From positions 310,001 to 374,000 of the forward strand of contig JACPIT010000002.1 in NCBI GenBank assembly GCA_016187945.1: a stretch of DNA of 64,000 nt, in the 5' to 3' direction. A program made the translations under genes and the position numbers. This document shows positions 1 to 64,000 of the stretch, in pieces (position 1 is the stretch's first letter; each line of letters opens with the position of its first letter). Origin of the DNA: Opitutia bacterium (GTDB taxonomy: Bacteria > Verrucomicrobiota > Verrucomicrobiia > Opitutales > Opitutaceae). The notes beneath the pieces are model-generated. The model ran no database searches and was not told the DNA's origin. It worked only from the letters and a program-made list of their open reading frames with translations.

Positions 1-177
1 GAAACGCGCGTGTCGTCCGTCTTCTCCGTCACCGAAAACGCGACGCGGAACGTCGTCCGCATCGCGCCAAACTTTTCTCCGCTCTCCGAATCTCCTTCGT
101 CCGTCGCTCGCGCGATTCGCGAGTCCTACGGCCGTTATCTTTCCGCGCGGCCGCGCCGCTTCCACGCCCATGCTTAG
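1..177 (+). CDS. Possible C-terminal end of the gene upstream of mraY (partial)
   Basis: An open frame runs in from the left edge and stops at a TAG that overlaps the mraY start, a common arrangement inside division clusters. It gives 58 codons ending in a basic tail (RPRRFHAHA). Third-position GC is about 74%, somewhat lower than in the neighbouring genes. In most bacteria the gene before mraY is murF, but I see no MurF C-terminal signature here, so the identity is not supported. All three forward frames are open in this stretch, so it may also be non-coding. Confidence 0.3.
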   Translation, partial: ETRVSSVFSVTENATRNVVRIAPNFSPLSESPSSVARAIRESYGRYLSARPRRFHAHA

Positions 178-1285
178 CTACCTCGCCGACTACGAGCAGT
201 ATTTCGGTCCGCTGCGCCTCTTCGCATCGCAGACGTTCCGCATCATTGGCGGTTCGGCCACTGCGCTCCTCATCGGTTTTCTCATCGGGCCGTGGCTCAT
301 CCGGCGTTTCCGCGAGCTGAAATTCGGCCACGGCTACATCGACGAGCGCACCGGCGCGCTCGGCTCGACCTACTTCGACAAGAAGCACACGCCCACGATG
401 GGCGGACTGATTATCTTCCTCTCGGTCTTCCTCAGCAGCGCGCTCTGGGCGCGGCCGAACGTCTGGGTGTTCGTCGCGCTGTTCGTCTACGCGGCGCTGA
501 CGGTGCCGGGCTGGCGCGACGATTACCTCAAGGTCGTTCACAAGAACAAGGACGGCATCAAGGCGTGGGAAAAGATCGGCTGGCAATCGCTCGCGACCGG
601 CGTGGCGCTCGGCGTCTTGCTCTGGCATCCGACGAGCGCGCAGAAAATCACCGAGCTGTGGGTGCCGTTCCTCAAGGAGGCGGTCCTCCCGCACATGCAC
701 TGGGCGCTGCTGCTCGTGTTGATCTATCTCTGGATCGTCGGCTTTTCGAACGCCATCAATCTCACCGACGGCCTCGATGGTCTCGCGGTCGGTTGCACGA
801 TCACGGTCGCGCTCGTGCTCGGCCTCATGGCCTACATCGCGGGCAATCACATCTTCTCGGAATACCTGCTCGTCAGCCACGTGCCCGGCGCGGGCGAACT
901 CACGGTCGTGTGCGGCGCGCTCATCGGCGGCTGCATGGCGTTCCTGTGGTTCAACTCGCATCCGGCCGAGGTGTTCATGGGCGACACCGGCTCGCTCGCG
1001 CTCGGCGGTCTCATCGGCGTGATCGCTTTCATGATCCATCAACCGTTCACACTCGCGATCATCGGCGGCGTGTTCGTGATGGAGCTGCTCTCGGTCGTGT
1101 TCCAGGTCGGCTGGTTCAAGTTCACCAAGCGCCGCTACGGCGAGGGCCGCCGGCTCTTCCGCATGGCGCCGATCCACCACCATTTTCAGAAGCTCGGCTG
1201 GCCCGAGACGAAAGTCGTGCTGCGCTTCTGGGTGCTCTCGCTCGGCTTCGCCCTCCTCGGCCTCGCGACGCTGAAACTCCGCTAA
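170..1285 (+). CDS. mraY: Phospho-N-acetylmuramoyl-pentapeptide transferase MraY
   Basis: MraY moves phospho-MurNAc-pentapeptide from UDP to undecaprenyl phosphate, making lipid I at the inner face of the plasma membrane. The 371-residue product is close to the family length and has about ten hydrophobic segments. Family signatures are visible: the DDYLK motif near residue 121, the FSNAINLTDGLDGLAVG block, GDTGSLALGG, and the histidine-rich MAPIHHHFQKLGW block near the C-terminus. The usual GFLDDYLK reads PGWRDDYLK here, a small departure. It is the first complete gene of the division and cell wall cluster. The usual next gene, murD, does not follow. Confidence 0.97.
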   Translation: MLSYLADYEQYFGPLRLFASQTFRIIGGSATALLIGFLIGPWLIRRFRELKFGHGYIDERTGALGSTYFDKKHTPTMGGLIIFLSVFLSSALWARPNVWVFVALFVYAALTVPGWRDDYLKVVHKNKDGIKAWEKIGWQSLATGVALGVLLWHPTSAQKITELWVPFLKEAVLPHMHWALLLVLIYLWIVGFSNAINLTDGLDGLAVGCTITVALVLGLMAYIAGNHIFSEYLLVSHVPGAGELTVVCGALIGGCMAFLWFNSHPAEVFMGDTGSLALGGLIGVIAFMIHQPFTLAIIGGVFVMELLSVVFQVGWFKFTKRRYGEGRRLFRMAPIHHHFQKLGWPETKVVLRFWVLSLGFALLGLATLKLR

Positions 1286-1438
1286 TGCGGAAAATCCCAA
1301 ACACCAAACGTCCAAATCTCGAAAATGCCCAGGCGCGTTTCAGCTCCCGTCCCCGTGCTTTGGCGTTTGGACCTTTCGGCGCCCACGGCGCCGTGAAATC
1401 GAAACTCGAGAATCCAAAATCGAAAATCCACCGCCCCT
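1286..1438. repeat. Intergenic repeat region after mraY
   Basis: The mraY-ldt gap (1286-1769, 484 bases) begins with AT-rich text unlike the genes. It contains imperfect inverted copies of a CCAAACGTCCAAA-like motif (around 1297-1315 and 1357-1372) and ends in 7-nt units of the type CGAAAAT/CCAAAAT (1409-1428). The same heptamer family recurs before ddl and inside uvrA. The rest of the gap holds two small candidate ORFs; otherwise I see nothing in it. Confidence 0.6.
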
Positions 1439-1618
1439 ATGCCCATCGACTTCAGCTCCGATCTCGTTCCCAGCTTTCGTGAAATTTCCCACACCGGCCT
1501 TCTCCTCTTCTCGAAGCCGCTCGTGCGCTCGGCCGCGAAACTCCGCCGCCTCCGCCGCGGCGCGACGCTCCCCGAACTGCCGCTGAAGACCGCCCGCACT
1601 TTCGCAGGAGTCCGCTGA
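1439..1618 (+). CDS. Small ORF, 59 residues, unknown
   Basis: An ATG directly after a heptamer repeat opens a 59-codon frame ending in TGA. The product begins MPIDFSSDLVPSF and has a basic middle (KLRRLRRG). Codon third positions are mostly G or C, as in the real genes. No domain is recognised. It stands where murD would be expected, but at 59 residues with no nucleotide-binding loop it is not MurD. It may be a real small protein, the remnant of one, or a chance frame. Confidence 0.35.
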   Translation: MPIDFSSDLVPSFREISHTGLLLFSKPLVRSAAKLRRLRRGATLPELPLKTARTFAGVR

Positions 1619-1687
1619 CAGGTTCTTTATCCATCTCCTAACCGGAACCAAAACCACTCGCTGTCGTCGGACCCCTGCTCGTTTTCC

Positions 1688-1768
1688 ATGATCGTCGCCA
1701 TCATCTTCGCTCTCCTCGTCCTCCAGGCGCTCGTCACGCTCGACATCACGCCGCGCAACGACCCGTAA
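1688..1768 (+). CDS. Candidate 26-residue membrane peptide
   Basis: A short ATG frame encodes one hydrophobic stretch (IVAIIFALLVLQALVTL) followed by a short polar tail ending in NDP. Its TAA lies one base before the GTG of the L,D-transpeptidase, so translation could be coupled. Third positions are almost all G or C. A peptide this small cannot be assigned, and chance is a real alternative. Confidence 0.3.
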   Translation: MIVAIIFALLVLQALVTLDITPRNDP

Positions 1769-1769
1769 C

Positions 1770-2297
1770 GTGACCAACAAAGGCAAACTCGCGCTCGCCG
1801 CCGCGACCGCCGCACTCGCCGGCGGCGTCTTCGCCTGGGCGAACTGGCCGGGCGAAAAACTCGACCCGGCCGCGCGCGCCGATCGCGTCGTCGTCGAAAA
1901 ATCCGCGCGCGTCCTCCGCCTCCTGAAAGGCGACGTCGTGCTCAAAACCTACCGCGTCTCCCTCGGCGGCGATCCCGTCGGCTCGAAGCAACGCGAAGGC
2001 GACCAACGCACGCCGGAAGGCGAGTATCGCATCGATTACCGCAATCCCGCCTCGTCGTTTCACCTCGCGCTCCACGTCTCGTATCCGTCGCCCGCCGACA
2101 CCGAGCGCGCGCGCCGTGCCGGCGTCCCCGCGGGCGGCGACATCATGATTCACGGCGCGCCCAACGGCTACGGCTGGCTCGGCCGCCTGCACCGCTTCCG
2201 CGATTGGACCGCCGGCTGCGTCGCCGTCACCGACCGTGAGATCGAAGAAATCTGGAACGCCGTGCCCGACGGCACGCCGGTTTCGCTCCGGCCGTGA
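1770..2297 (+). CDS. L,D-transpeptidase (YkuD/ErfK-type) family protein
   Basis: The 175-residue protein has an N-terminal hydrophobic segment (residues 7-25) that would place the rest outside the inner membrane. A YkuD-type catalytic domain follows. The signature is clear: HG at 128-129 and TAGC with the catalytic cysteine at 150, inside DWTAGCVAVTD. Members form 3-3 peptide cross-links or attach proteins to peptidoglycan. Start is GTG at 1770, since no ATG lies nearby. A LysM lipoprotein follows, and both sit between mraY and ftsW, which fits a role in wall assembly. Confidence 0.9.
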   Translation: MTNKGKLALAAATAALAGGVFAWANWPGEKLDPAARADRVVVEKSARVLRLLKGDVVLKTYRVSLGGDPVGSKQREGDQRTPEGEYRIDYRNPASSFHLALHVSYPSPADTERARRAGVPAGGDIMIHGAPNGYGWLGRLHRFRDWTAGCVAVTDREIEEIWNAVPDGTPVSLRP

Positions 2298-2382
2298 GCC
2301 TCTCGTGAATCTCCTGCCAAACATCCGTCAGCGACCCATTTTTAGATAGCAAATCGCCGAATCAACGACCCATACTTCGCCC

Positions 2383-3336
2383 ATGAAAATTCTGCAGATC
2401 TTCGGAATAGTTGCCGGTGTGCATCTATTCGCGTTTGTCGCCATTTTTCTCGTCCCCGGCTGCCAATCGAGCCCCCGCAACATCCCGACGCCCGACGCGA
2501 CGGTGCCCACCGCGAGCGGTGATGCGGTCGGCGCGCCGGTCAGTTACAATCCCGCGCCGGCCGATACCGGCGCCGTGACCTACGCGCCCGCGCCGCAATA
2601 TGGCCGCGCCGAGCCCACGCGCCCCGGTTCGCCCAACGCCGCCGCCATCGCGCCCGCGAAGCAGGCCGAGGAAATCGCGCCCGTCAGCACCTACACCGTC
2701 GGCCGCGGCGACAGCCTCTGGAGCATCGCGAAGAAAAATCATCTCACCGTCGCCGAACTCGCCAAGGCCAACAACCTCGCCGTCGGCGCCACGATCCAGC
2801 CCGGCAAGAAACTCATCATTCCCGGCAAGCCCGTCGCGCCGAAAGACCTCGGGACCACGACCGTCGCGACCGAGACGAAGGCCGCCACGACTCCCGCCGC
2901 GCCCGTGCGCAACGGCGACGCGGTGACGCACATCGTGCAACCCGGCGAGAGCCTCGGCACCATCGCGCGCAAATACCAAGTCACTGTCGGCGAACTCGCC
3001 GCGGCGAACAGCATCACCGATCCGGCCAAAGTTCGCCTCGGACAGAAGCTCATCATTCCCGGCTTCAAGTCCGTGCCGCAAAAGTCCACCGCGCAGAAAA
3101 CGAGCGCGCCGAAAACGAGCGCTCCGAAATCCGCCGCCTCGTCGCCGAAGGCCGCCGCGTCTGCGAACAACACTCCGGCGCAGGAAGCCGAGCCGACTGT
3201 CACCGCCCCGCATTTCGAAATCGCCCCTCCGCCTCCCGGTCAGGATCTCGACGCCGGTTTGAAAGACCAGCCGACGGACGTCCCGACGATCAAGGTCGAG
3301 GAACAGCCGAAGACGAACCCGCCGCCAAAGGGCTAA
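2383..3336 (+). CDS. LysM-repeat lipoprotein, peptidoglycan-binding
   Basis: The 317-residue protein starts with a hydrophobic signal and a lipobox-like FLVPGC (cysteine 27), so it is probably a lipoprotein. A Pro/Ala-rich linker follows, then two LysM domains at about 103-147 and 182-227, each ending in KLIIPG. A lysine/alanine/serine-rich tail runs to the C-terminus. LysM binds N-acetylglucosamine chains in peptidoglycan. No catalytic domain is visible, so it probably anchors or recruits wall enzymes. Its place between an L,D-transpeptidase and ftsW supports this. Confidence 0.88.
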   Translation: MKILQIFGIVAGVHLFAFVAIFLVPGCQSSPRNIPTPDATVPTASGDAVGAPVSYNPAPADTGAVTYAPAPQYGRAEPTRPGSPNAAAIAPAKQAEEIAPVSTYTVGRGDSLWSIAKKNHLTVAELAKANNLAVGATIQPGKKLIIPGKPVAPKDLGTTTVATETKAATTPAAPVRNGDAVTHIVQPGESLGTIARKYQVTVGELAAANSITDPAKVRLGQKLIIPGFKSVPQKSTAQKTSAPKTSAPKSAASSPKAAASANNTPAQEAEPTVTAPHFEIAPPPPGQDLDAGLKDQPTDVPTIKVEEQPKTNPPPKG

Positions 3337-3381
3337 CGCCGCGCTTCGTCTCACCGTGACCGCGCGCGCATCTCAGTTTTT

Positions 3382-3531
3382 TGTAGCGGCGGTCTACGAC
3401 CGCCGAGCGCAGCCGTTGTCCCATTTGCCGACGGTCATAGACCGCCGCTACAGGAAGGAAAACGAGATGCGCCACCCGGCCGGTCGCTCGCAATTTTCCG
3501 TTGTAGGGCGCAGCAAGACTGCGTCCTTCGA
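3382..3531. repeat. Dispersed palindrome in the lysM-ftsW gap
   Basis: Arms at 3382-3405 and 3432-3452 pair (TGTAGCGGCGGTCTACGACC against its complement). A partial second element begins TTGTAGGGCGCAG at about 3500. The element type (TGTAG at one end, CTACA at the other, 55-85 bp) recurs in many gaps of this window with other arm sequences. Confidence 0.75.
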
Positions 3532-3542
3532 ATCGTGATTCC

Positions 3543-4715
3543 GTGAGTCCGACGACCGCCGCGCCTTCACCTTCTCCCCGCCGCCACCTCACGATCACTC
3601 CCGCGAGCGTCATCCTCGTGTGCGTGGCCGCGCTGTTGGCCATGGGACTCACCGTCCTGTTCAGCGCGAGTTCCACGGTCAAGGGAGCCGCGCCAACGGC
3701 GTTTCTCTACAAGCAGCTCATCTTTCTCGCGTTTTCGATCGGTGCGGCGTGGGCGGTCGCGCGCGCCGACCTCGAGCGACTCCGCAACTTCGCCTGGATC
3801 ATCGCCGGCATCACGATCTTCGGCCTCCTCCTCGTGCTCATCCCACACATCGGCATCTCGGTGAAAGGCAGTCGCCGCTGGCTCGGGTTCGGCAGCCTGC
3901 GCCTGCAAGTCTCCGAGTTCGCCAAACTCGCGCTCGTCTTCGGCCTCTCGCACTACCTCGCGCTGAACCAGAATAAAATGGACGACCTGAAGCGCGGCTT
4001 CCTTTACCCGTGCGCGGGCATTGGCTGCTTCGCCGCCTTCATCATCGTCGAGCCGGATTTCGGCACGGCCTTCCTCTGCGGCGCCGTCGGCATGATCCTG
4101 CTGTTCCTCGCGGGCGGGCGTCTGAAATTCATCCTGCCGTCGGTCGCGGTCGCGCTCATGGGCTTCGTCGTGCTCGTGCTGCACAACCCGAATCGCCTGC
4201 GCCGCATCACGGCGTTCATGGACGTCGAGGCCAACCGCAGCGAAGGCTCGTATCAGCTCTGGCAGGCGCTGCTCGCCTTCGCCGCCGGCGGCGTCGATGG
4301 CGTCGGCATCGGCAACGGCCGGCAGCAGCAGTCGTTCCTCCCGGAGGCGCACACGGATTTCATCTTCGCGATCATGGGCGAGGAGATGGGCCTGATCTTC
4401 ACGCTCTTCACGGTCGCGCTGTTCATCACGATCTTCGTCGCCGGCCTCATGCACGTGCGGCGCGCGCCGAATCTCTTCCAGTTTCTCCTCGTGACCGGCT
4501 GCCTGCTCCTGATGTGCCTCCAGGCGATCATCAACCTCGCCGTCGTCACGGGCCTGATGCCGACGAAAGGCATGTCGCTGCCGTTCATCTCGTATGGCGG
4601 TTCCAATCTCCTGCTGATGGGCTTGCTCGTCGGCGTCATCATCAACACCGCGCGCACGTGGGAGCGGCCGAAGCCGCTCGAACGCAAGCGCGCGCTCGCG
4701 GAAATCGTCGGCTGA
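3543..4715 (+). CDS. ftsW: Lipid II polymerase of the SEDS family, FtsW
   Basis: FtsW polymerises lipid II at the septum together with its class B penicillin-binding protein. The 390-residue product has about ten membrane segments. SEDS signatures are visible: SRRWLGFGSLRLQVSEFAKLA near residue 112, the long extracellular loop with GVGIGNGRQQQSFLPEAHTD near 255, and the C-terminal MPFISYGGSNL-like block. RodA is a possible alternative, but the position between mraY and murG favours FtsW. Start is GTG at 3543; a shorter form from an internal ATG would lose part of the first membrane segment. Confidence 0.93.
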   Translation: MSPTTAAPSPSPRRHLTITPASVILVCVAALLAMGLTVLFSASSTVKGAAPTAFLYKQLIFLAFSIGAAWAVARADLERLRNFAWIIAGITIFGLLLVLIPHIGISVKGSRRWLGFGSLRLQVSEFAKLALVFGLSHYLALNQNKMDDLKRGFLYPCAGIGCFAAFIIVEPDFGTAFLCGAVGMILLFLAGGRLKFILPSVAVALMGFVVLVLHNPNRLRRITAFMDVEANRSEGSYQLWQALLAFAAGGVDGVGIGNGRQQQSFLPEAHTDFIFAIMGEEMGLIFTLFTVALFITIFVAGLMHVRRAPNLFQFLLVTGCLLLMCLQAIINLAVVTGLMPTKGMSLPFISYGGSNLLLMGLLVGVIINTARTWERPKPLERKRALAEIVG

Positions 4716-4722
4716 CGCCGAC

Positions 4723-4865
4723 GAAAGCTCCAAGCTCCGACATCCAAGCTCCAGTGAATTTTCAAGACCATCGAACCGCCAATTTCAGACGCGCCGACGC
4801 GGGCATGTTGGAAAATTTGGTTTCTGGAGTTTCTCTGGAGCTTGGAGCTTGGAGCTTGGAGCTTT
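4723..4865. repeat. Heptamer arrays as arms of an inverted repeat, ftsW-murG gap
   Basis: The right side carries four consecutive GAGCTTG-type 7-nt units (about 4835-4865). The left side carries the complement (CCAAGCTC..., 4728-4755). Together they form a long imperfect hairpin covering nearly the whole gap and ending about 20 bases before the murG ATG. No coding signal is seen. Confidence 0.75.
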
Positions 4866-4884
4866 CCCCCCTCCGCCCCCGCCC

Positions 4885-6033
4885 ATGAGCACCGCCTCCA
4901 GATTCCTCATCGCCTGCGGCGGCACGGGCGGACACCTCGCGCCGGGCATTGCGCTCGCCGAAGCGCTGCGCGCGCGCGGCCACGACGTGCGGCTCTTCAT
5001 CTCGCACAAGAAAGTCGATTCGCGCCTCGCGGAAAAATACCCGCACCTCACGACCGCCGCCGTGCCCGGCGCGCCGTTCGGCCTGCGGCCCGACGTGCTC
5101 GCGCGCTGCGTGTTCAAGCAGACGCACGGCGTCGTCTTCTCGTTGCAATATCTGCGCGCGTTCCGCCCGCACGCCGTCGTGGGCTTCGGCGGGTTCACCA
5201 ACGCCGGCGTCACGCTCGCGGCGCGGCTGCTCGGCATCCCCGTCGCGTTGCACGAGGCCAACCGCGTGCCCGGCCGCGCGGTGCGACTGCTCTCGCGTTT
5301 CGCGCAACGTCTCTACCTGCCGCCGGGCGTGCGCCTGCCGGGCCGCCTCGGCCTGATGGTGCGCCACACGGGCTTGCCCGTGCGCCGCGAGGTGATCCGC
5401 TTTTCCCGCGCCGACGCGCGCGCGCAACTCGGCGTCGATCCCACGCAAAAGCTCCTCGTCTTCCTCGGCGGCAGCCAGGGCTCGTCGCAACTCAACCAGT
5501 GGGTGACCGACAATCTCGACGCGATCGCGCAGGAGGGCGTGCAGGTCTGGTGTGTCACCGGCCTCGGCAAGGGCGACGCATCCGTTCGCGAGCTGCGCAC
5601 GAAAAAAGGCGAGATCGTGCGCGCGTGGTTCGAGCCGTTCACCGATCGCGTCGGCGTGCTGTTCTCCGCCGCCGACCTCGTCGTCAGCCGCGCCGGCGCC
5701 GGCACGATCGCCGAACTCGTCCGCTGCGAAGCGCCCGCGGTGCTCATCCCGTATCCGTTCGCCGCCGACAACCACCAGTGGGCCAACGCGCGCTATTTCG
5801 AGCAGCAGGGCGGCGGCCTCGTCATCGACCAGAACGCGCTCTCGCTGCTCCGCCAGGAAGTCTTCGACGTGCTGTTCAACGACTGGCTGCTGAACAAATT
5901 TCGCGAGAACCTCCACCGCATGGCGCACGAAGATGCGATCGCCACGATCGTGCAGGATCTCGAGGAACTCGCCCAACGCCTCCCGCCGCGCCGCCATCTG
6001 CGCCATACGCCCGCCGCGGCGGAGAATTCGTGA
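4885..6033 (+). CDS. murG: UDP-GlcNAc:lipid I N-acetylglucosaminyltransferase MurG
   Basis: MurG adds GlcNAc to lipid I to give lipid II on the cytoplasmic membrane face. The 382-residue product starts MSTASRFLIACGGTGGHLAPG, where GGTGGH at 12-17 is the first glycine loop. GFGGFTNAG, LGGSQGSSQLN and the SRAGAGTIAEL block of the C-terminal UDP-GlcNAc site are also present. The frame is open further upstream, but ATG 4885 puts the glycine loop at the usual distance from the N-terminus. The murC expected next is absent; three palindromes separate murG from murB. Confidence 0.96.
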   Translation: MSTASRFLIACGGTGGHLAPGIALAEALRARGHDVRLFISHKKVDSRLAEKYPHLTTAAVPGAPFGLRPDVLARCVFKQTHGVVFSLQYLRAFRPHAVVGFGGFTNAGVTLAARLLGIPVALHEANRVPGRAVRLLSRFAQRLYLPPGVRLPGRLGLMVRHTGLPVRREVIRFSRADARAQLGVDPTQKLLVFLGGSQGSSQLNQWVTDNLDAIAQEGVQVWCVTGLGKGDASVRELRTKKGEIVRAWFEPFTDRVGVLFSAADLVVSRAGAGTIAELVRCEAPAVLIPYPFAADNHQWANARYFEQQGGGLVIDQNALSLLRQEVFDVLFNDWLLNKFRENLHRMAHEDAIATIVQDLEELAQRLPPRRHLRHTPAAAENS

Positions 6034-6061
6034 TGAAGGCGTCATCAACATTTTTTGCCGG

Positions 6062-6124
6062 TGGAGGGCGGCGCTCCGTCGCCGCCGCGCCCACGATGCG
6101 GCGCCGACAGAGCGGCGCCCGCCA
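6062..6124. repeat. Dispersed palindrome (GGAGGGCGGCGCTCC family)
   Basis: Imperfect arms (about 6062-6087 and 6099-6124) pair across a short loop. It is the first of three unrelated palindromes placed head to tail in the 271-base murG-murB gap. Confidence 0.7.
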
Positions 6125-6130
6125 GGCTTC

Positions 6131-6210
6131 TGGAGGGCCGAGCTCCCGCGAGGCCGCGAACGAGGCGCCGCAATCGAGCCTGAACGGCCTCGCAGAAGCT
6201 CGGCCCTCCA
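6131..6210. repeat. Dispersed palindrome (TGGAGGGCCGAGCTC family)
   Basis: Arms 6131-6156 and 6185-6210 are near-perfect complements. One arm of the same family lies inside uvrA at about 43107-43133, where it is translated as GGPSSREAA. Confidence 0.8.
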
Positions 6211-6225
6211 TTGTCTTTGCTTGGA

Positions 6226-6300
6226 GGTGGAGCGCATTGATCTCCATGCGCTCGGTACGTCCGCAGCGGTCCAAGCGCGTTGGGGTCAACGCGCTCCACC
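6226..6300. repeat. Dispersed palindrome (GGTGGAGCGCGTTGA family)
   Basis: Arms at 6226-6249 and about 6277-6300 pair imperfectly. Copies of this family lie in frame inside mnmA (18620-18687) and uvrA (40868-40924). It ends five bases before the murB GTG, so it forms the untranslated leader of murB. Confidence 0.85.
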
Positions 6301-6304
6301 TCGC

Positions 6305-7258
6305 GTGAACGCCATCGCCCAAGATTCCTGGTCCGCCTTCCTCGCCGCCGTGCGCCCGTTGCTCGGCGCGACGACGAAACTCGTCGAACGCGAACTGCTC
6401 GGGCCGAAAACCACGATGCGCGTCGGCGGACCCGCGCGCGTCTACGCCGAGCCGGCGAACGAAGCCGATCTCGCGACGCTGCTCGCCGCCGCGCACGCGC
6501 GCGGCTTGCCGGTGTTCATGCTCGGACGCGGCTCGAACCTCGTCGTGCCCGACGAAGGCGTCGACGGCCTCGTGATCAGCCTCACGCACCCTGACTGGCA
6601 GACTTTCGAGCCGCAGCCGGACGGACGCGTCTGGGTCGGCGCCGGGCTGCGGTTGAAAAATCTCTGCGGCCTCGCCGCGAAGGCGGGGCTCTCCGGTTTC
6701 GAGTTCATGGAAGGCATCCCCGCAAGCGTCGGCGGCGCGTTGCGCATGAACGCCGGAGCGATGGGCGGCTGGACCTTCGACGTCGTCGACGAGGTGCACC
6801 TGCTGACGCTCGCCGGCGCAAAGCGCGTGTTGAAAAAAGCCGCGATGCACGTCGACTACCGGCATTGCGCGGAGCTCGAGACCGCCGTCGCGCTCGGCGC
6901 GTTCCTCGCGCCGCGTCAGCACGCCGACGCCGCGGCGATCAAGCAGCAGATCGAAACCTACACGAAGAAGCGGCAGGAGTCGCAGCCGCGCGAGCCGAGC
7001 GCGGGGTGCATTTTCAAGAACCCGCCGGGCACGTCGGCGGGCAAGGTGATCGACGAGTGCGGCCTGAAGGGCGAGCGCATCGGCGGCGCCGAAGTCTCGC
7101 GCGTGCACGCGAATTTCATCGTCAACCGCGACCACGCCACCGCCGCCGACATCCTCGCGCTCGTGCGCGTGATCCGCGCCCGCGTGAAAGCCGCCCGCGG
7201 CATCGACCTCGAACCGGAAGTGATGCTCTTCGGCAGCGACTGGAGGAAGGTGCTGTGA
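6305..7258 (+). CDS. murB: UDP-N-acetylenolpyruvoylglucosamine reductase MurB
   Basis: MurB uses NADPH and FAD to reduce UDP-GlcNAc-enolpyruvate to UDP-MurNAc. The 317-residue product shows the FAD-site motifs MRVGGPARVY and GRGSNLVVPDEG, the GFEFMEGIPASVGGALRMNAG block, and the C-terminal EPSAGCIFKNPPG with SAGKVIDECGLKG. The short form of the substrate-binding domain and the Cys at the catalytic Ser position are as in type II MurB. GTG 6305 is the only reasonable start; upstream sequence in this frame is palindromic repeat. Confidence 0.95.
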   Translation: MNAIAQDSWSAFLAAVRPLLGATTKLVERELLGPKTTMRVGGPARVYAEPANEADLATLLAAAHARGLPVFMLGRGSNLVVPDEGVDGLVISLTHPDWQTFEPQPDGRVWVGAGLRLKNLCGLAAKAGLSGFEFMEGIPASVGGALRMNAGAMGGWTFDVVDEVHLLTLAGAKRVLKKAAMHVDYRHCAELETAVALGAFLAPRQHADAAAIKQQIETYTKKRQESQPREPSAGCIFKNPPGTSAGKVIDECGLKGERIGGAEVSRVHANFIVNRDHATAADILALVRVIRARVKAARGIDLEPEVMLFGSDWRKVL

Positions 7259-7474
7259 ATTTTCGATTTTCGATTCTCGATTCTCGATTGAGCGCAGAGG
7301 CGCACCTAGCCGCGACCGCGCGAGGCGTTGAGGGTGGGAGCGGCTTTACGCCGCAACGCTCAGGCTGCGCGGTTCCCGTATTCGCGAATTTCGATCGCTG
7401 GGTCTAAACCCCCTTTCCACCGATCAGACTCAGCTTTTCTTCCGAAATCGAAAATCGAGAATCCAAAATCGAAA
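7259..7474. repeat. murB-ddl gap: heptamer arrays at both ends
   Basis: The gap opens with four or five TTTCGAT/TCTCGAT 7-nt units (7259-7290) and closes with the complementary type (CGAAAAT, CGAGAAT, CCAAAAT, CGAAAAT; 7444-7474), so it could fold as a stem with heptamer arms. Between them lies one half of a GAGCGGCTTTACGCCGC palindrome (about 7340-7360). The array abuts the ddl ATG, so the leader just before the start is repeat and holds no Shine-Dalgarno motif. Confidence 0.75.
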
Positions 7475-8404
7475 ATGTCCTCGCCCACCATCGCCGTCTT
7501 CGCCGGCGGCACCTCTCCTGAACGTGAAGTCTCGCTCGGCTCCGGCAAGGCGGCCGCGCTCGCACTCGCCACGTCGTTCCCGACGCAATTGTTCAACATC
7601 GAAGCCGACGCGCTGCCCGCGGACCTGGATCCGCGCCGCCACGTCGTCTTCTCGACGCTGCACGGCGTGTTCGGCGAGGACGGCGGCATGCAGCGCCTCC
7701 TCGAGCAGGCGGGCGTCGCCTACGCCGGTTGCGACGCCGCGGGCTCGGAACTCTGCTTCGACAAGTGGCGCACGCGTCAGGCGGTGTCCGCGATGGGCGT
7801 GCGCGTCGCGCCGGGCCGCGCCTTCGACGTGACGAACAAGCCGAAGGCCTCGGTCCTCTCCGACGAACTCGGCGAGCAGGTCGTGCTCAAGCCGAACCGC
7901 CAGGGCAGCAGCGTCGGTCTCCAGATGATTTCGTCGCGCGCCGGTCTCGAGATCGCGATCGCGACGGTGCGGCAGGGCGATTGGGTGATCGAAAAGCGCA
8001 TCGTCGGCCGCGAGCTGACCGTCGGCATCCTGCGCGGTCGCGCGATGGGCGTCGTCGAGATCGCGCCGAAGTCGGGCGTATTCGACTACACGAGCAAATA
8101 CACCAAGGGCCTTACCGAATACACCGCCCCCGCGCCGCTCTCGGCCGAGCAGACCGCCGAAGTGCAGCGCGCCGCCGAGACCGCGTTCGCGGCGTGCGGC
8201 TGCCGCGACTACGCGCGCATCGACTTCATCCTCGCGCCGGACGGCGAACTTTATCTGCTGGAAATCAACACGCTGCCCGGCATGAAAGAGACGAGCCTCT
8301 TGCCGATGAGCGCTCGTTGCGTGGGCCTCGATTTCAACGCGCTTTGCCGCGAACTGGTCGCGCCCGCCCTCGAGCGTTTCGCCGGCGTCACCACGAAGAA
8401 ATGA
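7475..8404 (+). CDS. ddl: D-alanine--D-alanine ligase
   Basis: Ddl makes the D-Ala-D-Ala dipeptide of the wall stem peptide. The 309-residue product is an ATP-grasp protein. It shows the N-terminal FAGGTSPEREVSLGSG, the ATP-binding VLKPNRQGSSVGL, the flexible lid around FDYTSKYTKG, and the metal-binding ARIDFILAP and LLEINTLPGM. The frame is open upstream, but ATG 7475 puts the EREVS motif at the usual position. Its TGA overlaps the ftsQ ATG, so the two are translationally coupled. Confidence 0.95.
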   Translation: MSSPTIAVFAGGTSPEREVSLGSGKAAALALATSFPTQLFNIEADALPADLDPRRHVVFSTLHGVFGEDGGMQRLLEQAGVAYAGCDAAGSELCFDKWRTRQAVSAMGVRVAPGRAFDVTNKPKASVLSDELGEQVVLKPNRQGSSVGLQMISSRAGLEIAIATVRQGDWVIEKRIVGRELTVGILRGRAMGVVEIAPKSGVFDYTSKYTKGLTEYTAPAPLSAEQTAEVQRAAETAFAACGCRDYARIDFILAPDGELYLLEINTLPGMKETSLLPMSARCVGLDFNALCRELVAPALERFAGVTTKK

Positions 8405-9402
8405 GCGAGGAGAAGGACAATGACGCAGCCGAGCGTTCCTGGCGCACCATCCGCCAGGACGTGACGCCGCGCGCGATGTCCGCCCGCGGCCGCCGCCGTC
8501 GCCAGGTGGCGGCGTTGAAAGCGGTCGTGCTCGTCGCGCTCACCGGCGCGGCCGGGTGGGGCATCTACGAGATGGTGCACACCTGGGAAACCGACCGCGC
8601 CGCCATCGCGTCCGCGGTGAAGAGCGAGCCCGTGAAGGACATCGTCGTCGTGACCGATGGCGTGCTCGGCAACGATTGGGCCGCGCGCACGCTCGCGCTG
8701 CCGCGCGACACCACGCTCATGGCGCTCGATCTCGTCGCGCTGCGCGCGAAGTTGATGGCGGTCGGCCAGGTCCGCGTGGCGGTGCTTACGCGCAATTTCC
8801 CCGACATCCTGCGCATCGATCTCCAGGAACGCACGCCGGTCGCGCGCATCCAGGTCGAGGACGGCCTCGAGAAAAAGCAGCTCCTCGTCGCGAAGGACGG
8901 CGTCGTCTACGACGGCGTCGCTTACGACAAGGCTCTGCTCGCGAGCCTGCCGTGGCTCGACGGTTTCCGCCTGCGCCGCGCCGACGACGGGAAAAGCTAC
9001 GCGCCGATCGACGGGATGAAGGCGGTCGCCGATCTGCTGACGACCGCGCAGCTCCAGGCGCCGCACCTCTACCGCGAGTGGCTCTTCGTCTCGCTCGCGC
9101 GGCTGGCCGAGCACGACGAGATCGCCGTCAAGGCGCAGGACATTCCCGAAATCGTGTTCAGCGCGAAGCAGGATTTTTTCCGCCAGATCGCCCAGCTCGA
9201 CTACATCATCGACGAGACGAAGCGCGCGCTCGGCGAGCCGCAATTGCAGTCGGTGAACCTCGCCCTCGGCCCGCAGGTGCCGGTGAAACTCGCGCAGACG
9301 CCCGAGCAACTCGCGAAGCAGCCGCCGGCCGGCGTCACCGCGCCCACTTTCCAGCTTCAACCTTCCTCTTCCCCGAAACGGAAACCTTCTCGTGATCTCT
9401 AA
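8401..9402 (+). CDS. ftsQ: Cell division protein FtsQ
   Basis: FtsQ links FtsA/FtsZ-stage proteins to the septal wall enzymes. The 333-residue product has an arginine-rich cytoplasmic tail, one membrane segment at about residues 40-60, then a periplasmic part containing a POTRA-like region with VRVAVLTRNFPDILRIDLQE followed by a conserved TPVARI. FtsQ sequences vary widely, so recognition rests on this topology and on the ddl-ftsQ-ftsA order. It overlaps ddl by four bases and ftsA by eleven. Confidence 0.85.
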   Translation: MSEEKDNDAAERSWRTIRQDVTPRAMSARGRRRRQVAALKAVVLVALTGAAGWGIYEMVHTWETDRAAIASAVKSEPVKDIVVVTDGVLGNDWAARTLALPRDTTLMALDLVALRAKLMAVGQVRVAVLTRNFPDILRIDLQERTPVARIQVEDGLEKKQLLVAKDGVVYDGVAYDKALLASLPWLDGFRLRRADDGKSYAPIDGMKAVADLLTTAQLQAPHLYREWLFVSLARLAEHDEIAVKAQDIPEIVFSAKQDFFRQIAQLDYIIDETKRALGEPQLQSVNLALGPQVPVKLAQTPEQLAKQPPAGVTAPTFQLQPSSSPKRKPSRDL

Positions 9403-10606
9403 CGGCAGCAGAATCATCGGTGCGGTCGAAATCGGCACCGGCAAGATCGCGGTCCTCGTCGGCGAAATCGCCCGCGGCCGCGCGCTCAACATCATCGGCG
9501 TCGGCCTCTCGCAGTCGCGCGGCGTGATGAAAGGCGAAGTCGTCGACTACAAGGCCGCCTCCGAAGCCGCGCACCACGCGCTCGAGATGGCCGAGAAAAA
9601 AGCCGGCGCGCGCCTCGACGAAGTCTGGCTCGCCCAAACCGGCCCGCACCTCGACGGCTTCTACAACGAAGCCTCCGTGAACGTGAAGTCGGCCGACAAC
9701 ACCGTCACGCAGCTCGACATCGCGACCGTGTGCGACCTGGCGAAGGAAAAAGAGCTCCCGTCCGGCCGCACGCGCATCCACGAACTCCGCCGCCCCTTCC
9801 GCCTCGACGGCCGCGTTGTCGCCGATCCGGAGCACCTCTCCGGCAGCCGCCTCGAAGTCGGCTACTGGATCGTGCACGGCCAGGAGGCGAAGGTGAGCGA
9901 TAACATCCACGTCGTCGGCGGCTATCACCTCGAAGTGCGCGAACTCGTCCTCTCCGCCCTCGCCAGCGGCTCGCTGCTCACGACGCAGGAGGAGCGCATC
10001 CACGGCGCGCTCGTCCTCGACATCGGCAAGGGCATCACCGATTACGTGCTCTACCGCGACGGCCACGTCGCGGCCACGGGCACGCTCCCGGTCGGCGGCG
10101 AGCACGTGACGAACGACCTCGCGATCGGCCTCCGCGTCACGACCACGCAGGGCGAGATGCTGAAACTCCGCCACGGTCGCGGCACGGTGCAAACGCGCGA
10201 CAAGTCCGACAAAGTTTGGCTGAACGGCGACATGTCGTTCGGCGACCGCCAAATCGCGCGCGGCGCGATCGAGACGATCACGAGCGCCCGCGTGCAGGAG
10301 ATTTTTGAAATCGTGCAGAAGAAACTCGGACCGAAGCTCTCGGTCGAGCATTGCAGCGCCGGCGTCGTCCTCACCGGCGGCACGGCGAAGATGCCCGGCA
10401 TCGACGAGGCCGCGAGCCGCGTGTTCGGCCTGCCCGTGCGCCGCGGCGAGGCGCCCTCGTGGGTGAAGGACGAGTTGAAAGACCCGATGTTCAGCACCGT
10501 GCTCGGCGTTTTCCAATTCGGCTTCAAGCACGCGACCGAGCACCACGTGCCCGCGCGCCGCAAGCAGGGCGGCCTGCTCTCGGGCCTGACGAAACTTTTC
10601 GGCTGA
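9392..10606 (+). CDS. ftsA: Cell division protein FtsA
   Basis: FtsA is an actin-like ATPase that ties FtsZ filaments to the membrane and recruits later division proteins. The 404-residue product shows the phosphate-1 loop VEIGTGKIAVLVGE, the SHS2 insert domain typical of FtsA, the phosphate-2 motif VLDIGKGITDYVLYRDG and the adenosine motif VVLTGGTAKMPGI. The C-terminus ends GLLSGLTKLFG, a short amphipathic membrane-targeting helix. Start GTG 9392 lies inside the end of ftsQ. Confidence 0.95.
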   Translation: MISNGSRIIGAVEIGTGKIAVLVGEIARGRALNIIGVGLSQSRGVMKGEVVDYKAASEAAHHALEMAEKKAGARLDEVWLAQTGPHLDGFYNEASVNVKSADNTVTQLDIATVCDLAKEKELPSGRTRIHELRRPFRLDGRVVADPEHLSGSRLEVGYWIVHGQEAKVSDNIHVVGGYHLEVRELVLSALASGSLLTTQEERIHGALVLDIGKGITDYVLYRDGHVAATGTLPVGGEHVTNDLAIGLRVTTTQGEMLKLRHGRGTVQTRDKSDKVWLNGDMSFGDRQIARGAIETITSARVQEIFEIVQKKLGPKLSVEHCSAGVVLTGGTAKMPGIDEAASRVFGLPVRRGEAPSWVKDELKDPMFSTVLGVFQFGFKHATEHHVPARRKQGGLLSGLTKLFG

Positions 10607-10616
10607 GGACGCGACG

Positions 10617-11927
10617 ATGAACAACGAACTTCCCCTCGAAGCGCTCACGGATCGCGACATCGGCATCAAGCTGATCGGCATCGGCGGCGGCGGCTCGAAC
10701 GCCGTCGACCGACTGAAAATGGAGAACCTCGACCGCCTCCAGCTCGCCGTCATCAACACGGATTTCAAGGCACTCAGCTCCTCGCCCGTGCAGGACAAGA
10801 TCCTCATTGGCACCAGCGTCACGCGCGGCCTCAGCGCCGGCGGCGATCCGGCGCTCGGCTACCAAGCGGCCGACGCCGATCGCGACAAGATCGCCGAACT
10901 CGTGCGCGGCAACGACCTCGTGTTCCTCGTCGCCGGCCTCGGCGGCGGCACCGGCTCGGGCGCGGCTCCCATCGTCGCCGAGATCGCGCGCGAGGGCGAC
11001 GCGCTCGTCATCGCGTTCGTCACGCTGCCGTTCAGCTTCGAAGGCGGCCGCCGCCGCAAGCAAGCCGAAGAGGCGCTCGAAGAATTGCGCAAGCAGTGCC
11101 ACGCCGTCATCCCGCTCTCGAACGACCTGCTCCTCCAGGAAGGCACGGAGCAGACGAGCGTGCTCGACTCGTTCGCGCGCGCCGACGTGTGGATGGGCCG
11201 CGGCGTGAAATCGATTTGGGCGATGCTTTCGCAGACCGGCCTGATCAACGTCGATTTCCAGGCGCTGCGCACCGCGTTCCAGACGCGCGGCGGCAAGACA
11301 CTTTTCGGCCTCGGCACCGGCGAGGGCGAGAGCGCCGCGCTGGCCGCCTTCGAGGATTTGAAGAATTGTCCGCTGCTCGCGACGCCCGAGTTCGCGCGCA
11401 AGGCCGACCGCCTGATGGTGAACATCACCGGCGGCGCCGACCTCAGCCTCACGAAGGTCAACGAGCTCATGACCGCCGTGACCGAGGAATTCGGCCGCGA
11501 AGCGCACGTCATCATGGGCGCGGTGATCGACGAGTCGTTGCAGGGCAAGGTCGAGGTCTGCGTGATCGGCGCGACCGACATCGGTGGCCGCACGTTCACG
11601 CGCGCGAAGCCGAACACGCCCGCGAAGCGCCCCGAGCGTGCGCCGGCGTCGGGCGGCGAGGCGACCGAAACGGAGCCGCCCGCTGCCGCCGCTCCGACGG
11701 CGAAGACATCCGCGTCGAGCGAGCGCCCCTCGCGTGCGAGCGGCGCGTCCGCGAAAACCGCGGCGCACGATCCGAACAAGCCGCAGCAGGAGGAATTCGG
11801 TTTCGGCGGCAACGCCGAGACGGCCGCCAATCGCGGCTCCTTCGACAAGTCCGACCGGAATCTCTTCGAAGGCCAGGATCTCGACGTGCCGACGTATCTG
11901 CGCCGCGGGATCAAGGTGACGGTCTGA
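10617..11927 (+). CDS. ftsZ: Cell division protein FtsZ
   Basis: FtsZ is the tubulin-like GTPase that forms the division ring. The 436-residue product has IKLIGIGGGGSNAVDRL at the N-terminus, the tubulin signature GLGGGTGSGAAP near residue 108, and NITGGADLSLTKVNEL in the C-terminal domain. A long disordered linker rich in Ala, Glu and Pro (about 330-420) leads to a short basic tail, PTYLRRGIKV, that would bind FtsA. FtsZ is kept in Opitutae but lost in Chlamydiae and Planctomycetes, which fits the proposed host. Confidence 0.98.
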   Translation: MNNELPLEALTDRDIGIKLIGIGGGGSNAVDRLKMENLDRLQLAVINTDFKALSSSPVQDKILIGTSVTRGLSAGGDPALGYQAADADRDKIAELVRGNDLVFLVAGLGGGTGSGAAPIVAEIAREGDALVIAFVTLPFSFEGGRRRKQAEEALEELRKQCHAVIPLSNDLLLQEGTEQTSVLDSFARADVWMGRGVKSIWAMLSQTGLINVDFQALRTAFQTRGGKTLFGLGTGEGESAALAAFEDLKNCPLLATPEFARKADRLMVNITGGADLSLTKVNELMTAVTEEFGREAHVIMGAVIDESLQGKVEVCVIGATDIGGRTFTRAKPNTPAKRPERAPASGGEATETEPPAAAAPTAKTSASSERPSRASGASAKTAAHDPNKPQQEEFGFGGNAETAANRGSFDKSDRNLFEGQDLDVPTYLRRGIKVTV

Positions 11928-11930
11928 TCG

Positions 11931-12485
11931 GTGACGGGCGCGAACTCATCGGTATTGCTGGTGCCAGGCTACTCGGGCGGCGGTCCGAAGCACTGGATGC
12001 GCGTCTGGCACGCGGCGAACCCGCAGTGGACGCGCATGGCGCTCGCCGACTGGATGTCGACCTCGCCCGACGAGTGGGATTGCGCGCTCGAGCGGGCGCT
12101 CGCGGCGATGCCCGAACCGGTGCTCGTGATCGCGCACAGCCTCGGCTGCATCGCGGTCGCGCGCTACGCGGCTCGTGGCGGACGAAAGGTAGCGGGAGCG
12201 CTTCTCGTGGCGCCGGGCGACGTCGAACTCGCGCCGGATTTGCCGATGCTGCGCGGGTTCGGGCCGATCCCGCGCGAGCCGCTGCCGTTTCCCGCGATCG
12301 TCGTCGCGAGCACGAACGATCCCTACACGACGCTCGAGCGCGCTCGAGAATTTGCGGCGGCGTGGGGCGCCGATCTCCGCGTGATTGGAGCCGTCGGGCA
12401 CATCAATTCCGACTCGGACCTCGGCGAGTGGCCGGCGGGGCAGGCGATGTGGCGCGAGTTGCAGGATCGCGCGCGTCGCGCCTAA
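11931..12485 (+). CDS. RBBP9/YdeN-type alpha/beta hydrolase
   Basis: The 184-residue protein fits the small serine hydrolase family RBBP9/YdeN. It opens with VLLVPGYSGGGPKHW, has the nucleophile elbow AHSLGC (Ser near residue 69), an aspartate in STNDPY, and a histidine in VGHINSDS. Substrates of this family are poorly known. It starts at GTG 11931, three bases after the ftsZ stop, so it is likely the last gene transcribed with the division cluster. Confidence 0.85.
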   Translation: MTGANSSVLLVPGYSGGGPKHWMRVWHAANPQWTRMALADWMSTSPDEWDCALERALAAMPEPVLVIAHSLGCIAVARYAARGGRKVAGALLVAPGDVELAPDLPMLRGFGPIPREPLPFPAIVVASTNDPYTTLERAREFAAAWGADLRVIGAVGHINSDSDLGEWPAGQAMWRELQDRARRA

Positions 12486-12526
12486 CTCCGCTTGGCAAGA
12501 GCGCGGGATTCTGCACGGTTAGCGCC

Positions 12527-13558
12527 ATGTTCATCGACGAATGCACCATCAAAGCCCGCGCCGGCGACGGAGGTCGCGGTTGCGTGAGCTTTCGTCGCGA
12601 AAAATACGAGCCGTGGGGCGGCCCGAACGGCGGCGATGGCGGTCGCGGTGGGCACGTCGTCCTGCGCGGCGACGACGACCAGAACAATCTCATCGATTTC
12701 AAATACAAGCCGCACTGGAACGCCGAGCGTGGCGAGCACGGCCAGGGCAAGGACTGCAACGGCCGCGAAGGTCGCAACGCCATCCTCCGCGTGCCGCTCG
12801 GCACCGTCGTCTACAACCTCGAGACCGGCGCGGTCGTCACCGAAATCCTCGAGGACGGCCATGAGTTCATCCTCTGCAAGGGCGGCAAGGGCGGCTTCGG
12901 CAACACGCGTTTCAAGTCGTCGGTCAATCGCGCGCCGCGCAACTTCGGTCCGGGCGAACCGGGCGAGATCGGCGAGTATCGCCTCGAACTCAAGAGCATC
13001 GCGGACGTCGGCCTCGTCGGTTTTCCCAACGCCGGCAAATCCTCGCTCACGGGCCTCATCACCAAGGCGCACCCGAAGGTCGCCGCGTATCCGTTCACGA
13101 CGCTCCAGCCGCAGATCGGCATCATCGAATTCGTCGAGGAATACGACCGCCTCATCCTCGCCGACATCCCGGGCCTCATCGCCGGCGCGAGCGAGAACAA
13201 GGGCCTCGGCCACCGTTTCCTGCGGCACATCGAGCGGTGCGCGCTGCTGCTGATCATCGTCGACATGGCCGGCACCGACGGCCGCGATCCGCGCGACGAC
13301 TACAAGCAGCTCCTCAAGGAACTCGAACTCTACGACAAGACGCTGCTCGCGAAACCGCGCCTCGTCGCGGCGAACAAGATGGACGAGGAAGCGGCCGTCG
13401 CGAACCTCAAGAAATTCAAGACGCGCTACAAGACCGCCGAGATCGTGCCGATTTCCTGCCTCAGTGAAGAAGGCATTCCGAAGCTTAAGAAAGAACTGCT
13501 AAAACGCGTGCGGAAGCTGCGGAAGAAACAAAAGCAGTCGCCAGCGCCCGCCGCCTGA
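12527..13558 (+). CDS. obgE: Obg family GTPase (ObgE/CgtA)
   Basis: ObgE is a ribosome-associated GTPase acting in 50S assembly and growth control. The 343-residue product has the glycine-rich Obg fold over residues 1-155 (MFIDECTIKARAGDGGRGC...), then a GTPase domain with G1 GFPNAGKSS, the switch-I TT in YPFTT, G3 DIPGLI and G4 NKMD. A basic tail (KRVRKLRKKQK) follows; there is no OCT domain. The frame is open far upstream, but ATG 12527 starts exactly at the conserved N-terminus. Confidence 0.96.
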   Translation: MFIDECTIKARAGDGGRGCVSFRREKYEPWGGPNGGDGGRGGHVVLRGDDDQNNLIDFKYKPHWNAERGEHGQGKDCNGREGRNAILRVPLGTVVYNLETGAVVTEILEDGHEFILCKGGKGGFGNTRFKSSVNRAPRNFGPGEPGEIGEYRLELKSIADVGLVGFPNAGKSSLTGLITKAHPKVAAYPFTTLQPQIGIIEFVEEYDRLILADIPGLIAGASENKGLGHRFLRHIERCALLLIIVDMAGTDGRDPRDDYKQLLKELELYDKTLLAKPRLVAANKMDEEAAVANLKKFKTRYKTAEIVPISCLSEEGIPKLKKELLKRVRKLRKKQKQSPAPAA

Positions 13559-13577
13559 CCTCATCCTCGCCACTCCC

Positions 13578-14090
13578 ATGACGGAACATCGGCCACTCCT
13601 CATGCGAGCGAACCGGCTCCTCGGCTCGGCGCTCGTGGAGCACAACCTCGTGAAGTTCGAGGATCTCGAAGCTGCCAACGATCGCGTGCTCGAGCTGGCG
13701 GGGCAGGGCGACTTCCGCCAGGCGTCCGTGCTCGGCATCCTCGCGCTCGAGAAAAAAGTGCTGCGCGAGGAGGACGTGTTGCACGCCGTGATGGAGGAAC
13801 ACCAACTCGGCGTCGTCGACCTCCACCACTACGACGTGCCCGAGGACATCCGCAAGAGCCTCGACCTCGGCATGTGCTGGGCGAGCTGGACGGTGCCCTA
13901 CGACAAGGAGGAGGATTTCTGGCTCGTCGCGACCGCCTACTACCTCAGCCCGGCGGTGCGCACCGCGTGGGAGAAGAAACTCGGCGGCACGATCATCTGG
14001 CACGTGACGACGATGGACGTGATCGCGGATTTCCTCGACCGCCAGCAGGCCGAGCGCGACGAACACGCGAAGACCAAACCCGTTTCCTGA
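13578..14090 (+). CDS. MshEN-like (T2SSE N-terminal type) protein
   Basis: This 170-residue protein resembles the N-terminal domain of PilB/GspE ATPases standing alone: [19 protein letters not shown] and [21 protein letters not shown] match the repeated helical motifs of that domain. In some ATPases it binds cyclic di-GMP; the key residues were not verified. It ends two bases before the ATG of a PilB/GspE ATPase, so the pair is likely coupled and the protein may regulate its neighbour. Confidence 0.7.
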
Positions 14091-14091
14091 C

Positions 14092-15822
14092 ATGCCGCTC
14101 GGACGCGTCCAGACTCAGATCGTCGACAAGCTTGTCGAACTCGGCAAACTCGCGCCCGAGGCGCGCACCGCCATCGTCAACCACGCCGACGACCTCACCG
14201 GCGAGCAGCTCGACGCGCTGCTCCAGAGCGAGCACAAGGTCACGCCGTTCCAGCTTCACCTCGCGAAGTGCCGCGCGCTCGGCCTGACGCCGTTCAACGT
14301 CGGCCGCTACCGGCTCCACAACGCCACGTTCGAGAAGATCGATTTGGAGTTCTGCCAGAAGAACACGATCCTGCCCGTCGGCCAGGTTGGCGACATGCTG
14401 CTGGTTGCGTTCGCGAATCCCTTCGATACGCAGCTCGCCGCCAAGATCGCCGAGAAAACCGGCATGCGCGTCGCCCGCCTCCTCGGCACCGAGAAGGACA
14501 TCAAGGAAAAGCTCAAGAAGGACAGCACGCCCGAGCAGGTGCAGTTCTCCGACGTCGTCGACCAGCTCGGCGCGCAGTTCTCCGACGACACGGAAGGCGA
14601 GATCAAGGACGAGGATCTCACGCACGAGGACTCCGCGCCGATCATCCAGCTCGCGAACCGCATCATCGAGGACGCGTATTTCTCCGGAACGTCGGACATC
14701 CACATCGAACCGCAGGAAAAGGATCTCGTCGTCCGCTACCGCATCGACGGTCTCACGCAGGAAAAGCTCCGCCTCCCCGCCAAGGTCACCGGCGCCCTCG
14801 TCGCGCGCCTGAAGATCATGTGCAACCTCGACATCGCGGAACGCCGGCTCCCGCAGGACGGACGCATCGTCTTCAAGCAATTCAACAAGAAGGGCGTCGA
14901 CATCGACCTCCGCGTCTCCACCGCGCCGCTCAACCACGGCGAAGGCGTGGTGATGCGTATCCTCGACAAGCAGAAATCCACGCTGCCGCTCCCCGCGCTG
15001 GGCTTCACCGAGGAGAATCTGGCGAAATACCGCGAGTGCATCCGTCAGCCCTACGGCATGATTCTGCACTGCGGACCAACCGGCTCGGGCAAGTCGATGA
15101 CGCTCTACTCGGCGCTCAACGAGATCAACACGCCCGACATCGTCATCCGCACCGCCGAAGATCCGATCGAATACACGCTGCCCGGCATCAACCAAATGCA
15201 GATGCACCGGCAGATCGGCCTGACGTTCGCGACCGCGCTGCGCGCCTTTCTCCGCCAGGATCCCGACATCATCCTCGTCGGCGAAATCCGCGACAAGGAA
15301 ACGGCCAACATCGCCGTCGAAGCCGCACTCACGGGCCACTTGCTCATCTCGACGCTGCACACCAACGACGCGCCGAGCACGGTTGCACGCCTCACCGACA
15401 TGGGCATCGAGTCGTTCATGGTGTCGTCGTCGCTCGTCTGCGTTTGCGCGCAGCGCCTCATGCGCCGCGTCTGCAAGACCTGCCGCGTCGCCTACGAGCC
15501 CGAAGGCCGCGAGCGCGACATCTTGGAGCGCGCCATCGGCTGGACCGGCGGCCACATCTTCAAGGCCAACCCGAAAGGCTGCCCGAAATGCGGCGGCACC
15601 GGCTACAAGGGTCGCGTTGGCATCCACGAATTGATGGTCACGAACGAGGAGTTGATCGAAGGCATCAACAAAGAGATGGAGACGGCCGAGCTGAAGAAAA
15701 TCGCGATGCGCGGTGGCATGAAGACGCTGCACCAGGATAGCTGCGTCAAAGTGAAGGAAGGCCTCACGACCCTGGCCGAAGCGCTGAGCACCGTCCCGCA
15801 AGACATGGAACTGCGCGGATGA
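14092..15822 (+). CDS. Type IV pilus / type II secretion ATPase (PilB/GspE family)
   Basis: This hexameric ATPase family powers pilus or pseudopilus assembly at the inner membrane. The 576-residue protein has an N-terminal MshEN-like domain (1-150), a linker, and the catalytic domain with SDIHIEPQ, Walker A GPTGSGKS (about residue 326), the Asp box EDPIEY, Walker B ILVGEIRD and the His box TLHTNDA. A zinc-binding four-cysteine region (CKTC...CPKC) sits near 460-505. No other pilus genes are adjacent. A paralogue lies at 50537-52258. Confidence 0.93.
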
Positions 15823-15835
15823 GCGCGAATCGAGG

Positions 15836-15946
15836 GTAGGGCGAGTCGTCCCGATGAGCCGGCTCGGCTCCGGATACTTCACGCGTAGCGGAAACCGTAA
15901 GGTTTTCGCGCTGCGTCAGCGGCGAAATTCTTACGAATTCCGCTAC
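15836..15946. repeat. Two palindromic elements between pilB-like gene and lysE-like gene
   Basis: 15836-15862 is one arm of the GGTAGGGCGAGTCGTC family, which is also found at 41486, 46016 and 59570. 15885-15946 is a full imperfect palindrome with GTAGCGGAA...TTCCGCTAC ends. The remaining bases up to 16079 show nothing I can identify. Confidence 0.7.
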
Positions 15947-16079
15947 CACGCTGCGTCGTGTGCTTCGCTCTGAGGGGGGAGGGATACCCGGGCGCCGGAC
16001 TCCCCATCACAGGCGCTTTTTGCGCTCTTGTGCTTTTGGTGGCCAACCGGTCTGTAGTTTGGTTTTCGTCTCCCGTCGA

Positions 16080-16709
16080 ATGTCCTACTGGCCTGAATTT
16101 CTAACGATCGTCATCGCCCACGCACTCGCCGTCGCGAGCCCCGGTCCCGACTTCGCGCTCGTGCTGCGTCAGAGCCTCGCGCACGGCCGGCGCGTCGCCG
16201 TGTGGGCGAGCCTCGGCATCGGCAGCGGCATCGGTTTCCACGTCGGCTACTGCCTGCTCGGCCTTGGACTCCTGCTGAAGGGATCGCCCGCGGCCCTGAA
16301 CGTCGTGAAATATCTCGGCGCCGCCTATCTCGCGTGGGTCGGGGTGCAGGCGCTGCGCTCGAAACCGCGCGAGGGCGACCTCGACCTAGCCGAGGGCAAC
16401 GCCGCGCCGACGAACGGAGCGGCTTGGACGCAGGGCTTCATCGTCAACGTGTTCAACCCGAAGGCCGCGCTGTTCTTCATCGCGCTCTTCGCTCTGCGCG
16501 TGAATCCCGCGACGCCGAAACTGATCCAGCTCGGCTACGGCGTCTGGCTCGTGCTCGCGACGATGGCGTGGTTTTGCCTCGTGTCGGTGCTGTTCACGAA
16601 ACCCGAAGTCCGCCGCCGCTTCCTCTGCTACGGCCACTGGATCGACCGGGCGCTCGGCGTGGTATTTCTGGCGTTCGCCGCGGCGCTGGTGCTGGCGAAG
16701 TTGGGGTAG
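16080..16709 (+). CDS. LysE/RhtB family exporter
   Basis: The 209-residue protein is the usual size for this family and has about six membrane segments. Near the N-terminus it has SPGPDFALVLRQSLAHGRR, close to the family's PGP motif and following basic loop. NVFNPKAALFF in the middle is also typical. Members export amino acids such as lysine, threonine or homoserine, or related metabolites; the substrate cannot be told from sequence. ATG 16080 gives a typical N-terminus. Confidence 0.9.
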   Translation: MSYWPEFLTIVIAHALAVASPGPDFALVLRQSLAHGRRVAVWASLGIGSGIGFHVGYCLLGLGLLLKGSPAALNVVKYLGAAYLAWVGVQALRSKPREGDLDLAEGNAAPTNGAAWTQGFIVNVFNPKAALFFIALFALRVNPATPKLIQLGYGVWLVLATMAWFCLVSVLFTKPEVRRRFLCYGHWIDRALGVVFLAFAAALVLAKLG

Positions 16710-16734
16710 ATCGAGCTGTCAGTCCGAGAATGCT

Positions 16735-17217
16735 TTAGTCGAGTTTCCGTCGCTCGATAATCGCATCGAATTCCTTGGTTCCGTCTATCTTGTCGAATAG
16801 CGCCAGAATCTCGCTTCGGTTCACGCATTCACTTTGGCGACTCAGGACCGCCAGAACAAATGCAGGATCGTCTCCATATTGGTGAACATACCAAGCGACG
16901 CCTCCCCGCAGCTTGCAGTTCGGCCAGTTCGCGACCCAGCGCCAGTATTCGTATTCTTTGCCACTCTTCCTCTTAAATCGAACTGGTGTTAGCCAAACTC
17001 CGACGACTCCTGATTTGTTACTCTTGGTAAGCCGTCCCTTTTTCGGCGTCTCCGGTGGTAGACTTCTGATCATCTCGCGCACCCAGTTGCGCGCGGCTCT
17101 TTCGGCAGCGTCCCACGTGCCGTATTGCTTCAAGGTGAAGTTTTCTTGGTAGCGAATGGTTTGGCGCATTACTCGCGCCATCACACATTTGTTCTCTTCG
17201 TTGCGGGTCGTGTTCAT
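16735..17217 (-). CDS. AP2/ERF-domain protein of bacterial type
   Basis: The 160-residue protein matches bacterial AP2 proteins. A helical part (YGTWDAAERAARNWVREMI) and a basic GRL motif precede the DNA-binding core NKSGVVGVWLTP...YWRWVANW, followed by a region ending YGDDPAFVLAVLSRQ. AP2 domains of this kind are common in phages and in homing or mobile elements. Base composition (53-55% GC in the lines I counted) is clearly below that of its neighbours, suggesting acquisition. A TTG at 17232 would add five residues; ATG 17217 is preferred. Confidence 0.75.
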   Translation of the reverse strand: MNTTRNEENKCVMARVMRQTIRYQENFTLKQYGTWDAAERAARNWVREMIRSLPPETPKKGRLTKSNKSGVVGVWLTPVRFKRKSGKEYEYWRWVANWPNCKLRGGVAWYVHQYGDDPAFVLAVLSRQSECVNRSEILALFDKIDGTKEFDAIIERRKLD

Positions 17218-17307
17218 GCTTGAACGCTCCAACAGAATTGGATTTCGGCCCGTCGAGATGGAGAGCAGAAACGATGCATGTGCTCAAACGCAGATTCGCA
17301 GAATAGG

Positions 17308-17351
17308 CGAACACCCCGCCGCCCAGCAACTCCTCGCCGCGGTAGAGGGCG
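17308..17351. repeat. 44-bp direct repeat, displaced copy of the mnmA 3' end
   Basis: These 44 bases are identical to 17824-17867, which encode the last residues of MnmA ([11 protein letters not shown]). The displaced copy includes codons matching the end of mnmA, but no mnmA body accompanies it. The two copies flank hicBA (17391-17763), as expected if the insertion duplicated its target or recombined there. Confidence 0.85.
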
Positions 17352-17390
17352 CGTGGGGCATGGCGAAGCCGGGCGGCGCTCGGCTTCCGC

Positions 17391-17570
17391 TCAATCTCCG
17401 GCCAGCTTCTTGATGATCGCCTTCGCCAGATACTCCTTGATCTCCGCGTGACGCGGGACCGGCTGCGACATCTTCGTCGCGGGATTGTGATACCAGTCGT
17501 GCTTCCCGCCGTGACGGATAAACACCGCACCGGACTCCTCGATCTTGCGGATCAAGTCGCGGCGTTTCAC
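17391..17570 (-). CDS. hicA: HicA family toxin (mRNA interferase)
   Basis: HicA toxins cleave mRNA and are held in check by HicB. The 59-residue product shows the fold's pattern: KRRDLIRKIEESGAVFIRHG, then GGKHDWYHNP with the catalytic histidine, and VPRHAEIKEYLAKAIIKKL. Start is GTG 17570, one base past the hicB stop; the longer upstream frame lies inside hicB. Antitoxin-first order is one of the two known arrangements. Confidence 0.85.
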   Translation of the reverse strand: MKRRDLIRKIEESGAVFIRHGGKHDWYHNPATKMSQPVPRHAEIKEYLAKAIIKKLAGD

Positions 17571-17571
17571 T

Positions 17572-17763
17572 TCATGCGACCTCGAGCACGGCGTGTTTGC
17601 GAACGTGCGGGATGACGCCCGAGGTGAGATCTTGATAAAGGTCGAGCAAGTGCTCGCGCAGATCCTCAAAGCTGCTGCCTTGGGTCAGGTAGTCGGGGAA
17701 CTCGTCGAGGTATCCCAGCCAGGCGTCGCCATCCTGCCAATAGGTGAAACCGAGCTTCTTCAT
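17572..17763 (-). CDS. hicB: HicB-like antitoxin, short form
   Basis: The 63-residue product has the HicB partial RNase H-like fold: YWQDGDAWLGYLDEFPDYLTQGSSFEDLREHLLDL. Unlike longer HicB proteins it has no C-terminal helix-turn-helix or ribbon-helix-helix, so it may not repress its own promoter by direct binding. It lies immediately before hicA on the same strand, with one base between. Its ATG is about 55 bases from the mnmA stop. Confidence 0.85.
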   Translation of the reverse strand: MKKLGFTYWQDGDAWLGYLDEFPDYLTQGSSFEDLREHLLDLYQDLTSGVIPHVRKHAVLEVA

Positions 17764-17818
17764 GAGGCGAAAGCTAAACGGAGTTCTCGTCGCGTCAATG
17801 CTCGCGGCTAACCACGAC

Positions 17819-19075
17819 TCACACGAACACCCCGCCGCCCAGCAACTCCTCGCCGCGGTAGAGGGCGAGGATTTGGCCGGAGGCGAGGGCGCGTTGTGGG
17901 GTGGGGAAGCGGAGCGTGGCCGCGTAAACGGCTTCGCCGACGCGGCTCGGCGCCGGCGGGCTCGGTTGTAGGGCGGGGTCTCCCGACCACGCCGCGAGAG
18001 TCGGCATGGTGTTCGTCGCGTCTGGCGGGGTCGGGAGATACCGCCCTACATTTTCGGAAACTGCGTCCGGGATGAACTCCACCGGCACGCGCGGGTCGCG
18101 GTAGCGCACGCGACATTCGAGCCTCGTTGCCGTCGTGATCGGCTCGCCGATGAAACTCAGGCTGTGCACGCGACACTCGTTCGTCCACAGGCCAGGCGCG
18201 TCCGCGCCGTCGAAGGCTACGAGCAGTGCGTGGTCGCTCGCGCGTTTGCCGACGACGACGTAGGCCTTGTTGTCGGTGTTCGACGGGATGCCGATGCCTT
18301 TGCGTTGGCCGATGGTGAAGTAGTGCAGCCCGCGGTGTTCGCCGAGCACGACGCCGTCGGTGGCGCGCACGATCGGGCCGGGATGCTCGGGCACGTAGGC
18401 GCGAAGGAAGTCCGCCATCTTCACTTCGCCGATGAAGCAAATGCCTTGGCTGTCTTTCTTGCGCGCCGTTGGCAGGCGAGCCTCGGCCGCGAGCGCGCGC
18501 AACTCGGGTTTCGGCAGATGTCCGATCGGAAAACGCGCGAAGGCGAGCTGCTCCTGGTTCAGCAAAGCGAGGAAGTAGGACTGGTCCTTGTTCTTGTCGG
18601 CGCCCTCCAGAAGCGCGTAGGTGGAACGCGTTGACCTCAACGCGTTCGGTGCGCGCTCGGACGCGCTGGGATCAACACGCTCCACCCGCCGCGCGTAGTG
18701 TCCGGTCGCGAGTCCTTGAAATCCCTCCGCGCGCGCGTAGGCCGCGAACACGCCGAACTTCACGCGGCTGTTGCACATCACGTCGGGATTCGGTGTCAGG
18801 CCGCGCTGGTAGCCGTCGAGCAGGTAGTCGACGACGAGGCGGCGGTAATCCTGCATGAGGTTCACGACGCGGAACTCCACGCCGAGCCGGTCGCACACGG
18901 CGCGCGCGTCGTCGATGTCCTGCATCCACGGGCAATGGCCGATGACTTTGTCCTCGTTGATCCAGTTCTTCATGTAGGCGCACACGACGTCGTGACCCTG
19001 CTGTTTGAGCAGGAGCGCGGCGACGGAGCTGTCGACTCCGCCGGAGAGGGCGACGAGGAGGCGTTCGCGGGCCAT
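17819..19075 (-). CDS. mnmA: tRNA-specific 2-thiouridylase MnmA, with two in-frame repeat insertions
   Basis: MnmA thiolates U34 of Lys, Glu and Gln tRNAs. The 418-residue protein has the PP-loop SGGVDSS (11-17), catalytic Cys 101 (NPDVMCNSR) and Cys 213 (DSQGICFIG), and NKDQSYFL. It is longer than the usual 350-380 residues because two palindromic repeats are translated within it. Residues about 130-152 (after GHYARR) come from the GGTGGAGCGCGTTGA element. Residues about 342-369 come from a TGTAGGGCGG element. Both lie in loop positions outside the catalytic motifs, so the enzyme is probably active. Confidence 0.95.
17824..17867. repeat. 44-bp direct repeat, copy in the mnmA 3' end
   Basis: This is the original copy, in frame at the end of mnmA, of the repeat also found at 17308-17351, 516 bases away. 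The match is exact over 44 bases. Confidence 0.85.
17967..18050. repeat. Palindromic element translated within mnmA
   Basis: The arms TGTAGGGCGGGGTCTCCCGA and its imperfect complement enclose 84 bases (28 codons, no stop in the mnmA frame). The element supplies the peptide between ENVG and PSPPAPSR of MnmA. Confidence 0.85.
18620..18687. repeat. Palindromic element translated within mnmA
   Basis: A copy of the GGTGGAGCGCGTTGA family also seen at 6226-6300 and 40868-40924. In mnmA it is read as [19 protein letters not shown], between GHYARR and the [14 protein letters not shown] block. Confidence 0.88.
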
Positions 19076-19181
19076 GGGTTTCTAGGGAAACCACGTTGGC
19101 GCGCGACGGAATCAAAATCTTCGCGCGCGAGCGGGTGCCCGCCCGGGCGAGTGACGCTCGGCCGCACGATTCGCTTCGTGA

Positions 19182-19206
19182 CCAAACTCCGTATTACGGA
19201 GTTTGG
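19182..19206. other. Perfect 11-bp hairpin in the mnmA-phosphodiesterase gap
   Basis: CCAAACTCCGT and ACGGAGTTTGG flank a 3-base loop. There is no following T-run, so an intrinsic terminator is not supported. The rest of the 301-base gap (19076-19376) between these divergent genes is GC-rich with no coding signal and presumably holds both promoters. Confidence 0.5.
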
Positions 19207-19376
19207 CGGCGGCTCGCCGGCCGAGGGTGACGGGCCGGCTCGCGGCCGTTTCGCGGCGAGGTCGCGCGCTAGCTCGCTCCCGCGCCGTGGCTCGACGCTC
19301 GAGTCGGGCGGAATCGTCACCGGATCGCCGCCTCCGCGTGCTCGACAGCGCGGCGGGCGGGTCTACGTTGTCGCGG

Positions 19377-20300
19377 ATGAATCGACTCGTATGGCTGGCG
19401 GCGGTTGGCCTGACATTCCTCGCGGCGCGCGCCGCGGACGAAAAGCCGGCGCGGCCGATCCCGGCCATCGAACGGGTCTTGATCATCAGCATCGACGGGC
19501 TCCGGCCCGACCGCCTGCTGCTCGCCAACACGCCGGTGATGCACCGCATGATCCACGACGGCGCCTACACCATGTGGGCGCAGACGACGGCGGTTTCGAT
19601 CACGTTGCCGTCGCACACAAGCATGCTTACGGGCGTCACGCCGCGGAAGCACGGCATCGAGTGGAACTCCGACCTGCCGCTCCTGCATCCGATCTACCCG
19701 CACGTGCCGACGATCTTCGAACTCGCGCGCAAGTGGAACTACACCACGGCGCTCGTCACCGGTAAGACGAAGTTCAACGCGCTGGCCAAGCCCGGCACGC
19801 TCACCTACGAGTCGATTCCCGAGGGGAAAGACCTCGAGGACGACGAGCCGGTGGCCGACATCGCGGTGAAAATCATCCGCGAGCACCGGCCCGAGCTGAT
19901 GTTCGTGCATTTCCCGGCCGACGACAAACGCGGCCACAAGTTCGGCTGGGGTTCGCCCGAGCAGTTGCAGGCGATCGAGCGCGCGGATGCGTGCGTCGGC
20001 CGCCTGCTGGCGGCGCTCGACGAGATCGGCGTGCGCGGACACACGCTCGTGATCCTGACCTCGGACCACGGCGGCGCCGGCCTGACCCACGGCCCCGAAG
20101 ATCCCCGCAGCCGCAACATCCCGTGGATCGTCAGCGGCCCCACCGTGAAGAACAATTTCGACCTCACGCAGTCAATGGACCTCATGGTTCGCACCGAGGA
20201 CACGTGTGCCACGGCATGTTACGTGCTCGGGCTCGGCCAATTTCCCTATTTCGACGGCCGACCGGTTCTCTTCGCTTTCGACAATCCTCCGAAACCCTGA
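19377..20300 (+). CDS. Secreted type I phosphodiesterase / nucleotide pyrophosphatase family protein
   Basis: The 307-residue protein starts with a signal peptide (about 1-20, cleavage near ARA). The rest belongs to the alkaline phosphatase superfamily: IISIDGLRPD with the first metal aspartate, a threonine nucleophile in ITLPSHTSMLTGVTPRKHGI, FPADDKRGHKFG, and SDHGG with metal ligands followed by THG. Such enzymes hydrolyse phosphodiester or pyrophosphate bonds outside the cell; the substrate is unknown. The frame is open upstream, but ATG 19377 begins a good signal peptide. Confidence 0.85.
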   Translation: MNRLVWLAAVGLTFLAARAADEKPARPIPAIERVLIISIDGLRPDRLLLANTPVMHRMIHDGAYTMWAQTTAVSITLPSHTSMLTGVTPRKHGIEWNSDLPLLHPIYPHVPTIFELARKWNYTTALVTGKTKFNALAKPGTLTYESIPEGKDLEDDEPVADIAVKIIREHRPELMFVHFPADDKRGHKFGWGSPEQLQAIERADACVGRLLAALDEIGVRGHTLVILTSDHGGAGLTHGPEDPRSRNIPWIVSGPTVKNNFDLTQSMDLMVRTEDTCATACYVLGLGQFPYFDGRPVLFAFDNPPKP

Positions 20301-20303
20301 CCC

Positions 20304-22757
20304 TTGAAGCAGCCCGAACATCGCATCCTGCGCGCGTGGCTCACGTCCGCTTCCACCGGCATCATCGAACTCGATGCCGACTGGACGGCGGAGCTGCTGC
20401 CGTTGCTCGCCCCGGGCGAGAAGGCATTTCAACTCGCCGCGCTCGTGCCCATGGCGCCGGAGGTCTACGCCGAGGAGGCCGGCTACTACGTCGACGCGAC
20501 CGGGCGACTCGTGTTCGTGCTCGATCCGGCGGAGCACGCCGGCGTCGATTTCGAGCACACGCCGATCTACATCGGCGGCGATTTCAACGGCTGGGGCGAG
20601 GCCATCGGGCGCCCCGAGTGGCAGCTCCGCAAAACCGATTTGCTCGGCCGCGCGATGTGGACGCTCGTCTCGCCCGCCGCGGATTTGCTGCGCGAGCCGC
20701 CGCTGCGTTTCAAATTCGTGACCGGCGACGCGCGCTGGCTCGCGCTCTCGCCCGACGCGACGAACTCCGCGCCGGACGGCGACGGCCACGTCAACCGACT
20801 GCTGCTCGCGCACCGCACCGGGCGAAATCTCTTTGCCTTCACCACGAAGGCCCCGCTCGAGCCGAGCCGCGCGTATTCGGTGGTGCACCTGCGCGACGGA
20901 CAACAGTCGCCGAAAATCCGCCTGCGTCTCGGCAAGTTTTTCCACGAGTTGAAAAGCGATCTTCCGCTCGGCGCGCTGGTGCGGAAAAACGAGACGATCT
21001 TCCGGCTCTTCGCGCCGCGCGCGAAGACCGTGCGCGTGTCGGTCTGGCCGCAGCTCGACGCGCCCGGCGGTCCGCACGTCTACGAGTTGGACAAGCGCCT
21101 CGAAGGCGGCGAGTGGCGCGGCGTGTGGGAAGCGCGGCTCGATCAAAACCTGCACGGCTGGCTCTACTGGTATCAAGTGAGCGGCCCGCAGAACGTGTTC
21201 GGCAATTTTCACCCGAATCAACGCATTCTCGATCCCTATGCGCTCGCCGCGGTCGGCCGCGACGGTCCCGGCATCGTGCTCGAACGCGCGTGGGTGGGGC
21301 AGGGCGACGGCGGTTTCCGCACGCCGGCCTGGCAGGATCTCGTCGTGGTCGAGGCGCACGTGCGCGATCTCACGGCGCACGCGCCGATCGAGCTCACGCC
21401 CGAGGAGCGTCGCGGTTTTGCTGGACTGAAAAAATGGGTCGAGAGCCCGGACTTTTATTTGAAGCGCCTCGGCGTGAACGCGGTCGAGCTCCAGCCGATC
21501 CAGGAGCACGACAACGCGAACGCCGACGAATACCAGTGGGGCTACATGACCACGAACTGGTTCGCACCTGCGAGCGCCTACGCGACGGCGCCCGAGCGCG
21601 CGACGCAGGTGAAGGAGTTTCAGGAACTCGTCGCGGCGTTTCACCGACAAGGCATGGCGGTGATTCTCGACGTCGTCTACAACCACTCCGGCGAACCCGC
21701 GCACCTGATGCTGATCGACAAGCTCTATCACTTCGAATTGGGCGACGACGGTTCGCTCTCGAATTGGAGCGGCGTCGGCAACGACCTGCGCTGCCGCTCG
21801 GCGATGACGAAGCGTCTGATCATCGACAGCCTCACGCACTTCGTCGAAACCTACGGCGTCGACGGCTTCCGCTTCGACCTCGCGGAACTCATCGGCGTCG
21901 GCGTGTTGAGCGACATCGAGGCGGCGCTGAAGAAAGTGAAACCCGACGTCATCCTGATCGCGGAGCCGTGGAGCTTTCGCGGACACATCGCCGATGCGTT
22001 GCGGCCGACCGGCTTCGCGTCGTGGAACGACGGCTTCCGCAATTTTCTCCGCGACTACGTCTACGCCGCGGGTGACGCGGACAAGCTCGAGTATTTCCTC
22101 AAGGGTTCGCCGTGGCACTTCGCGTATTGGCCGGCGCAAACGGTGAACTACACCGAGTCGCACGACGATCGCACGTGGATCGACGTGATCACGGAAAACG
22201 GCGACAAGAACGGCTACCGCCCGACGCTCGCCGACGTGCGCCGCACGCACCTGATGGCGGCGGTGCTCTTCGCGTCGATCGGCATCCCGATGCTCTCGGC
22301 CGGACAGGACTTCCTCCGCTCGAAGCACGGCGTGAACAATACCTACCTGCGCGGCGACCTGAACGCGCTCGATTACCGCCGGCTGCGGCGCCACGCCGGC
22401 ACGCACGCGTATTTCGCGGAGTGGATCGCGTTCCGCCGCTCGCACGCCGGCCGCCATCTGCGCCTGTGGACGCGGCCGAGCGAGGGATTTTTCCAGGCCT
22501 TCACCGGACCGGACGGGAAATCCCTCGCCCTCGTCTACAACGCCGACGGCACCGCCGGCGCGCAGCGGCTCCTCTTCGCCATCAACCCGCAGCAGGACGA
22601 TGTGACGATCCCGATCGGCGAGTGGGCCGCGCACGAGTGGCGCCTGGTCGCGGATCACGCGCGTTTCTACGATCGCCGCTCGGCGCCGCTCGGCACGGTC
22701 GACGCGGAGCTTTTCGTGCCGGCCCTCGGGTGCGGCCTCTGGGTCAGCGGAGAGTGA
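20304..22757 (+). CDS. Glycoside hydrolase family 13 protein, pullulanase/debranching type
   Basis: The 817-residue protein cleaves or transfers alpha-glucans. It has an N-terminal glycogen-binding-like module with IYIGGDFNGWGEAIG (near 90), a CBM48-like module with TIFRLFAPRAKTVRVSVW (about 235), then the GH13 barrel: DVVYNHSGE, nucleophile Asp 525 in GFRFDLAEL, acid Glu 554 in IAEPWSF, and His 620-Asp 621 in TESHDDRTW. A beta-sheet domain ends it. No signal peptide is seen, so it is likely cytoplasmic and acts on glycogen. Start is TTG 20304, three bases after the previous stop. Confidence 0.9.
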   Translation: MKQPEHRILRAWLTSASTGIIELDADWTAELLPLLAPGEKAFQLAALVPMAPEVYAEEAGYYVDATGRLVFVLDPAEHAGVDFEHTPIYIGGDFNGWGEAIGRPEWQLRKTDLLGRAMWTLVSPAADLLREPPLRFKFVTGDARWLALSPDATNSAPDGDGHVNRLLLAHRTGRNLFAFTTKAPLEPSRAYSVVHLRDGQQSPKIRLRLGKFFHELKSDLPLGALVRKNETIFRLFAPRAKTVRVSVWPQLDAPGGPHVYELDKRLEGGEWRGVWEARLDQNLHGWLYWYQVSGPQNVFGNFHPNQRILDPYALAAVGRDGPGIVLERAWVGQGDGGFRTPAWQDLVVVEAHVRDLTAHAPIELTPEERRGFAGLKKWVESPDFYLKRLGVNAVELQPIQEHDNANADEYQWGYMTTNWFAPASAYATAPERATQVKEFQELVAAFHRQGMAVILDVVYNHSGEPAHLMLIDKLYHFELGDDGSLSNWSGVGNDLRCRSAMTKRLIIDSLTHFVETYGVDGFRFDLAELIGVGVLSDIEAALKKVKPDVILIAEPWSFRGHIADALRPTGFASWNDGFRNFLRDYVYAAGDADKLEYFLKGSPWHFAYWPAQTVNYTESHDDRTWIDVITENGDKNGYRPTLADVRRTHLMAAVLFASIGIPMLSAGQDFLRSKHGVNNTYLRGDLNALDYRRLRRHAGTHAYFAEWIAFRRSHAGRHLRLWTRPSEGFFQAFTGPDGKSLALVYNADGTAGAQRLLFAINPQQDDVTIPIGEWAAHEWRLVADHARFYDRRSAPLGTVDAELFVPALGCGLWVSGE

Positions 22758-22885
22758 GCTTTCGGCAATAACTGCGCGGGCTCGCGGCGTAATTTCGCCG
22801 GGCCGCGGCTTATGTCACTCCAAAGTGCTTAATGCCGCGCGCTGTTTCGGTTCCTCACTTGCCAAAGCAGCGGCGCGAATGTTGA

Positions 22886-23968
<1,083 letters not shown>

Positions 23969-23981
23969 GTTTTCAAAAATC

Positions 23982-24055
23982 GAAACCACAGAATACACGG
24001 AAAACACAGAATGAGACCCTTCTGTGTATTCTGAGTGTTCTGTGGTTTTTCTTTT
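23982..24055 (+). repeat. AT-rich inverted repeat with T-run, gap-pgk gap
   Basis: AAACCACAGAATACAC and a near-complement (GTGTTCTGTGGTTT) flank CACAGAA/TTCTGTG inner arms, followed by TTTTTCTTTT. It could act as a transcription terminator or attenuator between gap and pgk. It also looks like another dispersed family built on CACAGAAT-like units. Confidence 0.65.
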
Positions 24056-24069
24056 CCCCCCTTCCTTCC

Positions 24070-25320
24070 ATGGCCAAATTCAAATCGATTCGTGATCTCA
24101 AACTCGCCGGCAAGCGCGTCCTCATGCGCGTGGACTTCAACGTCCCGCAGGACAAAGCGACCGGCGCCATCACCAACAACCAGCGCATCGCCGCCGCGCT
24201 CCCGACCATCAAGTTCGCTCTCGAACAAGGCGCTTCGGTCGTGCTGATGTCGCACCTCGGCCGCCCCGACGGCCAGCGCATCGCCAAGTTCTCGCTCAAG
24301 CCCGTCGCCGCCGAACTCGAAAAACTCCTCGGCCAGCCCGTGAAGTTCCTCGACGACTGCGTCGGCGCCGCCGTCGAAGCCGCTTGCGCTCCCGGCGCGC
24401 TCAAGGCCGGCGAAGTCGTGCTGCTCGAGAATCTCCGCTTCCACATCGAGGAAGAGACGAAGGTGAAGCTCGAAGACGGCTCCAAGAAGGCCGCCGACAA
24501 GACCGCCATCGCCGCGTTCTGCGCCAGCCTCTCGAAGCTCGGCGACGTTTACGTCAACGACGCCTTCGGCACCGCCCACCGCGCGCACAGCTCGATGGTC
24601 GGCGTGAAGCTCCCCGAGAAAGCCGCCGGTTTCCTCATGGAAGCCGAACTCAACGCCTTCAACAAAGTCATCGAGAATCCCGATCGCCCGCTGCTCGCCA
24701 TCCTCGGCGGCGCCAAGATCGCCGACAAAATCCCGCTCATCACCAACCTCCTCGAGAAGGCCAACAAGGTCATCATCGGCGGCGGCATGGCCTACACCTT
24801 CCTCCAGGTGAACCGCGGCATGAAGATCGGCGCTTCGCTCTTCGATCCCGAAGGCGCGAAGATCGTCGCCGAACTCGAAGCCAAGGCGAAAGCCAAGGGC
24901 GTCGAGCTGATCTTCCCCGTCGACTTCATCGCCGCCGACAAGTTTGCCCCCGACGCCGCCACCCAGCCCGCCACGCTCGAAGGCGGCATTCCCGACGGCT
25001 GGATGGGTCTCGATGCGGGCCCGAAGTCGATCGAACTCTACCGCCAGGCGATCCTCGCCTCGAAGACGATCGTCTGGAACGGCCCGGCCGGCGTCTTCGA
25101 ATTCGACGCCTTTGCCGGCGCCACGAAGGCGATGGCCGACGCGATCATCGAAGCCACCGCCAAGGGCGCGACGACGGTCGTTGGCGGCGGCGACACCGCC
25201 ACCGCGGCGAAGAAATTCGGCGCGGCCAAGAAAGTCACGCACTGCTCGACCGGCGGCGGCGCCAGCCTCGAATTCCTCGAAGGCAAAGTGCTCCCCGGCG
25301 TCGCGTTCCTGGAAAGCTGA
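24070..25320 (+). CDS. pgk: Phosphoglycerate kinase
   Basis: Pgk makes ATP from 1,3-bisphosphoglycerate. The 416-residue product has the signature [13 protein letters not shown], the substrate-binding [45 protein letters not shown] and the C-terminal [14 protein letters not shown] nucleotide site. ATG 24070 sits at the conserved N-terminus; the longer upstream frame is repeat sequence. Confidence 0.98.
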
Positions 25321-25335
25321 TTCGTCCTTCGTGTT

Positions 25336-25406
25336 CGTAGCAGCCGACGTAAGTCGGCTGGGAACGTCGTAAACACATTCCCAGCGGTCTGACGACCGCT
25401 GCTACG
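25336..25406. repeat. Dispersed palindrome (CGTAGCAGCCGACG family)
   Basis: Starts CGTAGCAGCCGACGTAAGTC and ends with CGACCGCTGCTACG. Copies of this family lie at 55747-55819 and 58021-58165, always with CGTAGCAGCC ends. Confidence 0.8.
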
Positions 25407-25491
25407 TTCCTTTCACCAACCCCCGCGTGGCGCCGAAAATTCTCCTCGCGCCGCGCGCTTCGCTCAGGCCTATTTTTCACTCTCACCGCCC

Positions 25492-26289
25492 ATGTCCACT
25501 CCGACCCAGTCCCCCATTCAGATCCGCAAGAAGCTCATCGCCGGCAATTGGAAGATGAACAAAACCGCCGCCGACGGCGCCACGCTCACGAAGGAAATCG
25601 CCGATCAGGTGGGCCGTGAGACTGCGGTCGACATCGTTGTGTGCCCGCCGTTCACCGCGCTCGAGAGCGTCCGCCACGCCCTCGAAGGCCACGCGGTCAA
25701 ACTCGGCGCGCAGAACATGCACGCGGAGAAGAACGGCGCGTTCACGGGTGAGATTTCCGCCGAAATGCTCCGCGCGCACTACGTCACCCACGTCATCCTC
25801 GGCCACAGCGAACGCCGCCAGTATTTCGGCGAGACCGATGCGCTGGTGAACAAGAAGGTGCTCGCCGCGCTCGCCAACGAGCTGCGTCCGATCCTCTGCG
25901 TCGGCGAACTGCTCGCCGAACGCGAATGCGGCAAGACCCTCGAAGTCGTGAAGACGCAGACCGAAGCCGCGCTCGCCGGCGTGAAGCCCGAGCAGATCAC
26001 CTCCGTCGTCATCGCCTACGAGCCCGTCTGGGCAATCGGCACCGGCAAGGTCGCCACGACCGCGCAAGCGCAGGAAGTGCACGCGTTCATTCGCGGCCTG
26101 CTCAATGCCCTCTACGGCGCCACGCTCGCCGCGAAAGTCCGCATCCTCTACGGCGGCTCGATGAAACCCTCCAACGCCCCGGAGCTGCTCGCGCAGCCCG
26201 ACATCGACGGCGGCCTGATTGGCGGCGCGTCGCTCGAGGCGAAGTCGTTCGTCGAACTCGTCAAAGCCGCGATCGCCGCGCAGGGCTGA
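25492..26289 (+). CDS. tpiA: Triosephosphate isomerase
   Basis: TpiA interconverts dihydroxyacetone phosphate and glyceraldehyde 3-phosphate. The 265-residue product shows the catalytic lysine in AGNWKMNKT, the histidine in ILGHSERRQYFGE, the glutamate in AYEPVWAIGTG, and the phosphate-binding YGGSMKPSN and LIGGASL loops. It follows pgk after a repeat-filled 171-base gap. Confidence 0.98.
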   Translation: MSTPTQSPIQIRKKLIAGNWKMNKTAADGATLTKEIADQVGRETAVDIVVCPPFTALESVRHALEGHAVKLGAQNMHAEKNGAFTGEISAEMLRAHYVTHVILGHSERRQYFGETDALVNKKVLAALANELRPILCVGELLAERECGKTLEVVKTQTEAALAGVKPEQITSVVIAYEPVWAIGTGKVATTAQAQEVHAFIRGLLNALYGATLAAKVRILYGGSMKPSNAPELLAQPDIDGGLIGGASLEAKSFVELVKAAIAAQG

Positions 26290-26309
26290 ACGCCGCGCGG
26301 CGCTTGAAG

Positions 26310-26367
26310 TAGCGCGGTGCTTTAGCCCGCGCTCAGGATATTCGGCGCGGGCTGAATCACCGCGCCA
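26310..26367. repeat. Dispersed palindrome (TAGCGCGGTGCTTCAGCCCGCG family)
   Basis: Imperfect arms flank a short AT-rich loop. Related copies are at 34946-35006 and 39560-39620. Confidence 0.8.
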
Positions 26368-26509
26368 CCCTCCGCAGTCGCAGCCCTTACCCTCCTCCGC
26401 GCGTCGATCGCGCGGCGCCGAATCCCGCCGAAGCGGCCTACGCGCCCCTGCGTAATCTTCCTTCTTTTGCGCGCTTGCCCGCGGTCGCGCGGCGCGTTTC
26501 TGTCGGCGC

Positions 26510-27511
26510 GTGCCCCACCACGTCCGCGCACTTTGCTTGGCTTTTCTCGCTCTGGCGCCGTTCGCGCGCGGCGACTACGTTTGCTCGCCGTCCGCTTGGG
26601 CGATCGCCGCGACTTTCCCCGCGGAACCGAAAGTCGACGACCAGCGCACGCCGACGCCGCAAGGCGATCAACTCGCGGAGCGCCGCTACCTCGAACGAGG
26701 CGGCGAACACCTGATGGTGCTGCGCGTGACCTATCCCGTGGTCCCGCTCGTGGCGGAACGGGAACAGCTCTACGCCTCGACGATCGAGTCGTTCATGAAT
26801 TCGCGGCGCGGCCAGATCAAACAGGACGAGCCGTGGATGCTCGGCCAATACGACGGCCAGCGCCTGCTCGTGGCGCAGCCCGCGCAGAAAACCCACCGCG
26901 AGGTGCGCCTCGTGCTGATCGGCGGATCGCTCTACTTCATCAGCGCCGAGTGGCCGGGCAACGAGCGCGCGAGCAGGTCCGCTGCGGCGTTTCTCGCCAG
27001 CATCGAAGTGAAGCCCGGCTTCGACAACGCGCGGCTGGTCGAGGAGCGTGAGCGCTGGCGCGAGATCAAGCTCGGCAATTTCACGTTGCGCTACGACGCC
27101 TCGCGCTGGTTCCGCGACCCGCAGATTGCCGACCCGAACAGCGTGGCGATGCTGCGCGTGGACGAAAATGCCGAGGCCGAGTTCATCGCTTCGCCCGACC
27201 GCCGCAGCGGCGTGCTGGAGGAGTTCGTCATCGGCGCGATCAAGGAGCATGCCGAGAGCGTCGCGGTGAAAAAGCGCGGCAAGAAACTGCGCGGCAGCAC
27301 GACCGTGGAGGAACTCTACTTCACGGTGCGCGTGGACGGCATCGTCTACGAGAACCACGGCTATTTCTACACTGGCGCCGAGGGCACGGCGCAGCTTCGC
27401 GCCTGGGCCGACGCGAAAAAATACCCGGCCATCTCCGGCGACATCGACGAGCTGTTGAGCGGCCTCGCGATCACGAAAGCGCAACCGGGCGCCGCAGCGG
27501 CGACGCGCTGA
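26510..27511 (+). CDS. Secreted hypothetical protein
   Basis: The 333-residue protein begins with a likely signal peptide (residues 1-21, ending FARG). The mature part has alternating polar and hydrophobic segments with two similar regions: the first around FPAEPKVDDQRTPTPQGDQL, the second near FTLRYDASRWFRDPQ. It may therefore hold two related beta-rich domains. No catalytic motif or family is recognised. Start is GTG 26510, which places the signal peptide correctly. Confidence 0.7.
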   Translation: MPHHVRALCLAFLALAPFARGDYVCSPSAWAIAATFPAEPKVDDQRTPTPQGDQLAERRYLERGGEHLMVLRVTYPVVPLVAEREQLYASTIESFMNSRRGQIKQDEPWMLGQYDGQRLLVAQPAQKTHREVRLVLIGGSLYFISAEWPGNERASRSAAAFLASIEVKPGFDNARLVEERERWREIKLGNFTLRYDASRWFRDPQIADPNSVAMLRVDENAEAEFIASPDRRSGVLEEFVIGAIKEHAESVAVKKRGKKLRGSTTVEELYFTVRVDGIVYENHGYFYTGAEGTAQLRAWADAKKYPAISGDIDELLSGLAITKAQPGAAAATR

Positions 27512-27518
27512 AGTGGCC

Positions 27519-27588
27519 GTAGGTCCGGCTTCAGCCGGACCCGGATCCTGCGCGCCCGCTCCTTTGGGCCGGCTGAAGCCGGCCCTAC
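27519..27588. repeat. Palindrome between convergent genes (GTAGGTCCGGCTTCAGCC family)
   Basis: The arms are near-perfect over about 20 bases. It fills the whole space between the stops of two convergent genes (27511 and 27590), a position where a hairpin could end transcription from both sides. Confidence 0.8.
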
Positions 27589-27589
27589 C

Positions 27590-28063
27590 TCACGCCTTGT
27601 CGTGCTCGAACTCCGCCAGCAGTGCCGCGACGGGCGCGTGCAGCGGTTCGCCGGCGAGATCGTTCGTCAGCTTCAACACGAGTTGGCGCGTCGTCTCGTC
27701 GGGCGGTTCGGCGGCGGCGAGCAGCGCGATGTGCAGCGCGAGCTGGCGCGCGCCCGCAGCGAGGTCGTCGCGCCCGCGCAGTTCGTAGAGGAACGCGGAT
27801 TCGCGGAGGAGCGCGGCGTAGGTCTCGCACTTCTCGCGGCCGGCCGTTGGCGTCTCGTTCGCGAGCAGGCGGGTCACCTGCTCGTCGGCATCGAGCGTGA
27901 GAAACTCGGCGGCGGGAATCGGGAAAAGCTTCTCCTGGAGACTGAGCGCGAGTTGGAGCGCTTCGTCGATGCCCGCGGGGTTCCGGTCGCGCACAAGCCG
28001 GGCCGCGAACTGGCGGAGCAGTTCGATTTGTTGGAGCAGGTAATCGCGGCGTTGCCCGGCCAT
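27590..28063 (-). CDS. Hypothetical protein, DUF6483-like
   Basis: The 157-residue, mostly helical protein starts MAGQRRDYLLQQIELLRQFAARL, which resembles the start of the DUF6483 family, though I cannot confirm this. The middle is leucine/alanine-rich, with a LTLDADEQVTRLL motif and an acidic end. It begins two bases after the stop of the prenyl synthase gene on the same strand and is probably in its operon. Confidence 0.65.
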   Translation of the reverse strand: MAGQRRDYLLQQIELLRQFAARLVRDRNPAGIDEALQLALSLQEKLFPIPAAEFLTLDADEQVTRLLANETPTAGREKCETYAALLRESAFLYELRGRDDLAAGARQLALHIALLAAAEPPDETTRQLVLKLTNDLAGEPLHAPVAALLAEFEHDKA

Positions 28064-28065
28064 GG

Positions 28066-28947
28066 TTAATTCTTTCGGTCCGCCATCTGGCGGACGAGTT
28101 CCACGAGAAATGCGACGTTGCCGGGCAGACGACCGAGGGCCGCGAGCGCGGCTTCGGTTTGCTCGGTGGCGTGGCGGCGCGCGGCGTCGAGGCCGTGGAG
28201 TTTGACGTAGGTCGTCTTGTCGGCCTTCGCGTCCTTGCCGGCGGTCTTGCCGAGCGTCGCGGTGTCGGCGGTGGCGTCGAGGACGTCGTCGACGATCTGG
28301 AACGCCAGCCCGAGGCTGCGGCCGGCGTCGCGGAGTGCGCCGAGGTCATCCTCGCGCGCGCCGCCGCAAAGTCCGCCGGCAGTGAGCGCGGCGGTGATCA
28401 TCGCCGCCGTCTTGTTCAGGTGAATGAAATCGAGTTCGGTCGGTGTGGCGTTGGACTTTTTCTCGGCGAGGAGATCTTCCATCTGGCCGCCGATGAGTTT
28501 CTCGGAGCCGGCGGCCTCGGCGAGTTCGCGCAGGAGCGCCGTGCAGAGCGCCGGCGTGCCGCCGTAGTGGCGCGAGAGGAGTTGGAAGGCGTAAGTGAGC
28601 AGCGCGTCGCCGGCGAGGAGGGCGGTGGCCTCGTCGAATTGCTTGTGCGCGGTCGGTCGGCCGCGGCGCAGGTCGTCGTTGTCCATGCACGGCAGGTCGT
28701 CGTGCACGAGCGAGTAGGTGTGGATGCACTCGAGGGCGACGGCCGCGGGGAGCGCGTTATGGCGGCGGCCGAAAAGGTCGGCGGTCGCGAGCAGCAGGAC
28801 GGGGCGCAGGCGCTTGCCGCCGGCTTGGAGGCTGTAGCGCATCGCCTCGTGCAGGCGGGCGGGGCGCGTGTCGGCGGGCGGCAGGAGTTCGGCGATGCCG
28901 CGCTCGGTGCGCTCGACGTAGGATTGAAATTGCGCGTGAAAATCCAT
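28066..28947 (-). CDS. ispA: Polyprenyl (farnesyl/geranylgeranyl-type) diphosphate synthase
   Basis: The enzyme joins isopentenyl diphosphate to allylic diphosphates to make C15-C20 prenyl chains. The 293-residue product has GGKRLRPVLLL, the first aspartate motif DDLPCMDNDD with a four-residue spacing typical of bacterial FPP/GGPP synthases, LAGDALLTYAF, and the second motif FQIVDDVLD. ATG 28947 is chosen over an upstream frame that lies in the intergenic region. Confidence 0.92.
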   Translation of the reverse strand: MDFHAQFQSYVERTERGIAELLPPADTRPARLHEAMRYSLQAGGKRLRPVLLLATADLFGRRHNALPAAVALECIHTYSLVHDDLPCMDNDDLRRGRPTAHKQFDEATALLAGDALLTYAFQLLSRHYGGTPALCTALLRELAEAAGSEKLIGGQMEDLLAEKKSNATPTELDFIHLNKTAAMITAALTAGGLCGGAREDDLGALRDAGRSLGLAFQIVDDVLDATADTATLGKTAGKDAKADKTTYVKLHGLDAARRHATEQTEAALAALGRLPGNVAFLVELVRQMADRKN

Positions 28948-29063
28948 GCCCGGCCGCACTGTCCGCCGGGTGCGGAGGGTTGGCAAACGGATAGTGTCCG
29001 CCCCGGGGCCAAGAAAGGCTCGCCACCGCCGCGCGCCGGTCTTTTATCCGAGCGACGTTCACG

Positions 29064-29339
29064 ATGCCCACCTACGAATACGTCTGCACCAAGTGCGAGC
29101 ACGAGTTGGAAGCCTTCCACTCGATGAAGGACGAGCCGCTCAAGAAGTGCCCCGCCTGCAAGAAGCCCGCGTTGAAGCGCAAAGTCGGCGGCGGCGCCGG
29201 GCTGATTTTCAAAGGTTCCGGATTCTACATCACGGACTACAAGAAAAAGTCCGGCCCGAAATCCGAGGGCGGCGGCGAGAAATGCTCTTCCAAATCCAGC
29301 GAGTCGAAACCTGCCGCGAGCAAAGCCGCGGCGAACTGA
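29064..29339 (+). CDS. FmdB-type zinc ribbon protein
   Basis: The 91-residue protein starts MPTYEYVCTKCEHELE and has CPACKKPALKR, giving the CxxC...CxxC zinc ribbon of the FmdB regulatory family. A lysine/serine-rich tail follows. The function of the family is poorly known. A membrane protein follows after eight bases. Confidence 0.9.
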   Translation: MPTYEYVCTKCEHELEAFHSMKDEPLKKCPACKKPALKRKVGGGAGLIFKGSGFYITDYKKKSGPKSEGGGEKCSSKSSESKPAASKAAAN

Positions 29340-29347
29340 TTCCCGCC

Positions 29348-30085
29348 ATGGCCAACAAGAAAATCGAGAAAGCGCTCTACGGTCCCAGCACGGTCGAAGT
29401 CGCCATCGGCGCCGTGCTCGGGTTGGTCGTGGGCGTAGTCGTCGCGGCGGTTTACCTCGTCTTCAAGCCGGTGGAGGCGGTCAAGGAGCCGCCGAAGGAA
29501 ACGGTGAAGGGCGTCGTGTATTATCTGCCGGGCAAGAGCGACGCGACGAAGGGGCGTGCGTGGCAGGACAAGGTCGCGACGTTCGTCAAGGGCGGTCAAG
29601 TCGTCGCGACGGAAGACGAACTGAATGCCTGGGCGACTTCGCTCACGGGCGGAGCATCCGCGGCGAAAGCCGACGCGAAGCCGGCCAAGCCGGCCGAGAA
29701 GCCGAAGGGCGAGGAGAAGAAAGGCGACGCGGCGCCTGCGGGTGGCGGCAGCGAATTCCTCAGCGCGAGCGGGCTGAATTTCCGGGTCGACGGCGACCGA
29801 CTGCGCATCTCCGAGAAGGTCGTGCTGAATTACTACGGCATCGCCAAGGAGGTCGTCTTCCAGGCGAGCGGCACGTTTCAGCGCGGCGGCGAGAGTTTCG
29901 TGTTCAAGCCGGACGAGATCTACCTCGGCTCGTGCCCGGTGCATTCGCTGCCCGGCGTGAGCGGACCGCTGACGAAGGCGCTCGTCGCGAAGGCCAGGGT
30001 GTCGGACGATTTTCGCGCTGCTTGGGCGAAGATCACCGCGATGGCCATCGAGGGCGGCCTCGTGAAAGTCACGACGCAGCCGTAG
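29348..30085 (+). CDS. Membrane-anchored hypothetical protein
   Basis: The 245-residue protein has one membrane segment (about 17-40, IGAVLGLVVGVVVAAVYLVF), a Lys/Ala/Pro-rich linker (about 105-135) and a folded C-terminal part with GSEFLSASGLNFRVDGDRL and YLGSCPVHSLPG. No family is recognised. It is co-oriented with fmdB and murJ, with spacings of eight and nine bases, so it is probably in their operon. Confidence 0.75.
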   Translation: MANKKIEKALYGPSTVEVAIGAVLGLVVGVVVAAVYLVFKPVEAVKEPPKETVKGVVYYLPGKSDATKGRAWQDKVATFVKGGQVVATEDELNAWATSLTGGASAAKADAKPAKPAEKPKGEEKKGDAAPAGGGSEFLSASGLNFRVDGDRLRISEKVVLNYYGIAKEVVFQASGTFQRGGESFVFKPDEIYLGSCPVHSLPGVSGPLTKALVAKARVSDDFRAAWAKITAMAIEGGLVKVTTQP

Positions 30086-30094
30086 GCGGCGCCC

Positions 30095-31678
30095 GTGTCG
30101 AAAAATCTCAAAAACATCGGCGTCGTCGGGGTCGCGACGGTGCTGTCGCGCGTGCTCGGTCTCGTGCGCGAGTCGGTTGCCGCGGCGGTGTTTGGCACGA
30201 GCGCGCTGTATTCGGCATTCACGACGGCGTTCACGCTGCCGAACCTGTTTCGCCGGTTGCTCGGCGAAGGCGCGCTCACGGCGGCTTTCGTGCCGGCGTT
30301 GACGCGGGAACTCGAACACAACGACCGCGCGGGGGCGTTCCGCCTCGTGAGCAAGGTGGTAAGCTGGCTCGCGATCGTGACGACGAGCATCGTGCTGCTG
30401 GCGATGGGCGTGCTCTGGAACGCCGACGCTGTCGTGCGAATTGCCGTGGAATGGGGCGTCGAGCCGGACACGGCGCGGCGTTGGATGCTCGGCGCGGACA
30501 TCGCGGTCGTGCTGTTTCCCTACCTGATTTTCGTGTGCCTCGCGGCGGCGTTCAGCGCGGCGTGTCAGGTGCTCGGGCGCTTCACCGAGCCGGCGCTATC
30601 GCCGGTGTGGCTGAACATGACGATCCTCAGCGCGCTCGGTCTCGGCGCGTGGTGGGCGTGGGGCGATGCGGAGCGGATGAACCTGTTGTGCATCGGCGTG
30701 CTCGCCGGCGGGTTTCTCCAGATGGCGGTGCCCGCGGCGGTCCTCTGGCGCGAGGGCTGGCGGCCGGCGTTCGACCTGCGGCCCGACGAGCGCGTGCGCG
30801 AGATCGTCCGCATGATGGGGCCGACGGTGATCGGCTCGGCGATTTATCTGATCAACATTTCGGTGTCGCGCTTCGTCGGTCTGTCACTGAACGACGCCGC
30901 GGCGACCGTGCTTAATCTGGCGACGCGCCTGATGGAGCTGCCGATCGGGGTGTTCACGATCGCGATCGCGACGGTGGTTTTCCCGCTGATCGCGCGCCAT
31001 GCGGCGAAGGAGGACTGGGCGTCGCTCACGGCGGATTATCACAAGGGCATGCGGCTCGTGCTGGTGATCAACATTCCGGCGGCGGTCGGCCTCGCGTTGC
31101 TCAGCGAGCCGATCGTTCGTCTGCTGTTCCAGCACGGCGCGTTCCGGGCGAGCGACACGGCGCTGATGACGCCGGTGCTGGTGGCCTATGCGATCGGGCT
31201 GCCGTTCATTTCGTTCACGAGCCTGGCGCTGCGCGGCTTCTACGCGTTGCGCGACACGGCGACGCCGGTGCGGGCGGCGGCGGTGAGTTTTGTCGTGAAC
31301 ATCGGGCTGAGCATCGTGCTCATGCAGTGGCTCTCGACGGCGGGCCTCGCGCTGGCGAGCACCGTGGCGGTCATGGTGCAGACGGTGTTTTTGCAGTCGC
31401 GACTCACTCGGAAGATGGACGGGTTTTCCGCTGCGCCGCTGATTCCGAGTTTGGGCAAGATCGCCGTTGCGGCGGTGCTGATGGCGGCCGTCGTTTGGGC
31501 GAGCGCGCGCGGCGTCGCGGCGCTCCACTTGCCGGCGAAGGCGTCCGATCTGCTGATTGTCGCCGGCGTGATCCCGCTCGGTGCGGCGATCTACGGCGTC
31601 GCGCTGTGGCTGCTGCGCATCGAGGGCCGCGAGGATTTCGAGCAAGTGCTGGCGAAAGTGCGCGCGAAGTTTTCGTGA
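30095..31678 (+). CDS. murJ: Lipid II flippase MurJ (MviN)
   Basis: MurJ flips lipid II across the plasma membrane for wall synthesis. The 527-residue product has about 14 membrane segments and the family N-terminal pattern SRVLGLVRESVAAAVFGTSALYSAF followed by LPNLFRRLLGEGALTAAFVP. RLMELPIGVFTIAIATVVFP and the LSEPIVRLLFQHGAF loop are also typical. GTG 30095 is the start at the conserved N-terminus. Confidence 0.96.
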   Translation: MSKNLKNIGVVGVATVLSRVLGLVRESVAAAVFGTSALYSAFTTAFTLPNLFRRLLGEGALTAAFVPALTRELEHNDRAGAFRLVSKVVSWLAIVTTSIVLLAMGVLWNADAVVRIAVEWGVEPDTARRWMLGADIAVVLFPYLIFVCLAAAFSAACQVLGRFTEPALSPVWLNMTILSALGLGAWWAWGDAERMNLLCIGVLAGGFLQMAVPAAVLWREGWRPAFDLRPDERVREIVRMMGPTVIGSAIYLINISVSRFVGLSLNDAAATVLNLATRLMELPIGVFTIAIATVVFPLIARHAAKEDWASLTADYHKGMRLVLVINIPAAVGLALLSEPIVRLLFQHGAFRASDTALMTPVLVAYAIGLPFISFTSLALRGFYALRDTATPVRAAAVSFVVNIGLSIVLMQWLSTAGLALASTVAVMVQTVFLQSRLTRKMDGFSAAPLIPSLGKIAVAAVLMAAVVWASARGVAALHLPAKASDLLIVAGVIPLGAAIYGVALWLLRIEGREDFEQVLAKVRAKFS

Positions 31679-31724
31679 GAGATTAGGCGTTTGCGCGACG
31701 AACGCTCGCGGCTAGTCTCCGTCC

Positions 31725-32006
31725 ATGAGCACATCAGCGCCCGTTCGCCACAACGAAGCCGAGCATCGCTACGAGATCGCCGTCGATGGGAAGATGGCGG
31801 TGGCTGACTACGAGTTCGCGGAGGGGAAACAGGTCTTCACGCACACGTTCGTGCCGCCGGAGTTTCGCGGTCGCGGCTACGCGGAGGCGCTCGTGCGCAC
31901 CGCGCTGAACGACGCCAAAACCGCCGGCCGCAAGGTCGTGCCGGCGTGCTCTTATGTCGCCGTGTTTATCGAACGGAACAAGGAGTTTGTCTCGCTGCTG
32001 GAATGA
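31725..32006 (+). CDS. Small GNAT-type N-acetyltransferase (YidJ/YjdJ-like)
   Basis: The 93-residue protein matches the short GNAT family with FTHTFVPPEFRGRGYAEALVRTALNDA, where RGRGYA is the acetyl-CoA loop, and a C-terminal PACSYVAVFIERN. The substrate is not known. Confidence 0.85.
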   Translation: MSTSAPVRHNEAEHRYEIAVDGKMAVADYEFAEGKQVFTHTFVPPEFRGRGYAEALVRTALNDAKTAGRKVVPACSYVAVFIERNKEFVSLLE

Positions 32007-32057
32007 GCCGCGCGGAGGGCGGCGGCGAGTGAAGCGCGTGCTGTGAGCGGACGTGCC

Positions 32058-32150
32058 TTTTGACCACGGATGGCACGGATAGCACGGATGTCACGGATCA
32101 CGCTTCGATGCAGGTGCCTTAGTCCGTGTTATCGGTGCAATCCGCGGTGA
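32058..32150. repeat. CACGGAT repeat region
   Basis: Repeats of CACGGAT at about 9-base spacing (GGCACGGATAGCACGGAT...) are followed by an imperfect complement (TCCGTGTTATCGGTGCAATC), making a hairpin-like element. The rest of the 271-base gap up to the rpmB terminator holds no coding signal I can see. Confidence 0.7.
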
Positions 32151-32217
32151 AACAAAACCGTTGGTCGCGGCGCGCCGTTCGCCTGCCTGACGAATTGCCG
32201 CTGAGAAATCTGCCCAT

Positions 32218-32245
32218 AAAAAACCCGCAGCTTGCGGCTGCGGGT
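32218..32245 (-). terminator. Intrinsic terminator of rpmB
   Basis: Read on the minus strand, a perfect 9-bp stem (ACCCGCAGC/GCTGCGGGT) with a 5-base loop ends in a run of T residues. It lies about 33 bases after the rpmB stop. Confidence 0.9.
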
Positions 32246-32277
32246 CGAAACAGGAAGGGAACGGGAACCGGATCGGT

Positions 32278-32508
32278 TTAGGCCTTGGTGACAAGGCCGG
32301 CCTTGATCGCCTTCACGGCGACCCATACGCGCTTGGTGCCGCCATTCGGCATCTTGATGCGGATCTTCTGCAGGTTCGGGCGGAACTTGCGCGGGGTCTT
32401 CGAGGTGGTGTGCGTGCCGATACCACCGCTCTTCTTGGACTGACCCTTACGGTTGATGATGCTGCCCTTGACGGGGCGCTTGCCAGTGATTGCGCAAATT
32501 CGTGCCAT
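32278..32508 (-). CDS. rpmB: 50S ribosomal protein bL28
   Basis: The 76-residue basic protein starts MARICAITGKRPVKGSIIN and has GIGTHTTSKTPRKFRPNLQKI, the bL28 pattern. The longer upstream frame is not conserved, so ATG 32508 is used. An intrinsic terminator follows. Confidence 0.97.
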   Translation of the reverse strand: MARICAITGKRPVKGSIINRKGQSKKSGGIGTHTTSKTPRKFRPNLQKIRIKMPNGGTKRVWVAVKAIKAGLVTKA

Positions 32509-32593
32509 GATGTTTGTCGAGTTAAAGGGTCGTGAGTAAAGGTCCGCGGTTGCGCTACGCAAGGGAAATTTCCTCGCGCGCGCAAATCGCCGG

Positions 32594-33583
32594 TCACTCG
32601 CGCAAGGCGTGGAGCGCCTGAAACTTCTGCCCCATGTTGCCGGGGTGGAGCAGGTGCATCAGGTCGCGTTTGCGGCGGCTGTTGCGGCCCGCTTCGGCGG
32701 TCACGATCGCTTCCATCGCCGCCGTGGCGCGCTTGGTGAGAAACGCCTCCTGAGACTCGACGAGCGCCTCGCCGAAGCCGCTCTGCTGGAGTCCGTCGAC
32801 CAGCCAGTCCCAGCAAACATGTCCGGTCAGATCGATCTCGCCGGGCCGGTCGAGGACGTCGTCGCCCTGTTTCTGGCGCGAGTAGGTGCGGACGGAGCCT
32901 TGCGGCAACTCCTCCGCGAGCACGCGCCAGCTCCGGCCGTAGTCGAAGGCGAGGAAGAGCCCCGTCCACGGCTGATCGATCAACTGGTGCAGCAGCGGCA
33001 CGGTGCGCAGCGGCAGATCGATGTGATAGCCCTCCGGGGCCTCGCGCGGCAGGCGGTCAGCGGCCGCGGCGAGTTCGGCCGTCATTTCCGGCAACTCCAC
33101 TTCGCGCAACTCGTCACCGGCGAGCACCACGCCGAGCTCGCGCCAGGCGCCGCCGCGGCGGATGACGCGGTGTAGCGGTTGCGCGTCGAAGAGCTCGTTC
33201 GAGAACAACACGCATTGCCCGCGGATATCGAAAGACTGCCCGAGCGAGATCGTGCGGTAGGCCTTGAACGGCGTCGACACGTCGCGAAACGCCCCCGCGC
33301 CGGGCTCCGCGCCGACTTCGACCAGTTCGTAGTCCGCGGGATTTTTTCCGGCGAGCAAGCCGACCGCCGCGGCAGAGACGAGTTCGCCGAAGACCGGGCT
33401 GAAACTCGTCGCCGTGTAGAAGTCCGCGCCTTTGTCGCGCCCGACGCGCCGCCGCGTGGGCGAGGTGTAGTAGCCGACCGCCGGGTGAAAGAGAGCGAGT
33501 TCCATAAAACGCGCGAACGACACGCCGGTGGCGGCGTGTGGCTCGGTGCGGAAGACATCGCGGAACGCTGACGAGGAACCCAT
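32594..33583 (-). CDS. MidA/NDUFAF7-type SAM-dependent methyltransferase
   Basis: The 329-residue protein matches the MidA family: an N-terminal ARFMELALFHPAVGYYTS, a FYTATSFSPVFGELV segment, VEVGAEPGAGAF as the SAM loop, LFSNELFDAQPLHRV, and LFLAFDYGRSW. Mitochondrial members methylate a complex I subunit; bacterial targets are mostly unknown. ATG 33583 is chosen because the longer frame overlaps the divergent protease gene. Confidence 0.88.
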   Translation of the reverse strand: MGSSSAFRDVFRTEPHAATGVSFARFMELALFHPAVGYYTSPTRRRVGRDKGADFYTATSFSPVFGELVSAAAVGLLAGKNPADYELVEVGAEPGAGAFRDVSTPFKAYRTISLGQSFDIRGQCVLFSNELFDAQPLHRVIRRGGAWRELGVVLAGDELREVELPEMTAELAAAADRLPREAPEGYHIDLPLRTVPLLHQLIDQPWTGLFLAFDYGRSWRVLAEELPQGSVRTYSRQKQGDDVLDRPGEIDLTGHVCWDWLVDGLQQSGFGEALVESQEAFLTKRATAAMEAIVTAEAGRNSRRKRDLMHLLHPGNMGQKFQALHALRE

Positions 33584-33617
33584 TTGCCAACCAAGGCATT
33601 TCCGCTCTCGCTTGGCC

Positions 33618-34928
33618 ATGCTCAAAAGGCTCTCCGCCATTTTCGTCGCCGTCGCGCTCGGCTTCGTGCTCGCGCACTTCGCCGCGCGGCAATTCGGCGC
33701 GCCGAGCTGGTGGCCCAATCGCGAGCGCGACCGCAACGTGCGCTACTTCCGCGACGTGCTCGAGACGGTGAAGCAATACTACGTCGACGAGAAAAAAGCC
33801 GACTACAACGCCCTCACGCGCGCCGCGCTCCGCGGCATGTTGAGCGAACTCGATCCGCACTCGGAATTTCTCGACGCCGAAGCCTACAGCCAGACCGAGG
33901 AGGAGCTGAACAACGAGTTCAACGGCGTCGGCATCCAGGTCGAGGAACGCGACAATCACATCGTCGTCATCACGACGATCGCCGATACGCCCGCGGAGCG
34001 CGCCGGCATCCGTCGCGGCGATCGCATCGTCAGCATCGACGGCAAAACGATCGACGATCCGAGCACGGAGAAAGTCGTCCGCCTGATCCGCGGCGAGCCC
34101 GGCAGCGAAGTGAAAATGCTTTTCTACCGGCCGAGCGCCGACAAGGAGATCGCTTACACGCTGAAGCGCGAGCGCATCCGCCTGCGCAGCGTGCGCAACA
34201 CGCAAATTTCCGGTGACGGCATCGGCTACACGCAGATCACGCAATTCAGCGAGCGCACCGGCGAGGAATTCGACGCCGCGATGAAGGAACTCGAGAAGCG
34301 CGGCATGCGCGCGCTCGTCCTCGACCTGCGCAACAACCCCGGCGGTCTCGTCGACGCGGCCGTGGCCGTGTGCGACCAGTTTTTCGACAAGGGCGAACTC
34401 ATCGCCTACACGCAGGGCCGCACGCCGGATTCGCGGGAGGAATTTCGCGCCGAGGACAATCACCCGCGCCGCACCTATCCGATCGCGGTGCTCGTGAACG
34501 GCGGCACCGCGAGCGCCGCCGAGATCGTTTCGGGCGCGTTGAAGGACACGAAGCGCGCCGTGATCGTCGGCGAGAAGACTTTCGGCAAGGGCTCCGTCCA
34601 GAGCATCATCGAGACGCAGAACGGCGAAGGCATCCGCCTCACCACCGCGCGCTACTACACGCCGAGCGGCATCACGATTCACCAGAAAGGCATTCAGCCG
34701 CAGGTGGAGCTGGAGATGTCCGTCGACGACGAGGCACGCCTGCGCATCCAGCAATCGCGGGCCGACCTCGCGGAATCGGCCGAGTTTGCGGACCGCTTCG
34801 GTTTCCAGCCCGTCGAGGACACGCAGCGCAACGCCGCCGAGGAAGTCCTGCGCGGCGCGATGATCGTGCGGCCGGGCGGCGTAACCCCGGCCGGCGTCAT
34901 CGCGCCAGCCCTGCCGAAAAAGAAATGA
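33618..34928 (+). CDS. C-terminal processing peptidase, S41 family
   Basis: The 436-residue protein has an N-terminal membrane anchor (about 4-22), a helical segment with ALRGMLSELDPHSEFLD, a PDZ domain (about 95-175, with IADTPAERAGIRRGD), and the S41 protease domain. The catalytic pair is visible: Ser 299 in GGTASAAEI and Lys 324 in TFGKGSVQ, with the usual spacing of 25. Such proteases trim periplasmic proteins and wall enzymes. The start is 35 bases from the divergent methyltransferase start. Confidence 0.95.
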   Translation: MLKRLSAIFVAVALGFVLAHFAARQFGAPSWWPNRERDRNVRYFRDVLETVKQYYVDEKKADYNALTRAALRGMLSELDPHSEFLDAEAYSQTEEELNNEFNGVGIQVEERDNHIVVITTIADTPAERAGIRRGDRIVSIDGKTIDDPSTEKVVRLIRGEPGSEVKMLFYRPSADKEIAYTLKRERIRLRSVRNTQISGDGIGYTQITQFSERTGEEFDAAMKELEKRGMRALVLDLRNNPGGLVDAAVAVCDQFFDKGELIAYTQGRTPDSREEFRAEDNHPRRTYPIAVLVNGGTASAAEIVSGALKDTKRAVIVGEKTFGKGSVQSIIETQNGEGIRLTTARYYTPSGITIHQKGIQPQVELEMSVDDEARLRIQQSRADLAESAEFADRFGFQPVEDTQRNAAEEVLRGAMIVRPGGVTPAGVIAPALPKKK

Positions 34929-34945
34929 GCTTGTCGACGTATCAA

Positions 34946-35006
34946 GTAGCGCGGTGCTTCAGCCCGCGTTCCGCCGATGTCAGCGCGGGCTGAAGCCCCG
35001 TGCTAC
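34946..35006. repeat. Dispersed palindrome (TAGCGCGGTGCTTCAGCCCGCG family)
   Basis: Long imperfect arms (34946-34968 and 34984-35006) end nine bases before the tsaD ATG. Relatives are at 26310 and 39560. Confidence 0.82.
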
Positions 35007-35014
35007 CGCAACCC

Positions 35015-36076
35015 ATGATCTTCGCTCTCGAGAGTTCCTGCGACGAAACCGCTGTGGCGGTTTTCGATCCGGCGCGCGGTTTCGTGGGCGAGTGGGTGCA
35101 CAGCCAGATCGCGCTGCACGAAGCCTACGGCGGCGTCGTGCCCGACCTCGCGAGCCGCGAACACCTGCACCACTTTGCGCCGCTGCTTCAGCGCGCGCTC
35201 GGCGTCGTGCAACCGGGGCAGGTCGCGCAGATCGCCGTCACGCAAGGCCCAGGCCTCGCGGCGTGCCTGGCGATGGGCTTGTCCGTCGCGAAGAGCCTCG
35301 GCCTCGCTTGGCGGGTGCCGGTCGTCGGCGTGAATCACCTGCGCGCGCACGCGTTCTCGCCCTTCATCGCGCTGCACGAGCAGGCGCCCGCGGAGTTCGA
35401 CGCCGCGTTCGCGCGGCTGCTGCCGCACCTCGGCCTGCTCGTCTCGGGCGGCAATACGGCCCTGTTCACGATCGACGAAGAACGCCGGATTAAATTGATC
35501 GCGTCGACGATGGACGACGCCGCCGGCGAGGCGCTCGACAAGGGCGCGAAGTTGCTCGGCCTCGGCTATCCCGGCGGCCCGCAGGTGGAGAAACTCGCGC
35601 GTAGCGGCGACGCGAAGGCGTTTCAGTTCCCGAAGGCCGTCGCGCAGAAGGCGACGCTCGACTTCAGCTTCTCCGGCCTGAAGACGAGCCTGCGCTACAC
35701 ACTCGAGAAAATGGCGCCTGAGGACATCGAGCGTCGCAAGGCCGACCTGTGCGCCAGCTACCAACACGCCGTCATGGACGCGCTCGTGCGGAAGACGCGA
35801 CTCGCGTTCGATCGAGGCGCCTATCGCAGCATCGGTCTCTCGGGCGGCGTCGCGAACAACAAGGTGCTCCAAGGCGAGATCGAGCAACTCGCCACGCAGC
35901 GCCGCGTGCCGTTCTTCCGCGCGCGCCCGCAGCACACCGGCGACAACGCCGGCATGATCGCATTCGCGGCGTGGGCCGAGCGCGAGGATGGAGGAGTGCG
36001 TCGCGGCGGACCGGACGGTCTGAGCGGCGCCGGCTTTGACTTGGAGATCGTGCCGAGTATGCCTCTGGCGCAATGA
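35015..36076 (+). CDS. tsaD: tRNA N6-threonylcarbamoyladenosine transferase subunit TsaD
   Basis: TsaD transfers the threonylcarbamoyl group to A37 of ANN-decoding tRNAs. The 353-residue product has LESSCDETAVAVFD, PDLASREH, the metal-binding VNHLRAHAFSP, LLVSGGNTALF, and GLGYPGGPQVEKLA. The family's GNAAMIA-like end reads GDNAGMIAFAA. Start ATG 35015 gives the conserved N-terminus. Its TGA overlaps the next ATG, so it is coupled to two carbohydrate genes, an unusual neighbour set for tsaD. Confidence 0.97.
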   Translation: MIFALESSCDETAVAVFDPARGFVGEWVHSQIALHEAYGGVVPDLASREHLHHFAPLLQRALGVVQPGQVAQIAVTQGPGLAACLAMGLSVAKSLGLAWRVPVVGVNHLRAHAFSPFIALHEQAPAEFDAAFARLLPHLGLLVSGGNTALFTIDEERRIKLIASTMDDAAGEALDKGAKLLGLGYPGGPQVEKLARSGDAKAFQFPKAVAQKATLDFSFSGLKTSLRYTLEKMAPEDIERRKADLCASYQHAVMDALVRKTRLAFDRGAYRSIGLSGGVANNKVLQGEIEQLATQRRVPFFRARPQHTGDNAGMIAFAAWAEREDGGVRRGGPDGLSGAGFDLEIVPSMPLAQ

Positions 36077-38217
36077 AGGCATTCGCGGCGTTCGTCGGTT
36101 CCTTGCTGTTGAGCGCGGCGGCCGCATGGGGGACGACGATCGATCGCGAGGCGCTCGTCACCCGACACAATCCGGTCGTGCACGCGATCGACTACGACTC
36201 GCCGCTCACGGTGGGCAACGGTGGCTTCGCGTTCACGGTCGACGCGACCGGCCTGCAAACTTTCCCGAGCGAGTATCACCGTAACGGCATCCCGCTCGAA
36301 ACGCTCTCGCGCTGGGCGTGGGTGCAGGACGAGAACCCCGCCGGCTTCACGCTCGCGGACGCGAATCGGAACTTCACGCACCCCGACGGCTCGGTGCACG
36401 GCTTTCCGACGAACAGTAGCTCGCCGGCCGGCGACTGGCTGCGGCGCAATCCGCGCAATCACCCGTTCGGCCAGATCGCGCTCGATTGGAAAAAGCCGGA
36501 CGGAACCGCGTTCACGTCGGCCGACGTGCGCGACATCGAGCAAACGCTCGATCTGTGGCACGGTGTGATTCGCAGCCGATTTTCGCTCGGCGGAACGCCC
36601 GTCGAAGTGACGACCGCGTGCTTGCCGGACGAGGACACGGTGGCGCTGCGTATCGATTCTGACTTGGTGGCGAGCGGCGAACTCGCGGTGAAACTCGCGT
36701 TCCCGCGCGGCCACGACCCGAAGGTGAAGAACACGCCCGGCTTCGACTGGTCGCATCCGGAGTCGCACGTGTCGGAGTTGCGCGACTCCACAACGATCGT
36801 GCGGCGCGTCGGCGGCCTGGAGTATTTCGTGAACGTGAGCCGCGCGGCGGGAAAGGCCGCCGACGTGCCGCACACGTTTCTCGTTCGCGGCGATCGCGGC
36901 GCACGCGTGCTGGAACTCGCGGTGAACTTCGGACGCGCGCCGCGCGCGGACGTTCGGCCGGACTTTGCGCGCGTCGCGGCGCACTGGCCGGAATTCTGGC
37001 GACGCAGCGCGGCGGCCGATTTCTCCGGCAGCACCAACCCGCTCGCGACGAAGCTCGAGCGACGCATCGTCCTGTCGCAATACTTGATGGCCGTGCAGAT
37101 GGCCGGCGAGATGCCGCCGCAGGAGAGCGGACTCACCTGCAGCACCTGGTATGGCAAGCACCACACCGAGATGCTCTGGTGGCACGCGGCGCATTTTCCG
37201 CTCTGGGGACATCCCGAGATGCTCGCGCGCAACGTCGAATGGTATCGCGAGAAACTGCCGGTGGCGCGCGAGCTGGCGCGGAGTCGCGGCCTGCGCGGCG
37301 CGCGTTGGGCGAAGATGGTCGGGCCGGACCTGCGCGAGAGTCCCGGCGGCAATCCGCTCATCGTCTGGAACCAGCCGCACCTGGTCTACCTCTGCGAGTT
37401 GCTCTACCGCGCCGCGCCGACGCGCGAGACGCTCGAGCGCTATGGCGAACTCGTCCAGGAGACGGCGGACTGCCTGGCTTCGATGCTCTGGCTCGACCCG
37501 AAACGCGACCGCTACGTGCTCGGCCCGCCGCTCTGGATCGTGCAGGAAATCTACGATCAGGGCACGAGTCAGAATCCGACGTTCGAGCTGGCCTACTGGC
37601 GTTGGACGCTCGGGCTGGCGCAGCAATGGCGCGAGCGCCGCGGTTTGCCGCGCGAGAAAGCGTGGGACGATGCCATCGCGCGTCTCTCGCCGCTGCCGGT
37701 GAAGGACGGCAAGTATGTCGCGCTCGAGTCGACGCCGGACACGTGGGAGAACGTCGCGACCCGCCACGATCATCCCTCGATGCTGATGGCGCTCGGCATG
37801 ATGCCGGAGACGCCGATGGTCGATCGCGCGACGATGAACCGCACGCTCGATGCCGTCCTGCAGCACTGGGACTGGCAGACGAAGATTTGGGGCTGGGATT
37901 ATCCGATGATCGCGATGACGGCGGTGCGGCTTGGCCGCCCGGAGGTCGCGGTCGAAGTGCTGCTCCGCGACGGGCCGAACAACGTTTATTTGCCGAATGG
38001 CCATGCACCGGTGCGCAGCGACGAGGCACTGCCGGTCAACGCGCCGCTCGGTGCGCGGCGCCGGGAGATCGCGGTTTATCTGCCAGCGAACGGCGCATTT
38101 CTCGCCGCGGTGTCGCTCATGCTCGGCGGTTGGGATGGAGCAACCGGCGAGCACCCCGGCATCCCGCGCGATGGCACGTGGGTCGTGAAGGCCGAGGGGT
38201 GGAGGGCGCTGCCGTGA
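36073..38217 (+). CDS. Secreted (alpha/alpha)6-barrel glycoside hydrolase-like protein
   Basis: The 714-residue protein has a signal peptide (about 1-19). A beta-rich N-terminal domain opens with SPLTVGNGGFAFTVDATGLQTFPS, and the C-terminal part is helical with TWYGKHHTEMLWWHAAHFPLWGHPE, like six-hairpin glycosidases near GH65. The family cannot be fixed from sequence alone, nor can the substrate. A GH28 enzyme follows with a four-base overlap, suggesting shared action on a plant cell wall polysaccharide. Confidence 0.75.
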   Translation: MKAFAAFVGSLLLSAAAAWGTTIDREALVTRHNPVVHAIDYDSPLTVGNGGFAFTVDATGLQTFPSEYHRNGIPLETLSRWAWVQDENPAGFTLADANRNFTHPDGSVHGFPTNSSSPAGDWLRRNPRNHPFGQIALDWKKPDGTAFTSADVRDIEQTLDLWHGVIRSRFSLGGTPVEVTTACLPDEDTVALRIDSDLVASGELAVKLAFPRGHDPKVKNTPGFDWSHPESHVSELRDSTTIVRRVGGLEYFVNVSRAAGKAADVPHTFLVRGDRGARVLELAVNFGRAPRADVRPDFARVAAHWPEFWRRSAAADFSGSTNPLATKLERRIVLSQYLMAVQMAGEMPPQESGLTCSTWYGKHHTEMLWWHAAHFPLWGHPEMLARNVEWYREKLPVARELARSRGLRGARWAKMVGPDLRESPGGNPLIVWNQPHLVYLCELLYRAAPTRETLERYGELVQETADCLASMLWLDPKRDRYVLGPPLWIVQEIYDQGTSQNPTFELAYWRWTLGLAQQWRERRGLPREKAWDDAIARLSPLPVKDGKYVALESTPDTWENVATRHDHPSMLMALGMMPETPMVDRATMNRTLDAVLQHWDWQTKIWGWDYPMIAMTAVRLGRPEVAVEVLLRDGPNNVYLPNGHAPVRSDEALPVNAPLGARRREIAVYLPANGAFLAAVSLMLGGWDGATGEHPGIPRDGTWVVKAEGWRALP

Positions 38218-39542
38218 ATGACACGGCTTTCGTAGCGCAGGCGTCTCGCCTGCTGCGGGCAACGTTGCAGGCGAGACGCCTGCGCTACCGCGGAAGCTTC
38301 GCTGTCGGGGTGGCGCTCCTTGCGACGGTGTCGGTCGCGGCGCGTGATTTTGCGGTCACCGATTTCGGCGCTGTCGCGAACGATGCCGTGCTCGACACTG
38401 CGGCGATTCAGCGCGCGATCGACGAGGCCACCGCGGCCGGCGGAGGGCGCGTCGTTCTCGCCGGCGGCGTGTTTCGCAGCGGCGCGCTCTTTCTCCGGCA
38501 AGGCGTCGAGTTTCACGTCGCTGCCGGCACGACGTTGCTCGGTTCGAATCGCATCGAGGATTACCCGCGCGCGCCGACGCGCATCGAGGGCAAGCGGCAG
38601 GAGTGGCGCGTAGCGTTGCTCAACGCGGCCAACCTCACCGGCGTGCGCATCACCGGCGCGGGCGTCGTCGACGGCAACGGCATCCTGTTCTGGGCGGCGT
38701 TCTGGCAGCGGCGGAAGGAGAATCCAAAGTGCACCAACCTCGAGGTGGAGCGGCCGCGGATGATGTTCCTCGATTCGTGTCGCGACGTGCGAATCGAGGG
38801 GCTGACGTTTCGCGATTCGGGTTTCTGGAATTTGCACCTCTACCGTTGCCGCGATGTCGCGATCGAGGGCGTGACGATCAAGGCGCCCGACTCTGGCAGT
38901 ATTCGCGCGCCGAGCTCGGACGGCATCGATCTCGATAGCTGCCGCGATGTCGTCGTGCGGCGGACCGCGATCTCGGTGGGCGACGACTGCATCGCGTTGA
39001 AAGGCACGAAAGGGCCGCACGCCGACCAGGACGCGGATAGCCCGCCCGTGGAGAATATTTTGATCGAAGACTGCACGTTCGGCGAAGGACACGGCGTGCT
39101 GACCTGCGGCAGCGAGGCGACGCTCGTGCGGAACGTCACGGTGCGCCGCTGCACAGTGACCGGCGCGAACAATCTGCTCAGCCTCAAGCTGCGGCGCGAC
39201 ACGCCGCAGCGTTACGAGGACATCGTGGTCGAGGACATCGAGCTGAACGTTGCGGCGGGCGGACGGCTGCTCAAAGTGCAACCGTGGGCGCAGTTCTTCG
39301 ATCTCGGCGGCGAGCCGCAGCCGCGTGTGAGCGTGAAGAACGTCACGGTGCGCAACGTGCGCGGCACGATCGGCGGCGTGGGCACGTTGGTGACGCACGA
39401 GACGGCGACGATCGAGGGATTCACGCTCGAAAACATCGAGCTGACGGTGGCGGACGCGAAGCTGGTGGCGACGGACGGCGTCGGGCTGACGGTGAAGAAC
39501 GTGGCCGTGAACGGCACGGTGTTGGAGCGGGTGGCGAGGTAG
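38214..39542 (+). CDS. Glycoside hydrolase family 28 (polygalacturonase-type), palindrome in its N-terminus
   Basis: GH28 enzymes cut galacturonan or related pectic chains in a beta-helix. The 442-residue protein has the family motifs SDGIDLDS (Asp 236), GDDCIALK (Asp 257-258), GHGVLTCGSE (His 293), and SLKLR in place of RIK. The first about 25 residues come from a palindromic repeat (38232-38288). A hydrophobic signal segment (GSFAVGVALLATVSVAA) follows. GTG 38214 overlaps the previous stop; TTG 38265, inside the palindrome, would give a shorter but good signal peptide. Confidence 0.88.
   Translation: MNDTAFVAQASRLLRATLQARRLRYRGSFAVGVALLATVSVAARDFAVTDFGAVANDAVLDTAAIQRAIDEATAAGGGRVVLAGGVFRSGALFLRQGVEFHVAAGTTLLGSNRIEDYPRAPTRIEGKRQEWRVALLNAANLTGVRITGAGVVDGNGILFWAAFWQRRKENPKCTNLEVERPRMMFLDSCRDVRIEGLTFRDSGFWNLHLYRCRDVAIEGVTIKAPDSGSIRAPSSDGIDLDSCRDVVVRRTAISVGDDCIALKGTKGPHADQDADSPPVENILIEDCTFGEGHGVLTCGSEATLVRNVTVRRCTVTGANNLLSLKLRRDTPQRYEDIVVEDIELNVAAGGRLLKVQPWAQFFDLGGEPQPRVSVKNVTVRNVRGTIGGVGTLVTHETATIEGFTLENIELTVADAKLVATDGVGLTVKNVAVNGTVLERVAR
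38232..38288. repeat. Perfect palindrome at the start of the GH28 gene
   Basis: The 22-base arms (GTAGCGCAGGCGTCTCGCCT... and complement) match perfectly around a 13-base loop. Its 57 bases are 19 open codons in the GH28 frame. A relative is at 54113-54176, in a non-coding gap. Confidence 0.92.
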
Positions 39543-39559
39543 GACGCGGCGGGTTTGGC

Positions 39560-39620
39560 GTAGTGCGGTGCTTCAGCCCGCACTGAAAATTCTCCCGCGC
39601 GGGCTGAAGCACCGCGCTGC
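39560..39620. repeat. Dispersed palindrome (TAGCGCGGTGCTTCAGCCCGCG family)
   Basis: Third copy of the family at 26310 and 34946, here in the gap between convergent GH28 and uvrA genes. Confidence 0.8.
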
Positions 39621-39642
39621 TCAGAGTGAACGATTGCGTGAC

Positions 39643-39722
39643 TGTAGGAGCGGCTTTACGCCGCGATGGGTTTGGACGCGGCATGCGCCACGCAGCAATC
39701 GCGGCGTAAAGCCGCTCCTACA
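39643..39722. repeat. Dispersed palindrome (TGTAGGAGCGGCTTTACG family)
   Basis: Perfect arms of 24 bases (39643-39666 and 39699-39722). A half copy lies in the murB-ddl gap near 7340. A third short hairpin (about 39751-39766) follows and touches the uvrA stop codon. Confidence 0.88.
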
Positions 39723-39767
39723 ATTGCTGGCGAAGCGTGCGGGAGGTTCGCCGGTCGGAGACCGGCG

Positions 39768-42700
39768 CTACTTTTTCAGCTTTGCGCGCAGATACGGTGC
39801 GGTCGGGCTGCGTTTCACCTTCTGGATGCCGGCGAGCGGGCCCTGGTAGAGGATCTCGCCGCCGTTCGGGCCGCCGCCGGGGCCGAGTTCGATCAGCCAG
39901 TCGGCTTCGGCGAGCAGGTCGAGGTGGTGCTCGATCACGACGACGGTGTGGCCGTGATCGACGAGGTTGTGCAGCACGCGGATGAGTTTCTCACAGTCGC
40001 TGAGGTGCAGGCCAATCGTCGGCTCCTCGAGCAGGTAAAGATTCTTGATCGCGATGCCGCGCGAGCGCTCGGTGTAGCTTTGCAGGCCCTTCGTGAGTTC
40101 CGTGACGAGCTTGAGGCGCTGCGCTTCGCCGCCGGAGAGCGTCGGGCTGCTCTGGCCGAGCGTGAGGTAGCCGAGTCCGCACGCGACCATCAGCTCGCAG
40201 ACTTCCTTCAGTTGCGCGTGGAAGTCGAAGAACGTCGCGGCCTCTTCAAACGTGAGCTGGAGCACCTGGCCGATGTTTTTTCCCTTCCAGGTGATGTCGG
40301 TCAGCTCGGGGCCGTAGCGGCTGCCGCCGCAGTCCTCGCACGGCTGGTAGGAGTCGGGCATGAAGGCCATCTCGAGCTTGATGCGTCCGGCGCCGGAGCA
40401 GGTTTCGCAGCGTCCGCCGGCAGTGTTGAACGAGAAACGGCTGGCGCTGTAGCCGCGGACTTTCGACTCGGGGAGCGACGCGAAGAACTGACGGATGAGA
40501 TCGAAGATGCCGAGGTAAGTCGCGGGCGTGGAGCGCGGCGTTTTGCCGATGGGGGATTGGTCGACTTCGATCACTGCTTTGAAGCCCTGCGCTCCGCGCA
40601 GTTCTTCAAAGGGCATTTTCGATTTTTGATTCTCGATTTTCGATTGGTCGGCCTCGAAGCCGGTGAGTTTGACGAAGTCGCGGCCGGTGAGGCGGGCTTT
40701 GTTTTTCTTGATCGCGCAGGTGACGGCGGGGTGCAGCACGTCGCGGAAGAGCGTGGATTTGCCGGCGCCGCTCGGGCCGCAAACCATCACGAGTCGGCCG
40801 AGCGGGAGTGCGAGGAATTGGTCGGCGAGGTTGCGGTAATTGATGTGGGTGAGTTCGAGCCAGCCGTGGTGGAGCGCGTTGACCCCAAGGCGCTCGGAAC
40901 GGGTTGAGGTCAACCCGTTCCACCGTTGCACCGGGCGGTATTCGCCGCGGAGCGGGTGCGGGATGCCTTTCGCAAGGAAGAGGCCGGTGAGGGAACTGGT
41001 GTTCGCTTTGATCTCGTCGGGCGTGCCGTTGGCGAGGACTTCGCCGCCGTGGAGGCCGGCGCCGGGGCCGAGGTCGATGATGCGATCGGCGCGTTCCATG
41101 AGCACGTCGTCGTGCTCGACCACGAGGAGCGTGTTGCCCTTTGTGCGGAGCGCTTGGAGCGTTTCGATCAGGCGGTCGTTGTCGCGGGCGTGCAGGCCGA
41201 TGGAGGGCTCGTCGAGGACGTAGAGGACGCCGGTGAGGTTTGAGCCGAGTTGCGCGGCGAGGCGGATGCGCTGGGCTTCGCCGCCGGAGAGCGTTTCGGT
41301 GGGGCGGTCGAGTGCGAGGTAGTCGAGGCCGACGTGGGCGAGGAAGCGCAGGCGCTCCTCGATTTGCGGCACGATGTCCTGCGTGATGAGCTTGCCGCGG
41401 GTCGCGAGCTGGAGATTGCGCAGTGTGGCGATGAGTTCGTCGGGTGTGAGACGGAGGAGTTGGGGCAGCGAGATCGCGGACGACTGGTAGGGCGAGTCAT
41501 CTCGACGAGCCGTTTCGGCGAGCGCGGAGTCGTGCGCCGCGGCTCGTCGGGGACGACTCGCCCTACCTTTCAGCGGCAGTTTCACGGCGCGGGCGATGCG
41601 GTTGAGGCGTTCGCCGTGGCAGGTGGGGCAGAGTTTGCCGTTGCTGGAGGGATCGTCGGGGTCGAAGTGGCGGAGCGCGTCGGCGACTTCGTCGGACATT
41701 TCCTCGTCTTCGTCGGGTTTGAGCATCCAGTCGAAGATGCGGCCGTGGCCGCGGCAGGTGGGGCACCAGCCTTTGGGCGAGTTGAACGAGAAGTGTTTCG
41801 GGTCGAGCTCGGGGAAGGACTCGCCGGTTTCGATGTCGGTGCGCGTGGTGGAAAACCAGCTCAGGACGCGGTTATCCGGTGTGACGAGGAAGCAGGAGCC
41901 CTTGCCGAGGCGCAGGGCTTCGGAAAGTTGAGAGCTGAGAGTTGAGAGCTGAGAGCTGGGTTTCTTGCGCGACGGCTCGTCGGGGACGACTCGCCCTACC
42001 TGCTTCAAGTCCGCGACGACGACTTCGATGTCGTGCTCTTTGTAGCGGTCGAGTTTGGTGAAGGTGTCGACGCGCAGCAGGCGGCCGTCGGCGCGCATGA
42101 GTTCGTAGCCCTGTTTGCCGATCCATTTGGCGATCGGCTCGTGGTGGCCCTTGCGGCCGCGGATGAGCGGGGCGCAGAGGTAGAGGTGCTTGGCTTTGCG
42201 CGCGGCGGGGGTGGCGAGCGTCTTGTCGAGGAGCGCGCGCATCTGCGCGGGCGAGAGCGGCGTGACGGGGCGGTCGGTGTCCGGGTGGTGTTGCACGCCG
42301 AGGCGCGCGTAGAGGAGGCGGAGGTATTGCGCGACCTCGGTGATCGTCGCGACGGTCGACTTGCGAGAGCCGCGCGTGACGCGTTGCTCGATCGCGACGG
42401 TGGGCGGGATGCCGGTGAGGCGATCGATGTCGGGGCGCGGGAGCTGTTCGACGAACTGGCGCGCGTAGGGCGACATCGATTCCATGAAGCGGCGCTGGCC
42501 CTCGGCGAAGATGATGTCGAACGCGAGCGTCGACTTGCCCGAGCCGGAAACGCCGGTGACGACGGTGAGTTCGCGGTGCGGGATCGAGAGGGAGATGTTC
42601 TTGAGGTTGTTCTCGCGAGCGCCGAGGAGCTCGAGGGATTTTCGATTTTCGATTCTCGATCTTCGATTGCCGGATTCGTAGGGGGCGGCGTCCTCCGCGG

Positions 42701-45700
42701 CGGCGGCGAGGGGCTCGGATTCTGCGAGGGCGGCGCGGAGGAAGGGGGAGGTCTCGGTGGCGGCGGCGGCGATTTGTTCGGGGGGGCCTTCGGCGACGAT
42801 GCGGCCGCCGCCAGCGCCGGCTTCGGGGCCGACTTCGAGAATCCAGTCGGCGGACTTCAGCACGTCGAGGTTGTGCTCGATGACGATCACGCTGTGTCCG
42901 GCGTCGACGATGCGCTGGAGGACGGAGAGCAGGCGCTTCACGTCGTGGCGGTGGAGGCCGGTGGTGGGCTCGTCCAGCAGGAGCAGAGCTCCTGCGGAAT
43001 TTTCGATTTTGGGTTCTCGATTTTCGATTTCGGACGGAGCGGTGGGCAGTGCGCTGTTGGCGTCGGCCGTGAGCTGATCGCTGATCGCTGAGGGCTGAGC
43101 GCCAGCAGCGGCCTCGCGGGAGCTCGGCCCTCCATTAGTGGAGGCGTATTCGCTGAGGTAGCGGACGAGTTTCAGGCGCTGCGATTCGCCGCCGGAGAGG
43201 GTGTTGAGCGGCTGGCCGAGCGTGAGGTAGCCGAGACCGACGGCGTCGAGGGCGGCGAGGCGCTTGCGGATCGTCGCGTGTTCGGCGAAGAGTGCGAGGG
43301 CGTCGGCGATCGTGGTGCCGAGGAGATCGGAGACGGATTTGCCGTTCCACTGGATCGCGAGCACCTCGGGCTTGAAGCGACGGCCTTCGCAGATCGGGCA
43401 GGGGACGAAGACGTCGGAGAGAAACTGCATCTCGACGCGTTCGCAGCCGAGGCCTTGGCAATGGTCGCAGCGGCCTTCGCCGCTGTTGAAGGAAAAGCTC
43501 GAGGCATTGAAGCCGGCTTCCTGCGCGGCGGGCGTTTGCGCGTAGAGGTCGCGGATGAGATCCCAGGCTTCGCTGTAGAGGGCGGGGTTCGAGCGCGGCG
43601 TGCGCGAGAGCGGGGATTGGTCGACGAGGACGATTTCGGAGAACGCGCCCGCGGCGGGCGCGAGTTGAGAGTTGAGAGTTGAGAGCTGAGAACCGGCTAA
43701 AGGTTGAGGGTTGAGAGTTGAGGGTTGAGAGACGGAGATGGCTTCGAACGTCGCCGGATCTTCGGTCATCTGGTTTCGCTGCGTGAGCAGGCCCTGGTAG
43801 ATGACGTTGTCGAGGAGAGTGGATTTGCCGGAGCCGGAAACGCCGGAGAGGCAGACGAGGCGCTGCAGCGGCAGGCGGAAGCTGAGGTCGCGGATGTTGT
43901 GCTTCGAGGCGCGGTGGAAATGCAGCCAACGAGTGGGCGCGGCGGGCAGTGATTTCAGCGCGGCGGTAGCCGCGCCCTCCACCGGGCGGCGTTGCGCGGG
44001 AACCTCGACGGACTCGCGGCCGGAGAGGTAGCGGCCGGTGATGCTGCGCGGGGAGCGGAGGAGCGCGGCGACGTCGCCTTGGAAAACGACTTCGCCGCCG
44101 CGGGCGCCGGGCTCAGGGCCGATCTCGAGGACGTGGTCGGCGGCGCGGATCATCGCTTCATCGTGTTCGACGACGACGACCGTGTTGCCGGTGTCGGTGA
44201 GCGTGCGGATGATGCCGATGAGGCGGTCGATGTCGCGCGGGTGCAGGCCGACGGACGGTTCGTCGAGGACGAAGAGCGTGTCGACGAGCGAGGTGCCGAG
44301 GCAGGATGTAAGGTTGACGCGCTCGACTTCGCCGCCGGAGAGCGTGCGCGAGGAGCGGTCGAGCGTGAGATAGCCGAGGCCGACTTGCTCAAGATAGCGC
44401 AGGCGCGTGACGATGGAGTCGTAGGCCAGCGTGGCGCTGTGCGCCTCGGCGATTTTCGATTTTGGATGGCTGAGGCTCTGCGAGCTGGACTCGATTTTCG
44501 ATTTCCGGATCAGCGCGAGGAGGTCGCTGACGGGAAGCTGGTAGAGTTGCGGGAGCGTGTAGCCGCGCCATTGCCAGCAGAGCGCTTCAGGTTGGAGGCG
44601 CGCGCCTTTGCACTCGGGGCAGGGGTTGTAGGCACGGTAGCGCGAGAGGAAGACGCGCACGTGCATCTTGTAAGTCGTCTTCTCGAGGTAGCGGAAGAAA
44701 CCCTTCAGGCCATACCACAGCTTCGGCCAGCAGCGCGCGGGGTCGTCGCTGTTGTAGCCGGATGAGCCGTCGATGACGAAGGCCTTGTGCTCGGCGGAGA
44801 GGTCGGCGAACGGGACGTCGGTGGGGATACCGAGTTTTTTGGTGAACTGGAGGAGATCGCGTTTCGATTCGCCGTAGATTTCGCCTTCCCACGGTTTCAC
44901 GGCGCCTTGTTCGATCGAGAGCGAGTGGTCGGGGATCGCGAGGCGGTAGTCGATGTCGATGACGCGGCCGAAGCCGCGGCAGACGGGGCACGCGCCGACG
45001 GGCGAGTTGAACGAGAAGAGCGCGGGCGATGCGGGACGGAACGTGCGGCCGGTTTTCGGCGAGTGCAGGCCGCGGGAGTAGTGCCCGCAGGGCACTAGTT
45101 GAGAGTTGAGAGTTGAGGGTTGAGCGACGGAAGAGACCGGTGCTTGAAAGAGGAAGACCTCGCCCTGGCCGAAGTGCAGGGCGGTTTCGGTGGCTTCGAG
45201 GAAGCGCGGCTTGTTTTCTGCGGCGATGCGGAGGCGATCCTGGATGACGAAGAGGTGCGTCGTGTGTTTAAGCGCGGTGTCGGGCTTGGCGGCGAGGAGG
45301 TCGTCGAGTGTGGCGAGGGCGAGTGCGCCGACGGCGGGCGAGGAACCCGCGCCCGGAGGTCGCGGGCTACCGTTCGGCGTGAGGACGCGGGTGTAGCCTT
45401 GGTTCTTGAGCGGCGGGAGGATTTCCGACCACGGCAGTTTGTCGGGCTTCGCGATCTTGAAGGCGACGAGTAGCGTGGCGGCGGGATGCGCGGCGAAGGT
45501 TTTTGCCCAGATCGTTTGCGGGTTGTCGTCTTCGACTTTCTCGCCGGTCTCGGGATCGAAGCACTCGGCGACGTGGCTGAACCAGACTTTCGCGAAGTCC
45601 GTGAGCTCGGTCATCGTGCCGACGGTGGAGCGCGAGGTCTTGACCGTGTTGGTCTGCTCGATGGCGATGGACGGGCGGATGTTTTCGACGGAGTCGACCT

Positions 45701-45965
45701 TGGGTTTGCCGAGCAGGTCGAGGAACTGGCGCGTGTAGGCGGAGAACGTCTCGACGTAGCGCCGCTGGCCTTCGGCGTGGAGCGTGTCGAACACGAGCGA
45801 GGACTTGCCGGCGCCGCTGAGGCCGGTGACGACGATGTATTTCTCGAGCGGGAGATCGAGGTCGAAGCCCTTGAGGTTGTTCTGGCGGACGCCGCGCAGA
45901 CGGATGAATTCAGGCGAGGAGGGACGCACTGAAACGACGGATGAGCAGCGCGCGCGGAAAGGCAA
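39768..45965 (-). CDS. uvrA: Double-length UvrA (two fused UvrA units) with about ten repeat insertions
   Basis: UvrA finds DNA damage in nucleotide excision repair. This 2065-residue protein carries four ABC ATPase modules, i.e. two UvrA copies fused: Walker A loops near residues 48, 703, 1136 and 1730 ([36 protein letters not shown]), several LSGGE signatures, and zinc-binding cysteine pairs such as CETC...CEDC. Chlamydial UvrA is likewise double, at roughly 1800 residues. Much of the extra length here is repeat-derived peptide at about residues 198-212, 281-290, 487-505, 745-768, 944-990, 1099-1110, 1322-1347, 1467-1494, 1681-1700 and 1774-1784, all outside the ATPase motifs. Confidence 0.95.
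40615..40646. repeat. Heptamer array translated in uvrA
   Basis: Units of the CGAAAAT/CGAGAAT type (on the uvrA strand) encode SKIENQKSK, next to the fourth ATPase module. Confidence 0.85.
40868..40924. repeat. Palindrome translated in uvrA (GGTGGAGCGCGTTGA family)
   Basis: 57 bases, 19 codons, read as [20 protein letters not shown]. Family members are at 6226 and inside mnmA at 18620. Confidence 0.88.
41486..41567. repeat. Palindrome translated in uvrA (GGTAGGGCGAGTCGTC family)
   Basis: The arms GGTAGGGCGAGTCATCTCGA and complement flank an inner GC-rich loop. It is read as [20 protein letters not shown] and following residues. Confidence 0.88.
41926..42000. repeat. Heptamer array plus half palindrome translated in uvrA
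   Basis: Five units of GTTGAGA/GCTGAGA (41926-41958) encode [11 protein letters not shown] on the uvrA strand. They are joined to one arm of the GGTAGGGCGAGTCGTC family (about 41973-42000), read as GRVVPDEPS. Confidence 0.87.
42637..42669. repeat. Heptamer array translated in uvrA
   Basis: Encodes SRIENRKS at the junction between the two UvrA units, just before the third ATPase module. Confidence 0.83.
42997..43136. repeat. Composite repeat insertion translated in uvrA
   Basis: About 140 bases containing three repeat types: CGAAAAT heptamers ([10 protein letters not shown]), GCTGATC/GCTGAGG heptamers ([10 protein letters not shown]) and one arm of the TGGAGGGCCGAGCTC palindrome (GGPSSREAA). 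It lies between the signature region and the Walker B DEPTTGL of the second module. Confidence 0.88.
43662..43732. repeat. Double GTTGAGA heptamer array translated in uvrA
   Basis: Two arrays of GTTGAGA/GTTGAGG units separated by about ten bases. They encode [10 protein letters not shown] and [10 protein letters not shown], a seven-residue period arising from 3 x 7 nt. Confidence 0.9.
44451..44506. repeat. Paired heptamer segments translated in uvrA
   Basis: Two short CGAAAAT-type segments flank a spacer and are read as [19 protein letters not shown]. Confidence 0.8.
45096..45125. repeat. GTTGAGA heptamer array translated in uvrA
   Basis: Four units, read as [10 protein letters not shown] on the uvrA strand, in the first insertion region after the first ATPase motif. 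Confidence 0.87.
45328..45372. repeat. Short palindrome translated in uvrA
   Basis: AACCCGCGCCC and CGCGGGCT arms around GGAGGT. It is read as [13 protein letters not shown], near residues 198-210. Confidence 0.65.
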
Positions 45966-46015
45966 CTCGCGGCGCGCGGGCGAGCGAGGTTGCTGACATA
46001 GCGGTGTCAGGAGGC

Positions 46016-46130
46016 GGGTAGGGCGCGGACTCCGCTCCGCGCCGCGACGGGCGTAGTGAACGGCTCGTCGGGACGACTCGCCCTACCATCGTGAGTGCGT
46101 CGCGGCGGCGAAGGGACTCGCCGCCCTACC
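46016..46130. repeat. Composite dispersed repeat, copy 1
   Basis: GGTAGGGCGCGGACTCCGCTCC, then the CGGCTCGTCGGGACGACTCG arm, then GCGGCGGCGAAGGGACTCG. The same three parts in the same order occur at 59570-59676. It fills the gap between the uvrA start and the glycosyltransferase stop. Confidence 0.8.
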
Positions 46131-46138
46131 TTCGTTCG

Positions 46139-47224
46139 TCAGACCTTCACCAGTTCGGTGAACAGGTTCAGGTGCGCTTTGATTTGCTGCTCGGCGGTGA
46201 AGTTGGCGCGGGCGTGCTGGCGGGCGGCGTCGCTGTAGCGGCGGCGCAGGCCGGGCTCGCGGATGAGGCGATCGAGCGCGTCGACGAAGCCGACTTGATC
46301 CTGGTTCTTGAGCAACACGCCCGACTGGCCGGGCGCGAAACATTCGCCGACGCCGACGATGTCGTAGGCGACGGCGGGCAGGCCGTGGAGTTGCGACTCG
46401 ATGAGAAAATTCGACAGCGACTCGCTTTGGGAAGCGAGCACGGCGAGATCGGCGGCGTGGTAGAGCGGCGTCGGCTCCGGTTGATAGCCGAGGAAGCGAA
46501 CGCGGCCGCCGAGGCCGAGGTCGTGCGCGAGGCGTTCGCAGCCTTTGCGCGCGACGCCGTCGCCGGCGAGCCAGAGCTGCCAGTCGAGATAACCGGGGAG
46601 CTTCGAGCAGATCTCGATGAGTTCGCGCTGGTTTTTCTCCGGGCGGAACATCGCGACGTTGAGCATCACGACGGTGCTCGGGTTGGCGCCGTAGTAGCGG
46701 CGGAGGGCGTTGTTGCGCGCGCCGTCGACGTCGTGCGAGCGGAGCACGGGGTTGTGGATGACGGTGATCTTGTGCGACGCGAGGTCGTGCTCGTCGGTCA
46801 GCACGCGTTTGGCGACGTGGCTGTTGGCAATGACGTGGCGGCAGCGACGGAGCGAGCGGCGGAAGAGGTAGGGGAGCGACTTGCCGGTGCGCATCGTGCA
46901 GACGACGACGGCGTGCGGCAGGCGTTTTTGAATGAAGCCGGCGTAGCAATTCGCCATGCGGCCCATGCAGAGGACGAGGTCGGGTGCGGCTTCGGCGGCG
47001 GCGCGGAGCAGACCCGGAGCGAACCAATCGAGGTGGAGATCGAAAGGCTGGAGGGACTTGAACGCGAAAGGCTGGTTGTCCGCATCGTCGCCGAGCGCAC
47101 CGCGCGGGCGGAAGGTGAGCAGCGTGACTTCGTGCCCGGCTTTGGCGGCCGCGGCGCCGAGGAAGACGGCGTGGCGTTCGGTGCCGCCGCTGCGCAGGTA
47201 GTCTTGGACGATCAGGATTTTCAT
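46139..47224 (-). CDS. Glycosyltransferase family 4 protein
   Basis: The 361-residue protein has two Rossmann-like halves: N-terminal MKILIVQDYLRSGGTERHAVFL and C-terminal GDGVARKGCERLAHDLGL, GRVRFLGYQPEPTPLYHAADLAVLASQSES, with an acidic motif SNFLIESQLHGLPAVAYDIVG matching the GT4 EX7E region. It probably builds a cell-surface glycan or lipid-linked sugar from a nucleotide sugar; the acceptor is unknown. ATG 47224 is at the conserved start. Confidence 0.9.
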   Translation of the reverse strand: MKILIVQDYLRSGGTERHAVFLGAAAAKAGHEVTLLTFRPRGALGDDADNQPFAFKSLQPFDLHLDWFAPGLLRAAAEAAPDLVLCMGRMANCYAGFIQKRLPHAVVVCTMRTGKSLPYLFRRSLRRCRHVIANSHVAKRVLTDEHDLASHKITVIHNPVLRSHDVDGARNNALRRYYGANPSTVVMLNVAMFRPEKNQRELIEICSKLPGYLDWQLWLAGDGVARKGCERLAHDLGLGGRVRFLGYQPEPTPLYHAADLAVLASQSESLSNFLIESQLHGLPAVAYDIVGVGECFAPGQSGVLLKNQDQVGFVDALDRLIREPGLRRRYSDAARQHARANFTAEQQIKAHLNLFTELVKV

Positions 47225-47260
47225 TGCTCCCGGGTGATTCGGGCTATCGTCATGCAGGCT

Positions 47261-47686
47261 ATGAACAACCCGTTCGTCAACCTGCTCGTGCGTTGGATGG
47301 TGCTCGCACTCGGTGTCGTGCTGAGCGCCACGCTCGTGCCCGGCATCCACTACGATACGGCAGGGACGCTCGCGGTCGTGGTGATCCTGCTGAGCTTCTT
47401 CAACGCCGTGCTGAAACCGCTGATGGTGCTCTTCACGCTGCCGTTCATCGTGCTGTCGCTCGGCGTCGGCGTGTGGATCATCAACGCGCTGTTGTTCTAC
47501 TTTGTCGGCAAACTCGTCGACGGGTTTCATGTCGCCGGTTTCGGCTCCGCGCTGCTCGGAGCGCTCGTGGTGAGCCTCACGAATCTGATCCTCACGCGCA
47601 TGCTGAAAACCGCCGCCGTGCCGCCGCCGCCTCCGCCGCGCGCACCGCGCCGCGAGGAGAAGCGCGACGACGTGATCGATATCTGA
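47261..47686 (+). CDS. Phage holin family IV-like membrane protein
   Basis: The 141-residue protein has four hydrophobic segments and ends in a proline-rich, charged tail (PPPPPPRAPRREEKRDD). The text NPFVNLLVRWMVLALGVVLSATLVPGI and LLSFFNAVLKPLMVLFTLPFIVLSLGV match the 4-TM holin-like family common on bacterial chromosomes. A lytic role is not implied. An ATG nine bases upstream is equally possible. Its gene and the glycosyltransferase gene diverge with 36 bases between. Confidence 0.88.
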   Translation: MNNPFVNLLVRWMVLALGVVLSATLVPGIHYDTAGTLAVVVILLSFFNAVLKPLMVLFTLPFIVLSLGVGVWIINALLFYFVGKLVDGFHVAGFGSALLGALVVSLTNLILTRMLKTAAVPPPPPPRAPRREEKRDDVIDI

Positions 47687-47790
47687 GGAGCAGACTCGGC
47701 GCAGGCGAAATTACGCCTCCCGCGCCGGCCGAGATTGCATTTGACGCTGTCCGGAGCGGGGGCGACGTTCACCGCTCAAAATCTACGCCT

Positions 47791-49185
47791 ATGTCAGAAG
47801 CAATCTACGACTTGGTAGTCATCGGTGGCGGCCCGGCCGGCTATGCGGCGGCCATTCGTGCCGGGCAGCTCGGCAAGAAGGTCGCGTGCATCGAACTCGA
47901 GCGCGCCGGCGGCACCTGCCTCAACTGGGGCTGCATTCCGACGAAGGCGTTGCTGAAGAGCGCCGAGCTCTACCGCACGATCCAGAAGGCCGAGAGCTAC
48001 GGCCTGAGCGTGCAAGGCGCGTCGTTCGACTTCCGCAAGGTCGTGGAGCGCTCGCGCGGCGTGTCCGCGCAGATGGCGAAGGGCGTCGAGTTTCTGTTCC
48101 GCAAGAACAAGGTCGATTACTTCGTCGGCCGCGGGCAGGTGACCGTGCCGGGCATGGTCGAGATCACCGAGGGTGAGCACAAAGGGAGATTTTTCCGCAC
48201 GAAAAACATTCTGCTCGCGACCGGCCAGAAGCCGCGCGGCTTGCCGGGTCTCGCGGTCGATGGCGCGCGCGTGATGACTTCGCGCGAGGCGCTCGCGGCG
48301 ACGTCCCTCCCGAAATCCATCGCGATCATCGGCGCCGGTGCGATCGGCGTGGAGTTCGCGTATTTCTTCAACGCCTTCGGCTCGAAGGTGACGTTGATCG
48401 AGATGCTGCCGCAGATCCTGCCCGTCGAGGACGAGGAAGTCGCGCGCACGCTCGAACGCAGCTTCACCAAGCAGGGCATCGGGGTCCACACGGCGACCAA
48501 GAGCGAAAACATCCGCGTCGGCGACAAGACCGTGAAGCTCGACCTCGTGAAGGACGGCGCGAAGACCGAGATCGAGGTCGAGACCGTGCTCGTCGCGATC
48601 GGCATCGTGTCGGCGCTCGACGGCCTGTTCTCGTCGAAGGTGAAAGTCGAGACCGACCGCGGCTTCGTGAAGGTCGACGCCAATTACCAGACCAGCGTCC
48701 CCGGCATCTACGCGGCGGGCGACATTCAGGGCCCGCCGTGGCTCGCGCACGTCGCGACGTTCCGCGCGGTGCAGGCGGTCAACGGCATTTTCGGCCACAG
48801 CAAACCGAAGCTCGTCGATAAATTTCCGGGCTGCACCTACTGCCAGCCGCAGGTAGCGAGCACCGGCCTCACCGAGAAGGCCTGCAAGGAAAAGGGCCTC
48901 GCCTACAAGATCGGCAAATTCCCGTTCACGGCTGCCGGGAAAGCGGTGGCGTCGGGCGACTCCGAAGGTTTCGTGAAGGTCATCAGCGACGCGAAGACCG
49001 GCGAAATCCTCGGCGTGCACATCCTCGGCAGCGAAGCGACGGAGCTGATCGCCGAATACGGTCTCGCGATGAATCTCGAGGCGACGATCGAGGAGATTCA
49101 CCACACGATCCACGCGCACCCGACGCTCTCCGAAGCGCTCGGCGAAGCAGCCGCCGCGACGAACAACGAGGCGATCCATATCTGA
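47791..49185 (+). CDS. lpdA: Dihydrolipoyl dehydrogenase
   Basis: This flavoprotein re-oxidises lipoyl groups of 2-oxo acid dehydrogenase complexes or the glycine system. The 464-residue product has the FAD loop VVIGGGPAGYAAAIRAGQLG, the redox disulfide Cys 43/Cys 48 (GGTCLNWGCIPTK), the NAD loop IAIIGAGAIGVEFAYFF, and the C-terminal His 443/Glu 448 pair (HAHPTLSEALGE). An intrinsic terminator follows; the other complex subunits are not in the window. Confidence 0.97.
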   Translation: MSEAIYDLVVIGGGPAGYAAAIRAGQLGKKVACIELERAGGTCLNWGCIPTKALLKSAELYRTIQKAESYGLSVQGASFDFRKVVERSRGVSAQMAKGVEFLFRKNKVDYFVGRGQVTVPGMVEITEGEHKGRFFRTKNILLATGQKPRGLPGLAVDGARVMTSREALAATSLPKSIAIIGAGAIGVEFAYFFNAFGSKVTLIEMLPQILPVEDEEVARTLERSFTKQGIGVHTATKSENIRVGDKTVKLDLVKDGAKTEIEVETVLVAIGIVSALDGLFSSKVKVETDRGFVKVDANYQTSVPGIYAAGDIQGPPWLAHVATFRAVQAVNGIFGHSKPKLVDKFPGCTYCQPQVASTGLTEKACKEKGLAYKIGKFPFTAAGKAVASGDSEGFVKVISDAKTGEILGVHILGSEATELIAEYGLAMNLEATIEEIHHTIHAHPTLSEALGEAAAATNNEAIHI

Positions 49186-49226
49186 CGCGCGACGGCGCAT
49201 CGTCGCGCGCTCGCGTTCGATCTCAG

Positions 49227-49256
49227 GCCGGTCCTCGCGACCGGCTTTTTCTTTTT
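49227..49256 (+). terminator. Intrinsic terminator of lpdA
   Basis: GCCGGTC and GACCGGC pair perfectly around CTCGC and are followed by TTTTTCTTTTT. It lies about 40 bases after the lpdA stop. Confidence 0.92.
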
Positions 49257-49377
49257 GCGAGCGGGAAAGACGGCGTCCGCGTGGCCGGATTCGGCGCACC
49301 TCGGGCAAGCGATGCGCTATCTCGGCACTTTACCCGGAGGCTATTCCGGCAATGATTAGCTCAGGAGAAAAACCACC

Positions 49378-49782
49378 ATGACCCCGACTCAACTCTCCTC
49401 CGTCACGGCCTTGATGGTGGACGACGAGGCGTATTTTCGGAAATTCATCGGGCGAATCCTGATGAACGAGGGCATCGGCAGCGTGATCGAGGCACGCGAT
49501 GGCACCGAAGCGATCGATTTGTTCCGCGTCGCAAAACCGGAGCTGGTGGTTCTCGACATCAACATGCCGCGTCAGAACGGACTCGAGACGTTGCGCGGCC
49601 TCCGGACGCTGTCGCCCGACGTGCCGATCGTGATGCTGACGTCGGTCGCCGACGAGGCGATCGTGGAGCGTTGCGTGGAGGAAGGCGCCGATGCGTTTAT
49701 TCGCAAGGACGTGCCCGCGGACGAGCTCGTGCGCGAGCTCCACGCGGTGCTGACTGATCCGACACTGGAGCCCGCCGCGTGA
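49378..49782 (+). CDS. CheY-like response regulator receiver (copy 1)
   Basis: The 134-residue protein is a lone receiver domain. It has the acidic pair VDDE (15-18 region), the phospho-acceptor aspartate in VVLDINMPR, the MLTS switch residue and the lysine in FIRKDVP. No output domain is attached. A Shine-Dalgarno-like AGGAG lies upstream of the ATG, rare in this window. The second receiver at 49930 is a close paralogue; the two likely arose by duplication. Confidence 0.93.
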   Translation: MTPTQLSSVTALMVDDEAYFRKFIGRILMNEGIGSVIEARDGTEAIDLFRVAKPELVVLDINMPRQNGLETLRGLRTLSPDVPIVMLTSVADEAIVERCVEEGADAFIRKDVPADELVRELHAVLTDPTLEPAA

Positions 49783-49929
49783 ATCTCGTTTGCGGCAGGT
49801 CGGTCGACGAAAGGCGGGAAAATGCCGCGGGTGCGCAGGTTTTCGCAGTGCTCGCGGAAAGATGCTCCTTGTTTGGTCGGGCCGAAGCGGCTTTAGCTAA
49901 GGGCAATTCCCCCCACGTTCAGGACCGAT

Positions 49930-50355
49930 ATGCCCGATACTCCGCTGCCGTTCACCGCCATGGTCGTCGATGACGAACGCTATTTCCGTCGCTTCGTCGG
50001 CGAGCTCCTGCACGCGCACGGCATCGCCAAGACCGTCGAGGCGTGCGATGGCGGCGAGGCGCTGCAAATGTTTCCGGTCGTAAAACCGGGCCTCGTCATC
50101 CTCGACATCAACATGCCGCGCACCGACGGGCTCGAAGTGCTCCGCGGCATTCGTGCGCAGGCGCCCGAGGTGCCGGTGGTGATGCTGACGTCGATCGCCG
50201 ATGAGGCGGTGGTGGAAAGGTGCGTCGAAGAAGGCGCGACCTATTTCATCCGCAAGGACGTGCCGGCGCAGGATCTCGCGCGGGAGTTGCGCGAGCTGCT
50301 GCAGGACTTCGCGGCTGATCCGGGGGCGGCCGGCCCGGAAACGCCGGCGCCATGA
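49930..50355 (+). CDS. CheY-like response regulator receiver (copy 2)
   Basis: The 141-residue receiver keeps all key residues: VDDE, LDINMPR, MLTS, FIRKDVP. It shares long stretches with copy 1, such as DEAVVERCVEEGA against DEAIVERCVEEGA. An Ala/Pro-rich tail ends it. Its TGA overlaps the next ATG by four bases, coupling it to a small protein and a PilB/GspE ATPase. The 147-base gap to copy 1 contains no evident gene. Confidence 0.93.
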   Translation: MPDTPLPFTAMVVDDERYFRRFVGELLHAHGIAKTVEACDGGEALQMFPVVKPGLVILDINMPRTDGLEVLRGIRAQAPEVPVVMLTSIADEAVVERCVEEGATYFIRKDVPAQDLARELRELLQDFAADPGAAGPETPAP

Positions 50356-50540
50356 GTGCTGCGCCCAAAAACCGCGTGCGCTCGCTGGACGACTTCGTCG
50401 TTCGCTACGACTTGCTGGCGTTGCTGCGCGAGGCGCGGGCGGACTTCAGCCCCGAGCTGGGCTCGCAGCGACTGTTGAAGCAGAGCGAGATTTCCGCGCG
50501 GTTCCGCAAACGCACCCGCCGCGCGAATCCCGGGACATGA
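50352..50540 (+). CDS. Small hypothetical protein, 62 residues
   Basis: The product starts MSAAPKNRVRSLDDFVVRYD and ends in a basic stretch, RFRKRTRRANPGT. No family is recognised. Both ends use ATGA overlaps (with the receiver before and the ATPase after), strong evidence that it is a real, coupled gene. Confidence 0.75.
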   Translation: MSAAPKNRVRSLDDFVVRYDLLALLREARADFSPELGSQRLLKQSEISARFRKRTRRANPGT

Positions 50541-52258
50541 CGCCGTTCGCGCAGTTCATCGAAGCGCTCCGGAAGATCGCTCCGGAACAGCGCCGCGTGC
50601 TCGATCAGGCCGCGGAGCAGCATGCCGGCGACGCTTTCGGCGTGATGAAGCTCGTCGTCGAGCGCGCGATCGTCTCGCAGGCGCGGGCGTGCCAGCTCTG
50701 GGCGGATTGCCTCGGCGTGGCCCACGTCAACCCGTTCAACGTCGAGCTGCCGGTCGGCGATGGCGCGCAGCTTCCGCCGGATGTCGCGCGTCGCGCGCGC
50801 GCGGTGGTGTTGAACTCGCTGCCGACCGCCGCGACGGTGGCGATGGTCGAGCCGACGGACGAGAAAATGGTCGCATCCCTTGCAAAGGTGCTCGGACGCG
50901 AAATCAGTCCGGTCTTCGCGCATCCGGAGGAGATCGAGGCGATCCTGCGGCTGCATTTCGGCGAGGCCGACGATCTCGCGAGTTCGCTCGAACGCGTCTG
51001 CGAGTCGCTGCCGACGCTCGAGGGCGGACGCGAGATTCGCGACGCGCGCGACGTGGCCGAGCTCGTGCACGGAGAGGCGTTCGCGGAGCTGTTCAACAGC
51101 ATCCTGCTGACGGCGTTTCGGCGGCGCGCCTCGGACATCCACCTCGAGAGTGCGGTCGACCAGTGTCGCGTGCGCATGCGCATCGACGGCGACATGATGC
51201 CGGTCCTGCAACTGCCGCGCGTCGTGCACGACGCGCTGATCGTGCGCGTGAAAGTGCTCTGCCAGCTCGACGTGGCGCAGCGGCGGCTGCCGCAGGACGG
51301 CGCCTTCGAGATCAATTTCGGCGGCAACCGTCCGGCGTTCCGCGCCTCGACGCTGCCCGGGCTCTACGGCGAGAAGGCGGTGTTGCGCCTGCTCGGCTCC
51401 GGCAGCGAGCAGACGCTGCCGCGCCTCGGGGCGCTCGGCCTGAGCGACTCGACGCGACTGGCGTTGCGCCGGACGATCCTGCGTCCGAACGGCATCCTGT
51501 TCGTGTGCGGCCCCACGGGCAGCGGCAAAACCACGACCCTCTACTCCTGCCTGAGCGAGATCAACCGGCCCGATCTGAACATCGTGACGATCGAGGATCC
51601 GGTCGAATACCGCCTGCCGGGCGCGGCGCAGCATCAGGTGAACGCGCAGATCGGCCTCCGGTTTTCCGAAATCCTGCGCAGCGTGTTGCGACAAGATCCG
51701 GACGTCATCCTCGTCGGCGAAATCCGCGACCGCGAGACGGCGACGATCGCGGCGGAGGCGGCGCTGACGGGACACCTCGTGCTCAGTTCGCTGCACACGA
51801 ACGATTCGTTGCAGGCGATCACGCGCTTGATCGAGTTGGGCGTCGAACCTCACCTCGTCGCGCCGACGGTGGTCGGCGTGTTGTCGCAGCGGCTCGTGCG
51901 ACGGATTTGCCCGTCGTGCAAGGAATCCTACACGGCGGCCCCGGACGATCTCTCGCCGTTTTTCACGAAACCGGACGCGGCACCGGTCACGCTCTATCGC
52001 GGCCGCGGCTGCTCGCATTGCCACGGCACGGGTTTCTACGGACGCGTCGGCGTCCACGAGATGCTGGAAGTCTCGGAAGGTTTGCGCGACCTGATCCTCA
52101 TGCGCGCGACGCCGGCGCAGATGAAGGTGGAAGCGGAAAACGTCGGCTTTCGCGCGATGCGTTACGACGGTTTGAAGAAGGCGCTGCTCGGCTGGACGAC
52201 GCTCGAGGAAGTGGAGCGCAATACGCTGCCGGAGCTGTCCTACACGGCGGCGGAGTAG
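50537..52258 (+). CDS. PilB/GspE-family secretion/pilus ATPase (second paralogue)
   Basis: The 573-residue protein has an N-terminal MshEN-like region and the catalytic domain: ASDIHLESA, Walker A GPTGSGKTT, Asp box EDPVEYRLPGAAQHQVN, Walker [12 protein letters not shown], His box SSLHTNDS, and zinc cysteines CPSC...CSHC. It shares overall design with the ATPase at 14092. Here it is coupled to two CheY-like receivers and a small protein, suggesting regulated pilus or secretion activity. Confidence 0.93.
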   Translation: MTPFAQFIEALRKIAPEQRRVLDQAAEQHAGDAFGVMKLVVERAIVSQARACQLWADCLGVAHVNPFNVELPVGDGAQLPPDVARRARAVVLNSLPTAATVAMVEPTDEKMVASLAKVLGREISPVFAHPEEIEAILRLHFGEADDLASSLERVCESLPTLEGGREIRDARDVAELVHGEAFAELFNSILLTAFRRRASDIHLESAVDQCRVRMRIDGDMMPVLQLPRVVHDALIVRVKVLCQLDVAQRRLPQDGAFEINFGGNRPAFRASTLPGLYGEKAVLRLLGSGSEQTLPRLGALGLSDSTRLALRRTILRPNGILFVCGPTGSGKTTTLYSCLSEINRPDLNIVTIEDPVEYRLPGAAQHQVNAQIGLRFSEILRSVLRQDPDVILVGEIRDRETATIAAEAALTGHLVLSSLHTNDSLQAITRLIELGVEPHLVAPTVVGVLSQRLVRRICPSCKESYTAAPDDLSPFFTKPDAAPVTLYRGRGCSHCHGTGFYGRVGVHEMLEVSEGLRDLILMRATPAQMKVEAENVGFRAMRYDGLKKALLGWTTLEEVERNTLPELSYTAAE

Positions 52259-52328
52259 ACGGAGTCGACGCCGGCGGGGGGGGGAGGTGGCGGACGCGCG
52301 GGTCCGCTTGCGCCGAGGCTTCGGCGGA

Positions 52329-52359
52329 CAATTTTCACTCGGCTCCCGATTGAAAATTG
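52329..52359 (-). terminator. Hairpin after tRNA-Arg (possible terminator)
   Basis: CAATTTTCA and TGAAAATTG, extended by partly pairing CTCGG/CGAT, form a hairpin overlapping the encoded CCA of the tRNA on the minus strand. T-richness in the stem makes its role as terminator uncertain. Confidence 0.5.
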
Positions 52360-52432
52360 GTGCGAGTGCCGGGAGTCGAACCCGGATCAATGGCTTCGGA
52401 GGCCACTACACTATCCATTGTGCTACACTCGC
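52358..52432 (-). tRNA. tRNA-Arg (anticodon CCG)
   Basis: On the minus strand the acceptor stem is GCGAGTG/CACTCGC with discriminator A and an encoded CCA. The D stem is GCAC/GTGT. The anticodon stem GTGGC/GCCAT encloses loop CTCCGAA, anticodon CCG, reading CGG codons. The T arm is CCGGG-TTCGACT-CCCGG. Confidence 0.95.
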
Positions 52433-52507
52433 AAAAAAGACGCGCGCAGCATTCTGCCGCGCGCGAGTGAGTTCAAGCTGCTTTTGCTGCGACGACGGCG
52501 ATGCGCC

Positions 52508-53134
52508 TCAGTCCTTCGCCTTCTGCATGTGGCGGTGGACGAAAAACCAATACATCACGCCGAGGACGCCGAGAATACCGACGGCCCAGACCGTGATCGA
52601 GCGCAGCTCGCCGCGCATGAGCGCCTCGTCCTTGCCCGCCGTGACGCCGAGCCAGCAGAGGACGGCACACCACAAGCCGGAGCCGACGAGTGTCCAGAGG
52701 GAGAATTTCCAGTAATCCATCCGCACGATGCCGGCGGGAATGCCGATCAGGTGGCGCACGACCGGCAGCAGACGCGAAGCGAAGATGCCGTAATTGCCGT
52801 AGGCGGACGCCCAGCGCTCGGCCTTTTCGACTTTCTCGGGCGGGGCCAGGAAGAATTTCCCGTAACGCAGCACCAGCGGTCGGCCCGCCCAGCGCGAGGC
52901 CCAATACATCGCCGTCGCACCGAGCCACGACCCGAGCATGCCGGCGATGACGATGCCGGTGAGGCTCATGCCGCCCTTGGTGTGGGCGAGGTAGGCGGCG
53001 GGCGGGATGATCAGCTCGCTCGGCAGCGGCAGGAACGTGCTCTCGATGAACATGAGCAGCACGATGAGCGCATAACCGCCGCTTTCGAGGGAGCGCGCAT
53101 ACCAGTCGGTAAGTTGTTTGAGGAGGTCGTGCAT
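52508..53134 (-). CDS. DedA family membrane protein
   Basis: The 208-residue protein matches DedA/SNARE-associated proteins: FIESTFLPLPSELIIPPAAYLA, a GSWLGATAMYWASRWAGRPLVLRYG loop, and FASRLLPVVRHLIGIPAGIVRM with the essential arginine/proline motif. DedA proteins recycle undecaprenyl phosphate or related lipids in some bacteria. ATG 53134 is at the conserved start; a longer frame runs into the upstream terminator. Confidence 0.92.
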   Translation of the reverse strand: MHDLLKQLTDWYARSLESGGYALIVLLMFIESTFLPLPSELIIPPAAYLAHTKGGMSLTGIVIAGMLGSWLGATAMYWASRWAGRPLVLRYGKFFLAPPEKVEKAERWASAYGNYGIFASRLLPVVRHLIGIPAGIVRMDYWKFSLWTLVGSGLWCAVLCWLGVTAGKDEALMRGELRSITVWAVGILGVLGVMYWFFVHRHMQKAKD

Positions 53135-53141
53135 GGGCAAG

Positions 53142-53172
53142 AAAAAGGGCAGGGTCGCTAGCGATCCTGCCC
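53142..53172 (-). terminator. Intrinsic terminator of the small basic protein gene
   Basis: On the minus strand GGGCAGG...CCTGCCC pairs with further inner pairing (ATCGC/GCGAC-like) and is followed by TTTTTCTT. It lies between the small basic protein gene and dedA. Confidence 0.88.
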
Positions 53173-53194
53173 GTGGCAAAGAAAAGTATTTCGA

Positions 53195-53350
53195 TCAGAC
53201 GTCCGGCTTGGTCTTGCGGAGACCCTGCACGCGGTCGCCGTCCTTCCATTGGCCGCGCTTCTTGAGGATCGCGACGCGTTCAAAGCGCTTGAGGACATTG
53301 CGCTTCACGACGAGGCCGCCGGAAGACTTGAGGCTGTTGTGCTGGGACAT
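53195..53350 (-). CDS. Verrucomicrobia/Chlamydiae small basic protein (TIGR04137 type)
   Basis: The 51-residue product starts MSQHNSLKSSGGLVVKRNVL and has KRFERVAILKKRGQWKDGDR. It fits the small basic protein family known from Verrucomicrobia and Chlamydiae, thought to be ribosome-associated from its charge and conservation; its function is not established. ATG 53350 is chosen as the conserved start. It is the strongest lineage marker in the window. Confidence 0.9.
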   Translation of the reverse strand: MSQHNSLKSSGGLVVKRNVLKRFERVAILKKRGQWKDGDRVQGLRKTKPDV

Positions 53351-53364
53351 GGGAAGTGGGTCGT

Positions 53365-53703
53365 TTAAGGTGTTTTCGACGTTGGAAAGGGGCCGGGTGT
53401 AGAGTTGGCCATAGCCCATGACAAGTATTTTTCACTGACGGCCTCGGCGTTGACCTCGATCCATTGCGGCGTGCGATACGGGTGGCGCGCATGGACCCAG
53501 GCGCTCAGCGCCGAAGCGTTGGCCGGGAGGCACTTGAACCAGACCCGGAATTCTTCCGCCTGCTCGAGTTTGCCCGCGTGGTGGTAGAAAGACGTGAGCG
53601 GCCCGTCGATTTGCGCGCACGCGGCGAGCCGGGCTTCGACGGCGCCGCGAGCGAGGCGCTCCGCGTCTTCGCGTTTCTCGGTGGTAGTCCAGGCGACGAT
53701 CAC
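53365..53703 (-). CDS. cutA: CutA-type divalent ion tolerance protein
   Basis: The 112-residue protein has the CutA pattern: AERLARGAVEARLAACAQIDG, TSFYHHAGKLEQAEEFRVWFKC and WVHARHPYRTPQWIEV. CutA forms trimers and is linked to copper tolerance, though its exact role is unclear. GTG 53703 starts it; the divergent rpoZ lies 146 bases away. Confidence 0.9.
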   Translation of the reverse strand: MIVAWTTTEKREDAERLARGAVEARLAACAQIDGPLTSFYHHAGKLEQAEEFRVWFKCLPANASALSAWVHARHPYRTPQWIEVNAEAVSEKYLSWAMANSTPGPFPTSKTP

Positions 53704-53849
53704 GGGGGCAGTGTCGTCAGTTTGCTCGCGTCGGCAAAACCAAAACTTTGTCCGACCGAGGACGCGCCGGCAGGCGGCGGGGCTGAGATTTTCCCCCTTG
53801 ACGCTGGGGAAGCGCGACGTAGGGCTATCCCTTCCATTTTTCCAAATCC

Positions 53850-54050
53850 ATGAGAGACGAATACATCAAGGACGCCCAAAAGGTCATTCAGGATCCGAAC
53901 GTGCTGATCAACGTGGTGTCTCGCCGCGTGAAGCAGCTCCGCCGGGGCAGCCGTCCGCTTGTGGAGTCGCTCGAAAAGCTGAGCCCCGAGGACATCGCCC
54001 TGCGCGAGATCATCGAAGGCAAGATCAGCTACGAAGTGACGCACGCCTGA
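53850..54050 (+). CDS. rpoZ: RNA polymerase omega subunit
   Basis: The 66-residue product has NVLINVVSRRVKQLRRGSRPLV and SPEDIALREIIEGKISYE, the pattern of omega, which assists assembly of the beta-prime subunit. A strong intrinsic terminator follows. Confidence 0.93.
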   Translation: MRDEYIKDAQKVIQDPNVLINVVSRRVKQLRRGSRPLVESLEKLSPEDIALREIIEGKISYEVTHA

Positions 54051-54080
54051 GCGGCTTGCGATTCCTTGATCGATCCCGAA

Positions 54081-54110
54081 GCGCGGCAATCCAGCCGCGC
54101 TTTTGTTTTT
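54081..54110 (+). terminator. Intrinsic terminator of rpoZ
   Basis: GCGCGGC and GCCGCGC pair around AATCCA, followed by TTTTGTTTTT. Confidence 0.92.
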
Positions 54111-54112
54111 GA

Positions 54113-54176
54113 GTAGCGCAGGCGTCTCGCCGACATCCGGCGCAATCGTCGGAAGCAAGCGAGACGCCTGCGCTGC
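54113..54176. repeat. Dispersed palindrome (GTAGCGCAGGCGTCTCGC family)
   Basis: Same family as the perfect palindrome inside the GH28 gene (38232-38288), here in a non-coding gap with a longer loop. Confidence 0.85.
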
Positions 54177-54274
54177 TTCGCGAACCGCGGGCACTGTTTT
54201 CTGTCATCCCCTGAACGCCCCCGGCTTCGCGTCTCGCCAACGCCGGGCAAAATCCTTTTCGTAACACCTCCCGC

Positions 54275-54745
54275 ATGGCCGCCAAAGCCCACGACACCTC
54301 TCGTTACACCGAGCTGCGCAATCCGAAGGCGCTGCGGGACTTCTTCGTCCACGACAAGTTCGAGGCGGGCGTGAAACTCGTCGGCACCGAAGTGAAATCC
54401 ATCCGCGCCGGCAAGGCGCAGCTCTCGGACGCGTTTTGCCGCATCGAGAAGGGCGAGGTCTGGCTCTACGGCGCCTACATCGAGGAGTATTCGCATGGCG
54501 GCCTCTCGCAGCACGCGCCGCGTCGCCCCCGCAAGCTGCTCCTTCGGGCCACCGAGATTCGGAAACTCCAACAGGCCGTCGAAACCGGCGGCCGCGTGAT
54601 CGTGGCGCTGCGCATGTATTTCAAGGAAGCGCTCGTGAAGGTCGAGATCGCCACCGCGAGCGGCAAGAAGCAGTTCGACAAGCGCGAGGACCTCAAGAAG
54701 CGCGAACAAAACCTCGAGGCGCGCCGCGCGCTGCGCCAACGCTGA
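54275..54745 (+). CDS. smpB: SsrA-binding protein SmpB
   Basis: SmpB binds tmRNA and brings it to stalled ribosomes. The 156-residue product has YTELRNPKALRDFFVHDKFEAGVKLVGTEVKSIR, GEVWLYGAYI, and a basic C-terminal helix. This matches the family in length and motifs. It is followed after seven bases by thrB. Confidence 0.96.
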   Translation: MAAKAHDTSRYTELRNPKALRDFFVHDKFEAGVKLVGTEVKSIRAGKAQLSDAFCRIEKGEVWLYGAYIEEYSHGGLSQHAPRRPRKLLLRATEIRKLQQAVETGGRVIVALRMYFKEALVKVEIATASGKKQFDKREDLKKREQNLEARRALRQR

Positions 54746-54752
54746 TTTTCCC

Positions 54753-55709
54753 ATGAAAAAGAGGCCGACTCCACGCCGACCGAAAACGAAAACGCGCAGC
54801 CCTCTGCAGTCCGTCACCGTTCGCGTGCCCGGCAGCACGTCGAACCTCGGCGCCGGTTTCGACACGCTCGGCATGGCCGTCGCGCTCTACAACGACGTCA
54901 CGCTCACGTGCACCGCCGAACCCGGCGTGCACGCGGCCACGCCCGACGCCGTTGCCGGTCTCGACATGGCGAGCGAAGCGGCCGCGTGGTTCTTCGCGCG
55001 CGCCGATGTGGACGAGTTTGGTTTTTCCTTCTCAGTGAAGGGCGACGTGCCGATGTCGCGCGGCCTCGGCTCGAGCGTCACGCTCCGCGCCGGCATCGTC
55101 GCCGGCCTCAACGAACTCAGCGGCGCCGGCCTCGATAAGGACGATCTCGCCGAACTCGTCACGAAGCTCGAAGGCCACCCCGACAACGCCACGCCGGCCG
55201 TCCTCGGCGGTTTCTGCGTCGGCCGCACCGATCCGAATCGCGGCGTGCTCACCGGCGTCGTGCGTCGCGCGATCGGCAAGGAACTCGTGTTCGTCGTCGT
55301 TTCCCCGTCGCAGGAACTCGAAACCAAGAAAGCCCGCGGCATCCTCCCGAAGGAGATTCCGTATTTCGACGCCGTGCGCAGCATCAACAGCGCGAGCTAC
55401 GTCGTGGCCGCGTTTCTCTCCGGCGAATACGACCGCCTCACGCACGCCGTCGCCGATTTCATGCACGAGCCGTATCGCCTGCCGCTGATTCCCGGCGCGC
55501 GCGATGCGATCGAAGCCGGCGTGAGCGCCGGCGCTCTGACCGGCTGGCTGAGCGGCAGCGGTTCGAGCGTGATGTGCGTCGCGCGTCCGGCGAAAGCCGC
55601 GAAGGTCGCGCGCGCGATGGTCCACGCTTTCGCCGCCGCGAAGGTGCCCAGCCGTGCGTTCCGCCTGCACGCCGACAACGACGGCCTGCGGATCGTGGCG
55701 CGCAAGTAG
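54753..55709 (+). CDS. thrB: Homoserine kinase
   Basis: ThrB phosphorylates homoserine in threonine synthesis. The 318-residue product is a GHMP kinase: VRVPGSTSNLGAGFDTLGMAV, the ATP loop PMSRGLGSSVTLRAGIV, GHPDNATPAVLGG, and GWLSGSGSSVMCV. lysC and thrC, also in the threonine pathway, lie close downstream; plsY is between. Confidence 0.95.
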   Translation: MKKRPTPRRPKTKTRSPLQSVTVRVPGSTSNLGAGFDTLGMAVALYNDVTLTCTAEPGVHAATPDAVAGLDMASEAAAWFFARADVDEFGFSFSVKGDVPMSRGLGSSVTLRAGIVAGLNELSGAGLDKDDLAELVTKLEGHPDNATPAVLGGFCVGRTDPNRGVLTGVVRRAIGKELVFVVVSPSQELETKKARGILPKEIPYFDAVRSINSASYVVAAFLSGEYDRLTHAVADFMHEPYRLPLIPGARDAIEAGVSAGALTGWLSGSGSSVMCVARPAKAAKVARAMVHAFAAAKVPSRAFRLHADNDGLRIVARK

Positions 55710-55746
55710 GGCCGGCTTCCTGCCGACCCCGGCGCTCTCGCGCCGA

Positions 55747-55819
55747 CGTAGCAGCCGTCGTCAGACGGCTGAGAGCCCGCGGCACTCATGCTCCCAGCCG
55801 ACTGACGTCGGCTGCTACG
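55747..55819. repeat. Dispersed palindrome (CGTAGCAGCCGACG family)
   Basis: Ends CGTAGCAGCC and GGCTGCTACG pair. Related copies are at 25336-25406 and 58021-58165. Confidence 0.83.
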
Positions 55820-55952
55820 ACTCTGACGCGCATGTTCGTCCGCATGGTGGCTGCGCCCGCGCTTGTCCGGCCAAACCCCACGCCCGCGCGACCGTTAATT
55901 CGTTGACCGCTCCGACGCCGCGCGCGCAAGCTCCTCGGACTCGCTCTGGGCC

Positions 55953-56627
55953 ATGAGCAATTTCTGGATCACCGTCACCGCACTCGCCGGCTACCTGCTG
56001 GGCGCGCTGCCGTTTGGATACTTGGTGGCGAAGGCGCACGGCGTCGACATCTTCAAGGCCGGCAGCGGCAACCCCGGAGCGACGAACGTCAAACGCGTCC
56101 TCGGCGCGAAGGCGGGCAACACGGTGCTCGTGCTCGACATGCTCAAAGGCGCCGCCGCGACCGCGTGGCCGCTGCTGCCGTTCGTCGACGAGGAGCGCAA
56201 AATCGTCCTCCAACTCATCGGCGTCGTCGCCGCGGTGATCGGCCATGCGTTTTCCGTTTTCACGCGCTTCAAAGGCGGCAAGAGCGTCGCGACCGCCGCG
56301 GGCGGCTTGTTCGTGCTCATTCCGCTGGCCGGCGCGATCGCGGGCGCGACTTGGGTCGTGGCGTTCTACGCGTTTCGCTATGTCTCGCTGGCGTCGATTC
56401 TCGCGGCCATCGCGATCATCGCGGCGAGTTGGCTGCTGCCTTACCATGTGGCCGTGGCCGTGATTACGACCGTCCTCGCGACCTTCGTCATCGTCCGCCA
56501 CCACGAAAACATCCGGCGCCTGCTCAACGGCACCGAGAACCGCTTCGTGAAAAAATCCGCCGCGCCTGCCCCGATGCCGACCGCGGCAGGCGCCGCCGAC
56601 GCAGACGCGAAAAAATCCACGCCGTAA
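55953..56627 (+). CDS. plsY: Acyl-phosphate glycerol-3-phosphate acyltransferase PlsY
   Basis: PlsY makes lysophosphatidic acid from acyl phosphate at the membrane. The 224-residue product has GYLLGALPFGYLVAKAHGVD, AGSGNPGATNVKRVLG and RFKGGKSVATAAGG, the three conserved loops, with about six membrane segments and an alanine-rich tail. Confidence 0.95.
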   Translation: MSNFWITVTALAGYLLGALPFGYLVAKAHGVDIFKAGSGNPGATNVKRVLGAKAGNTVLVLDMLKGAAATAWPLLPFVDEERKIVLQLIGVVAAVIGHAFSVFTRFKGGKSVATAAGGLFVLIPLAGAIAGATWVVAFYAFRYVSLASILAAIAIIAASWLLPYHVAVAVITTVLATFVIVRHHENIRRLLNGTENRFVKKSAAPAPMPTAAGAADADAKKSTP

Positions 56628-56733
56628 TCCTGACCGCTTTCTCGCGGCTCGGGAGTGCGGCGGGTATGACGCATCGGCCCCGCTGGCCGCTTGCCAATCC
56701 GCCGCCTGCCGGGCCATCTAGCAGGTTCTCGCC

Positions 56734-57954
56734 ATGGCTCTCATCGTTCAAAAATACGGCGGCACCTCCGTGGGTGACGTCGAGCGCATCAAGAACGTCG
56801 CCGCCCGCATCAAGGTCACTCGCGACTCCGGTCATCAGGTCGTCGTCGTCGTGTCCGCTCGCTCCGGCGTCACGAACGAGTTGATCGCGCGCGCCAAAGC
56901 CGTGAACCCGCGCCCCGACAGCCGCGAGATGGACATGCTCCTCGCCATCGGCGAGCAGGAGACGATCGCGCTGACCGCCATGGCGCTGCACGGCCTCGAC
57001 GTCCCCGCGGTGTCCTACACCGGTCCGCAAGCCGGCATCGTCACAGACCTCGTCCACACCAAGGCGAAGATCAAAAACATCATCCCGACCGCGCTGCGCA
57101 AGGATCTCGACGCCGGCAAGGTCATCATCGTCGCCGGCTTTCAGGGTCTGAACGAAAAGGGCCAGATCACCACGCTCGGCCGCGGCGGGTCCGACCTCAC
57201 CGCCATCGCGCTCGCCGCCGCCCTCCGCGCCGACAAGTGCGAAATCTACACCGACGTCGACGGCGTCTACACCGCCGACCCGCGCCACGTGCCGGAGGCG
57301 ACGAAACTCAACGAAATTTCCTACGACGAGATGCTCGAACTCGCCTCGCAGGGCTCGAAGGTCATGCAGTCGCGCTCCGTCGAGTTCGCCAAGAAATATG
57401 GCGTCGTTTTCGAAGTCCGCTCCAGCTTTAACCACAACCCGGGAACCATCGTGAAAGAAGAAGTCGCTTACATGGAAAAGGTCGTCGTGCGCGGCGTCGC
57501 CGTCGACAAGGATCAGGCGAAGGTCGTCATCAGCAACCTGACCGACAAACCGGGCAACGCCGCTGCGGTCCTTCGCGCGCTCGCCGACGCCAGCATCAAC
57601 GTCGACATGATTGTCCAGACCGCCGCGCAACACGGCGCCTGCAACCTGACCTTTACCGTGCCGAAGGACGACGCGCACAGCGCCGTGAAGGTGCTCCCGA
57701 CCGTCTTCAAGAAGCTCGGCGGCGGCGAAGTCGCGGCCTACGACAACATCGCGAAGCTCTCCGTCGTCGGCGTCGGCATGCGCACGCACGCCGGTGTCGC
57801 CGCGCAGATGCTCGAAGCGCTCGCCGCGGCCAGCGTCAACGTCGAGCTCATCGCCACCTCCGAGATCAAGGTCACGCTCGCCGTCCCGCGCGAACGCGCC
57901 GACGACGCCCAGCGCGCCGTCCACACCGCCTTCGGTCTCGGGAAGAAGGAATAA
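56734..57954 (+). CDS. lysC: Aspartate kinase
   Basis: LysC starts lysine, threonine and methionine synthesis. The 406-residue product has IVQKYGGTSVGDVERIK, TLGRGGSDLTAIALAAAL and YTDVDGVYTADPR in the kinase domain, then two ACT domains (about 265-400) that usually bind end-product inhibitors. Together with thrB and thrC it suggests local control of threonine synthesis. Confidence 0.97.
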   Translation: MALIVQKYGGTSVGDVERIKNVAARIKVTRDSGHQVVVVVSARSGVTNELIARAKAVNPRPDSREMDMLLAIGEQETIALTAMALHGLDVPAVSYTGPQAGIVTDLVHTKAKIKNIIPTALRKDLDAGKVIIVAGFQGLNEKGQITTLGRGGSDLTAIALAAALRADKCEIYTDVDGVYTADPRHVPEATKLNEISYDEMLELASQGSKVMQSRSVEFAKKYGVVFEVRSSFNHNPGTIVKEEVAYMEKVVVRGVAVDKDQAKVVISNLTDKPGNAAAVLRALADASINVDMIVQTAAQHGACNLTFTVPKDDAHSAVKVLPTVFKKLGGGEVAAYDNIAKLSVVGVGMRTHAGVAAQMLEALAAASVNVELIATSEIKVTLAVPRERADDAQRAVHTAFGLGKKE

Positions 57955-57970
57955 CTGCGGGGCCACAAAA

Positions 57971-58001
57971 GGCGCAAAATGCACAAAACATTTTTTGCGC
58001 C
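57971..58001 (+). terminator. AT-rich hairpin after lysC
   Basis: GGCGCAAAATG pairs with CATTTTTTGCGCC. The region is also built of 9-nt units like CACAAAAGG, a pattern resembling other dispersed repeats here. Confidence 0.55.
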
Positions 58002-58020
58002 CTCGGTGCGCGCGCCGCGT

Positions 58021-58165
58021 CGTAGCAGCCGAGGTGACGAGGCTGTTCGTCGTTCCGGTGTAGGTGGCACGCTCGCCGCGCCACTGCTGCGAGCGACGGA
58101 CGGGTTGCGAGCCAGCGGCAATCTAATCGTCATCGCGTGCCAGCCTCCTCACGTCGGCTGCTACG
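58021..58165. repeat. Dispersed palindrome with large loop (CGTAGCAGCC family)
   Basis: Arms 58021-58045 and 58141-58165 pair. The 95-base interior holds a second short inverted repeat (around 58060-58085), as if another element had landed inside. Confidence 0.75.
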
Positions 58166-58203
58166 GGCGTGCGGAATTCGATGCTTCGTGATTATCTGAT
58201 CCC

Positions 58204-59562
58204 ATGAAATTCGTCTCCACGCGCGGCCAGTCACCCGCGGTTTCGTTCACCGAAGCCGTCGCGCTCGGCCTCGCGCCGGACGGCGGACTGTTTCTGCCCG
58301 AAGCGCTGCCCGACCTCTCGCCGCGCCTGCGTGGCTGGTCGCAACTCAGCTACGCCGATCTTTGCGCCGAGTTCATGGGTGTCTTTGCGACCGACGTCCC
58401 CGAAGACGTCCTCGCGCGTCTCGTGCGCCGCTCCTACGCGACGTTCACGCACCCGGAAATCGCGCCGCTGCGCCGCCTCGACGAACGACTCTACGTGCTC
58501 GAGCTGTTCCACGGGCCGACGCTCGCGTTCAAGGATTTCGCGCTCCAACTCCTCGGCAATCTCTACGGCTGGCACTGCGAGCAGACCGGCCGCAGCATCA
58601 ACGTCCTCGGCGCCACCTCCGGCGACACCGGCGCCGCCGCGATCCACGGCCTGCTCGGCAAGCCGCGCACCGCGATTTTCATTCTGTATCCGGACGGTCG
58701 CGTCTCGCCGCTCCAGGAGCGCCAGATGGCCTGCACCGGCGCGGCCAACGTCCACGCGCTCGCGCTGGACGGCACCTTCGACGACGCGCAGCGGCTCTTG
58801 AAGGACGCGTTCGGCGACCGAGCGTTCGCCGAGTCGCAACACCTTTCCGCGGTCAACTCCATCAACCTCGCGCGCGTGTTGGCGCAGTGCGTCTATTACC
58901 TCCATGCGTGGCTCCGCCTGCCCGACGACGTGCGAGAGACCGCAGAGTTCGTCGTGCCGACGGGCAATTTCGGCAACGTCTTCGCCGGCTGGATGCTCGA
59001 GCGCATGGGCGTGCCGATCGGGGGCTTCAAGGTCGCGACGAATCAGAACGACATTCTCCACCGCTTCTTCACGACCGGCGAATACCGCGTCGGCGCCGTG
59101 CACCCGAGCCTCGCGCCGTCGATGGACATCCAGGTCGCCTCGAACTTCGAGCGCTGGCTCTACTACCACTTCGACGAAAATCCCGAGCAGGTGCGCGCGA
59201 CGATGGACGAACTGAAACGCACCGGCGCGACGCGCGTGCCGCAGTTCGATTCGCACGTCTTCAGCTCGTCGCGTGCGACCGACACCGACATTGCGGCGAC
59301 GATCCAACGCGTGCACGAGCGCTACCGCTACGTGCTCGATCCGCACACCGCCTGCGGCTTCCAGGAGTTGCATCCGGATCGCACGAGCGTGGTGCTCGCG
59401 ACCGCGCATCCGGCGAAATTCCCCGAAGCGCTCCGCGCCGCGATCGACGTCGAACCGACGCATCCGACCCTCGAAGCGCTGAAGGCGAAACCGCTCGCGA
59501 AGCACGCGCTGCCGGTCGACCTCGCGAAGCTGAAGGATTTTATCCGCGCGCACGGCGTGTAG
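58204..59562 (+). CDS. thrC: Threonine synthase
   Basis: ThrC converts O-phosphohomoserine to threonine with PLP. The 452-residue product has STRGQSPAVSFTEAVALGLAPDGGLFLPE, the PLP lysine at 110 in LAFKDFALQ, GATSGDTGAAAIHG, and VPTGNFGNVFAGW. The N-terminal extension and length match the longer class of threonine synthases. Confidence 0.96.
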   Translation: MKFVSTRGQSPAVSFTEAVALGLAPDGGLFLPEALPDLSPRLRGWSQLSYADLCAEFMGVFATDVPEDVLARLVRRSYATFTHPEIAPLRRLDERLYVLELFHGPTLAFKDFALQLLGNLYGWHCEQTGRSINVLGATSGDTGAAAIHGLLGKPRTAIFILYPDGRVSPLQERQMACTGAANVHALALDGTFDDAQRLLKDAFGDRAFAESQHLSAVNSINLARVLAQCVYYLHAWLRLPDDVRETAEFVVPTGNFGNVFAGWMLERMGVPIGGFKVATNQNDILHRFFTTGEYRVGAVHPSLAPSMDIQVASNFERWLYYHFDENPEQVRATMDELKRTGATRVPQFDSHVFSSSRATDTDIAATIQRVHERYRYVLDPHTACGFQELHPDRTSVVLATAHPAKFPEALRAAIDVEPTHPTLEALKAKPLAKHALPVDLAKLKDFIRAHGV

Positions 59563-59569
59563 CGCGCGA

Positions 59570-59676
59570 GGGTGGGGCGCGGGCTCCGCGCCGCGCCGAG
59601 TTGCGGCGGGCGGCTCGTCGAGGACGACTCGCCCTACCTGGCATCGCGGCGGCGAAGGGACGAGCGGCCCGACCTT
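59570..59676. repeat. Composite dispersed repeat, copy 2
   Basis: Same three-part order as 46016-46130 (GGGCGCGG...CTCCGCG, then the GGACGACTCGCCCTACC arm, then GCGGCGGCGAAGGGAC), with moderate divergence. Confidence 0.78.
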
Positions 59677-59717
59677 TGCATTGCGCCGCGGCCCGCCGCA
59701 CTTAGCTTCGCTCGCTC

Positions 59718-61637
59718 ATGAAGCTCCTCCACGCCGCCAGCCTGCTCGTCGCGGGCGCTCTGGCTTCGCTCGTTGCCTTCGCCCAGACCCCGCCGCTCAC
59801 GCCGGACATCCCGGCGAAATTCACGCCGCCGACCGACGACTACGATTACGTTCGCCGCGTCGAGATGATCCCGATGCGCGATGGCGTGAAACTGCACACC
59901 GTCATCGTCGTTCCGAAAGGCGCCCAACGCGCGCCGATGCTGCTCACGCGCACGCCCTACGACGCCGACGCGCGCAGCTCGCGCACAAAATCTCCGCGCA
60001 TGCTCGCGCGCCTCGCGTTGGCGGACGAGGTGTTCGTCGCCGGCGGCTACATCCGCGTCTATCAGGATGTGCGCGGCAAACACGGCTCCGAGGGCGACTA
60101 TGTCATGACGCGCCCGCCGCGCGGTCCGCTGAACGACACGCCCGTCGATCACACGACCGACGCGTGGGACACAATCGATTGGCTGGTGAAAAACGTGCCC
60201 GAGTCGAACGGTCGCGTCGGCATGATCGGCTCGTCTTACGAAGGGTTCACCGTCGTCATGGCGCTGCTCGATCCGCATCCCGCGCTCAAGGTCGCCGCGC
60301 CCGAGAGCCCGATGATCGACGGCTGGATGGGCGACGATTGGTTTCACTACGGCGCGTTTCGTCAGGTGAACTTCGACTACTTCACCGGCCAACTCGGCGG
60401 CAAGTCCAAGGGCGATCCGGCGATCCGCGGCAATGTCGACGACTACGACCTGCTGCGCCGCCTCGGTTCGGCCGGCGCGTTCGCGCACGCGACCGGCATC
60501 GATCAACTCGCGTGGTGGCAGAAGCTTGTCGAGCACCCGACCTACGACGCGTTCTGGCAGCAGCAGGCGCTCGACCGGCTGCTCGCCAAAGTGCCGTTGA
60601 AAGTTCCGACCCTCTGGCTGCAAGGCCTCTGGGATCAGGAGGACATTTGGGGCGCCGTCCACGCGTATCCGGTGATGGAGGCGAAGGACGCGCACAACGC
60701 CATGAACTTCCTCGTGCTCGGTCCGTGGTTTCACAGCCAGATCAACCGCACCGGCACGGCGCTCGGTCCGCTGCAATGGGACGGCGACACTGCGATCCAA
60801 GTCCGGCGCGACATCATCAAGCCGCTCTTCGATCAATACCTGAAGGACAACGCGCCGCGCGCGGTCACGCCGCCGGTCTTCGTCTACAACACCGGCGAGA
60901 ACCGCTGGGAAAAATACGACCGCTGGCCGCTCGCCGGCGGCGACAGCGACGTGAAGCCGACGCCGCTCTACCTCCACGCGAACGGCGCGCTCGCCTTCGC
61001 CGCTCCCGCGAGCGTCGGCGAGGCGGCTGCGTTCGACGAATTCGTTTCCGACCCCGCCAAGCCCGTGCCGTATCTGCCGCGCCCGGTGAAATTCGGCGAC
61101 AGCGAGGCGTGGCGGCGCTGGCTCGTGACCGACCAGCGTTTCGTCGCCGATCGGCCCGACGTGCTCGTCTATCAAACCGAACCGCTGCCCGCGCCGGTGC
61201 ACATTGCCGGCGCGCCCATCGTGCACCTGCTCGCCTCGACGAGCGGCACCGACAGCGACTGGATCGTGAAAATCATCGACGTCTTCCCCGACGAAGTGCC
61301 GTCGCAGCCTGAGTTCGGCGGCTACCAACTGCCGATCTCGCTCGAGATATTCCGCGGTCGTTACCGCGAGAGCTTCGAAAAGCCATCACCGCTCGCGGCG
61401 GGCAAAGCGCTCGCTTACACCCTCGCCCTGCCGCACGCGAATCACGTGTTCAAACCGGGCCATCGCGTCATGGTGCAGATTCAGTCGACGTTGTTTCCGC
61501 TCTACGATCGCAACCCGCAGAAGTTCGTCCCGAACATCTTCCTCGCGACGCCGACCGACTACCAGAAGGCCACGCAGCGCATCTATCGCGGCGGCACGGA
61601 CGGCACGCACATCGATTTGCCGGTCGTTCCGCAGTAG
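59718..61637 (+). CDS. Secreted CocE/NonD (S15-like) hydrolase
   Basis: The 639-residue protein has a signal peptide (about 1-22). The alpha/beta hydrolase domain has RVEMIPMRDGVKLHTVIVVPK, GGYIRVYQDVRGKHGSEGDY, and the nucleophile Ser 173 in MIGSSYEGFT; an Asp in LQGLWDQED and a His in LGPWFHSQ fit the triad. The C-terminal jelly-roll has FKPGHRVMVQIQS. Relatives cleave X-Pro peptides or amino acid esters; the substrate is unknown. Confidence 0.9.
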   Translation: MKLLHAASLLVAGALASLVAFAQTPPLTPDIPAKFTPPTDDYDYVRRVEMIPMRDGVKLHTVIVVPKGAQRAPMLLTRTPYDADARSSRTKSPRMLARLALADEVFVAGGYIRVYQDVRGKHGSEGDYVMTRPPRGPLNDTPVDHTTDAWDTIDWLVKNVPESNGRVGMIGSSYEGFTVVMALLDPHPALKVAAPESPMIDGWMGDDWFHYGAFRQVNFDYFTGQLGGKSKGDPAIRGNVDDYDLLRRLGSAGAFAHATGIDQLAWWQKLVEHPTYDAFWQQQALDRLLAKVPLKVPTLWLQGLWDQEDIWGAVHAYPVMEAKDAHNAMNFLVLGPWFHSQINRTGTALGPLQWDGDTAIQVRRDIIKPLFDQYLKDNAPRAVTPPVFVYNTGENRWEKYDRWPLAGGDSDVKPTPLYLHANGALAFAAPASVGEAAAFDEFVSDPAKPVPYLPRPVKFGDSEAWRRWLVTDQRFVADRPDVLVYQTEPLPAPVHIAGAPIVHLLASTSGTDSDWIVKIIDVFPDEVPSQPEFGGYQLPISLEIFRGRYRESFEKPSPLAAGKALAYTLALPHANHVFKPGHRVMVQIQSTLFPLYDRNPQKFVPNIFLATPTDYQKATQRIYRGGTDGTHIDLPVVPQ

Positions 61638-61741
61638 CGGCTCTGAAAAATTCGGGTGGCGTCGCATAACTCTGGCTGCAAACCCGCGGGCCGCTCGTGC
61701 TCGCGCTGGCGCAGCAGGGAACCGCGGCTCAGTGTCGGCGC

Positions 61742-62479
61742 GTGAAGTTCCAGGACCATTTCTCGAATCAAGCGGCCACCTACGCGCAGTCGCGCCCGAC
61801 CTATCCGGTGGCGCTCTTCGACGAACTCGCGCGGCTCGCACCGTCCCGTGGGCTGGCGTGGGATTGCGGCACGGGCAACGGTCAGGCCGCTGTGGCGCTC
61901 GCGTCGCATTTTCAGCGCGTGATCGCGACCGAGCCGAGCGAAGCGCAGCTCGCCGCGGCAACGCCGCACGCGCGCGTCGTCTACTTGCGCAGCGCGGAAC
62001 TCGCACCGACCGTGCGCGACCACACCGTCGATCTCGTCACCGCCGCGCAGGCGGCGCACTGGTTCGACCGGCCGAAGTTTTACGCGGAGGTGAAGCGCGT
62101 GCTGCGCCCCGGTGGCGTCGTGGCGCTGTGGAGTTACTGGCTCGCGCGTGTGAGCCCGGAAATCGATCGCGTGGTCGATCGCTTCTATCACGAGACGACG
62201 GGGCCGTATTGGCCGCCCGAGCGCGTGCACGTCGAGAATCGCTACCGCGATTTCGAGCTTCCGTTCGTTGAGCTGCCGTTTCCGAAGCTGACGATCGTCC
62301 GCGAATGGACAGCGGAAGAGCTGGCGGCGTTCCTGGCGAGTTGGTCGGCCGTGGAGCGCTATCGCCAAGCCCGTGGCGAAGATCCGATTCCCGCGGTCAC
62401 GGCGGAGTTGCGCACGATCTGGGGCTCGGAGAAACGAACGGTGCGCTGGGAGATGTTCGGCCGGATCGGGCGGGTGTGA
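61742..62479 (+). CDS. Class I SAM-dependent methyltransferase
   Basis: The 245-residue protein starts VKFQDHFSNQAATYAQSRPTYP, a pattern of UbiE/Methyltransf_11-like enzymes, and has the SAM loop WDCGTGNGQAAVALA, ATEPSEAQL, and AAQAAHWFD. GTG 61742 fits the family start; an upstream frame adds unconserved residues. The substrate is unknown. Confidence 0.87.
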   Translation: MKFQDHFSNQAATYAQSRPTYPVALFDELARLAPSRGLAWDCGTGNGQAAVALASHFQRVIATEPSEAQLAAATPHARVVYLRSAELAPTVRDHTVDLVTAAQAAHWFDRPKFYAEVKRVLRPGGVVALWSYWLARVSPEIDRVVDRFYHETTGPYWPPERVHVENRYRDFELPFVELPFPKLTIVREWTAEELAAFLASWSAVERYRQARGEDPIPAVTAELRTIWGSEKRTVRWEMFGRIGRV

Positions 62480-62486
62480 CCGAATT

Positions 62487-62561
62487 TGGAGGCGGGGCCA
62501 TCAGCCCCGCGGATTGTTGGCGTCGAAGCCGCGTCTCGAGGGGCTGATGGCCCCGCCTCCA
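62487..62561. repeat. Perfect palindrome between convergent genes
   Basis: Arms of 22 bases (TGGAGGCGGGGCCATCAGCC... and complement) match perfectly. It occupies the gap between two convergent stop codons (62479 and 62572), like the element at 27519-27588. Confidence 0.88.
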
Positions 62562-62571
62562 GCGAAAGAAC

Positions 62572-63963
62572 TCACAGCAGCGGCGCGAGCAGCCGGCTGA
62601 GTTCTTCGCCCAGCGTGGGGAAAAACTTCGGCGGACGCTTCGGCTGTGGCTTCGGTTTGCTGTGCGCGAACAGGCCGCGCATCCAGGCGGCGAGGCGCGC
62701 CGCGTCTTGTTTCGAGTAAGTCACTGCCGCGACTTCGAAGTTCACGAAGAGCGAGCGCAGATCCATGTTGGCCGAACCCCAGAGGCCGACGGATTCGTCG
62801 ACGAGGATGGCTTTCGCGTGGTTCATGCCGGGGCCGTAGAGCAGCACGCGCACGCCGGCTTGCTGGAGTTCGCGCAGGTAGTGTTTGCGCGCGAGGTCGG
62901 TGATCGGGTGGTTCGAGTGCGCGGGCACGACGAGGCGCACGTCGATGCCGGCGCGGGCTTGCACCATCAGCGAGCGCTGGAGCACTTCGTCCGGAATGTA
63001 GTAGGGCGTGACGATCCACACGCTGCGCTCGGCCTGCTGCACCATCGAGAGAATGCCTTCGTAGAGCGTGTCGCCGGCAACGTCGGGGCCGCTCGCGACC
63101 ACTTGGACTTCACTGTCGCCGGCCGCGAGCGGCACGCCGACGGGGATTTCGGCGTGGAGTTTCGCGATCGGCTGGTCGCTCGCGTAGGCCCAGTCGGCGA
63201 GGAAAATCTCCTCGAGCAAACTCACGGCCGGTCCCTCGATCGTCGCGCCGAAGTCGCGGAAACGGCGCTTGAGCGGCGTCGGCCCCATGTAGTCGGTGGC
63301 GAGGTTGCGTCCGCCGATCGCGGCGAGCCGGTGATCGAAGACGGCAATTTTGCGGTGATTGCGGAGGTTCGCGGAGCCGCGCGTTTGTAGTGGCAGCATC
63401 GGCATGAACGACACGACTTCGCCGCCGGCCTGCCGGATGGGATCGCAGAACGAGCCGTTGGTGAAGAAGCAGCCGAGCGAGTCGAGCAGCAGGCGCACCT
63501 GCACGCCTTCGCGCGCGCGCTGCGCGAGGAGTTTCACGACTCGGCGGCCGACCGCGTCGCGACCGAGGATGAACGTCATGAGGTGGATCGTGTGCCGGGC
63601 CTCGAGGATTTGCCGCTCGAGTTGGTGAAACGCCTCCTCGCCGGACGCGACGAACTCCACGCGATTGCCGCCGACGGGCGGGCACGCGCCGTTGAGCGTG
63701 AGCACGCGCGCGGCGAACGTCTGCGCGGCAGGGGAGGGCGGCACGCCGGGCACGATGGGACTGAGGCGCGCTTTCGTGGCGGCGAGGCGCTTGATCTTTC
63801 GACCGCCGAAGAGAAGGAACAGCGGCACGCCGACGTAGGGCACGAACGCGATCGCGAGCAGCCACGCGAACGTGTTGCCCGGCTGCTTGCGCTCGCTCAT
63901 CAGACGCGCGATGGCGAAGAACGCCAACAGGAAGCCGACCACGGTCAGCACGTGGGGCAACAC
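62572..63963 (-). CDS. cls: Cardiolipin synthase-like phospholipase D family protein
   Basis: The protein (463 residues from GTG 63963) has two N-terminal membrane segments ending VPLFLLFGGRKIKRL and two HKD motifs: HRKIAVFD followed by GGRN, and HAKAILVD followed by GSANMD. This is the cardiolipin synthase design. The frame stays open to the right edge of the window (with HPWIFG just upstream), so the real start may lie outside and the gene may be slightly longer. Confidence 0.9.
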   Translation of the reverse strand: MLPHVLTVVGFLLAFFAIARLMSERKQPGNTFAWLLAIAFVPYVGVPLFLLFGGRKIKRLAATKARLSPIVPGVPPSPAAQTFAARVLTLNGACPPVGGNRVEFVASGEEAFHQLERQILEARHTIHLMTFILGRDAVGRRVVKLLAQRAREGVQVRLLLDSLGCFFTNGSFCDPIRQAGGEVVSFMPMLPLQTRGSANLRNHRKIAVFDHRLAAIGGRNLATDYMGPTPLKRRFRDFGATIEGPAVSLLEEIFLADWAYASDQPIAKLHAEIPVGVPLAAGDSEVQVVASGPDVAGDTLYEGILSMVQQAERSVWIVTPYYIPDEVLQRSLMVQARAGIDVRLVVPAHSNHPITDLARKHYLRELQQAGVRVLLYGPGMNHAKAILVDESVGLWGSANMDLRSLFVNFEVAAVTYSKQDAARLAAWMRGLFAHSKPKPQPKRPPKFFPTLGEELSRLLAPLL

Positions 63964-64000
63964 GCCGAAGATCCACGGATGCTGCTTCGCAGTGTCGACT

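Follow-up and report, generated by a model that had tools for sequence, protein, structure and literature searches.

In-frame heptamer arrays and REP-type palindromes in the linkers of a double uvrA gene of an Opitutaceae bacterium

The double uvrA gene of an Opitutia bacterium (Opitutaceae) raises the question of how short dispersed repeats come to lie in frame within a repair gene, and why they are so dense there. The gene is located in a 64,000-nucleotide stretch of contig JACPIT010000002.1 (assembly GCA_016187945.1, positions 310,001 to 374,000), which is called the window and to which plain coordinates refer. A minus-strand open frame (45965-39768, 2,065 codons) codes for two UvrA units in tandem, and codon usage in a home-made gene caller favors the GTG at 45929 as its start. 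The protein scores 1744 bits against the NCBIfam UvrA model, and the best 39 Foldseek matches of its second-half model are solved UvrA proteins. It has Walker A, LSGGE, and Walker B motifs; the last Walker B, LLEEP, is identical to the consensus of 40 family members. Like the chlamydial double UvrA (NCBIfam NF001885, model length 1,809 positions), the protein consists of two fused UvrA units. It differs in that it scores below the curated cut-off of that model (1,027 vs 3,054 bits) and in that an ordinary UvrA (open frame of 995 residues) is present in the same genome as well. Counted from roughly a common starting point, the protein has 1,891-2,117 residues in 20 relatives (median ~1,975; five shortest 1,891-1,919). 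On this scale the double UvrA described here has ~2,060 residues and exceeds the shortest relatives by ~145-170, so that the ~250 extra residues over a chlamydial length of ~1800 in the first-pass annotation were an overestimate.

The gene harbors 15 repeat-like elements that total 525 nt (175 codons), all in frame and all in 11 variable linkers. By eye and by sequence, nine stretches of heptamer arrays and six REP-type palindromes (two of them dimers) can be differentiated. The array words are CTCTCAA (A), AATCGAA (B), and ATCAGCG (D). Relatives are denoted by G numbers and loci by L numbers.

39768..45929, minus strand: double uvrA, 2,053 residues from GTG; open frame from 45965.
45344..45371, minus strand: REP R2, GTAG type, linker 1 (residues ~199-208); also in G007 and G008, absent in G001, G003, G012, and G005.
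45097..45124, minus strand: heptamer array A, linker 2 (QPSTLNSQL); a different array in G001, none in G007, G003, G012, and G005.
44450..44504, minus strand: heptamer array B, linker 3, split by 24 nt (44490-44504 and 44450-44465); under the lag-test cut.
43958..43982, minus strand: palindrome R3 with a GTGG start, in linker 4, which separates the two ATPase units of the first half.
43662..43731, minus strand: two heptamer A arrays, linker 5; among 20 relatives, only G001 has arrays at the site.
43109..43136, minus strand: REP R6, linker 6; the same sequence flanks the RAYT-like gene of L165.
43073..43099, minus strand: heptamer array D (ATCAGCG), linker 6; from the lag test.
42996..43030, minus strand: heptamer array B, linker 6; under the lag-test cut.
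42636..42668, minus strand: heptamer array B, in linker 7, which joins the two UvrA halves; from the lag test and the congener comparison.
41973..42000, minus strand: REP R1, linker 8; read in another frame, as GRVVPDEP.
41928..41958, minus strand: heptamer array A, linker 8; from the lag test.
41486..41567, minus strand: REP R1 dimer, linker 9; R1 flanks the RAYT-like gene of L166.
40868..40924, minus strand: REP R4 dimer, GTGG start, linker 10; similar in G005.
40614..40645, minus strand: heptamer array B, linker 11; here G001 has an array of a different word and G007 has no array.

The at least five heptamer segments and several palindromes without frameshift or stop that had been reported at first sight are borne out by these counts. 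The peptides had been read correctly as STLNSQL (array A), the SKIENRK type (B), GRASRPRR (R1), and SERLGVNAL (R4 dimer). R1 occurs twice in the gene and is read in two frames. On the translation, the inserts do lie outside of the Walker A, LSGGE, and Walker B motifs. A palindrome dimer of a further type, R5, is found directly downstream of uvrA (39644-39721).

Comparison with relatives indicates that the elements were inserted. Relative to 20 orthologues (67-89% identical), the double UvrA carries additional residues where the repeats lie, and residues 747-772 are missing in 19-20 of the 20. In the linker DNA of six congeners, a given insert is missing, replaced by a different repeat, or sometimes shared. 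At linker 9, where this genome has the R1 dimer, G005 has a shorter dimer of R1, G007 a palindrome resembling R2, G008 yet another palindrome, and G001 a heptamer array; G003 and G012 contain none of these elements at that position. In linker 4, R3 is the same in G007, and G001 and G005 have other palindromes. In linker 7, an array of the word AATCCAA takes the same place in G007 and a mixed array is present in G003. Inserts common to G001, G005, G007, or G008 may be old. With gaps or other repeats at the same linkers of congeners and with copies elsewhere, the proposed insertion is supported. Conservation of the same peptides in distant UvrA proteins, which would speak against it, was looked for and is absent from the distant orthologues.

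The heptamer period was assessed in 464 kb of the genome, namely 20 evenly spaced 20-kb stretches and the window, which was itself chosen by the finding; a further 40 stretches were picked for holding A or B arrays. At the stricter cut, a blind lag test of the 464 kb yields 16 arrays of period 7 and 0-3 arrays at any of the other periods between 4 and 22, apart from period 14, a multiple of 7, with five. At the looser cut, 22 period-7 arrays are found, seven of them inside double uvrA. The next genes have two each among 331 called genes, so that the gene is indeed the densest target within this sample. This sharp period, the empty or differently filled sites of congeners, and the stop-free reading of nearly all matches listed, single-contig genomes included, make it most improbable that the inserts are chance low-complexity linkers or assembly errors, even though the linkers are low in complexity and one internal stop occurs in a few order-level relatives (G055, G038, and G047 among the matches listed).

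A genome search with word B at up to three mismatches gives 54 matches and none for the reversed control. AATCGAA has 71 matches here, overlapping ones counted, compared with none in G001 and one in G007, the two nearest relatives by double UvrA protein; G007 has few arrays, mostly of AATCCAA words, and linker 7 of its uvrA holds one of these. The search with word A gives at least 115 matches and at least 110 for its reversed control, which is uninformative because the word is almost its own mirror. Both words are patchy in distribution: B occurs in 18/57 relatives and in 15/194 genomes of a phylum sample, and A in 9/57 relatives. The arrays keep to about four units, with median lengths of 29 nt for A (n=37), 32 nt for B (n=42), and 31 nt in the uvrA of other orthologues (n=45). 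An identical 31-nt permutation is present at 11 places of the genome, and inverted array pairs are common (10 pairs). Polymerase slippage has been proposed by others at 7 nt (told in passages of PMC4679880), and arrays made on the spot rather than carried in would fit the prominent period and the difference in words between species. A local process yields neither an identical 31-nt permutation at 11 places nor inverted pairs, and the constant length of about four units also argues against it, which leaves slippage a doubtful origin.

Inverted arms resemble each other no more than randomly drawn arms of one family do (0.915 vs 0.933; 189 of 200 shuffles are as high), and there is therefore no sign that an RNA hairpin is kept. 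Tracts suited to G-quadruplexes (at least three GGG or CCC) are seen in 9/52 uvrA arrays across the family and in only 2/86 of the genome's own arrays. This rarity speaks against quadruplexes as a general explanation for the preference for four units. Since 7 is coprime with 3, every frame of a heptamer array gives the same cyclic heptapeptide. No stop occurs in any sense frame of 46/52 uvrA arrays of the family, and the in-gene reading phases 0/1/2 are mixed (A 11/4/4; B 0/6/7). Array B is stop-free in both directions; all of its in-gene copies (13/13, two in uvrA) give the hydrophilic NRKSKIE type, and none gives FDFRFSI.

The inserts fall into flexible parts of a conserved protein. Core dN/dS of double uvrA is 0.086 against G001, 0.104 against G007, and 0.168 against G003; the linker value of ~0.5 is distrusted because unlike elements were aligned. 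In the second-half model, stretches with pLDDT <50 coincide with all four repeat sites (1325-1340, 1468-1494, 1685-1699, and 1773-1781). In the first-half model such stretches are 500-502, 751-766, 943-989, and 1084-1108, the last being the cut end of the model, and the remaining three linkers show shallower dips. Low-pLDDT segments of at least three residues are also found in the core (five in the first half and three in the second, starts excluded). As most linkers are predicted to be disordered and the core is conserved, in-frame inserts can persist there. Of the two causes named in the first-pass annotation, tolerance by a loose multi-domain protein is thereby supported; taken alone, it fails to explain their density.

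Recurrent mobilization, the second cause, is supported for both kinds of repeat. R1 and R2 start with GGTAG, R3 and R4 have GTGG, and R6 departs from the GTAG/GTGG rule by starting with ATGG. Copies outside of uvrA were found in the 464-kb sample for R1, R2, R4, and R6; R3 has no other copy in this sample and is not counted as dispersed. Genes of Y1 transposases are flanked by R1 in L166, by R6 in L165, and by R5 in L164 (PF01797 E-values of 2.9e-5, 2.2e-5, and 1.2e-6, respectively). Among the six REP types tested, R5 is the most frequent, with 34 matches in 464 kb at up to four mismatches. Two palindrome types of uvrA, R1 and R6, hence match REPs that flank RAYT-like genes of the same genome, so that RAYT-like transposases are the likely movers of the uvrA REPs. 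R2, R3, and R4 flank none of the eight Y1 loci, and heptamer arrays are found at 0/8 of them. For the arrays, recurrent mobilization is supported by their recurrence with different words, although no mover was found for them. An Rfam search of the window gave only a tRNA.

Outside of uvrA, arrays are located both in genes and at junctions. In-frame arrays occur in housekeeping genes (among them DNA polymerase III alpha, 2-oxoacid dehydrogenase subunits, NuoD-like, and PurD-like). Of 20 other array-bearing proteins, 12 have their arrays outside Pfam matches and 8 have at least one array within a match. The E2-like, E3-like, and E1-like 2-oxoacid dehydrogenase genes each carry an in-frame array B (L114 3007, L114 4604, and L117 3046). 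The DNA polymerase III alpha gene at L131 7959-11726 contains three A arrays, two of which form an inverted pair within the called gene. Intergenic A-D arrays sit at co-directional junctions in 45/47 cases, compared with a baseline of 218/310 junctions, in stretches partly chosen for arrays. With the same partial choice of stretches, they are sense near a start in 28/31 cases and antisense near a stop in 16/16. Gene starts are approximate, as three near-start arrays sit 36-40 nt inside the called gene, and the orientation counts exclude arrays of other words such as AAGCTCC. This word shows the opposite polarity (window 4836-4864; L112 1244; L115 3987; L118 7433-7548), and its arrays place TTGGAGC ahead of the start codon, which creates a GGAG like a ribosome-binding site. 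At window ~38310-38400, near the start of a called gene, AQASRLLRATLQARRLRY has the look of what is presumably another repeat.

One junction documents the repeats in a non-coding gap, where they had been noticed from the start:

7259..7476, plus strand: intergenic spacer before a gene taken to be ddl-like, with inverted B arrays flush with the stop (7258) and the start (7475).

In G001, G004, G005, G010, and G011 the two genes overlap, and no spacer is present. This genome, G007, G008, and G002 have a spacer with inverted arrays at its two ends, which are in part degenerate and differ in word; G003 and G012 have a spacer without inverted arrays. The TGA and ATG that overlap in relatives sit on either side of the spacer; this is too little sequence to establish the target-site duplication expected of a MITE-like element with heptamer arms as its ends.

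The pattern extends across the family. A search for related loci gave 75, all labelled Verrucomicrobia or narrower groups within it except for one Geobacter. Among 57 non-redundant orthologues, 49/52 heptamer arrays, of 37 words, fall inside the 11 linkers (442 of 2,065 residues, drawn around variable sites of this gene) and 3/52 outside. As the linkers were defined on this gene, its seven arrays are not independent; without them the figure is 42/45. As many as 12 arrays, from 11 genes, fall in linker 6, and 34/57 orthologues have no array at the cut used. Over 48 loci with a usable gene, relatives not thinned, 47 arrays per 272 kb of double uvrA compare with 9 per 548 kb of flank, about a tenfold density (Fisher 6e-15 per 30-bp bin, likewise unthinned). 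In 20 uvrA loci of relatives, 17 arrays per 130 kb stand against 9 per 400 kb in stretches from relatives. Ordinary uvrA has one array in 17 genes, compared with 17 arrays in 20 double uvrA genes (p 0.02), and 4 of the 17 ordinary frames lack LSGGE and are probably not the gene. Tolerance alone does not account for the array density in double uvrA. The largest number among the 48 loci, eight arrays, belongs to the double uvrA of Ereboglobus (L211), whose second half has 604 residues in open frame and which was omitted from the 57 on length.

The excess over the flanks could reflect selection, if double UvrA gained from long, soluble, changeable linkers or if inserts tuned its activity, and the uniformly hydrophilic reading of in-gene B copies points the same way. 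This orientation bias can equally stem from purging of the hydrophobic reading, linker length and sequence vary between species, and many orthologues (34/57) have no array at the cut; selection is judged unlikely. The best reading, with a probability of roughly 70%, is that mobile or mutational repeats are filtered to the disordered linkers of double UvrA. Two kinds of short repeats would keep entering the genome, REP palindromes and arrays of about four heptamers. The palindromes are probably moved by RAYT-like Y1 transposases, which may have placed the present copies as well. The arrays would arrive as units of ~31 nt, one at a time or in inverted pairs that enclose a spacer. Inserts into folded or catalytic parts would be lost, and in-frame ones in exposed linkers would persist with peptides that are presumably neutral. 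The preference for double uvrA would additionally require an insertion bias, or a slow loss given that deletions survive only if they keep the frame.

Several known systems share parts of this picture. REP insertions in both Opitutus terrae uvrA genes and an REP excess in repair genes have been described (Di Nocera 2013, PMC3733652); most O. terrae GTAG-20 elements contain GTGG, and a mutator idea has been put forward for REP inserts in uvrA (passages of the same paper). The palindromes resemble this GTAG REP/RAYT system in their GTAG/GTGG start, their dimers, and transposase genes flanked by the same REP. In contrast to the present case, the word heptamer is absent from the main text of that paper, whose passages report different repeats at the same site only for recB of two Xanthomonas species and not for uvrA. 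Rickettsial palindromic elements, cited there, are likewise palindromic in-frame insertions in many proteins; they differ in that passages of PMC3733652 describe no heptamer arrays for them. Four-unit heptamers at co-directional junctions of Xanthomonas and Nostoc were tied to quadruplexes (Rehm 2015, PMC4692102). According to passages of that paper, these GGGNATC-type repeats share with the arrays the 7-base unit, the number of about four units, the single or inverted-pair arrangement, the co-directional junctions, and the strand rule, by which repeats next to a stop and repeats next to a start lie on opposite strands. The arrays differ from them by the rarity of G tracts (2/86), by many words per family, and by many in-frame sites in genes, where the published repeats are under-represented (passages of PMC4692102). 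The TAACTGA heptamers of Beggiatoaceae (MacGregor 2015, PMC4679880) are also direct repeats just upstream of start codons, and some lie inside genes in the open direction. Passages of that paper set them apart by a single word, a forward direction that stops all frames, and in-gene copies mostly at gene ends. In the open-licence literature, no report was found of in-gene heptamers in Verrucomicrobia, of word replacement at fixed linkers, or of a double uvrA hotspot.

More tentatively, there may be a process by which four-unit arrays are written or spread into co-directional junctions and protein linkers, with hardly any restriction on the word and with words particular to each lineage. Double uvrA would be its specific sink, perhaps because the process operates via this repair gene or close to it, and quadruplexes would not be its basis. 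On the preferred reading of filtered mobile or mutational repeats, short dispersed repeats steadily supply a conserved repair machine with new peptide. The 57 genes form a natural series of empty and filled linkers, and the question of why repair genes collect repeats, asked in print in 2013, becomes directly testable.
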